The notes below the pieces were generated by a model. That model worked only from the letters and a program-made list of their open reading frames with translations, did not search any database and was not told the origin of the DNA. A program made the position numbers and the translations under genes. Positions 1 through 35,409 of a DNA stretch of 35,409 bases are shown here, one piece after another. Source of the DNA: a virus; the IMG/VR virus record IMGVR_UViG_3300042373_000389, positions 1 to 35,409 of that record; one strand, 5' to 3'. How positions within the stretch are numbered: the first letter of the stretch is position 1; each line of letters starts with the position of its first letter.

Positions 1-14
1 AAAGGCAAGGCGGT

Positions 15-344
15 ATGCCAGATTTTGCACAGCCTTACGCGCAACAAATGAGTCAGATGGCGCAAACGCGAGCTGCGCAGCAGCAACAACCGCTTGGCTT
101 GGCAGGTTTGCAAGGTCTTTTGGGCGGGATGCCGTCTAGACCAGAAGTGTCAACCCCTATGCCAAGACCCCCAGTATCGCCACCGTTGCCCCAGAGAAAG
201 ACAACATCGTCACAGGTGGTTTCTAAGCCTGCGCCAGCGGCAGTGCGGGCATCACCTGCACCGTCGCAAGTTCCGCCAAGAACCCCTCCGGCTGTGGCAG
301 GCGCTATCCAAAGATTAGCAGGAAAACAAGCAGGAATGCGATAA
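15..344 (+). CDS. Pro/Gln-rich small protein, possibly 5'-truncated
   Basis: I do not recognise this protein. It is 109 residues long and low in complexity: a Gln/Ala-rich start, a Gly/Leu patch, then a Pro/Ser/Thr-rich middle and a short basic end. No membrane segment, signal peptide or known motif is visible. The reading frame stays open to the left edge of the window, so the ATG at 15 may be an internal methionine of a longer protein; the sequence before it is only weakly Shine-Dalgarno-like. The stop lies 3 bases before the next start, so it belongs to the same transcription unit as the adaptor-like gene downstream. Such Pro/Gln-rich proteins near phage connector genes are often virion-associated or assembly proteins, but nothing here proves that. 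Confidence 0.6.
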   Translation: MPDFAQPYAQQMSQMAQTRAAQQQQPLGLAGLQGLLGGMPSRPEVSTPMPRPPVSPPLPQRKTTSSQVVSKPAPAAVRASPAPSQVPPRTPPAVAGAIQRLAGKQAGMR

Positions 345-347
345 AAC

Positions 348-1283
348 ATGGCAACAACTTCTGGATCAACAGGCTTTAATTTAGACCTCACCGAGCTGGT
401 GGAGGAGGCGTTTGAGCGTGCTGGTTCAGAGTTGCGTACTGGCTATGACCTCAAAACAGCCCGCCGGTCGCTGAATTTGCTGTTTGCTGATTGGGCAAAT
501 CGCGGTGTCAACATGTGGACGTTTGAGCAGGGCACGATCACCCTAACTCAAGGCTTGAACACCTACGCAATCCCCACAGACACTGTTGATTTGCTCGATC
601 ACGTCATCCGAACGCAGGCAAATGTGGCCGCAACACAGTCAGATTTGACAATCACGCGTATTAGCGTTTCTACCTACGCCACCATCCCCAACAAAATCAC
701 CCAAGCCAGACCAATTCAGGTCTGGTATCAGCGTTTGGACGGCCAGATTACCCCCACCACGGCGGTTTTGGCCACAAGTATCGACGCTACAACCAACACA
801 ATCGTCTTGTCCAACGTCGTTGGTCTGCCTGCAATCGGGTACATCAACTTGGACAGCGAAACCATCTTCTACAACTACATTGATGGCAACACTTTGGGCG
901 ATTGTTACCGTGGTCAGAACGGCACAACTGCCGCTTCCCATACTGCCAGTGCAAATGCCAAGATTTACGTCAACAATGCGCCCCGCGTGACCATGTGGCC
1001 AACGCCTGACGGCTCCCAGACATACCAATTCGTGTACTGGCGCATGCGTCGGGTGCAGGATGCGGGAAGCGGTGTCAATGTGATGGACGTGCCTTTCCGT
1101 TTTGTGCCCTGTATGGTGGCTGGATTGGCCTATTACATCGCTTTGAAAGTGCCCGGTGGCATGGAACGGCTTCAAGTTCTCAAGGCCCAGTACGACGAGG
1201 CATGGATGACAGCGGCTGATGAAGATCAGGAACGCGCAGCTTTGCGCCTCGTGCCTAGACAGATGTTCATTGGTGGTGGCTGA
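348..1283 (+). CDS. Head-tail connector / adaptor-like structural protein with inserted beta domain
   Basis: A 311-residue protein of a type common next to the connector genes of podovirus-like phages. The N-terminal helical part (about 12-60) has a Y-D-L-K-T-A-R-R-S-L-N-L segment followed by W-A-N-R-G. A beta-rich core (about 60-130, resuming near 212) follows, and the end carries a conserved R-F-V-P-C-M-V-A-G-L-A-Y-Y segment and a V-P-R-Q-M-F-I tail. Residues 138-209 look like a separate small beta domain dropped into the core, with the R-G-Q-N-G-T-T-A-A-S-H motif found in many phage structural proteins. The likely role, by position and resemblance to P22 gp4-like or other adaptor proteins, is in the neck between portal and tail; this is inference. 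The stop overlaps the next ATG as TGATG, implying translational coupling. Confidence 0.75.
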   Translation: MATTSGSTGFNLDLTELVEEAFERAGSELRTGYDLKTARRSLNLLFADWANRGVNMWTFEQGTITLTQGLNTYAIPTDTVDLLDHVIRTQANVAATQSDLTITRISVSTYATIPNKITQARPIQVWYQRLDGQITPTTAVLATSIDATTNTIVLSNVVGLPAIGYINLDSETIFYNYIDGNTLGDCYRGQNGTTAASHTASANAKIYVNNAPRVTMWPTPDGSQTYQFVYWRMRRVQDAGSGVNVMDVPFRFVPCMVAGLAYYIALKVPGGMERLQVLKAQYDEAWMTAADEDQERAALRLVPRQMFIGGG

Positions 1284-1711
1284 TGGGAAACAGGTTTTCC
1301 TCTGGTAAAAACTCGATTGCCGAGTGCGACCGCTGTGGATTTCGGTTCAAACTGACGGTGCTGAAGAAGCTCGTCGTCAAGACCAAGACGTATGACCTGA
1401 AGGTGTGTCCTCAATGTTGGGAACCTGACCAGCCGCAGTTGCAGTTGGGCATGTATCCGGTGGACGACCCGCAAGGTGTGCGCGATCCACGTCCCGACCT
1501 GAGCTACCAGTTGTCTGGTCGCACCGGTTTGCAGATTGTGTTGACCAACAGCGTCAATGTGGATGCTCAGGGCGTGGTTGGCGGTGGTAGTCGGATATTT
1601 CAGTGGGGTTGGGCACCAGTTGGCGGCTCTCGGGCCAATGATGACGGTTTGACCCCAAATAACTTGGTTTCCGCAGTGGAAATTGGTACAGTTACAGTTG
1701 CAACGACATAA
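1283..1711 (+). CDS. Small protein with N-terminal Cys4 zinc-ribbon-like motif
   Basis: A 142-residue protein whose first third contains two C-x2-C pairs (C15/C18 and C42/C45), separated by a basic, beta-rich stretch. This is the layout of a zinc ribbon. The rest is Gly/Val-rich and beta-like, with no further motif I can name. It starts inside the stop of the preceding connector gene (TGATG) and is followed by a strong Shine-Dalgarno sequence (AAGGAG at 1710-1715) that overlaps its own stop and serves the next gene. The position among connector genes suggests a virion or assembly role, for instance a small structural zinc protein, but the function is unknown. Confidence 0.8.
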   Translation: MGNRFSSGKNSIAECDRCGFRFKLTVLKKLVVKTKTYDLKVCPQCWEPDQPQLQLGMYPVDDPQGVRDPRPDLSYQLSGRTGLQIVLTNSVNVDAQGVVGGGSRIFQWGWAPVGGSRANDDGLTPNNLVSAVEIGTVTVATT

Positions 1712-1721
1712 GGAGTCGATC

Positions 1722-1913
1722 ATGGACAAGAAAGATTTAGCGCAGGACAAGAAGATGATTAAGTCCGCCATTGGCAAGCATGAAAAAGCCATGCACCCCG
1801 GCAAGCCTATGACCAAGCTCAAGGCTGGCGGCAAGACCAACAGCGACATGCTGAAATATGGCCGTAACATGGCCAAGATCATGAACCAGCGTTCTTCTGG
1901 TCGCGGAGGCTAA
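1722..1913 (+). CDS. Small basic conserved phage protein
   Basis: A 63-residue, strongly basic protein with 13 or more lysines, a helical N-terminal half and a K-x-G-G turn in the middle. I chose the ATG at 1722 because AAGGAG (1710-1715) lies 6 bases upstream; an earlier in-frame start at 1683 would lie inside the preceding gene and lacks such a site. Small lysine-rich proteins of this look are frequent beside connector genes in podovirus-like phages. No function is established that I know of. It could bind DNA or an acidic partner during packaging, which is speculation. The next gene begins 1 base after its stop. Confidence 0.7.
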   Translation: MDKKDLAQDKKMIKSAIGKHEKAMHPGKPMTKLKAGGKTNSDMLKYGRNMAKIMNQRSSGRGG

Positions 1914-1914
1914 G

Positions 1915-2115
1915 ATGGCCACCTACAAGCAAGCAACCAAAAAGCCCAACGTTATTGTTGGTGAAGAGCCTGCAAAAGAAACCATGCGCAAGGCGAATGT
2001 GTCTGTGGCCAATACCCGCAGCCAAGATTACCCTCCCATAAAAACCTCCGGCATTGTTGTGCGCGGCGGTAAAGCGCAGACCAAAGGCAAAATGGCCCGA
2101 GGCCCAATGGCATGA
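1915..2115 (+). CDS. Small basic hypothetical protein
   Basis: A 66-residue basic protein rich in Lys, Thr and Val, with no membrane segment or recognisable motif. The tail is Lys/Gly-rich. It sits immediately after another small basic protein, and its stop overlaps the start of the adaptor gene as ATGA, so it is part of the same tightly coupled string. I do not recognise it. Tight gene packing and ordinary phage-like composition support it being real rather than a chance frame. Confidence 0.65.
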   Translation: MATYKQATKKPNVIVGEEPAKETMRKANVSVANTRSQDYPPIKTSGIVVRGGKAQTKGKMARGPMA

Positions 2116-2843
2116 CCTACGCAGAGCTTGTAGTTGCAATCCAGTCGTATACGGAGAATAATTTTCCGGCGATTACGCTTGCTGATGGATCGACTGAGAG
2201 TACGACTACTCAGATTAATCGCTTCATCCAGCAGGCGGAGCAACGCATCTACAACACTGTGCAGTTCCCGTCTCTTCGCAAGAACATGACGGGCGTGGCG
2301 ACGGTCAACAACAAGTACCTTGCTTGCCCTGATGACTTTCTGTCCACCTTTTCTTTGGCCGTAATCAATGCGGACGGGAGCTACGAGTACTTGCTGAACA
2401 AGGATGTCAACTTCATCCGGCAAGCGTACCCCAACCCCACTGACACAGCGACCCCCAAGTACTACGCACTGTTTGGCCCGACCACAACAGCGGGTTTAAA
2501 TCCGTCCATCACAAATGAGTTGAGCTTTATCCTTGGCCCAACACCTGATGCGGCCTACTCTGTGGAGCTGCACTACTACTATTACCCCACGTCCATCACC
2601 ACTGCGGCCTCCGGCCAAACATGGCTGGGCGACAACTTTGACACCGTGCTGTTGTATGGTTCATTGGTTGAGGCGTATACCTTTATGAAGGGCGAGACAG
2701 ACATGTTGCAGCTCTACGATGGCAAGTACAAAGAAGCACTTGGCTTGGCCAAACGCTTGGGTGATGGTCTGGAGCGCAGTGATGCCTACCGCAGTGGCCA
2801 ATACAGAGAAGCTCCGCTTCCTCAGAATAATGGGGTGCGTTGA
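2112..2843 (+). CDS. Phage adaptor protein (SU10-type head-tail adaptor family)
   Basis: A 243-residue protein resembling the adaptor proteins of SU10-like podoviruses. It opens with a helix (T-Y-A-E-L) and then I-N-R-F-I-Q-Q-A-E-Q-R-I-Y, the typical helix before a beta region. A P-D-D-F-L-S-T-F turn near residue 75 follows. The later G-P-T-P-D, an aromatic Y-Y-Y-Y-P stretch, and a helical end with Y-K-E-A-L complete the pattern. The expected role is to bind below the portal ring and connect it to the nozzle or tail; this comes from family knowledge. ATGA overlap with the preceding gene and TGATG overlap with the following one place it in the same operon. Confidence 0.75.
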   Translation: MTYAELVVAIQSYTENNFPAITLADGSTESTTTQINRFIQQAEQRIYNTVQFPSLRKNMTGVATVNNKYLACPDDFLSTFSLAVINADGSYEYLLNKDVNFIRQAYPNPTDTATPKYYALFGPTTTAGLNPSITNELSFILGPTPDAAYSVELHYYYYPTSITTAASGQTWLGDNFDTVLLYGSLVEAYTFMKGETDMLQLYDGKYKEALGLAKRLGDGLERSDAYRSGQYREAPLPQNNGVR

Positions 2844-3283
2844 TGGCCTTTACCGGGAATTACACCTGCAACGTGTTTCGCACTGGCCTGCTGGACGGTG
2901 TGTACGACTTTGGCACGGGCACAACGGACGTCTTCAAAATTGCGCTCTATACCAATGACGCCACGCTTGATGCGACTACCGACGCTTATACGGCTACGGG
3001 CGAAGTTGTGGCTTCTGGATATACGGCAGGTGGCGAGGTTTTGGTAATCAACCAAGCGCCCACCACCGGCAATGCACCCAACACAACCGCATACTTGTCT
3101 TTTGCCAATGCCTCATGGACTGGTGCTTTCACAGCCCGTGGCGCGTTGATCTACAAGGACAATGGCACAACTAACCCCGCAGTTTGCGTGCTTGACTTTG
3201 GCGCAAACAAAACTTCAACAACAACTTTTGTGGTGCAGTTCCCTGCTGCCACAAACACCACAGCAATCATAAGGATCGGCTAA
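2843..3283 (+). CDS. Beta-rich virion protein, paralogue of 3491-3982
   Basis: A 146-residue Thr/Ala/Gly-rich protein predicted to be almost all beta strand, with no signal or membrane segment. It is recognisably related to the protein at 3491-3982: both share a T-D-x-x-K-x-A-L-Y segment, then a D-A-Y-T-A-T-G-E-V / T-A-Y-T-V-T-G-E-V block, a Y-x-A-G-G block, and a similar C-terminal strand ending in T-x-x-x-x-R-I/L. The ATG at 2843 lies inside the previous stop (TGATG); a TTG one codon earlier is possible but less likely. Its place among tail and connector genes and its composition suggest a virion surface or tail component. The fold and exact role are unknown. Confidence 0.7.
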   Translation: MAFTGNYTCNVFRTGLLDGVYDFGTGTTDVFKIALYTNDATLDATTDAYTATGEVVASGYTAGGEVLVINQAPTTGNAPNTTAYLSFANASWTGAFTARGALIYKDNGTTNPAVCVLDFGANKTSTTTFVVQFPAATNTTAIIRIG

Positions 3284-3480
3284 TGGCACTTGTAACCACA
3301 ACCAAAGGCGACATGGATGACTCTTTGTTGGAGAAGCGTGAGGGTACCGTGGACAACGACAATGAATTAACCACATGGGTTGAGTATTGGTTGGAAGGTG
3401 AGCTTGTCCACCGGTCTGCGCATGTGGCCTTGAAGAAAATGCCCGTCTTTGGCGGTGGCGAAACCCAATCAATTGGCTAA
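3283..3480 (+). CDS. Small acidic conserved phage protein
   Basis: A 65-residue protein with an acidic first half (D-M-D-D-S-L-L-E-K-R-E-G) and a central T-T-W-V-E-Y-W segment followed by a short strand and a Gly-rich end. It lies between two related beta-rich genes and starts within the preceding stop (TAATG). Proteins with this T-T-K-G-x-M-D-x-S-L-L-E-K-R-E-G start are common in podovirus structural regions, to my recollection without known function. A role together with the flanking paralogues is possible from position only. Confidence 0.7.
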   Translation: MALVTTTKGDMDDSLLEKREGTVDNDNELTTWVEYWLEGELVHRSAHVALKKMPVFGGGETQSIG

Positions 3481-3490
3481 AGGATAAATC

Positions 3491-3982
3491 ATGGCAAACA
3501 CCCAATCAATGTGCACTTCATTTATGAGCGAGCTAATGCTTGGTCAGCATCAACTTGGCACTTCAACCATCGTATCCCGTGGCAGCTTGACATCACCCAC
3601 TACAGATACTGTAAAAGCTGCTTTGTACTTGGCATCGGCAACCATCAATGCAGCCACTACTGCGTACACAGTAACTGGAGAAGTTTCTGGTACAAACTAT
3701 GTTGCTGGCGGAGTTACGGTAACAAATGCTACGGCTCCAACGTCAACTAACACTTCAGCAACTGCTGGTGTAGCGTACTGGACTCCTTCAGCATCAATTA
3801 CCTACACCACGGTGACCTTAACCACGGCGTTTGATACTGTGTTGCTGTACAACTCAACACAAAGCAACAAGGCTATCAGCGTCCACACGTTTGGTTCACA
3901 GACCATCACGGCGGGTACTTTCACTTTGACTATGCCGTCAAACACTACGTCAACTGCTTTGTTGCGCTTGGCAACTACCTAA
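3491..3982 (+). CDS. Beta-rich virion protein, paralogue of 2843-3283
   Basis: A 163-residue Thr/Ser/Ala-rich, all-beta protein. The core from about residue 38 aligns with the protein at 2843-3283 (shared T-D-x-x-K-A-A-L-Y, T-A-Y-T-V-T-G-E-V, Y-V-A-G-G and the final strand), so one arose by duplication and divergence. It has a longer N-terminus (about 35 residues) that the paralogue lacks. An AAGGA Shine-Dalgarno sequence precedes the ATG at 3491. Its last codons form the 5' arm of a perfect hairpin that includes the ribosome site of the next gene. Probably a virion decoration or tail-surface protein; unproven. Confidence 0.7.
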   Translation: MANTQSMCTSFMSELMLGQHQLGTSTIVSRGSLTSPTTDTVKAALYLASATINAATTAYTVTGEVSGTNYVAGGVTVTNATAPTSTNTSATAGVAYWTPSASITYTTVTLTTAFDTVLLYNSTQSNKAISVHTFGSQTITAGTFTLTMPSNTTSTALLRLATT

Positions 3983-3992
3983 AGAGGTAGTT
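3973..3992 (+). promoter_or_regulatory. Hairpin spanning a stop codon and the next Shine-Dalgarno
   Basis: A perfect 8-bp stem (AACTACCT at 3973-3980 pairing with AGGTAGTT at 3985-3992) with the 4-base loop AAAG. The stop codon of the upstream gene (3980-3982) begins in the 5' arm and the AGAGG ribosome site of the gene at 3994 runs into the 3' arm. The structure would hide the ribosome site until a ribosome finishing the upstream gene melts it. This is the standard logic of translational coupling; the pairing is seen, the regulatory effect is inferred. Confidence 0.55.
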
Positions 3993-3993
3993 C

Positions 3994-4890
3994 ATGGCTC
4001 TCGGCTGGGGCAACAATGCTTGGGGCGACAACGGCTGGGGCGGCACTCTTGAAGCAACGGGGGATGTAGCAACAGGAACCGTAGGGACGGTCACGCCCAG
4101 TCGGACTGTTGCGTTAAGTGGGGTTCTGGCTTCTGGGGCGGTTGGGACTGTTGTTGAGACAAATAACCCAACAGAAAACGGCAATATTGCTTTTGGAAAC
4201 GTGGGCAGTGTTGGAGTTTCCCGTGTAATTTCTCTGACTGGCGTTTCTGCCGCAGGATTTGTCGGCACAGTCGCAAGGGGCACAACCTCCCTTGCCTTGT
4301 CTGGTGTTGTGGCCGCTGGCAACCCCGGTATTGAGACAGGGAACATCACAGTTGCCATATCCGGCACCGCTGCTTCAGGGTTTGTTGGCACAGTAACGCA
4401 CAGCAAGACTGCCGCCATATCTGGCGATGAAGCCACAGGTGAAGTCGGCACAGTTGTCCAGAGTGCGTCTGTTGAGCTGGTAGGCGTTGAAGCTGCTGGC
4501 CTTGCAGGATATGTAATTGTTCCGCTGTTGCCTAACACAGCCATCGGCACTGTTGGCACGGTTATTCCCGAGATAGTGATTGAGTTGACCGGCAACGCGG
4601 CAGATGCTGCTGTTGGCTCGGTTGCTGTTGGAGAAAGAACCTTCTCGCTGACTGGGAACCAAGCGGCTGGATATGCTGGAGCTATAGTTGCCGTCTACTG
4701 GAGGCTGATTGATGACAGTCAGACTGCGGATTGGGGCACAATCTCTAACATACAAACGGCTGACTGGTCAAATATAGATGACACGCAGACCGCAAACTGG
4801 CAAAATATCAGCAACCCGCAGACTCCCGGCTGGTCACTGATTGCCGATGAGCAAAACCCGAATTGGGAAGAAATTGAGGTAACAACATGA
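3994..4890 (+). CDS. Repeat-built virion protein (about 20-residue and 11-residue repeats)
   Basis: A 298-residue protein made of three parts. A short Trp-Gly-rich start (G-W-G-x-x-A-W-G) is followed by about nine copies of a roughly 20-residue unit with the pattern L-S-G-x-x-A-x-G-x-V-G-T-V (residues about 18-225). It ends with five copies of an 11-residue unit of the type I-x-D-x-Q-T-A-D-W. The first repeat family looks like stacked beta strands. The second, with a Trp each 11 residues, is familiar from phage structural proteins. The Trp-Gly start resembles a W-G motif inside the nozzle-like protein at 10673-13210. It lies directly before the tail fibre and overlaps it by ATGA, so a fibre-adjacent role (stalk or collar) is plausible. 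No enzyme motif is present. Confidence 0.7.
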   Translation: MALGWGNNAWGDNGWGGTLEATGDVATGTVGTVTPSRTVALSGVLASGAVGTVVETNNPTENGNIAFGNVGSVGVSRVISLTGVSAAGFVGTVARGTTSLALSGVVAAGNPGIETGNITVAISGTAASGFVGTVTHSKTAAISGDEATGEVGTVVQSASVELVGVEAAGLAGYVIVPLLPNTAIGTVGTVIPEIVIELTGNAADAAVGSVAVGERTFSLTGNQAAGYAGAIVAVYWRLIDDSQTADWGTISNIQTADWSNIDDTQTANWQNISNPQTPGWSLIADEQNPNWEEIEVTT

Positions 4891-7838
4891 CGACAGCATA
4901 CACATCACTTTTGGGCTTGGCTCTTCCCGTCACAGGCGAATTGTCAGGAACATGGGGCGACACCGTAAACAACAGTATTACCTCTTTGCTTGATTCAGCA
5001 ATTGCTGGTACTCAGACAATTACAGCCACCACCACGCTGACTACCACCACAGGCTCAGCTAATCAGTCCCGTCAGGCTATTTTGTTGTGTTCACCTGCTT
5101 CGGCAAACATAACCATCACGGCTCCTGCGCAGTCAAAGATTTACACGGTCATCAACACCTCTGCTGTTTACACGGTAAAAATTTGTGGCGTTGGCCCAAC
5201 CACAGGCGTGACCTTGGCTGTCAGTGAGTCGGCTGTTGTAGCGTGGAACGGAACAGACTTTATCCGTATTAGCAGCAATAGCGCCACCACTGGTAACTTT
5301 ACCGTCAACGGCAATTTGGTTGTCACAGGAAACACCACTCTTGGCGATGCTGATACCGACACCATCACCCAAACGGCTTCATATGTAACTGGCACTCAGC
5401 TTAAATCAGCTAAGACAGCTACCAATACGTTAAACCTTGCTGCTTATGACACAGACGGTGCAGCATACACAAACTTAGTCACACTAACTGCCAGCACTAC
5501 GCCCACACTTGCATTGACTTCCACAGGTGTTGGCACTATCAATAATATGTCTATTGGTGCGACAACAGCATCAACTGGTGCATTCACTACGTTGTCTTCT
5601 ACAGGCAACACAACAATTGGTGACGCTGATACAGACACCATTACACAAGCAGCTTCTTATGTAACTGGCACTCAGCTTAAATCAGCTAAGACAGCCACCA
5701 ATACTTTGTCTCTTGCTGCCTATGATGTAGACGGGACAGCTTACACCAATCTAATCACTCTCACGGCAAGTAACACACCCACGCTGGCGCTTACTTCCAC
5801 AGGTGTTGGCACTATCAATAATATGTCTATTGGTGCGACAACAGCATCAACTGGTGCATTCACCACGCTGACAACTTCAAGCACGGTTACATTGAACGGC
5901 GGCACAGCCAACGGCGTGGCCTACCTGAACGGCAGCAAAGTACTGACCACGGGGTCTGCGCTGACGTTTGATGGGAGCAAGCTGACCCTGCTGTCTTCAG
6001 GTGAACAATTAAAGCTGGAAAGCACTGGCGATTTTTCAAGCACGGGCCAAGGGTATTTGCGGTTTTATGATAGTGGGGGCGCAAAGGGCTACCTTGGATA
6101 CGCTGGAACGGCATCGCGTATGGATTTGCAAACCGGCACAGGTATAAATTTCAACCTGAACGCAACGGGAGGCATAGCCATTTTTTCCGTCAGCAACTCC
6201 GAACAAATGCGCCTGACCAGCACAGGTCTGGGTATTGGGACGAGTTCTCCTGCTTATAAATTAGACATGACTGTCACGGCGGCAAACAACGCTGGAATGA
6301 GGCTCTACAACAGCACTTCAGGAACAGGTAATGGATGTGGAATTTCATTCTCTGTGGCAAACGGATTTTCAAGCACAAATCAACACGCAGCAATTCAAGC
6401 GCTTAGTGAGTCTTCGGGAAACACGTCTACTTCTTTGGCGTTTTACACAAGTGGCGGTTCAAACACAGGTAACGCCACAGAACGCGCCCGTATCGACTCC
6501 TCCGGCAACCTCGGCTTGGGGATTACTCCGAGTGCTTGGAAATCTGGAGCCAGAGCCTTTCAGTTAGGAACTACTGGTTATGCGTCATTAAACGAACAAG
6601 CAAACGGCTCAACTAGCTTGAACTTTAACTGTTACGAAAGCGCCGCAAATACTTGGACATACTACGTTACAGGTGTTGCGCCAACTCGTTATACGCAATT
6701 AAGCGGCGTTCACTCGTGGTTCACCGCCGCCGCAGGCACAGCAGGGAACACAATCAGCTTCACCCAAGCAATGACGCTTAATGCAAGCGGTCAGCTAACT
6801 GTTGGCAATACATCCACCGCTTTTGACTCAACTGCTTACGCAATCGTCGGCTCTGGAACTGGTGATTCAAGTTTAGCTATTTACACAAGCAACGCAACTG
6901 CTGGTTATTTGCAGTTTGCTGATGGAACTTCTGGCGCTGAAGAATATCGTGGTTTTATTAAGTACGACCATTCTACAAACGCAATGTCATTTAGCACCAA
7001 CAGCACTGCAAGGTCAGAAGCTGAGATGACAATCGACTCCTCTGGTAATGTGGGGATTGGTACGACTTCGCCAACTTATAGATTAGATGTAGCTCAAGCA
7101 GGTGCTACGACAATATCGTCCACGTTTGCTATGGCTCGGATTACAGGCGCAAACGCCACTGCCAATGATTTAACGCTTATTGGCCCAAACACTTCACAAG
7201 TTAGAATTAACTTTGGGGATACTGACGCTGCAAATATTGGTGAAGTTGGATATGACCACGCAGCCAATTCAATGCGTTTTGTAACAAACAGCATTGCCCG
7301 TATGACCATCGACTCCAGCGGTAACTTGCTGGTGGGGACTACGACAGCTTATGGAACCAACTCACGTTTTAGTCTTTTTGTTGCCAACAATACGTCTCAC
7401 GGAATGACGTTTAGGCCAGAAGCAAATAGTGGATATAGAGCGGTTAACTTCAATAATAGTGCGGGCTCTAGCAACGTAGGCTTTATTGATTGCTCAACAT
7501 CCGCAACAACTTATTCAACTTCCTCAGACTATCGCTTAAAGCACGACATCCAGCCCATGACTGGTGCGCTTGCCAAGGTTGCTGCACTCAAGCCCGTCAC
7601 CTACAAGTGGAATGCTGACAATAGCGAAAGCCAAGGCTTTATTGCCCATGAATTGCAAGCAGTTGTTCCAGAGTGCGTGGTTGGAGAAAAAGACGCAGTA
7701 GACGCTGAAGGAAATCCTGTCTACCAAGGCATCGACACCAGCTTCTTGGTTGCCACACTGACAGCCGCCATCCAAGAACTCAAGGCCATCGTTGACGCAC
7801 AAGCAGTAGAAATCGCCGCATTGAAAGGTACAGCATGA
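4887..7838 (+). CDS. Tail fibre with C-terminal S74 intramolecular chaperone
   Basis: A 983-residue fibre. The N-terminal module (1-130) has the L-G-L-A-L-P-V-T-G-E-L-S-G-T-W-G-D pattern widely seen at the base of phage fibres. Two tandem 92-residue repeats follow (about 149-332). Next comes a long beta stalk with several I-D-S-S-G-N-x-G-I-G-T-type repeats. The C-terminus (about 879-983) is a peptidase S74 chaperone: S-D-Y-R-L-K (S880 to K885), then P-V-T-Y-K-W, G-F-I-A-H-E-L and a final helical coiled coil. In this family the chaperone helps the fibre trimer fold and cuts itself off just before the conserved serine. The fibre probably binds the host surface. It overlaps its neighbours by 4 nt on both sides. 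Confidence 0.9.
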   Translation: MTTAYTSLLGLALPVTGELSGTWGDTVNNSITSLLDSAIAGTQTITATTTLTTTTGSANQSRQAILLCSPASANITITAPAQSKIYTVINTSAVYTVKICGVGPTTGVTLAVSESAVVAWNGTDFIRISSNSATTGNFTVNGNLVVTGNTTLGDADTDTITQTASYVTGTQLKSAKTATNTLNLAAYDTDGAAYTNLVTLTASTTPTLALTSTGVGTINNMSIGATTASTGAFTTLSSTGNTTIGDADTDTITQAASYVTGTQLKSAKTATNTLSLAAYDVDGTAYTNLITLTASNTPTLALTSTGVGTINNMSIGATTASTGAFTTLTTSSTVTLNGGTANGVAYLNGSKVLTTGSALTFDGSKLTLLSSGEQLKLESTGDFSSTGQGYLRFYDSGGAKGYLGYAGTASRMDLQTGTGINFNLNATGGIAIFSVSNSEQMRLTSTGLGIGTSSPAYKLDMTVTAANNAGMRLYNSTSGTGNGCGISFSVANGFSSTNQHAAIQALSESSGNTSTSLAFYTSGGSNTGNATERARIDSSGNLGLGITPSAWKSGARAFQLGTTGYASLNEQANGSTSLNFNCYESAANTWTYYVTGVAPTRYTQLSGVHSWFTAAAGTAGNTISFTQAMTLNASGQLTVGNTSTAFDSTAYAIVGSGTGDSSLAIYTSNATAGYLQFADGTSGAEEYRGFIKYDHSTNAMSFSTNSTARSEAEMTIDSSGNVGIGTTSPTYRLDVAQAGATTISSTFAMARITGANATANDLTLIGPNTSQVRINFGDTDAANIGEVGYDHAANSMRFVTNSIARMTIDSSGNLLVGTTTAYGTNSRFSLFVANNTSHGMTFRPEANSGYRAVNFNNSAGSSNVGFIDCSTSATTYSTSSDYRLKHDIQPMTGALAKVAALKPVTYKWNADNSESQGFIAHELQAVVPECVVGEKDAVDAEGNPVYQGIDTSFLVATLTAAIQELKAIVDAQAVEIAALKGTA
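5331..5882 (+). repeat. Tandem 276-bp in-frame duplication within the fibre gene
   Basis: Two consecutive 276-bp (92-codon) units, roughly 5331-5606 and 5607-5882. A 71-base stretch is identical between copies (5517-5587 and 5793-5863), and a second block around 5383 matches 5659. Elsewhere the copies differ mostly at third codon positions. The identical blocks mixed with diverged ones suggest an old duplication partly homogenised by recombination. Unit boundaries are approximate. Confidence 0.85.
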
Positions 7839-8134
7839 CCACCACTTGGACAATCTCCCAACTTGACCGCAACACCGCCGATGGTTTCGTAACCACTGCC
7901 CACTGGCAAGCCACAGCAGTTGATGGTGAGCATTCAGCCTCTATCTACGCCACTTGCTCATGGTCTGATGGCACTCCCACCGTGGACTATGCCGACCTGA
8001 CACAAGAACAAGTCCTTGGTTGGATTTGGGCTAATGGTGTGGATAAGGACGCAACAGAGGCTTCTTTGGCGGCTCAGATTGAATTGAAGAAGAACCCTGT
8101 GACTGCCACAGGCGTGCCTTGGACAACAGAATAA
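7835..8134 (+). CDS. Conserved fibre-adjacent phage protein (DUF7936-like)
   Basis: A 99-residue soluble protein. Its pattern is W-T-I-S-Q-L-D-R at the start, D-G-F-V-T-T-A-H-W in the middle, a short strand, and a closing K-N-P-V-T-A-T-G-V-P-W. I recognise this arrangement as a common small phage family found just after fibre genes; the family name DUF7936 is from memory and less certain than the pattern. The role is unknown; fibre assembly or tip association is a reasonable guess from position. The start overlaps the fibre stop (ATGA), so the two are translated together. A hairpin follows at 8143. Confidence 0.7.
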   Translation: MTTTWTISQLDRNTADGFVTTAHWQATAVDGEHSASIYATCSWSDGTPTVDYADLTQEQVLGWIWANGVDKDATEASLAAQIELKKNPVTATGVPWTTE

Positions 8135-8142
8135 GGGGTATT

Positions 8143-8172
8143 CACCGCTGCCCCATCTCAGCGGTGCTTTTG
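8143..8172 (+). terminator. Hairpin, weak rho-independent terminator candidate
   Basis: A perfect 8-bp stem, CACCGCTG (8143-8150) with CAGCGGTG (8159-8166), and an 8-base loop. It is followed only by CTTTTGG rather than a long T run, so termination would be partial. It separates the fibre genes from the lysis cassette, a sensible place to lower transcription. It could also be an mRNA-stability or processing structure. Confidence 0.5.
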
Positions 8173-8182
8173 GAGAAATCGC

Positions 8183-8365
8183 ATGACTGACAAAAACGTC
8201 ACAATCAAACTGGAACTGCCTCTTCAGGGTGTGAACATGGTGCTTGCTGCTTTGGCTAAACAGCCTTACGAAGCAGTTGCCGACTTGGTTCAAGCCATCC
8301 GTGAGCAGGCAATTCCCCAAGTGCCAATGCCTGAAGTCAACCAGCCAGAAGTGGCAGCGGAGTAA
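8183..8365 (+). CDS. Small conserved phage protein, unknown function
   Basis: A 60-residue acidic protein: a short strand (V-T-I-K-L-E-L) then an amphipathic helix (V-N-M-V-L-A-A-L-A-K-Q-P-Y-E-A-V-A) and a Pro/Glu-rich tail. A GGAG ribosome site lies 8-9 bases before the ATG. Proteins with this short strand plus A-A-L-x-K-x-P-Y-E helix are frequent near phage fibre or lysis genes and have no known function that I can name. It is the first gene after the 8143 hairpin, so it leads the lysis cassette. Its last codons contain the GGAG that starts the next gene. Confidence 0.7.
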   Translation: MTDKNVTIKLELPLQGVNMVLAALAKQPYEAVADLVQAIREQAIPQVPMPEVNQPEVAAE

Positions 8366-8370
8366 GCATT
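8359..8370 (+). promoter_or_regulatory. Shine-Dalgarno pointing to an ATT start codon
   Basis: GGAG at 8359-8362 is followed after 5 bases by ATT (8368-8370), which opens the reading frame reading D-P-I-S-I-L-F-A-A-N-A. No ATG, GTG or TTG exists in that frame nearby until ATG at 8488, 40 codons further on, yet the codons between look coding. This spacing is what an ATG would need, so ATT is either a rare start codon or an altered ATG. Confidence 0.5.
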
Positions 8371-9060
8371 GATCCGATCTCAATCCTCTTTGCGGCCAAT
8401 GCCTGTGTTGCGGCTATCAAAGAGGGTTGTGAGCTTTACAAGCAAGCCAAAGAATCCTTTGTTGAGGTCAAAGAGACTTATGACGAAGTGGCTGGAATTG
8501 TTCAGGAGGTCGGGGGGTTTCTTGGGCCAATCATTGCTTGGTTCAAAAAGCCTTCCACCCCAGCGCCCAAGCCTGTGGCGAAAAAGAAGGCCAAGTACGT
8601 TGCCGTTGACGAAACCAAAGTCATGGCAGATGTGGTCAGCCAACTCACTGAGTTTTTTAAACTTCAAGAGCAGCTTGCAGCCCATATCAGGGAAGAAGAG
8701 GAAAAGAGCCGGAGCGTCTACGATCCTAATGCCAACTTGATGGAGGCCGCACTTAACCGGGTGATGGCAATTGACCAGATGGCAGCATTGGAAGTGACTA
8801 TCAGGGAAACGATGGTGTATAGATCGCCACCCGAGATGGGGGCGCTGTATTCCAAAGTGTTTGAGATGCGGGATGTCATACAGGAGGAGCAGGAGAAGGC
8901 AAGGTTGAAGGAAGAAGCGCAGGAGAGGTTTAAACAATGGCAACGACGGGAGGAAAAAAGAAACTTCCAAGCAAAGTCGGCGTATCTCGTAGCGACTATC
9001 CTATTCCTCCTTTACCTGTGGTTGTGGCTCCTGTTCGTGAGTCGTTTGGGGAAGACGTGA
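8368..9060 (+). CDS. Coiled-coil protein with C-terminal membrane anchor
   Basis: A 230-residue protein if read from the ATT at 8368; 190 residues from the ATG at 8488. I prefer the longer form because residues 2-40 read as a good amphipathic helix (A-A-N-A-C-V-A-A-I-K-E-G-C-E-L-Y-K-Q-A-K) and a GGAG lies 5 bases before the ATT. A Lys/Pro linker (about 60-75) is followed by a long charged coiled coil (about 80-200) and one hydrophobic segment (204-225) ending in a few basic residues, i.e. a tail anchor. It opens the lysis cassette. It is probably an inner-membrane protein with a large cytoplasmic part; a lysis-timing or membrane role is a guess. Its end overlaps the next gene as TGATG. Confidence 0.65.
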   Translation: MDPISILFAANACVAAIKEGCELYKQAKESFVEVKETYDEVAGIVQEVGGFLGPIIAWFKKPSTPAPKPVAKKKAKYVAVDETKVMADVVSQLTEFFKLQEQLAAHIREEEEKSRSVYDPNANLMEAALNRVMAIDQMAALEVTIRETMVYRSPPEMGALYSKVFEMRDVIQEEQEKARLKEEAQERFKQWQRREEKRNFQAKSAYLVATILFLLYLWLWLLFVSRLGKT

Positions 9061-9227
9061 TGGGATGGATTGCCGCTTGTGTGTTGGTTGCCCTCATGCT
9101 CCCAGTGCTTGGGATGTTGTACTTGGATATTCTGGACGCCAAGCATGAAGTCAAGATGCAGACTGAGAAGCTTGAGCGGTTAAGGCGTGAGATGGAACAG
9201 GAGAGACGTAAGAATGACAAAACATGA
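9060..9227 (+). CDS. Small membrane protein with coiled-coil tail
   Basis: A 55-residue protein from the ATG at 9060: one hydrophobic segment (about 3-22) and then a charged coiled-coil helix rich in Lys, Glu and Arg. A longer form from the ATG at 8937 (96 residues) would add a Pro-rich cytoplasmic head; that start has a good AGGAGAGG before it, but it lies in a purine-rich coding stretch where such matches are expected. I annotate the short form because 9060 sits exactly in the upstream stop (TGATG). Its plan, one membrane segment plus a helix, resembles a miniature i-spanin, but a true Rz is present further on. Function unknown. Confidence 0.6.
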   Translation: MGWIAACVLVALMLPVLGMLYLDILDAKHEVKMQTEKLERLRREMEQERRKNDKT

Positions 9228-9417
9228 ACTTTCACTGCTGGCGCTTACTGTTTGCGTTGGCATCCTCTGCGGGCTGCTGACAGGGTGCGAAGACCGTTTT
9301 CGCTACACATGCCAAGACCCGACAAACTGGAATAACCCTGAGTGCAAGCCCCCAATCTGTACCGCCACTGGCACTTGCCCCGAAATGCTTATTAAACCCG
9401 AACCGGAGAAAAAGTGA
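9214..9417 (+). CDS. Small lipoprotein
   Basis: A 67-residue protein with a typical lipoprotein signal: a short Lys/His start, a hydrophobic core and the lipobox L-L-T-G-C, with C25 as the lipidation site. The mature part is about 43 residues, with four further cysteines likely paired in the periplasm and a Pro/Glu/Lys tail. The ATG at 9214 is preferred over 9187 because GGAGAG lies about 8 bases upstream and the signal then begins properly. It is not the o-spanin, since Rz1 is nested in Rz downstream. It might block superinfection or aid lysis; both are guesses. The stop overlaps the next start (TGATG). Confidence 0.7.
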   Translation: MTKHELSLLALTVCVGILCGLLTGCEDRFRYTCQDPTNWNNPECKPPICTATGTCPEMLIKPEPEKK

Positions 9418-9740
9418 TGCCTACTGGTGCCTACAAAACAAACAACCGACTGACCGCTGAAGAAATTGAAGTCCGCGTCTGGGCTTTTGTCATCGTGACT
9501 TTGGTCAGCATCCTGCTTGGCGCGATGGCCATGTTCCTTTACTCGGTCACGTTTGTCATGCAGCCGATGAATGGCGCTATGGCGGCAATTGACAAGGTGT
9601 ACACCGCTCAAATTTCTACCATCATGGTGTTCATCACAGGCGTTCTGGGCGGAGTGGCAGGTCGGTCAGGTATTAAAGCCGTAGCCAATGCGGTAGCCAA
9701 GGCCGAAGCTAACGACAACGATGAGCCGCCAAAGCCATGA
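9417..9740 (+). CDS. Two-TM membrane protein, holin candidate
   Basis: A 107-residue protein with two hydrophobic segments, about 21-47 and 62-82, joined by a short loop, with a hydrophilic N-terminus and a charged Asp/Glu/Pro tail. The size, the two-segment plan and its place directly before the spanins and the endolysin fit a class II-type holin, which makes the hole that releases endolysin. The second segment carries the F-I-T-G-V-L-G-G-V pattern seen in similar small phage membrane proteins. No sequence motif defines holins, so the call rests on topology and context. The ATG at 9417 lies in the previous stop; a GTG one codon earlier is possible. The end overlaps Rz by ATGA. Confidence 0.6.
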   Translation: MPTGAYKTNNRLTAEEIEVRVWAFVIVTLVSILLGAMAMFLYSVTFVMQPMNGAMAAIDKVYTAQISTIMVFITGVLGGVAGRSGIKAVANAVAKAEANDNDEPPKP

Positions 9741-10204
9741 GCTTGTTAAATCCATACGTCATACTTGGCATCATTTTGGCGGTTCTGGGCAGTTTTGGTG
9801 CTGGGTACTTTAGCGGTGAACAAAATGAGTACGAGCGCCAGCAGCTTGAAATTGCAGCCCTGAATGCCAAGGCACGGGAAGCAGAACAGCGTATGGGTCA
9901 GGTTGCCCAGACATATGCACAGACTTTGAGAAAGGCCAACAATGTTGCAAAAGTTAAGGAGAACAAGCTTCGTGCTGATATTGCCTCTGGTGAGCGTCGG
10001 TTGTTCATCCCTGTTAAAACCGAGTGCGCCGTATCAAGCGCCGGTACTGCCGCCGCTGCCTCCGGAGATAGCAGAGAAACAAGAACCGAACTTGACAGAT
10101 CGGTTGCTGAAGCTCTTATCGCAATCACAACCGACGGAGACCAAGCCATCCGCAAGCTCAACGCCTGCATCGACCAATACGAAACCTTGAGGAAAATGAA
10201 ATGA
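9737..10204 (+). CDS. Rz: Rz-like inner-membrane spanin subunit
   Basis: A 155-residue i-spanin. One N-terminal membrane anchor (about 7-25) is followed by a long periplasmic coiled coil (about 30-85), then R-R-L-F-I-P-V, a Cys (C97), a variable Ala/Ser-rich stretch and a helical end with C144. This matches lambda Rz in order and size. Rz joins Rz1 across the periplasm and fuses inner and outer membranes at the last step of lysis. The gene contains the whole Rz1 frame (9942-10190) in another register, the classic nested arrangement. It overlaps the holin candidate upstream and the endolysin downstream by 4 nt each. Confidence 0.88.
   Translation: MSLLNPYVILGIILAVLGSFGAGYFSGEQNEYERQQLEIAALNAKAREAEQRMGQVAQTYAQTLRKANNVAKVKENKLRADIASGERRLFIPVKTECAVSSAGTAAAASGDSRETRTELDRSVAEALIAITTDGDQAIRKLNACIDQYETLRKMK
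9942..10190 (+). CDS. Rz1: Rz1-like outer-membrane spanin lipoprotein, nested in Rz
   Basis: An 82-residue o-spanin lying wholly inside Rz in another frame. It has a basic start (L-Q-K-L-R-R), a hydrophobic signal and a lipobox ending V-S-V-G-C with C21 as the lipid site. Ser at -3 is unusual but allowed by the PROSITE lipobox pattern. The mature protein is proline-rich (P-x-L-P-P-L-P-P-E-I), as o-spanins are, and ends with a Ser/Thr/Pro tail. After lipidation it sits in the outer membrane and binds the Rz tip. The AAAGG before the ATG is a weak ribosome site, which fits low, coupled expression. Confidence 0.88.
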   Translation: MLQKLRRTSFVLILPLVSVGCSSLLKPSAPYQAPVLPPLPPEIAEKQEPNLTDRLLKLLSQSQPTETKPSASSTPASTNTKP

Positions 10205-10668
10205 CTCAATTGACAGCTAACTTCTCCCTCCACGAACTGACCAAATCCGACACTGCGCTGCGCAATGATCTGGATAACACCCCCGGCGAAGCCGAGACAG
10301 AGAATCTGCGCTTGCTGTGCGAGAAAGTCCTCCAGCCTGTGCGTGACCACTTTGGCAAGGGTGTCAAGGTGAACTCAGGGTTCCGTGCTCCAGCCGTCAA
10401 CCAAGCTACCGGAGGCTCAAAGTCCTCAGACCATTGCCTTGGCCGAGCAGCCGATATAGAGATTCCCGGCGTAGCAAACGCTGACTTGGCGCAGTGGATC
10501 ATGGATAATCTGGACTACACCCAGTTGATTCTGGAGTTCTACACCCCCGGCATTCCTGACAGCGGCTGGGTTCATGTGTCATACGACCCAGATAACTTGA
10601 AAAAGCAGGAATTGACCGCGACCAAGGTAGCTGGTAAAACACAGTATCTCCCCGGACTTGTAGCCTGA
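10201..10668 (+). CDS. Endolysin, peptidase M15A (zinc D,D-/L,D-peptidase)
   Basis: A 155-residue single-domain enzyme of the peptidase M15A type. The pattern S-G-F-R-A-P-A-V-N (59-67), then S-S-D-H-C-L-G-R-A-A-D (75-85) and G-W-V-H-V-S-Y (122-128) gives the zinc ligands H78, D85 and H125. These enzymes cut peptide bonds in peptidoglycan stems. There is no signal peptide or SAR anchor, so export needs the holin, in line with the neighbouring two-TM protein. Its place right after Rz/Rz1 and the ATGA overlap with Rz support the endolysin role. It has no separate cell-wall-binding domain. Confidence 0.9.
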   Translation: MTQLTANFSLHELTKSDTALRNDLDNTPGEAETENLRLLCEKVLQPVRDHFGKGVKVNSGFRAPAVNQATGGSKSSDHCLGRAADIEIPGVANADLAQWIMDNLDYTQLILEFYTPGIPDSGWVHVSYDPDNLKKQELTATKVAGKTQYLPGLVA

Positions 10669-10672
10669 CGCC

Positions 10673-13210
10673 ATGCCATTACAAAAAATTCTACTGAAAC
10701 CCGGTGTAAATCGTGAGAACACGAGGTACACCAATGAGGGTGGTTGGTATGAATCCGATAAGGTGCGGTTCCGCCAAGGCACGCCTGAGAAGATTGGCGG
10801 CTGGGAGCGCATCTCTTCGGCCACGTTCTTGGGTGTGTGCCGGTCTTTGTGGAACTGGGTGACGCTTGGCTTCCAAAACCTGCTGGGCGTGGGCACAAAC
10901 CTGAAGTTCTACATTGAGAACGGCGGTGCGTATTACGACATCACGCCTGTGCGCGATCTGAATACGCTGACAAATCCGTTTGCTACAACCAGCGGGTCGT
11001 CCACTGTCACGGTAACCGACGCGGCTGGTGGCTTTTCTGATGGCGACTTTGTAATTTTCACAGGCAGCACAGCAGCAGGCGGCATCACTATCCTTGGTGA
11101 ATACCAGCTCACACTGGCAAGCGGCACCACATACACAATCCCGCTGACTTCAACGGTCGCCATATCCATCGCAAACCCCGCTGTATTTACGGCCCAGTAC
11201 AAGTTGGCCAACGACGTCAGGGTGTCTCTCACCACGACTGGGATGCTGCCTGACCCGTTTGTGGCGGGCACTTCTTACTATGTGGTCAACACATCGGGGT
11301 ACACCTTCCAGTTGTCACTGACTTCTGGCGGCACGGCCATCAGCACGGTTGGTTCTGGCCAAACAGGCATCCACACAGCCACGGCAAAAGCCTCATCCAC
11401 AACAGCCGCAGGTGGCGGCACAGTCTACGCCGTGTACCAAATTCAAACCGGTGTGGCAGCGGCTTCCCCGCAAAGCGGCTGGGGTGCTGGCTTCTGGGGC
11501 TCCGGCCCTTGGGGTATTGGTATATCCTCTACTGAGGCCATCCGGATTTGGAACCAAACGAACTGGGGCCAAGACTTGATCTACGGCCCTCGCGGCGATG
11601 AGCTGTACTACTGGAACGCCACAATTGGCTACACACCCCCAGCGGCCACAATCACAATTGCAACGCCTGCTGTGGTCAGCACATCTTTGAATCTGCCCAA
11701 CAAGACCGCCATAATGTTTGAGACAGATGGCGCACTGCCAACAGGTTTGACCGTTGGAACCCTGTACTACACCAGCTACCTGACCGCCACCACGTTCTAC
11801 TTGACGACCACGGCAAGCCCAGTAACCAGAACAATGACCGCTGTTTGTAGCGGTTCGGGTGCAAACACGCTGAACGTGACTGCTGTTGACGGTATATTGG
11901 TGGCCGGTATGACCGTGTTCTACGGCGGTGGGTTGACTACAAATCTGGGAATTTTGTCGCTTACAGGCACGGGCACCGGTGGCACAGGCACTTATTCTGT
12001 GAGTGCTGGCGCGGCAGTTGCGTCTTCTACTATGTCGGCCTTGACAATGGTCAACACGTCTGGTTCCCAGTCTGGGACACAGCGGCTGTCCGTGCGCGGC
12101 GTCCCATTGAGCAGCTTATCAGGCGCAGACGGCTACACACCCCTGTACCAGAACACGTTCACCGTCTCAGATGCCAGCAGGTTTGTTCTTGTGTTTGGCA
12201 CCAATGACTACGACAGCACTACGCTTGATCCAATGCTCATCCGCTGGTCAGACCAAGAATCTTTGACCACTTGGTACCCGGCAATCACCAACCAAGCCGG
12301 TAGCGCTCGTCTTTCTCACGGTTCCAAAATCGTGACCACACTGCAAAGCCGCCAAGAGATTGTGGTCTGGACGGATTCATCCCTGTACTCGCTCCAATAC
12401 CTTGGCCCGCCTTATGTGTGGGGTACTCAGTTGCTTGCAGACAATGTCTCAATTGCCAGCCCAAATGCCGCAGCAATGGCCTCCGGCGTTATTTACTGGA
12501 TGGGTGTGGACAAGTTCTACAAGTACGATGGCCGTGTGCAAACCCTGCGCTGTGACCTGCGTCAGTACATTTACAGCGACATCAACCAGCTTCAGTTTGA
12601 CCAAGTGTTTGCCAGCACAAACGAAGGCTTCAACGAGGTCTGGTTCTTTTACTGCTCCTCCAGTTCAAACACTGTGGACAAGTACGTCATCTACAACTAC
12701 GCCGAAGACATTTGGATGTACGGCACGATGGGGCGCACTGCTTGGCTGGATACCGGCTTGCGGGATAACCCGATTGCTGCGACATACAGTTACAACATCG
12801 TTAACCAAGAGTCAGGCGTAGACGACAACGAGACGGGTACCACCCTGCCAATTGCGGCCTCGATCACGTCCGCACAGTTTGACATTGGTGATGGGCACAA
12901 CTTTGCTTTCGTCTACCGCATGCTCCCAGACATGACCTTCCGAGGCTCCACTGGAGGCACTACACCAGCCGTGACCATGTACCTGCAAGGGCTGAACAAC
13001 TCAGGCTCAGGTGTTACGCAAAGTGGTTATGCGGGTGTAACCTACAACGGCTCCGCGCCATCGGTCATCAATGTGGATGAATACACCGGTCAGTTGTACA
13101 TCCGGATTCGTGGCCGTCAGATGCAGATGAAGATCACGTCCAGCGACATTGGTGTCCAGTGGCAGCTTGGCGCTCCTCGGATTGACATCAGACCGGACGG
13201 CAGACGATGA
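10673..13210 (+). CDS. Large nozzle-like tail structural protein
   Basis: An 845-residue, beta-rich virion protein. Its start, L-K-P-G-V-N-R-E-N-T followed by N-E-G-G-W-Y-E-S-D-K-V-R-F-R-x-G-x-P-E-K-I-G-G-W, is the signature of a big family of podovirus structural proteins that I associate with the tail nozzle or stabilisation ring. Two related Gly/Thr-rich modules of the L-P-x-G-L-x-x-G-T-x-Y-Y type appear around residues 191-225 and 352-385, apparently inserted in the core. A W-G-rich stretch lies near 265-280. The C-terminal half (about 480-845) is the conserved core, with repeated W-containing strands like a propeller. The expected place is below the adaptor ring; this is inferred. It begins 4 bases after the endolysin stop and overlaps the next gene by ATGA. 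Confidence 0.75.
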   Translation: MPLQKILLKPGVNRENTRYTNEGGWYESDKVRFRQGTPEKIGGWERISSATFLGVCRSLWNWVTLGFQNLLGVGTNLKFYIENGGAYYDITPVRDLNTLTNPFATTSGSSTVTVTDAAGGFSDGDFVIFTGSTAAGGITILGEYQLTLASGTTYTIPLTSTVAISIANPAVFTAQYKLANDVRVSLTTTGMLPDPFVAGTSYYVVNTSGYTFQLSLTSGGTAISTVGSGQTGIHTATAKASSTTAAGGGTVYAVYQIQTGVAAASPQSGWGAGFWGSGPWGIGISSTEAIRIWNQTNWGQDLIYGPRGDELYYWNATIGYTPPAATITIATPAVVSTSLNLPNKTAIMFETDGALPTGLTVGTLYYTSYLTATTFYLTTTASPVTRTMTAVCSGSGANTLNVTAVDGILVAGMTVFYGGGLTTNLGILSLTGTGTGGTGTYSVSAGAAVASSTMSALTMVNTSGSQSGTQRLSVRGVPLSSLSGADGYTPLYQNTFTVSDASRFVLVFGTNDYDSTTLDPMLIRWSDQESLTTWYPAITNQAGSARLSHGSKIVTTLQSRQEIVVWTDSSLYSLQYLGPPYVWGTQLLADNVSIASPNAAAMASGVIYWMGVDKFYKYDGRVQTLRCDLRQYIYSDINQLQFDQVFASTNEGFNEVWFFYCSSSSNTVDKYVIYNYAEDIWMYGTMGRTAWLDTGLRDNPIAATYSYNIVNQESGVDDNETGTTLPIAASITSAQFDIGDGHNFAFVYRMLPDMTFRGSTGGTTPAVTMYLQGLNNSGSGVTQSGYAGVTYNGSAPSVINVDEYTGQLYIRIRGRQMQMKITSSDIGVQWQLGAPRIDIRPDGRR

Positions 13211-13905
13211 GTTACGTTGTAACTTCAGAGTATGAACTCAATAGGGTTGTTGCCCCGCGCCTGCCTGTGGCTACGTCTGAGTACGATGAGAACTACGTCA
13301 ACCAGTTGAACAACGTCTTGCGGCTGTACTTCAACCAGCTTGACAACATTATTGGGCAACTATCGACTTCGGGCGGCATTTCTGGGGTGCGGTTCCCGTT
13401 TATTGCTGCGTCCGATAACGCCATTCAGTACGCAACAGCGGCAGATACACCAACTATCATTCAGTGGGATACGCTGGAACAGGGGAATGGGTTTACGCTG
13501 AACGCAGGCAACACTGCCACAGCGGAATTTGCGGGTATTTACAAGATCACGTACAGCCTCCAGTTTGCCAACAACGACAACGCTGCGCATGACGCAGTCG
13601 TCTGGTTGCGGGTAAACGGAGCAACTTCGGCAGCCGATATTACGGATTCTTCTACTGTTTTTACTGTTGCTGCGCGTAAAAGTGCAGGAGTCCCAACGTT
13701 TGTATGTGGGTACTCAGAGGTGGTCTTCCAGTTAGACGCTGGGGATACGCTTGGATTGTGGTGGGGAACGAACCAAGCCGCCACTTCTGGCGGTGCAACA
13801 GGGATTTACATCGACTACCGCGCAGCACAAACAACTCCCATGCCGTACCCCGCAGTACCCTCTGCTATTGGGTCAATCACATTTGTGTCGGCGCTACCAA
13901 CATGA
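13207..13905 (+). CDS. Virion protein with C1q/TNF-like jelly-roll domain
   Basis: A 232-residue protein. The N-terminal part (1-60) is mostly helical (Y-D-E-N-Y-V-N-Q-L-N-N-V-L-R-L-Y-F-N-Q-L). Residues about 65-205 have the strand pattern of a C1q/TNF-like jelly roll: T-A-E-F-A-G-I-Y-K-I-T-Y-S-L-Q-F, then H-D-A-V-V-W-L-R-V-N-G, and later Q-L-D-A-G-D-T-L-G-L-W-W. This layout is known from trimeric phage surface proteins that may bind the host. It overlaps the nozzle-like gene by ATGA, suggesting a physical partner. It could be a short appendage or a plug at the nozzle; the sequence does not decide. Confidence 0.7.
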   Translation: MSYVVTSEYELNRVVAPRLPVATSEYDENYVNQLNNVLRLYFNQLDNIIGQLSTSGGISGVRFPFIAASDNAIQYATAADTPTIIQWDTLEQGNGFTLNAGNTATAEFAGIYKITYSLQFANNDNAAHDAVVWLRVNGATSAADITDSSTVFTVAARKSAGVPTFVCGYSEVVFQLDAGDTLGLWWGTNQAATSGGATGIYIDYRAAQTTPMPYPAVPSAIGSITFVSALPT

Positions 13906-13939
13906 TACCATCCCATAACCCCCCGCATACGAGGCAAAT

Positions 13940-15970
13940 ATGAGTCTACAGCTTGCCGCTCAACATCTTTCTGACCAAGGCCGTGGCCCCGACACAAGCC
14001 TTGTTCACATGTCGCCGCGTGAATTAAAAAGCCTTAGTGATTTGGCTATGGCGCATGGTCATCAACTGACCATTAACCCAGAAACTGGACTGCCCGAAGC
14101 GGGCGTTTTGGACAAGTTGTTGCCCACCTTGATTGGCGCGGGCATCTCGTATTTCTCAGGCGGCACAATCAATCCAGCAATGATTGGGTTGGGTATTGGC
14201 GGTTTGCAAGCAGCTCGTACTGGCAGTTTGGAAAAAGGTTTGATGGCTGGTCTGGGTGCCTACGGCGGTGCTGGTTTGACTGCTGGTTTTATGGACACGG
14301 GTGCTTCCCTTGCCGCGCAAACGCTTGGTGCTGAAAATGCTTCAACTGCCGCCACCCTTGGCGCAGATTCAAGCGCACGGGATATTTTGCTGGCTCGGAA
14401 TTCAGCTCCTGCTATGGAAGCTATTTCTCCAATGGGCAGCTTAACTGCTGGTGCCAGAGCGGCGGCGGATGCGCCAATGGACTTCTTCAAGAACAACTAC
14501 GGCAAGATTGGTATGGCCATGAGCCCCATCATGGCCGACATGGCGGTGCAAACCAAGACGCCAGTTCCTGCGCAAAGCCCAAGCTACATCCGGCCATACC
14601 AAATGCGGCGCACAGTTCGCCAACCAGAAGCTAATATTGGTTCCAGAGAGCAGAACTGGTTTGATACAGAGTGGTCACCCGGTACACCGTATAAAGCAGC
14701 CAATGGCGGTATTGTTGCCTTGGCCAAGGGCGGCGCTGTTTCCTTTGCTGGTGGCGGCATGACATCGCAAGATGCCTATGACTTTTTGATGGGCAAGACT
14801 TCCACCACGCCTACACAAACAACTACCAAGGCTCCGTCATACGAGGGCCACTACGAGTTTGACACGGCAACCGGCACGACAAAATGGATTCCTGCGCGGA
14901 TGGATACTACTGATGCAACAGATATTGAGGATAAACCTACTTCTGTTGTGCAAGCTCCTACAGGCGGTGGATATAGCAGCAACCAAGGCAATCAAACACC
15001 CGGCACAAGCGGGCTCCCCACCAGTCTGGTTGATGGCGGAGGGAAGATAACCCCATTGGCAGTGCCGTCGTTGGCGTTGAGCAAAATGGGCGATGCTATT
15101 ACAAATACGCTGGGTTATATTGCATACAAAATGGACGGCCCTCGTCAAGGAGAGCCTGCGCCTATATCTGACAGCCTAACTTTTAATGATTCGCCTAACT
15201 TTACGCAAGTTGAGGGCGTACCAACGCCGGGCGATACAGGGGTGACGACTTCTGGCCTTGCAAGCTTGTCTGGTATTAACGGCCCCGGCGTGCCATCAAC
15301 CACTCCCGGTAATGCCGTAAGTTCAGCTATGGGCGGACAGTCCGCTGCGGCTACAGGAACTACTGGTGGTGGAACTACTGGAGGTACGCCGGGCGCTCCT
15401 GCTCTTGGCGTAAACAGTGGTGGTGGCTACGCAGTGCCGGGTGGTGGAACTACTGGTGGTGGAACTACTGGTGGTGGAACTACTGGTGGTGGAACTACTG
15501 GTGGTGGAACTACTGGTGGCGCTCCCGGCGCTCCCGGTCTTGGCGTAAGTAGTGGCGGCGGTTTTGGAGTTACGGGCCCCGGCGGGACTGCTGGAGTGGG
15601 GGGTACGGGCGGAGGTGGCGGTGGTGGTGGAGGCGGCGGATGTTGTTTCATCATGCTAGAAGCCCGCTACGGCAACGGCACTATGGATCGCGTCGTCCGA
15701 CGTTACCGCGATGAAAAAGCCACCGAACAAAACAAGCGCGGCTATTACAAATTGGCTGAAGTGTTTGTGCCTTTGATGAGAAAGTCAAAACTGTTCAGTG
15801 CGTTTGTCGTCCTCACTTTTGCTGACCCCGCTGTTCATTACGCAAAGTGGTACTACGGCGAAAACAAATGGGGCTGGGTGTTTACCCCGCTAAGAAAGTT
15901 CTGGCTGGGTCTGTTTGACACTCTGGGTTCAGACACAAAATTTATCCGTGAAAATGGGGAGGTTGTGTAA
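13940..15970 (+). CDS. Gly-rich internal virion-like protein with CFI-box-like C-terminus
   Basis: A 676-residue protein. The N-terminal part (1-180) includes Gly/Ala-rich hydrophobic stretches (about 45-110) that could meet a membrane. An A-A-N-G-G-I-V-A-L-A-K-G-G segment lies near 253-265. A Ser/Thr/Pro/Gly linker follows, including five 15-bp DNA repeats and a run of over ten glycines. The last 109 residues are a distinct domain starting at C568/C569 with C-F-I, then A-R-Y-G (575-578) and R-R-Y-R-D (587-591). This resembles the bacterial CFI-box C-terminal domain (C-F-I-A-T-A-A-Y-G), also preceded by Gly-rich linkers. A GAGG lies 5-6 bases before the ATG. Probably an ejection or virion-interior protein from its neighbours. 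Confidence 0.7.
   Translation: MSLQLAAQHLSDQGRGPDTSLVHMSPRELKSLSDLAMAHGHQLTINPETGLPEAGVLDKLLPTLIGAGISYFSGGTINPAMIGLGIGGLQAARTGSLEKGLMAGLGAYGGAGLTAGFMDTGASLAAQTLGAENASTAATLGADSSARDILLARNSAPAMEAISPMGSLTAGARAAADAPMDFFKNNYGKIGMAMSPIMADMAVQTKTPVPAQSPSYIRPYQMRRTVRQPEANIGSREQNWFDTEWSPGTPYKAANGGIVALAKGGAVSFAGGGMTSQDAYDFLMGKTSTTPTQTTTKAPSYEGHYEFDTATGTTKWIPARMDTTDATDIEDKPTSVVQAPTGGGYSSNQGNQTPGTSGLPTSLVDGGGKITPLAVPSLALSKMGDAITNTLGYIAYKMDGPRQGEPAPISDSLTFNDSPNFTQVEGVPTPGDTGVTTSGLASLSGINGPGVPSTTPGNAVSSAMGGQSAAATGTTGGGTTGGTPGAPALGVNSGGGYAVPGGGTTGGGTTGGGTTGGGTTGGGTTGGAPGAPGLGVSSGGGFGVTGPGGTAGVGGTGGGGGGGGGGGCCFIMLEARYGNGTMDRVVRRYRDEKATEQNKRGYYKLAEVFVPLMRKSKLFSAFVVLTFADPAVHYAKWYYGENKWGWVFTPLRKFWLGLFDTLGSDTKFIRENGEVV
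15440..15514 (+). repeat. Five perfect 15-bp tandem repeats
   Basis: Five exact head-to-tail copies of GGTGGTGGAACTACT encode five G-G-G-T-T units; a single isolated copy lies at 15365-15379 and a partial unit follows the array. The unit length is a multiple of three, so gain or loss of copies would change linker length by five residues without breaking the frame. This is a typical slippage target. Confidence 0.95.
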
Positions 15971-16647
15971 TGGCAACTACAAGAAATGCGTATGCAGAAG
16001 GCGGTTTTATTGGAGCCGCCGCAGTCAAGCATATGGGTCATAAATATGACGACGATATGATGAACACGCTTGCCAAGTTCCGCGACGCCTACATGGCAAA
16101 GCACCCAGAAGGCTCAAAAGAAATTGACTGGTACTACAAGAACTCACCAAAAATTGCCAAAGAACTGGAAAACAATCCAAAAGGTGCGTTGATTTCCCAC
16201 AAGCTGTATACCGACTTTGTTCGTCCTGCGTATGCTGCAATAAAGAAAAATCAAACCGAAAAAGCGCACGACCTTTTGCGAGCTATGGTGGCTTACATAA
16301 AAGGCAACACCAGCTTGGCCGCTGGCGGCATGGCCATGTCCATGAACACAGGCGGTTTGTCTGATCTGGGTAGCTACTCTGATGGTGGCCGACTGCTCAA
16401 AGGCCCCGGTGACGGCGTGTCTGATTCCATCCCCGCTACTATTGGCGAAAGTGAGCCTGCTCGTTTGGCTGATGGCGAGTTTGTTGTTCCAGCCCGCATC
16501 GTCTCTGAGATTGGCAATGGATCAACCGAAGCAGGCGCACGCAAGCTGTACAAGATGATGGATCGAATCCAAGCTGCCCGTGGCAAAACCGTTGGCAAAG
16601 GCAATGTGGCCAAGAACAGCCGCGCAGACAAGTACCTTCCAGCTTAA
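15970..16647 (+). CDS. Virion-associated protein with G-P-G-D-G / D-G-E-F-V motif
   Basis: A 225-residue protein. It begins with Y-A-E-G-G-F (8-13) and a helical segment of about 100 residues. The second half carries a very common phage pattern: G-P-G-D-G-V-S-D-S-I-P-A, then A-R-L-A-D-G-E-F-V-V-P-A, and G-N-G-S-T-E-A-G-A-R-K-L-Y-x-M-M-D-R. That block occurs in many podovirus internal or tape-like proteins and is of unknown fold, to my recollection. The end is basic. The start lies in the previous stop (TAATG), so it is made together with the Gly-rich protein; position supports a packaged or ejected protein. No enzyme motif is seen. Confidence 0.75.
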   Translation: MATTRNAYAEGGFIGAAAVKHMGHKYDDDMMNTLAKFRDAYMAKHPEGSKEIDWYYKNSPKIAKELENNPKGALISHKLYTDFVRPAYAAIKKNQTEKAHDLLRAMVAYIKGNTSLAAGGMAMSMNTGGLSDLGSYSDGGRLLKGPGDGVSDSIPATIGESEPARLADGEFVVPARIVSEIGNGSTEAGARKLYKMMDRIQAARGKTVGKGNVAKNSRADKYLPA

Positions 16648-16656
16648 GGAATAGAC

Positions 16657-18192
16657 ATGGCAGAACCAACACAAGTCATACAAAATACGACGACCATTCC
16701 TGACTACGCTCGGCCATATGTCGAGCAAATGCTGGGCATGGTTGGCGGCTCTCTTTACGACTACGAGGTAGACAAGAACGGGCAGATGGTTTACCGCGAC
16801 TCAGCGGGCAAAATCGTTGCTCCCGGTACTGCTGGCGCTCAGCCAACACCGACAGGCTTTAAAGCTTACACCCCCTACACGGGCGACAGAACAGCGCAAT
16901 TTACGCAATTGCAAAAAGATGCGTATGCCGCTGCTGGAAAGCTGGGTTACAACCCATACTCTACAAGTTCGGCTACGGGTCTTCAGAATTTAGCTGGGCA
17001 AGCCGGTCAATACGGCTACGACCCATCAAGCTTCAACTACACAAAAGTTGCTGCGCCAACCCTGCAAAACTTCCAGATGGCGGAGCCTGCCGATGTGGCA
17101 GCACAAAAGATTTCCGTTGGGAATATCAACGCCGCCCAGATGGGGCCAGCCCAACAAGTTGGCACACAGAACTTCACCTCTCCCGGTGCTGTCGATCAGT
17201 ACATGTCGCCATACCAGCAGGCGGTTGTAGATATTGGCAAGCGGGAAGCACAGCGCCAAGCCGACATTGCAGGCACACAACGCGGCGCTCGCCAAGCACA
17301 GGCCGGTGCTTTTGGTGGGTCTCGATCAGCCATTGAGAACGCAGAAGCCCAGCGCAACCTGTCTCAGCAAATGTCGGACATCCAGTCCAAGGGTAGCCAA
17401 GAAGCGTACAGCCAAGCGGCTCAGATGTTCACGTCTGACCAAGCACGGCAACTGGCAGCACAGCAAGCCAATCAGCAAGCCGGTCTGACTGTAGGTATGC
17501 AAAACCTTTCAACTCAGCAGCAAGCCAACGTGCAGAACATGGCCAATCAGTTGCAAGCCAGCGGTATGAACGCGCAGCAAGCGATGCAAGCGGCTTTGGC
17601 AAACCAGCAGATGGGCTACAACGTAGGCAATCAAAACCTTCAAGCAAATCTGGGCGTTCAGTCCTTGGGCTCTGGTCAAAACCTGCAAGCGCAGTTGGCC
17701 AATCAAATGACCAACCAGCAAATGCAACAGTTGGCAGAGCAATCCAAGCAATATGGTGCAGGTTTGGGTCTGCAAGGTTTGCAAGCAGGGATGCAGGGCT
17801 ACAGCAATTTGGCCAACGTTGGTCAGAATCTGTACGGCCAAAACGTCAGCAACCTCAACGCGCAGGCTCAGTTTGGTGGTCAGCAACAGCAGCAAATTCA
17901 GAACATTCTGAACCAGCAGTATCAGGACTTCTTGACCCAGCAACAGTTCCCGTACCAGCAAGCCTCGTACATGTCCAACATTTTGCGCGGTGTGCCACTT
18001 CAGCAGGGAACTCAGTCTGTTTACTCGGCCCCTCCTAGCCTGTTGTCGCAGGTGGCCGGTGCTGGCTTGACTGGGTACAGCTTGAACAATCTGTTTGGCA
18101 CGCCAACAGCCAAGGCCGAGGGTGGTGAGATTAGAGAAGAGCGACGTGGCCCATCCGGCCTGTCGGCGCTTGTACTTTCAAAGATGGGATAA
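16657..18192 (+). CDS. Gln-rich helical internal virion (ejection-type) protein
   Basis: A 511-residue protein. The N-terminal 200 residues are Tyr/Gly/Pro-rich. From about 180 there is the familiar phage block Y-M-S-P-Y-Q-Q-A-V-V-D-I, then Q-R-G-A-R-Q-A-Q-A-G-A-F-G-G-S-R-S-A-I. A long Gln/Ala/Asn-rich helical region follows (about 220-440). The last 30 residues hold A-K-A-E-G-G-E-I (E488) and a basic tail. Proteins with this layout sit beside transglycosylase-bearing ejection proteins in many phages and are thought to be internal virion proteins; function is inferred. AAGGAA precedes the ATG at 6-7 bases. The next gene follows 5 bases after the stop. Confidence 0.75.
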   Translation: MAEPTQVIQNTTTIPDYARPYVEQMLGMVGGSLYDYEVDKNGQMVYRDSAGKIVAPGTAGAQPTPTGFKAYTPYTGDRTAQFTQLQKDAYAAAGKLGYNPYSTSSATGLQNLAGQAGQYGYDPSSFNYTKVAAPTLQNFQMAEPADVAAQKISVGNINAAQMGPAQQVGTQNFTSPGAVDQYMSPYQQAVVDIGKREAQRQADIAGTQRGARQAQAGAFGGSRSAIENAEAQRNLSQQMSDIQSKGSQEAYSQAAQMFTSDQARQLAAQQANQQAGLTVGMQNLSTQQQANVQNMANQLQASGMNAQQAMQAALANQQMGYNVGNQNLQANLGVQSLGSGQNLQAQLANQMTNQQMQQLAEQSKQYGAGLGLQGLQAGMQGYSNLANVGQNLYGQNVSNLNAQAQFGGQQQQQIQNILNQQYQDFLTQQQFPYQQASYMSNILRGVPLQQGTQSVYSAPPSLLSQVAGAGLTGYSLNNLFGTPTAKAEGGEIREERRGPSGLSALVLSKMG

Positions 18193-18197
18193 GAGAA

Positions 18198-20531
18198 ATG
18201 ATGACATCCAGCCCACGAACTTCAGGTATTGGCGCAGGCAGCATTGACGCTTTGCGCGTAGAACTGTTGAAAATGAATTCGCAACAATTGCAAGCTTTTG
18301 CAGTTGCAAATCAAGACGACGCCATCAAGCTGGGCTTGGCTGCTGAAGCAGACAAGTACAAGAAAAAACATGCACAAGAAGCTATGGCCCTGATGGCTGG
18401 TCAACAGCAACAGCCGCCTATTTCTCAACAGATTCTGCAAAGCATCGGCCAACCCCCACAGCCGCCCATGCCACCTCAAGTTCCTCAAGGTCAGGCACCG
18501 ATGCCTCCACAGGGCATGCCGCCACAGGGCATGCCGCCACAACAGATGGCGCAAGGGCCAATGCCTCCCCAAGGCATGGCCGAAGGCGGCTATGTGCTGC
18601 CTGAAGATCAAGGTATTGCCACGCTCCCAGTGGCAAACATGGACTTTGCCGAAGGCGGTATTGTTGGTTACGCTGACAAAGGCTATGTTGAAGGGGGTCT
18701 TACTGAATACATAAACAAATACGCCCAAGAATACGGCGTTGACCCCGCAGTACTGTCACAAATTATTAAAGTGGAAAGCCAAGGAAAAGTCACGGCTAAA
18801 AACCCAAAATCAACTGCTCACGGCGCTGGGCAATTGCTTGACGAAATGTGGAAAAAAATGGGCGGCGGAGACAGAGCCGACGCTAAAACACAAGTGCGTA
18901 ATGCGGCTAAATTGCTGCGCAGCAACACAGATAATTTTAAAAACGCCACAGGCCGCGAACCGTCTGCTTCCGAAGCATACGTTACATGGGTGCTGGGAGA
19001 CTCTACTGGCCGCGCTGTTCTTGCAGCCGACCCTAAAGCGTCTGTAGAAGACGTGATTAAAAAAGCCGATCCAGAACGAGGCAATAGCATCATCAAAAGC
19101 AACGCTTCTATTTTTAAAAATAAAAGTGTTGGTGATGTTACGCAATGGGCAGAAGGTAAAACACGCCTCCCTTCATTAATTCCTACTGGTACTGCACAAG
19201 CCGCCCCTGCTGCGGCACAAGATCAAGGTATTTCCGCGTTGAACAGGGCGAACGATCCTGCATATGCTGCCCCCTCTGGCGGAAGAACACAAGCTCAAGC
19301 AGATGCGCTGTTCAAAAAACAAATGCAAGACGTAGAAAATTTTGTCACTGGTTCGGCACCACCTCCTGTTGCACAAGATAGCCAAGAAGCACTTTTTAGT
19401 CAAATTCCCGGCCAGTCTTCTAAAGCGCCTGAGTACAAAGACACCAATACTTACTTTGGCAGTTTGGCTGACAAGGCGGGCATCCCCCAAGAGTTTCAAC
19501 GCAACTTTTCTAACACACTGAACGCCCTTGGCGGGTGGACGGCACCTGTTGCTGGTGCTGCAAAAGTGGGTAAAGCAGGGTCTGCCATATCCAAAGGACT
19601 GGAACCTACGGCTGAAATGATTCAAAAAGCGGAACAAGCCGCCGCTATTGCAAACACACCTCGCATCTTGCCTCCGGCCAAAGCAGGTTTGGACGTTCTT
19701 GACGAGGCATCTGCCGCTACTCGCGCTGCTGCTGAAAATGCCCGTCGCATGGCGCAGTTGGAAGCCGACCGTAAAGCTGCAACAGGGGCGGGCCAATCTA
19801 TTGAAGCCGCTACTAAGACTGCTAATATTGCTGACAAGACAGCCAAAGAAATTGCCTTAGCGCAAGATGCTGCTCGGTTGAACCAAGCCAAGATGACCGG
19901 TACTGCGCAAGGTTTATCAACCATGCAAGCCGTAGATAAAGTGGGGGGTATTCCGGATTATGCGTTTGCAGAACCTTTGGCTGAACCGCCTGTTGGCGCG
20001 TACACCGACGAAGCAACACGCTTGGCTCAACGCTACCCTGCTCCACCACCCGCACCCGAGCAAGCCGCAGGTTTGGAAGACTTGTTGCCAAAAGCAGAAT
20101 CTCAGCAAGGCGGCGTTGATGTGAACAGTTTGCTGTTGAAGATGGGCTTAAACCTGATGGCTGGCGATTCGCCCCACTTTATGACCAACGTTGGCAAAGC
20201 CGGTATTGCTACGCTGGGCATGCAACAAGCCGAAGAAAAAGCCAAGTCCGAAGCCGCGTACCGCGAAGCAATGGGCAAGCACTACAACAAGCCGTCTGCC
20301 GAAATTCAAACACTGGAGTGGGCGCGAGACCCCAAGAACATGGCGTTGCTCAGACAAATTGCGCAAGCAAAGGCCGATCCAAAAGCAAGTGCACAAGAGG
20401 CTTTAGCGTTCTTGAAAGACGCTGGAATACTGCTCAAAGAAACCGACCCTGTGCTGTACAACGTATTGCGTAACAAAGCGTTGGGTGGGGCTGTTCCACA
20501 AGTACAAGACTTTGAAGGCACACGCAGTTAA
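18198..20531 (+). CDS. Ejection-type protein with lytic transglycosylase (SLT) domain
   Basis: A 777-residue protein. A helical start (1-70) is followed by a Pro/Gln/Met-rich linker with a repeated M-P-P-Q-G unit (about 70-127). Three A-E-G-G or V-E-G-G peptides follow (128-131, 151-154, 164-167). Directly after the last begins an SLT domain (about 168-330): Y-G-V-D-P-A-V-L, catalytic E193 in K-V-E-S-Q-G, then G-A-G-Q-L-L and the Y-V-T-W helix. The rest is Ala-rich helix with an M-A-G-D-S-P-H-F-M-T-N-V-G-K block seen in many phage virion proteins. Like T7 gp16 it probably opens peptidoglycan during DNA entry. The SLT stretch contains AT-richer patches than its flanks. Confidence 0.85.
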   Translation: MMTSSPRTSGIGAGSIDALRVELLKMNSQQLQAFAVANQDDAIKLGLAAEADKYKKKHAQEAMALMAGQQQQPPISQQILQSIGQPPQPPMPPQVPQGQAPMPPQGMPPQGMPPQQMAQGPMPPQGMAEGGYVLPEDQGIATLPVANMDFAEGGIVGYADKGYVEGGLTEYINKYAQEYGVDPAVLSQIIKVESQGKVTAKNPKSTAHGAGQLLDEMWKKMGGGDRADAKTQVRNAAKLLRSNTDNFKNATGREPSASEAYVTWVLGDSTGRAVLAADPKASVEDVIKKADPERGNSIIKSNASIFKNKSVGDVTQWAEGKTRLPSLIPTGTAQAAPAAAQDQGISALNRANDPAYAAPSGGRTQAQADALFKKQMQDVENFVTGSAPPPVAQDSQEALFSQIPGQSSKAPEYKDTNTYFGSLADKAGIPQEFQRNFSNTLNALGGWTAPVAGAAKVGKAGSAISKGLEPTAEMIQKAEQAAAIANTPRILPPAKAGLDVLDEASAATRAAAENARRMAQLEADRKAATGAGQSIEAATKTANIADKTAKEIALAQDAARLNQAKMTGTAQGLSTMQAVDKVGGIPDYAFAEPLAEPPVGAYTDEATRLAQRYPAPPPAPEQAAGLEDLLPKAESQQGGVDVNSLLLKMGLNLMAGDSPHFMTNVGKAGIATLGMQQAEEKAKSEAAYREAMGKHYNKPSAEIQTLEWARDPKNMALLRQIAQAKADPKASAQEALAFLKDAGILLKETDPVLYNVLRNKALGGAVPQVQDFEGTRS

Positions 20532-20540
20532 TGGCATAAT
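20512..20540 (+). promoter_or_regulatory. Possible sigma70-type promoter before the giant gene
   Basis: TTGAAG (20512-20517), a 17-base spacer and CATAAT (20535-20540) match the -35 and -10 consensus at 4/6 and 5/6. Transcription would begin near 20547, at the base of the hairpin at 20548. It lies at the end of the preceding gene and before the 66-base gap, one of the few noncoding gaps on the plus strand. Chance matches of this quality do occur. Confidence 0.35.
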
Positions 20541-20547
20541 CAAAACA

Positions 20548-20571
20548 CCTTGGCGCAAAGTCCCGCCAAGG
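20548..20571 (+). terminator. Hairpin between transglycosylase and giant gene
   Basis: A perfect 8-bp stem, CCTTGGCG (20548-20555) with CGCCAAGG (20564-20571), and an 8-base loop, followed by TTTCTCAACTTTT. It has the same 8-bp/8-base plan as the hairpin at 8143. It may act as a leaky terminator or as a 5' mRNA structure for the giant gene. The possible TTG start at 20550 lies within its 5' arm, which argues against that start. Confidence 0.45.
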
Positions 20572-20597
20572 TTTCTCAACTTTTAAAAGTAAAAGCT

Positions 20598-23500
20598 ATG
20601 GCAAAAAGTCTCCCATTACCAGACGGCACATCGGTAACTATCAGGGAGGGCGAAACGCCCGAAGAGACTTGGTTGCGTGCAATACGCGAATACCCCGAAG
20701 CGTTTCAACCACCAGCGCCTAAAGAAGAAGCAGCCGGGCCAACTGCTGGTGGGCAAGTTAAAGAGTTTTTCAAAGGCTTAATTCCCGGCGGCATTGGTTT
20801 AGTTGAACAAGCTGGCACAGGTATATCCGCGCTTCTTCCTGAAGAACAAGAGCGAGCCGCACAACAATACATTAAAGAAACAGCCGCCACAGCTAAAGAT
20901 CCGTTTGCCGCTGCTCCGGGGTACGAAGACACGATACCGCGCAAGTTTGGTGAAGCTACGGGTTCAATAATCCCTTTCCTTGCTACCGGCCCGTTTGGTG
21001 TGGCCGGTCGTTTGGCGGGTTACGGCCTTGGTATTGGCGCTGGCGCTGGCACGCAGGTAGAAAAATCCGCTGCTGAAGGAGCTACAGCAGGAGAACAAAC
21101 CGTTGCCACTGCATTGGGGAGTGTGGTTGGTGCATCGGAAATGTTTGCTCCCACACGTATTCTGAAACGTCTTGGAGAGCCGGTACTTGATGGCGCTACG
21201 TCGTACATAAAACGTGCGTTGATGGCAGGCGGTGAGGAAGCCGCACAAGAAGCCGCAGCACAAGCCGCACAAAATATTATTACCAAAGGTATATACAAGC
21301 CTGAGCAAGAAATTATTGAGCAGGTTGGAGAATCTGCTGCTTATGGCGGCGCAGTTGGCGCATTAGCGCAGGGTTTGTTGGATTTAGCGTTAGGGCGCAG
21401 AGGTGCCGGAACAGCTTTACAGCAAGACCAACAGCCCCCCGCCTCCGAAGCCGCTGCCATCCCCGAACCTACCTTGCGTGAAGTACCGACACCAGAAAGT
21501 GCTGTGGGTATGCCCGAGGCTGAACTGCTTAAAGAAGCGCTTTCTCCCAAGAAACGGGCGGCAATGGACAAGCAGTTGGCCAAAGACCAACAAGCCTACC
21601 TTGAGAAATACCACACACTGGCCCAGCAACGAGAGGCTGACCAAGCTGAGCGCGAACGTATTGCGGGAATGTCTCCCCAAGAGTACATGGAAGAGCTGGC
21701 ACAAACGGTCAAAGCAAGCAAACCTGTAAAGGGTATGCCCATACCGGTTGGCGAAATGCCTGTTTCCGAGACCGAAAGCTACGCCATTCAACAGCTTGCA
21801 TTGGCCAAAGACCGTGAACCCTATGCGGAGACCGGTACGTATGTAAATTATTTGATGGTTGACCCCGCGATGGCGCGGCAACTTGCACTTTCTGAGCAGC
21901 CCATCCCCGGGCTCAACACCAGCACCAACTACAAAGTTAAAAACGCAATACTGAGCGCACTTGAGGCACAAGACAAAGCCGCTGCTAGAGTCGCGGCCCA
22001 AGCCAAAGAAGCAACGGCAGTTCGCGGACAACAGCTACTGACCCAAACAGGTGCACAAACCAACCAAGAACTGTTGGGTGCAGCCAGAGAAACTACCCCC
22101 GCCCAAGCGCAAGCATGGGAACGTGCCGAGCGCGAAAGAATTGATGCACAAGAACGTGCAGAAAAAGACCGCATTGCCAAGCTGACACCGGAAGAGTACA
22201 AGGCGGAACTCAGCCAAGTACGGCAAGAGCCGTTGCCCGAAGAAGAACCAGCGCCAGCAGAAGAGCCTTTGCTTGACCAGCTTTTTAATTCATTGCCTCG
22301 TGACCAAGGCCGGGTAACCCCCGGACAAGTCTACGAAGGTTTGGGAACCAAGCGCGGTACGTTGAAAGATTTGCAGTTGCAATTGGCAATTGCGCGTATG
22401 ACAGAAAACACGCTTGTAGCCCGCAGACTACAGGCAGAACTGAACGACCGCCGCAAAGAGTTAAAAGAACCAATTGAGCAAACAGGATCAGGTCAGCTTA
22501 CAAGAGAGCTGCCCGGAGTTACAGAAGGCGTACCCAAAGTTACGCCAGAATCTCGCGCCAAACAAATTGAAGCCGACAAGTTTGCTGATGAGCAACGCTC
22601 AACCATGCTGGGTTTGGTCAAGACACTGAACACTCGCAACCCGCTGAACCTAAGTCAAACACGCCGAAGCGCCACACTCAGTTTGCCCGGAGTGTTTGAG
22701 AAACGCGTCAGCGATGCCAAGGAGGCGTTTGCCGCAGCCCACGCCAACGAAATTGAAGCTCGCCGTGCCGTTTTTGGTTTGCCGCCTATGGCCGACTGGG
22801 AACGTGCAGAAGCCCGCGCTCGTTCATTGGAAGCTTTGAACGAATTGGAAGGTCGTTGGAATACGTTTGGTGCTCCTATTGAAGCTGTGCAAGTTCTGCA
22901 ACAGCAAGTGCGTGACGCTACCAACCAGAATTTGTTAAACGCTACCAAGCGTTTGAACCAAGAAACGCGGGTTGAAAACCAAGAAAAAATCGGTCAGCCC
23001 GGGCAAAAGTACACCAATTACAAGGGCGAGCCAATCAATGTTCCACGTGAAACAGGCCCTCGTGTTGGCGCACCAAAAGAACTGACGCTCAAAGCAACCC
23101 CTCGTCGAGCAGGGGACGAGCGCCAAGATGCCCTCAACTTGATTGAAACCGTTCTGCGTTCTGTTGAGCGCCGTACTCGTGGTGTGCCTGTGGCAGGTGA
23201 AAAGCCGCCCACTCGTGTTGGCAGCATGGAAGACATTGCCAAGCTGTTTGAAAAAGAGAAGACCAAGGGCGCATCTGAAAAGACTGATCCGGCTACTATC
23301 GAGTTGCTCAGCCGCCTGCGTGACCACTTAGAAACATCTGCTGATCCTGAGTTCATCTCTCTTGCCCGTGAGCAAGCGCAACAAGTTATGGAGGGCAACC
23401 TGCCCAATCCGTTTGCTGTGCGTGATTTGAATGAAATGATGCTGGGTCGGGAGGTGGCAGGACGCAGTGAAAGCAGACCGCTGTCCAAAGAAGAAACCGC

Positions 23501-26500
23501 CGCCGTTGTTCGTGGCGAGCAGAAGTACGAAGCGCAGCCTCAGAAAGACTTGTTCCCAGAAGCAAACGTGCAAGTTGTTCGAGCCACGCCTGCCAACTTC
23601 CAACGGTTGCTGGACTCCAAAGATATTCAAGGCATGCGCGAAGCCTTGAATATACAAAAAGAAGAAAACAAAACCGCGCTTGAGCAGATTAAAAAGTACA
23701 TCCCGTCATTGCAAAGAGATATGCAAGCGGCAACCAGTGCGCTGAACAAGGCGTTGGCAAAGAAAGAAACACTGACCCAAGCCGCTGCTGAAGCCAAAGG
23801 AGAACCTGACTGGTTTGCGCCTGCTGTTCGCAAGATTGTGGAGTTGGAATCTTTGTTGCAGTCTGTGCCCCCACGGCTGGATTCTTTGCGCAACATCCAA
23901 CGCGCTATTCAGGGCCTAAACGAAAAAGACAAAGCCGCTTTGTTGGAACTGGCAGAAAACGCACACAAGACTTCTGCAACTCCTGATGAACGTGCGGACT
24001 TCAACGAGATTGTTCGAGCACTTAAAACACCAGACGCATTCAACGCAGAAATAAAAATGTTGAATGACGCGGTTAAAAACGCCAACAAGCTGATTGACAA
24101 CGCCAGAAACGCCCTTGACGACTTGATGACCCAGTACCGAAGCGGTGAAACAATTCGTAAGTCTTTGGAACGCGAAGCCAGTAAAGCTACCCGCAAAGTT
24201 GAACGCCTGACAAAAAGCTACAACGACATCAAACGTGAATTGGCGCAAGAACGTGCTGCGCGTGAGGCTGAAGAGAAAACCAAAATTAAAAAAGAGCCAG
24301 AAGAACAGGGCGTATCTACCGAAGAATACAGAGCTGCGGCCCAACGTGGGCGTGAAGGTATGGGTTTGCCCGGTGTGCGTGCGGAGAAAGACACGACTCG
24401 CATGCGGGAAAACATGAACAAAATTCGCAGTGAGATTGGTAGCCTTAACGAAGAGTTGCGCAAAGCTGAGAAAGCTGAAAACACTGGGCGAATGGAAGAG
24501 CTGCAAAACAAGATTGCCGATGCCGAAACACGGCTGGCTTCTGTGTACAGGGACGCTCCTCTTAATGTCAAGGAATTGCTTACGTTAGAAGAAGCGCGTG
24601 ATGCCCGCGCTGCTGCTGACCGCCTCGCGGCTGAAGATGCCGTTGTTGAAGCCAAACGTAGAAAACGTAAAGGCGAGAGAGCGCCCAAGCTGGTGCCAAT
24701 TGAGCAGACGTCCTTACTCAAGGAAGTGCGCGGGTCAAAGATTACCCAGCCCTACAAAACTGCGCGTGTAACTGAAACCGCAGAAAAAGTAACTGACCGC
24801 CTCATTGAACAAAGAACTGCGCTGGCCGAGTTGCAGCGCCGCATTGCTTACCTCAAAGATAACAACAAACACAAATCGGCAGGGCGTTTGACTGACGCGT
24901 TCAAAGATTTGCAAGGCAAAGAAGCGTTGCTCAAAGAAAAGCTGAAGAAAACGCAAGCTTCGCAAAGCACCATTGTTCGCATTGAAAAAGAAGCTGAAAC
25001 AAAAGCCAGCAAGGAAGCGCAGAAACAAGCACTGAGCAAATCCAAAGCAGCCGAGAAAGAATCCGAGCGCTTTGCCCGTGGCGTGGAGATTGAAAGCCCT
25101 GACCTTACTGCGGCACAAATCAGTGCCATTGAAGAGAACGACGTTACTGCGGCTTACGCCGACATTGCCAACGACAAGAGCAACAGCGAAGTAAACCGGG
25201 CCGTGGCGCAACGTTTGGCGGCTTTGCTGGACGACACCGACATCGCCATCCGCGACAAGCTGACAGACCAAGACGGCAAAGAAGTGCTGGGCATGGCTAC
25301 CAGCAAGACCATTGGGCTGAACCGCAACGGTGGTTTGTCTCAGGAAGTGTTCTTGCACGAAGGCGTACACGCCGCTACTGAGCGCGTTATTCAATTGCCC
25401 GAAGGCCGGTTGACAAGAACCCAACTGATTGCCAAACGCGAATTGATGGCGTTGCACAACGTAATTAAGAACGACCCCAGCTTTACCAGCATCAGCGCCA
25501 AGAGCAGCCTGTCTGAGTTTGTGGCTGAAGCCATGTCCAACCGCAATCTGCAAGAACAGTTGCGCGGTAAGAAATGGAAAATGTCTGATGCTTGGGAAGG
25601 TTTCAAGAGCATTGTCTTGCGTATGCTGGGTATCCAGCACCCAGAAACGATGTTGGGCGCGGCGTTGCAATCTGTCGATGCACTGATGGTTCCATCTAGC
25701 GTGGACTTGGGCGTGGAGGAAACTGCCGTAAGCCGCCGGTTGTCACAGAAAGACATTGCCGCACTGCATGACGGTAGTAACTCCATGAAGCAGTTTGCCG
25801 ACCAGTTTGGCAAAGACATCAAACAGAAAGACCGCACACCAGACGACGTCGAACGTATTGCAAAAGATTATTTGACGGACATGGAGCGTTCTCCCGACAA
25901 GTACATATCTGCGCCAACAGAAGACTCGTTGGATTACAGGGCGCAAACAATCATGTCTGATGGCAAGCCGTTTGATATTGATAACCCGTTGCACTATGTT
26001 GAAGCAGACGTAACAACTTTTGCAGCTTTGCAAGCTTTGGATAACAAACGACTGCGGGTTAAAGAAGCCGAAGAAATTCGCAAACAACGCGAAAAAGATT
26101 TGAAGTCTTTGATACGGTTGATGGCAAGCAACACCTCATACACACTTGCTGAAAACGCGCTTGTGGCCAAAGCCGCTTCTAAATACGCGGTTCTGTCTGA
26201 TAAAACTGGGCGCTTGAAGTTGGCAACTATTGCCGAAAACAATCGCCATAACGTCGCCGTTGTCAGCCTCGATGCTGCCGATGCAGTTATCCGCGAGTTA
26301 CGTGCGGGTAAGAATTTAAAAGAAGCGTTTCTTGACGGAATGCAGATAAGCGCTGATCGCGCAGCCAAAGAAAACGAAACCAAAGAAGGTTGGCAAAAGT
26401 TTGACCAAGGCGATTACGATGAACAAGAAGCGAGACAACCAATCCGTGAAGGCGTGCTGGCACGTCCAATCAGAAAAGATGGTACTCAACTACCGCCAAC

Positions 26501-29500
26501 ACGCACTTTAAGAACTACTGTTGTTCAAGACAAAATTATTGAAAAAGAAAATAATCGACGTCAAGATGCTGGTGAGCCGTTGCTTGAAACGCAAGGCGAC
26601 ATTGATCCAACTATTGATTTTTTGGAAGATTACTACCGCATACTTGAAGCATCGCCAAACAAGAATGAAAGTTTGGCAATTAAATTGAGCAAAGGTTGTG
26701 CGGGCACACCGTGGTGTACGGCTGGCGAAAGCACAGCGCGTGGCCAACTTAAACGTGGGGACTTCTACGTCTACTACAGACAAGGTACGCCTGAAGTTGC
26801 TGTTCGCATGGACGGTAAGAACGATATTGCTGAAGTGCGCGGAAACAGCCCCAACCAAGCACTAAACAAAGAACAGCAAGAAATTGCTGCCGAGTTTCTT
26901 AAAAAGAAAAATTTTGCTAATGGGGAAGAGTACTTGAACGAATTTGCTACCAAAGAAAAACTTATCAAAGTTGCTCAAGGTAAAGCAGAGATAACACCTG
27001 ACGATTTGGCAAACGCTGGGCGTTTGTTTGATTCTGAGGGTAAGTTAAATACGTTTACGTTTGAGCGTTTTTTCTCTTTCAGTACCGTGGACGGTCATAC
27101 ACGGCTTCGCCCAGAACCTTCTGACAAAGTTACTGAGTTCTTTGCAAAAAAATACAAAGTTGCAGCAGACGAAGCTTTTGAAAACGGTTATTTGTATTAC
27201 AACTCGGTTTATACATCTGACGTTAAAAACAACGCTCTTAAACTTAAGTTTGGAGACAAAACAAAAACGTTTTCTGTGGACGAAATAAAAGCTGTTTATA
27301 TGTTGAGCGTTCTTAGCGGCACAAAAGAAATTACATTTCCAAACTTGCAGACAGTTAAGGATTTGACTACGTTTAATGAAGGTACAGTAAATTTGCCGCA
27401 AGCGCAAAAAATTGAAACGTTGTTTTCATATGCAAACAAAAAAAATAAACCAGCAAAAGTTGTTTTGCCAGCAACCGCGTACATAAACAAAATAAGAACT
27501 TCAAGTAGTTCAGAAACTTTCTTAACTGTAGAAGGCCCTAAACACATTGGCACAGTACAGTTTTACAACAATTTTGGCGCACTGAACATTAGCTTGCCTG
27601 ACACGTTGTATGTTGAAGGCTCTATAAACTTTGGTTCTGTAGAAAACATGTTTTCTTACAAAATTAAAGAATTTTTAAATGCGTTTGGTGAACAAGCTGG
27701 TATTAAAAAAGCCAGTCAAAAGTTTGAAGAACTTTATGAAGGGGACACAGGCGAAACTGAAATTGCAATTGATGTGCCTGACAACCTTAGTGCTTTTGGC
27801 AAAACAATGATTGACCGCTTTAATGCCAGCGCCAAGCAGAAGTTTGGGGCAAAGCTTTTTAAGCGTTTGGTGGACGATAACGATTTGCAAGTTGCAAGTG
27901 AATCAAACGATCCGTTTGCCTACATTGATGCATTTAACGATAGTTACGGTGCATATTTAGAAGAAGGCCAAAAATTCGGTGGCGGTCAGGAAGAGCAAAA
28001 AAACCTTGTTACGTTGGCAGAGTTGTTTAACGACGCTTATGAAATTTCAACGGCAGACAAAATTAAAATACCAAAAGCTAGCGCAGACATGCCAAGCCGA
28101 ATTGCGGACACGCCTCCTGTCCAAGAACTAGTTGAGCGTACTGCTGAGCGCCCTGTGTATGCCCGCGCTCAGGCCAAAGGGTTTGAAAACGAACTGAACG
28201 TAGCAAGCCAAGTGATTGCCAAGCCCAAGACTATTGGGCAACAGATCAACGCCAACCTTGGTTTGAGTTTCCGTACCCAGTACTTGGACAGACTGGCTCC
28301 CTTGCACAAGGTAGCCAAGGATATGCTTGAGCCCTTCAAGGGCATGCAGATGATGCACTATTTGCTGGCATCCGACCAGCGCATGTCTTATGTTCAGCAA
28401 GCTGTTGGCAACGGCGTGCCCCAACGTGTGGCGTACAAGCGTCCTGATGGTCGCACTGAATACATTGTCGAAAGCGTTGCTGGTGCAAATTTGGCCAACG
28501 TGGTGCGCACATTAGCTAAGGCCCCGGGCATGAACGGCGAAGCGGCCAACCAGTTGTTCACGCTGTATTTGTTGGGCAAACGTGGTGACCGCGTGGGCTA
28601 CGACAAACTGAACTTTAGCGTCAACGCCGACTTAATCAAGGGTTCTGTTCGCAACATTGAGAGCAACGAAGCTTTGCGGGATGTGTTTGAGGAAGCGCGT
28701 ACCGAGTACAACAAGTACAACAAAAACCTGATGAACTTCTTGAAAGACACAGGCGTACTACCCCCAAGCGTTGCCGACGAGCTGGCCGCTACTAACGACT
28801 ACATCCCCTACTACCGGGAGAGAAACGGCAATGCCGAGTTGGTGATTGGCAAAGAGGGCACATACAAGATTGGCAACCTTGCCGACCAGCCACAACTGCG
28901 CGAGCTGATTGGTGGCGAAGACAAGATTCTTGACTTTGCAACAAGCTCGATACAAAACACCTCCATGATTTTGGACGTGGGCTTGCGTAACTTGGCAGCA
29001 AAGAATGCCATGTACGAGTTGGTTGGTTTGGACTTGGCACAGTTCTTGGGCAAAGACATTGCCGCGCCAGACGTTGTTCGGTTTAAAGACAAGGGCGAAG
29101 AAAAGTTTGTCCGTGTTGCTACCGACACTGTTGGCATCCCTGCTGACTTGTTGGTCAAGGGCATGGAAGGCATCCCTGTCAACACCAACGCGCTGGTTCG
29201 GGCAATGGGTTTTGCGTCAAGTGTTGTCCGTAAAGGCGTTATGTTGAGTCCGCTGTACCCTGTTAGACAATTGTTACGTGACTCAGTTGCCGCACCTTTG
29301 CTGTCCGGCGCTGATTTTGCGGGGCCTCTTGGCGCACTTAGAAAACTGGGTGCTGGAGAAACCAAGACCAAGTTGGAAACTCGTGGTATTACTGGGGGGC
29401 AGGTTTACACAGGCACCAACGAAGATTTGGCTCGCATTCTGAAAGACTTGATGGGCGGTCGTATGGGCCTGTCTCAGTTTGTTGCCAAGGCCGAAGCGAT

Positions 29501-30698
29501 TGCGATGGAGGCAGATGCCGCCACACGCCGCGCCCAGTACGACTCGTATATCAGGCAAGGTTTGTCACAGATGGAAGCCACCGTCATGTCGCTGGAGTCA
29601 ATGAACTTCAACAAACGCGGGCTGTCCCCATCCGTACACTTTGTCTCCACAATGATTCCGTTTTTCAACGCTCAATTGCAAGGTTTGGATGTGCTGTGGA
29701 GAGCTGTTCGGGGTGATATGCCCATGAATAAGCGTCTGGATATTCAAGGCAAGCTGCTGCGTCGGGGCTCTCTTGTTATGGCAACCGCTGTCGCATATGC
29801 CCTACTCATGCAAGACGACGAGGCGTACAAGAACGCACGTCCTGAAGAAAAGTACGGCAACTTCTTTATCCGCATACCGGGCTTGGATGAACCGATCAGG
29901 TTCCCTGTGCCGTTTGAAATTGGCTACATCCTCAAAGGTATTCCAGAAGCAATAGTCAACACTATGGCATCCAAGCAAGGTGGTGAAGAAGCGTGGAAAG
30001 CATTCAAGAGTATTGCCATCCAGACTATTCCCGGTGGTTCGTCAATGATGCTGCCTGCGTTGATTAAACCCATAATTGAGAACACCGCAAACTACTCGTT
30101 CTTTGGTAGGCAAGAGCTTGAGACCAAACGGGAACAAGGGCTGTTGCCAGAACAGCGTTTCCGTGACAACACGTCCGAACTTTCTAAAGAAATTGGGGCG
30201 CTGGTTGGATACTCCCCAATCAAAATTGACAACTTGATTCGTGGTTACACAGGCACGATGGGCTTGGCCGCAGCGCAGGCGTTTAGTTTTGCCATGCCCG
30301 AAAAACTGGGGCCACAAGAAGCCACCAAGCGCCTGTCCGATACCCCGGTCATTGGCTCCATGTTCCAGCCCAACGATGCTGGCGGCATCATCAACGCTAC
30401 CTACGAGCGCATGGAACAAATCATGGAAGTCAAGCGCACATACGATGACATGCTTAAGAGCGGGGAGACGGCTGAAGCCAGAGCGTTCTTGCAAGAGAAC
30501 GTAAATGAAATTGCTTCCGCGTCAATTGCTGGCAATGCCAAAACGCAGCTCGCAAAAGTAACGCAAGCCATGAACGCAGTCAAAGCTTCTAGCATGTCGC
30601 CAGAAGAGAAACGCGCGACCCTTGACCGGTTACAGAAACTGCGTATCCAGATTGCCAGTTCTATGAGGAACGTGCTCGATAAAACCGCACCCCAATAA
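20598..30698 (+). CDS. Giant polyvalent virion protein (zincin, WCTA insert, LPD38-like end)
   Basis: 3,366 residues from the ATG at 20598. A TTG at 20550 would add 16 residues but lies in a hairpin. Parts in order: a head (1-40); an Ala/Gly-rich region with a hydrophobic stretch (about 122-152) and G-I-Y-K-P-E-Q-E-I-I-E-Q-V-G; a long charged coiled-coil region (about 290-1490); a zincin motif H1587-E-G-V-H1591 with downstream acidic helices; a region of about 1715-2490 containing W2039-C-T-A, then G-D-F-Y-V-Y-Y and a solenoid-like AT-rich stretch; and a conserved end (about 2500-3366) with I-P-F-F-N-A-Q-L-Q-G, resembling LPD38. Such polyvalent proteins are thought to be packaged and injected with DNA. 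The zincin suggests a protease; its target is unknown. Confidence 0.8.
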   Translation: MAKSLPLPDGTSVTIREGETPEETWLRAIREYPEAFQPPAPKEEAAGPTAGGQVKEFFKGLIPGGIGLVEQAGTGISALLPEEQERAAQQYIKETAATAKDPFAAAPGYEDTIPRKFGEATGSIIPFLATGPFGVAGRLAGYGLGIGAGAGTQVEKSAAEGATAGEQTVATALGSVVGASEMFAPTRILKRLGEPVLDGATSYIKRALMAGGEEAAQEAAAQAAQNIITKGIYKPEQEIIEQVGESAAYGGAVGALAQGLLDLALGRRGAGTALQQDQQPPASEAAAIPEPTLREVPTPESAVGMPEAELLKEALSPKKRAAMDKQLAKDQQAYLEKYHTLAQQREADQAERERIAGMSPQEYMEELAQTVKASKPVKGMPIPVGEMPVSETESYAIQQLALAKDREPYAETGTYVNYLMVDPAMARQLALSEQPIPGLNTSTNYKVKNAILSALEAQDKAAARVAAQAKEATAVRGQQLLTQTGAQTNQELLGAARETTPAQAQAWERAERERIDAQERAEKDRIAKLTPEEYKAELSQVRQEPLPEEEPAPAEEPLLDQLFNSLPRDQGRVTPGQVYEGLGTKRGTLKDLQLQLAIARMTENTLVARRLQAELNDRRKELKEPIEQTGSGQLTRELPGVTEGVPKVTPESRAKQIEADKFADEQRSTMLGLVKTLNTRNPLNLSQTRRSATLSLPGVFEKRVSDAKEAFAAAHANEIEARRAVFGLPPMADWERAEARARSLEALNELEGRWNTFGAPIEAVQVLQQQVRDATNQNLLNATKRLNQETRVENQEKIGQPGQKYTNYKGEPINVPRETGPRVGAPKELTLKATPRRAGDERQDALNLIETVLRSVERRTRGVPVAGEKPPTRVGSMEDIAKLFEKEKTKGASEKTDPATIELLSRLRDHLETSADPEFISLAREQAQQVMEGNLPNPFAVRDLNEMMLGREVAGRSESRPLSKEETAAVVRGEQKYEAQPQKDLFPEANVQVVRATPANFQRLLDSKDIQGMREALNIQKEENKTALEQIKKYIPSLQRDMQAATSALNKALAKKETLTQAAAEAKGEPDWFAPAVRKIVELESLLQSVPPRLDSLRNIQRAIQGLNEKDKAALLELAENAHKTSATPDERADFNEIVRALKTPDAFNAEIKMLNDAVKNANKLIDNARNALDDLMTQYRSGETIRKSLEREASKATRKVERLTKSYNDIKRELAQERAAREAEEKTKIKKEPEEQGVSTEEYRAAAQRGREGMGLPGVRAEKDTTRMRENMNKIRSEIGSLNEELRKAEKAENTGRMEELQNKIADAETRLASVYRDAPLNVKELLTLEEARDARAAADRLAAEDAVVEAKRRKRKGERAPKLVPIEQTSLLKEVRGSKITQPYKTARVTETAEKVTDRLIEQRTALAELQRRIAYLKDNNKHKSAGRLTDAFKDLQGKEALLKEKLKKTQASQSTIVRIEKEAETKASKEAQKQALSKSKAAEKESERFARGVEIESPDLTAAQISAIEENDVTAAYADIANDKSNSEVNRAVAQRLAALLDDTDIAIRDKLTDQDGKEVLGMATSKTIGLNRNGGLSQEVFLHEGVHAATERVIQLPEGRLTRTQLIAKRELMALHNVIKNDPSFTSISAKSSLSEFVAEAMSNRNLQEQLRGKKWKMSDAWEGFKSIVLRMLGIQHPETMLGAALQSVDALMVPSSVDLGVEETAVSRRLSQKDIAALHDGSNSMKQFADQFGKDIKQKDRTPDDVERIAKDYLTDMERSPDKYISAPTEDSLDYRAQTIMSDGKPFDIDNPLHYVEADVTTFAALQALDNKRLRVKEAEEIRKQREKDLKSLIRLMASNTSYTLAENALVAKAASKYAVLSDKTGRLKLATIAENNRHNVAVVSLDAADAVIRELRAGKNLKEAFLDGMQISADRAAKENETKEGWQKFDQGDYDEQEARQPIREGVLARPIRKDGTQLPPTRTLRTTVVQDKIIEKENNRRQDAGEPLLETQGDIDPTIDFLEDYYRILEASPNKNESLAIKLSKGCAGTPWCTAGESTARGQLKRGDFYVYYRQGTPEVAVRMDGKNDIAEVRGNSPNQALNKEQQEIAAEFLKKKNFANGEEYLNEFATKEKLIKVAQGKAEITPDDLANAGRLFDSEGKLNTFTFERFFSFSTVDGHTRLRPEPSDKVTEFFAKKYKVAADEAFENGYLYYNSVYTSDVKNNALKLKFGDKTKTFSVDEIKAVYMLSVLSGTKEITFPNLQTVKDLTTFNEGTVNLPQAQKIETLFSYANKKNKPAKVVLPATAYINKIRTSSSSETFLTVEGPKHIGTVQFYNNFGALNISLPDTLYVEGSINFGSVENMFSYKIKEFLNAFGEQAGIKKASQKFEELYEGDTGETEIAIDVPDNLSAFGKTMIDRFNASAKQKFGAKLFKRLVDDNDLQVASESNDPFAYIDAFNDSYGAYLEEGQKFGGGQEEQKNLVTLAELFNDAYEISTADKIKIPKASADMPSRIADTPPVQELVERTAERPVYARAQAKGFENELNVASQVIAKPKTIGQQINANLGLSFRTQYLDRLAPLHKVAKDMLEPFKGMQMMHYLLASDQRMSYVQQAVGNGVPQRVAYKRPDGRTEYIVESVAGANLANVVRTLAKAPGMNGEAANQLFTLYLLGKRGDRVGYDKLNFSVNADLIKGSVRNIESNEALRDVFEEARTEYNKYNKNLMNFLKDTGVLPPSVADELAATNDYIPYYRERNGNAELVIGKEGTYKIGNLADQPQLRELIGGEDKILDFATSSIQNTSMILDVGLRNLAAKNAMYELVGLDLAQFLGKDIAAPDVVRFKDKGEEKFVRVATDTVGIPADLLVKGMEGIPVNTNALVRAMGFASSVVRKGVMLSPLYPVRQLLRDSVAAPLLSGADFAGPLGALRKLGAGETKTKLETRGITGGQVYTGTNEDLARILKDLMGGRMGLSQFVAKAEAIAMEADAATRRAQYDSYIRQGLSQMEATVMSLESMNFNKRGLSPSVHFVSTMIPFFNAQLQGLDVLWRAVRGDMPMNKRLDIQGKLLRRGSLVMATAVAYALLMQDDEAYKNARPEEKYGNFFIRIPGLDEPIRFPVPFEIGYILKGIPEAIVNTMASKQGGEEAWKAFKSIAIQTIPGGSSMMLPALIKPIIENTANYSFFGRQELETKREQGLLPEQRFRDNTSELSKEIGALVGYSPIKIDNLIRGYTGTMGLAAAQAFSFAMPEKLGPQEATKRLSDTPVIGSMFQPNDAGGIINATYERMEQIMEVKRTYDDMLKSGETAEARAFLQENVNEIASASIAGNAKTQLAKVTQAMNAVKASSMSPEEKRATLDRLQKLRIQIASSMRNVLDKTAPQ
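26500..28080 (+). other. AT-rich segment inside the giant gene (WCTA / solenoid-like module)
   Basis: Hand counts of 60-base lines give about 35% G+C at 26881, 27361 and 27421, against about 50% at 25741 and 28201. The segment encodes W-C-T-A-G-E-S-T (from 2039), L-K-R-G-D-F-Y-V-Y-Y and A-E-V-R-G. These are followed by about 350 residues with spaced F-P-N-L, V-N-L-P, V-V-L-P and I-S-L-P strands, like a leucine-rich or beta-solenoid repeat. The composition break within one open frame suggests a module acquired from an AT-richer source. Boundaries are approximate. Confidence 0.65.
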
Positions 30699-30861
30699 GG
30701 CCGTCCTGTATACACGGGACAGCCTTGGCATCGAACAGGCGCAGGGTCAGCGCCTTGTTCAAGCCTTCACGCTTGATGGCTTCCGTGTCGAGGCAGGGGA
30801 CAAAGAACCCCTGCCCCTTCTCAACTTTGTCCCACGGGTACGTGATTGATAAGTGCTTCAT
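30661..30861 (-). CDS. Small conserved phage protein overlapping the giant gene's 3' end
   Basis: A 66-residue basic protein. It begins with I-T-Y-P-W-D-K-V-E-K-G-Q-G-F-F-V-P-C-L-D, then a Lys/Arg helix and a final G-V-R-F-Y-R. This pattern (Y-P-W/F near the start, F-F-V-P in the first third, G-V-x-F at the end) is familiar from many small phage proteins of unknown function, which supports it as real. GGAG lies 5-6 bases before the ATG. It overlaps the end of the primase-helicase by 41 nt and runs 38 nt into the opposite-strand 3' end of the giant gene. As the last minus-strand gene it is probably co-expressed with replication genes. Confidence 0.75.
   Translation of the reverse strand: MKHLSITYPWDKVEKGQGFFVPCLDTEAIKREGLNKALTLRLFDAKAVPCIQDGLIGVRFYRARSS
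30699..30724. terminator. Hairpin at the convergence of the two arms
   Basis: Directly after the stop of the giant gene: GGC, one mismatch, then GTCCTGT (30703-30709) paired with ACGGGAC (30716-30722) and GCC, around the 4-base loop ATAC, with one G-T pair. No T run follows on either strand, so it would be an imperfect or rho-assisted bidirectional terminator. It lies within the minus-strand gene 30661-30861, so the pairing is also under coding constraint and could be coincidental. Confidence 0.4.
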
Positions 30862-33715
30862 CTGACTCCGTTACTTTGCGGCTGATGTGCATAGCCGACA
30901 CCCTCATCGGCGGTGCACTGGTCTTGGCCATCATGTCCTTCTTGGTGACGTAGGAGACGGTGAACTCATCCTCCAGTTGACGCTTGAAGTTGGTGTAGCC
31001 AAAGCTCATGTTTGAGCAGAACGATTTGAGCATACGCTCCTCAATGAAGAAGTCCACATGGCCAGCGGTTACGCCGTGCTCGACCCGGCCCATAACTTCA
31101 GCGCGGGTTGTGTGTTTGTCCACCATCGAGCCGTCACCCAGATGCGCCAGCGGGCCAGCTCTATCGCCAAACTTGACCACCACAAACTTGCCTTGGTACT
31201 CCTGCACGAATGCGTTGAGAACGTCCTCGGCACTGCGGTGACCGCCCTTGATACTGGAGCGTTGAATGACGATGCGCTTGCGATAGCTGTCAATGATCTC
31301 GGTCAGGGGGAACTCAGCGATGTTGGCGTGGGTGCTGTTCATGATAATGCCTGCGGCGATGGCGCAACCGATACCGCCCATCCAGAAACGCTCGTCGTTG
31401 GGAGCCCTGTACTCGGTGTACATACGGCGCACAGTCTCGGGCACCAGTGTCTTGAGTAGGCCAATGTTGTCAACCATGTACTGCACCAGAGCCTCGCCAG
31501 CCACGGCGTAGTTGTTCTGCAAGCACTTGACGATCTCAATCTCATCGGCATCCAGCTCCAGCTTCTCGTCCATCACGTACTCAATCAGGCGGCGCAGTTC
31601 ACCCTCGGACGAGTGCTTGCGTGAGCCCGTCAGGTAGTCCACAACGTGGGTGTTTGAGGACATGATGGCTGTGGACGACCATGTGGACAGGTTCAGCCGT
31701 TCCTTGTTGGCCCCCGACTCCATACGCTCCTTGCCGCGCCCCTCGCTCATACTGAACAAGAATGCAGGGAACCACTCGAAGTCGTCGCGGTTCTTGCTGG
31801 TGATCTCGTCCGTGATGAGTGGGTTGCTGTGCAGAAGTCCAAGGCGCTGTTGCATGGCCACAGGTGATGTACCCGCACCAGTGCGGTAGTGGATGGGGTG
31901 ACCCCAGATTGAAGCCGCGCCATCGAGCGCCAGTGATTTGCCAGTACCCGACTCGGTCGAGGCGCAATGAACGGTCAAGCCGTGCAGTCCTGTGAAGCGC
32001 ATCAGCGGTGAGCCAGCGCCCATGAGGATGATGGCCAAGTGATCCCACAGCTTCCTGCGCACCAGCAGGTTGATGAATTGCCGCCAGACTTCCAAGCTAC
32101 CCGTGGGCCGCGAGTTCATCGTGATGTTCTCCAGCCCGGGCATGGGCACCTCGATGGCTTCCTTGCCTGCCGCATAGATTTTGCCGCCAAAAACGTAGGT
32201 GTCGTTGGGTTGCCAGCCGTAGCTGGACGGCACTTCAATCGGGCGCTTCTCGCTGCTCATCTTCTCCACGCAGGCGCGGATGTAGTCGTACAGGTTCTTG
32301 TCGTTGCCTGAGCCAAATGCGGCCAGTACGTTCTGCTGTGCCAATGCTTTCACTGTCTCGTCCTTGCTGACAACTGATTTCTGGGGGAACGCTATGTCCA
32401 CGGTCTTGTAGTCCCGCACGGCCAACATGTGCACAAGATGTTCACCGTTACTGCTCAGGATGTCCACAGGAAACAGGTCGTAGGGCAACAGCATGATCTG
32501 GCGTTTGGTGACCTGACCGTTGGCATCCGTGTCTTCCTTCTCCATGAACACCCCGCCACGTACACCATAGGCATAGCCTCGAGGCGCTTCAGGGCGCTTC
32601 AACTGCCTAGCTTCTTGGCCGTCCGTGGCGGGTAACTGAATGGTCGTTTCGGCGGTGACTACCGCCGTCTCTCGCCCCAACGCCAAGGGGTTGGTGATCT
32701 TCCCAAAGTGTGGGCACTCGTTACAGATGCCGGGGTTCTCTGAATCAAACTTGGTACAGGGGTACGGGCCTTTGATCTCAACCAGCTTCTGGTGCATGCG
32801 CTCATGTGGGTATGGGTGCAGGTCGGTCAACCAGATCGCAGCCTTCTCGCCATCGTTGCACTTCTGGGCAATGCTCAACCAGCCACGCCAGATCGGCTCC
32901 ACACCGTCTTGGTCGGCGTTCTCGACGTACCACTCAAGCTGTCTGCAACCAACGCCCGCCTTGGTCTTCTTGTAGATGTTCTTGAACAACGTGATGCTGT
33001 TCTCAAACAACTTGACCGTGGTAGGGGTGTGGGGTGCGTCAGGGCGTTGACCGGGGAGAGCCAAGGGTGCGACTGCTGTTTGGCGTGGGAGTGCGGGCAG
33101 TGAGACAAGCTGTTGCTCGATGTGCTTGGCCAAGTCTTCAAAGTCAAACGTGTCACCAACAGCTAGTATGCGGACTGGACGCGGCGTAGCGTACTTGGCC
33201 TTGTTGTTGAACGTGCCGGGGAAACGTAGCACTCGGGCTGAGTCGGCGGTCACCGTCATGTCGATGCTCAAGCCTTCCTGTTTACACAGGCGCTTCAAGT
33301 TCTCGGCCACGGGCTTCCACTCGTCAACGGCTATGTCCTGCGTAAACGGCCAGTAGCAGTGCAAGCCACCACCTGAGTCCACGATGTAGGGTGTGCCAAG
33401 CAAGTCCAGACCAGTCTTGACCATGAAACCGTTGAGCGCCATTGCTGCCGCCTTCTTGGTGTCGTAGCCATCCATGTCAATGAACAGCGAGCGAATGAAC
33501 CGAGCGTTGTCGGCTGTGCGCTTGCCTTTGGTTTCAAACGTTGACAGCGCAAAGTAAATGTCCTTGCTGTCGCCCCATTTGGTTATGGTCGCGGGTAGTT
33601 CATCCAGATATTGAACAAAATTGTGCTCCTTCTTTTTTGTAGTTAGCTCTGCCGCGCAATACAACCCGTTGTCCGGAGACGGCAAAACAACCGCTAGAAA
33701 TTCAAGCGGGGTCAT
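30821..33715 (-). CDS. Primase-helicase (AEP-like primase plus DUF927-like P-loop helicase)
   Basis: A 964-residue two-part replication enzyme. The N-terminal part (about 1-190) has AEP-primase-like motifs: F-I-D-M-D-G-Y-D (D80/D82), S-G-G-G-L-H (114-119) and D-S-A-R-V-L-R-F-P-G-T-F-N (158-170). A cluster C320/C331/C334/H336 may bind zinc and contact the template. The C-terminal part (about 370-830) is helicase-like: Walker A S-T-E-S-G-T-G-K-S (K593) and Walker B P-L-I-T-D-E (D636/E637), like DUF927/SF3 ATPases. It probably unwinds DNA and makes primers at the fork. AAGGA precedes the ATG. It follows the small gene 33731-33919 by 15 nt. No polymerase gene is in the window. Confidence 0.85.
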   Translation of the reverse strand: MTPLEFLAVVLPSPDNGLYCAAELTTKKKEHNFVQYLDELPATITKWGDSKDIYFALSTFETKGKRTADNARFIRSLFIDMDGYDTKKAAAMALNGFMVKTGLDLLGTPYIVDSGGGLHCYWPFTQDIAVDEWKPVAENLKRLCKQEGLSIDMTVTADSARVLRFPGTFNNKAKYATPRPVRILAVGDTFDFEDLAKHIEQQLVSLPALPRQTAVAPLALPGQRPDAPHTPTTVKLFENSITLFKNIYKKTKAGVGCRQLEWYVENADQDGVEPIWRGWLSIAQKCNDGEKAAIWLTDLHPYPHERMHQKLVEIKGPYPCTKFDSENPGICNECPHFGKITNPLALGRETAVVTAETTIQLPATDGQEARQLKRPEAPRGYAYGVRGGVFMEKEDTDANGQVTKRQIMLLPYDLFPVDILSSNGEHLVHMLAVRDYKTVDIAFPQKSVVSKDETVKALAQQNVLAAFGSGNDKNLYDYIRACVEKMSSEKRPIEVPSSYGWQPNDTYVFGGKIYAAGKEAIEVPMPGLENITMNSRPTGSLEVWRQFINLLVRRKLWDHLAIILMGAGSPLMRFTGLHGLTVHCASTESGTGKSLALDGAASIWGHPIHYRTGAGTSPVAMQQRLGLLHSNPLITDEITSKNRDDFEWFPAFLFSMSEGRGKERMESGANKERLNLSTWSSTAIMSSNTHVVDYLTGSRKHSSEGELRRLIEYVMDEKLELDADEIEIVKCLQNNYAVAGEALVQYMVDNIGLLKTLVPETVRRMYTEYRAPNDERFWMGGIGCAIAAGIIMNSTHANIAEFPLTEIIDSYRKRIVIQRSSIKGGHRSAEDVLNAFVQEYQGKFVVVKFGDRAGPLAHLGDGSMVDKHTTRAEVMGRVEHGVTAGHVDFFIEERMLKSFCSNMSFGYTNFKRQLEDEFTVSYVTKKDMMAKTSAPPMRVSAMHISRKVTESDEALINHVPVGQS

Positions 33716-33730
33716 GGGTATCCTTCGGGT

Positions 33731-33919
33731 TTAAGAGAACAGGTCGAGCTGTTGGGGGTTGTGCGGTGGAAACTCTTTTTCAGGAGCTATGGCAGTGAAG
33801 CGGCGCAAGAGTTCAATTTGCCAGTCGATTGGCGCACCAAACTCGTTGTCTTCCATGTACAGGGCAAAGTACTTGATGAGTTCTGTGTTGGTTAAGGTGC
33901 GAGGCCGTAGTGTTGACAT
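33731..33919 (-). CDS. Small conserved protein upstream of the primase-helicase
   Basis: A 62-residue protein: S-T-L-R-P-R-T-L-T-N-T-E-L-I-K at the start, a helical middle (Y-F-A-L-Y-M-E), I-D-W-Q-I-E-L-L-R-R-F and a tail ending Q-Q-L-D-L-F-S. I chose the ATG at 33919 because GGAG followed by AAAAAT lies just upstream; the in-frame ATG at 33931 would overlap that ribosome site. The C-terminal Q-Q-L-D-L-F recalls clamp-binding peptides (Q-x-x-L-x-L-F), so it may touch the host sliding clamp; this is inference from a short motif. The start overlaps the HTH gene by 28 nt. It has no other motif. Confidence 0.7.
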   Translation of the reverse strand: MSTLRPRTLTNTELIKYFALYMEDNEFGAPIDWQIELLRRFTAIAPEKEFPPHNPQQLDLFS

Positions 33920-34170
33920 ATTTTTCTCCATGCGTCGTCTGCTGAATGCGCTGATCTAAGAATTGTGAGAAGCGTCTCGACACGGTGCTCATACGCTGGG
34001 AAGATGTCGCCACCCTCGAACCAGTTGTAGACCGTCTGTCGTGACACGCCCAAGGCTTTTGAGATGCGAACAACTGAGAAGTTGTGATGCGCGGCCCATC
34101 GTCCAAGCTGGTTGCCTGAAGTCTTGGGCGCTCGCATGATCGCGTCAATTGTTTTTTGTGAGTAGGCCAT
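33892..34170 (-). CDS. Small helix-turn-helix DNA-binding protein
   Basis: A 92-residue protein with a helix-turn-helix at about 31-52 (F-S-V-V-R-I-S-K-A-L-G-V-S-R-Q-T-V-Y-N-W), the second helix being the recognition helix. An N-terminal helix and a C-terminal helical half (Y-E-H-R-V-E-T-L-L-T-I-L) complete it. It probably binds DNA as a small regulator within the replication module; repressor, activator or replication accessory cannot be told apart. Translation start is unusual: a strong AGGAGGAG is separated from the ATG by a UUCG hairpin (34176-34191), suggesting a structured ribosome site. It follows the ssDNA-binding-like gene by 30 nt. Confidence 0.8.
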   Translation of the reverse strand: MAYSQKTIDAIMRAPKTSGNQLGRWAAHHNFSVVRISKALGVSRQTVYNWFEGGDIFPAYEHRVETLLTILRSAHSADDAWRKICQHYGLAP

Positions 34171-34198
34171 ATTGCGGGGGCCGAAGCCCCCTCCTCCT
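34171..34198 (-). promoter_or_regulatory. Split ribosome site: AGGAGG + UUCG hairpin + ATG
   Basis: On the minus strand AGGAGG (34198-34193) is followed one base later by a 6-bp GGGGGC/GCCCCC stem closed by a C(UUCG)G tetraloop (34191-34176), then 5 bases and the ATG (34170-34168). The linear distance from ribosome site to ATG is 22 nt, too long. Folding out the 16-nt hairpin leaves 6 nt, the ideal spacing. I recall similar hairpin-bridged starts in phage T4 (genes 25 and 38). The sequence is seen; the role is inferred. Confidence 0.6.
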
Positions 34199-34200
34199 AG

Positions 34201-35154
34201 TTATTCATCGTCCCAGTCGGACACGATGTCGGCAAGCTTGCCCTTCTTGGCAGGCACGGCGGCGGCTTTTGGTGCTTCCTTGCGCACTTCAGGTTCCTCG
34301 TCAGCATCGGCCACGGGCGCGGCTTTGGCTTTCTTGGCTGGCTTGGCAGGGGCTTCGTCTTCCTCTTCCTCGGCTTCAACGACAGGCGGCTTACCAGCAA
34401 GCACCATCTTGGGAGCGTTGGCTTTCACGCCATCGCTTTGTGCCACGGTCATGACCACTGCCCGTTGTGCATCTTCGCTCTCGGCTTGCGTCTTGATGAC
34501 TTCGTACTCGTCGTCGGTCAACCAGCGCACGGGCTTGAAGAACAACTTGGGGGACTCGGCCTTGGTATCAAAGCGCATCTCAGTCACGATCTGCTCAGGA
34601 TTCACAGGCGGGTTCTGCACGGCCAAGTAGCGGGCGTATGCCTGCAATGGGCGCTTGTCGCCTTCTTCCTTACCGAACACCGAAGTGGCAGGCAAGGTCA
34701 ACTGCATCACGTCGCCTGATGGGTTGTTGGCCAACACCACAGCCAAACGCTGTTGGTAGCGGCATGCACGGCTATTGCCTTGGCCAGAACCGGCTTGGTT
34801 CTTGGGGCAGTTCATGCAGGTCACTGCCTGTTTGTTTGCGGCGCTTGGGTCAGGACGCTCACCATCATTGCTCCAGCAGTCAGGGCCGGTGATGTTGTCG
34901 GCATCGTAGGACGATGCGTAGAAGATACGGCTGACCTTGGGTGCGGCTTTGACGATGATGACTTCCAGATGGCGGTCATCAATGGCGGCGACTTCCTTGC
35001 CACCAGCTACCAGACGGAACACACCACCTTTGATGGAGATGCGCTTGACGTTGGAGACGCTGCCGCCTGTGAGGGCTTTGGCTGTGTCGGAGAGTTCGTT
35101 GTTACGAGCGAATGCGGGAACGTTTGAGGATGAAAAAAGCGTTATGTTTGACAT
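34201..35154 (-). CDS. ssDNA-binding-like protein with Cys4 motif and acidic tail
   Basis: A 317-residue protein. The N-terminal half (about 35-200) is beta-rich, as in OB-fold ssDNA-binding proteins, with a zinc-like set C93, C113, C116 and C131. The last 75 residues form a Glu/Asp tract (E-E-E-E-D-E), a Lys/Ala linker and an acidic end D-I-V-S-D-W-D-D-E. Such an acidic, aromatic-containing tip is typical of SSB and T7 gp2.5 and recruits partner proteins. With the primase-helicase two genes downstream, a role as the phage SSB is likely; the fold is inferred, not proven. The weak AAGTGAG upstream overlaps the stop of the preceding gene, so the two are coupled. Confidence 0.65.
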   Translation of the reverse strand: MSNITLFSSSNVPAFARNNELSDTAKALTGGSVSNVKRISIKGGVFRLVAGGKEVAAIDDRHLEVIIVKAAPKVSRIFYASSYDADNITGPDCWSNDGERPDPSAANKQAVTCMNCPKNQAGSGQGNSRACRYQQRLAVVLANNPSGDVMQLTLPATSVFGKEEGDKRPLQAYARYLAVQNPPVNPEQIVTEMRFDTKAESPKLFFKPVRWLTDDEYEVIKTQAESEDAQRAVVMTVAQSDGVKANAPKMVLAGKPPVVEAEEEEDEAPAKPAKKAKAAPVADADEEPEVRKEAPKAAAVPAKKGKLADIVSDWDDE

Positions 35155-35161
35155 ATAAAAC

Positions 35162-35407
35162 TCACTTGGTTGGTTTGGTGATAACGATGTTGAACTCCGA
35201 GTGGGAGTTCAGTCCCGGGGGCAGAACCCCCGGGTTCTCTTCGAGAAACTGTGCCATGTTGGTTTGGGCGATGCGCTTCTCCAGCAACTCGATAGCGCCA
35301 TGCTCAAGGATGAACTCCTTGAATGAACCCCAGTCGTTTGTGTTGTAGCGCGTCGATTGACGCATGGACACAGTCCCAAAGGGACTCTTTACAGATGTCA
35401 GGCCCAT
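35162..35407 (-). CDS. Small unknown protein, start near the window edge
   Basis: An 81-residue protein with an R-Y-N-T-N-D-W-G-S-F-K-E-F segment, a helical middle and a C-terminal strand ending in I-V-I-T-K-P-T-K. I do not recognise a function. The ATG at 35407 lies 2 bases from the window edge, so the ribosome site cannot be seen and a longer or shorter start (M15) is possible. It ends 7 nt before the ssDNA-binding-like gene and probably shares its mRNA. The 3' half of the gene encodes three back-to-back hairpins (35192-35247). Confidence 0.6.
   Translation of the reverse strand: MGLTSVKSPFGTVSMRQSTRYNTNDWGSFKEFILEHGAIELLEKRIAQTNMAQFLEENPGVLPPGLNSHSEFNIVITKPTK
35192..35247 (-). promoter_or_regulatory. 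Three consecutive hairpins inside a coding region
   Basis: Adjacent perfect stems: GAACTCC/GGAGTTC (35192-35210, 5-base loop), CCCGGGGG/CCCCCGGG (35214-35234, 5-base loop) and TTCTC/GAGAA (35235-35247, 3-base loop). All lie in the gene 35162-35407, just before the ssDNA-binding-like gene. None has a T run. They may stabilise the mRNA 5' of the next gene or mark a processing site. Confidence 0.45.
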
Positions 35408-35409
35408 AG

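Follow-up and report, generated by a model that had tools for sequence, protein, structure and literature searches.

The window, the whole 35,409-nt stretch of DNA analyzed here, comes from a freshwater-type phage. On its minus strand an 81-aa ORF, a 317-aa gene, a 30-nt gap, a 92-aa helix-turn-helix (HTH) gene, a 66-aa ORF and a 964-aa primase/helicase gene follow one another in that order. The gap runs from the 317-aa stop to the HTH start and reads TAA-CTAGGAGGAGGGGGCTTCGGCCCCCGCAAT-ATG. The features in and beside it are:

34201–35154, minus strand: 317-aa gene of the phrog_27714 family, with stop TAA at 34203–34201 and acidic tail SDWDDE
34193–34198, minus strand: Shine-Dalgarno sequence (SD) AGGAGG, 22 nt from the ATG
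34176–34191, minus strand: 16-nt C(UUCG)G hairpin of six GC pairs, GGGGGC-UUCG-GCCCCC
34171–34175, minus strand: 5-nt spacer GCAAT, fixed in length and variable in sequence among relatives
33892–34170, minus strand: 92-aa HTH gene with start ATG at 34170–34168, matching HTH_23 (E=2.7e-6)

The 317-aa protein matched phrog_27714 with E=8.5e-32. It had no Pfam match, its relatives giving weak Gp3-like matches; a PDB sequence search with the family returned 0 matches, and a search of cultured phages found only distant matches, of at most 39% identity and partial coverage. An AF2 model of the protein, with a mean pLDDT of 56, was of low confidence; its best Foldseek match, the phiC31 RDF, was not significant (E=0.056). 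Because of these two results we infer only that the product is likely an ssDNA-binding or other DNA-metabolism protein. The HTH_23 match of the downstream gene bears out the earlier note's claim that a DNA-binding protein is encoded there. Its ATG is backed by conserved MAYSQ/MAYSE starts among relatives, and a cultured-phage search with this protein gave no match. The HTH gene and the next 66-aa ORF, which has no SD, overlap by 40 nt (33892–33931, minus strand). A strong GC stem, CCCGGGGG/CCCCCGGG, lies at 35211–35238, inside the final coding stretch of the 81-aa ORF on the minus strand.

The hairpin arms, GGGGGC (34191–34186) and GCCCCC (34181–34176), enclose the UUCG loop (34185–34182). The unfolded spacing from AGGAGG to ATG shrinks on folding to the single A and GCAAT, 6 nt in all. 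This is the layout that the earlier note had described, an AGGAGG far from its ATG with a C(UUCG)G hairpin filling the gap, and every part of it was found on the minus strand. A second AGGAGG at 34195–34190 overlaps the first, its final two G's falling within the stem. SD-bearing genes of the window mostly have 4–7 nt between SD and start; the sole SD of the HTH gene, at 22 nt, is a strong one at a non-functional distance with none nearer, and the predicted fold of the intervening stable structure would restore a functional spacing.

Predicted pair probabilities within the hairpin were 0.98–1.0 and the isolated hairpin was scored at -12.9 kcal/mol; the SD was partly paired in some predicted folds. 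The z-score of an 81-nt stretch was modest (-1.55) because the hairpin is short. C(UUCG)G-looped stems of 6 bp or longer appeared at 0.1 per dinucleotide-shuffled window (maximum 1 in 100 shuffles), and this low expectation together with conservation in relatives led us to reject a chance hairpin. A general 3'-end hairpin at every gene of the phage was rejected as well, since GGGGGCTTCGGCCCCC occurs a single time in the whole record. An Rfam covariance-model search of the window returned no match. We conclude that the hairpin is real and conserved, and that it is very probably folded.

Elsewhere in the window, an 8-bp hairpin, AACTACCTAAAGAGGTAGTT, was noted at 3973–3992 (plus strand). The stop codon of the upstream gene (TAA, 3980–3982) lies in or near its loop and its 3' arm holds the SD of the next gene (GAGGT, with ATG at 3994), so it is likely a translational-coupling hairpin. 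A single 3382-aa ORF at 20550–30698 (plus strand), possibly a polyvalent virion protein, takes up nearly one third of the record, and a 676-aa ORF at 13940–15970 (plus strand) combines TTGGG-type repeats rich in glycine and threonine with a C-terminal domain of the CCFIMLEARYGNGTMD type.

For comparison we used 152 viral loci holding both 317-aa-family and HTH genes. Sixteen distinct contexts, with 11 distinct gap sequences, share the same 30-nt gap and form a close clade. Neither the 12 stem bases (0/12 positions varying in the 11 gap sequences) nor the AGGAG core showed any variation across the 16 contexts, in which nearby third codon positions differ at about 0.2–0.3; conservation of the paired bases was a check that the earlier note had proposed. 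Loops read UUCG or UUUG; the spacer varies at four of its five positions while its length is always 5 nt. One further relative with a shorter gap, L072, again has SD, stem and 5-nt spacer (GGAGA, hairpin, GTGTC, ATG). Because the stem is invariant within the clade, compensatory changes lend this particular hairpin no support; what is found in relatives is either a G-U-extended stem or GC hairpins unrelated to this one. SD, structure and spacing are conserved together inside the clade, while several wider relatives keep the structure without the SD.

A strong GC stem in an intergenic gap might also be an intrinsic transcription terminator or attenuator, lowering transcription of the HTH gene and primase operon, and in one relative (L315) the hairpin is followed by TTTTTG. 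The stem of the window is instead followed by GCAATATGG, with no U tract, it is absent from the terminator scan, and downstream of it, on the same strand, comes the primase gene. Lacking the combination of GC stem and U tract, and with the scan negative, this explanation was rejected as very improbable.

Among the wider relatives the stem proved separable from the SD. The earlier note had held that relatives keeping the stem but lacking the ribosome site would speak against a split site, and this is partly what we found. Hairpin and ATG occur without an SD at the HTH genes of L035, L036, L046, L051 and L057, and in leaders of a second gene family, MAIIFP, in L297, L298, L301 and L312; other leaders of the latter family (L293–L296, L314) have GGAG ahead of the structure. 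Elsewhere the same hairpin, after the same stop, precedes a different gene, and the SD of that gene comes after the hairpin (L016, L017, L021, L023, L054, L056, L058, L062, L065). Four of these loci, L016, L017, L062 and L065, serve as internal controls, with both SD arrangements coexisting in each genome: the hairpin following the 317-aa gene has no preceding SD because the next gene has its own, and another structured element, termed class C (see below), stands ahead of an SD-less HTH ATG and has AAGGAG upstream. L155 has an SD-less class C element and then an SD-split hairpin. In L155 and L314 a different gene, beginning MPIIFPSN, is preceded by AAGGAG, a UUUG hairpin and about 5–6 nt; its homologs in L006, L080 and L093 have class C RNA at that position, again with GGAG upstream.

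The structure usually starts a few bases past a stop codon, and the distance from stop to structure is constant whatever gene follows. In the window the hairpin begins 9 nt past the 317-aa stop codon, and the clade's HTH SD sits inside those 9 nt. We tallied 106 distinct contexts after stops of the 317-aa family, finding 47 class C elements, 27 UUCG/UUUG hairpins, 17 other contexts and 15 that were almost gapless; the latter two groups include more GC hairpins, such as GGGGCGGC-NNNN-GCCGCCCC. All 88 distinct intervals from a 317-aa-family gene to an HTH gene hold at least one structured element under loose detection patterns, be it the UUCG hairpin, another GC hairpin or a class C RNA of ~40–100 nt. 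Several relatives start the HTH gene right at the upstream stop (TGAC-ATG or TAAT-ATG).

Two other kinds of insert were seen. In L014, L015, L090, L295 and L302 a third long element, TTTCGCTAGGCCGCAGTCGGCGGT(T/C)GCATTG...CTGCGTGTCCTAGCG, occupies the position between SD and ATG. Some inserts (L306, L309, L138, L142) have hairpins resembling a tRNA T-arm (e.g., GGCCGGTTCGATTCCGGC and GTGGGTTCGATCCCCAC) inside a closing stem; an ARAGORN search of the elements with such hairpins found no tRNA.

SD placement was compared with ATG distance in 155 distinct element contexts from related phages, an ATG within 13 nt of the structure being called close. An SD just 5' of the structure was found in 29 of 60 close-ATG contexts vs 1 of 95 distant-ATG contexts (Fisher p=1e-13), and in the ...DE-stop family alone in 13/27 vs 0/21 (p=1.5e-4); both p-values overstate independence, as the contexts are phylogenetically related and the SD-upstream cases fall mainly in the HTH and IIFP families. 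No context (0/155) had an SD on both sides of the structure. Because 31 of the 60 close-ATG contexts had no SD at all, initiation at HTH and IIFP genes apparently does not require one.

These SD-less contexts lend weight to the suggestion that the hairpin serves the upstream gene alone, as a 3' element that acts either as an exonuclease barrier or as a processing/attenuation site. The AGGAGG would then be a remnant or of marginal use, and HTH translation would come from ribosomes that terminate at the stop 30 nt upstream and reinitiate. Such an account suits the relatives that keep the stem without an SD, those in which it follows the same stop ahead of a different SD-bearing gene, the tying of its position to the stop codon, and the HTH genes that begin at the upstream stop. 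It does not suit the constancy of the AGGAG core while the adjacent spacer drifts, nor the finding of an upstream SD in just one of the 95 contexts not needing it there, and we consider it rather unlikely. The split ribosome site proposed by the earlier note appears well supported for the HTH gene, given the invariant AGGAG and hairpin, the fixed spacer and the contrast in SD placement. The stem would not serve that site alone: relatives keep it without an SD, or with the SD of the next gene after it, which points to an additional role that needs no SD and is linked to the upstream stop codon. The earlier remark that the stem could block exonucleases would fit this part of its role.

Class C RNA follows the pattern GGGG(G)GAAAGCGGAUGC-variable-(GUG or GACG)CAGCGAGUACCCC(C). 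We found it in at least 120 viral contigs (e.g., L001:2858–2917 on the plus strand, L191 and L174). Among about 85,000 genome assemblies, two had it, both of them metagenome bins. Of 146 cases, 135 start 1–13 nt past a stop codon, and in nearly all long contigs searched the element is present as one copy. Its core, GGGGGAAAGCGGAUGC ... GCAGCGAGUACCCC, is invariant and loop-E-like. The neighboring variable stem (P3) covaries, its pairs being formed in 107/109, 105/109, 83/109 and 74/109 cases vs shuffle means of 83, 95, 48 and 43. MFE z-scores (median -0.4) were uninformative because the core is non-canonical. An Rfam search of class C loci gave nothing at E≤1 save one unrelated chance match; with neither the window nor its relatives matched in Rfam, a known RNA family was rejected.

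Upstream of class C, a pattern-only scan yielded 86 proteins, of which 18 were phrog_27714, six Gp2.5/Enc34-type and five DUF669-type, while five matched other PHROG ssDNA-binding families and others have DD(I/L/M)PF tails; the association with ssDNA-binding genes is given as raw counts among these 86. Class C is apparently an undescribed RNA family, abundant, usually single-copy and often found after ssDNA-binding genes of unrelated families. It is absent from the window, where the UUCG hairpin occupies the homologous position. A second conserved, structured-looking sequence, GCCCAGCCGGAGGTGGCGC...AACACCGGCAGCGGGGGCTG...AGTGACCCCGCACC, was noted in L128, L131, L137, L149, L154, L155 and L156; it often comes right behind class C, or else follows another stop codon.

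The single copy per phage genome, the invariant core and the recurrence after unrelated ssDNA-binding families would fit a site for a trans-acting factor, whether for autoregulation by the upstream or HTH protein or for an antitermination-type RNA, with the UUCG hairpin as one version of the site. The window, however, shows a simple UUCG hairpin of 6 bp that lacks this core, and the loop changes to UUUG in relatives; this role of the hairpin seems improbable to us. We give hardly any credence to a DNA-level module boundary, a recombination junction of mosaic phage genomes with no RNA function. The gene following the element does differ among relatives (HTH, IIFP, MSTFGTNP, MGLIIL or MDREQKFW), which speaks for such a junction, but the covariation of P3 in class C points to pairing at the RNA level, and SD placement tracks the structure.

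The gene neighborhood of class C in the relatives recalls the STAXI motif, a structured RNA near genes for ssDNA-binding protein and other DNA handling (PMC2864571). STAXI consists of tandem pseudoknots; the class C loci had no Rfam match beyond the chance one.

We favor the interpretation that the hairpin is probably a post-stop RNA element of the upstream gene which, in the window's clade, also serves as the structured insert within an accommodated (split) ribosome site. The 30S subunit would pair with the AGGAGG ahead of the hairpin, and the GC/UUCG stem would be looped out and stay folded, placing the AUG at an effective 6 nt. The same stem may also act as a 3' element of the upstream cistron, stabilizing or insulating its mRNA end, since it persists where no SD needs it. 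For the split-site part, what was directly observed is the sequence, how it is conserved and that SD placement correlates with AUG distance.

The earlier note likened the arrangement to that of T4 gene 25; the T4 parallel is apt, with gene 38 the closer of the two. In gene 38 the SD lies 22 nt from the AUG and RNA structure brings it to 5 nt, destabilizing mutations reducing initiation, and at the gene 26–25 junction an intercistronic structure between SD and AUG shortens 27 nt to 11 nt, in an arrangement conserved in close relatives only and missing from distant ones (PMC3014915). These two genes are proven precedents for ribosomes working across such structure (PMC3014915). The shift from 22 to 6 nt in the window nearly repeats that of gene 38, although the phage group and gene are different and the case here, known from sequence, concerns a post-stop UUCG hairpin that relatives keep without an SD or swap for other structures. 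With gene 25 the window shares a structure between SD and AUG at an intercistronic junction; where distant relatives of T4 drop the arrangement, relatives of this phage swap in other structured inserts. In E. coli thrS the hairpin is placed between two ribosome-contact regions, 5' of the SD, and not between SD and AUG. It is another accommodated hairpin, which the ribosome takes up within a split 5' leader without unfolding it (PMC3936740).

A broader proposal, which we advance tentatively, is that these freshwater phages must always have some structured RNA right after an ssDNA-binding-type gene, though its kind can change: a UUCG hairpin or other GC hairpins in some, class C RNA or longer multibranched RNAs in others. 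Class C would then be a new cis-acting family, and the SD would be placed across the structure wherever space behind it is lacking, giving split sites with inserts as long as about 130 nt. The novelty lies in the exchangeability of the inserts and in class C RNA, the split site itself being a known arrangement from T4. Split ribosome sites have so far rested on a few T4 examples. The relatives form a natural series: with SD and AUG unchanged in place, the insert ranges from a 16-nt hairpin to structured RNAs of 60–130 nt, so that the amount of structure a ribosome can carry between SD and AUG becomes directly testable.
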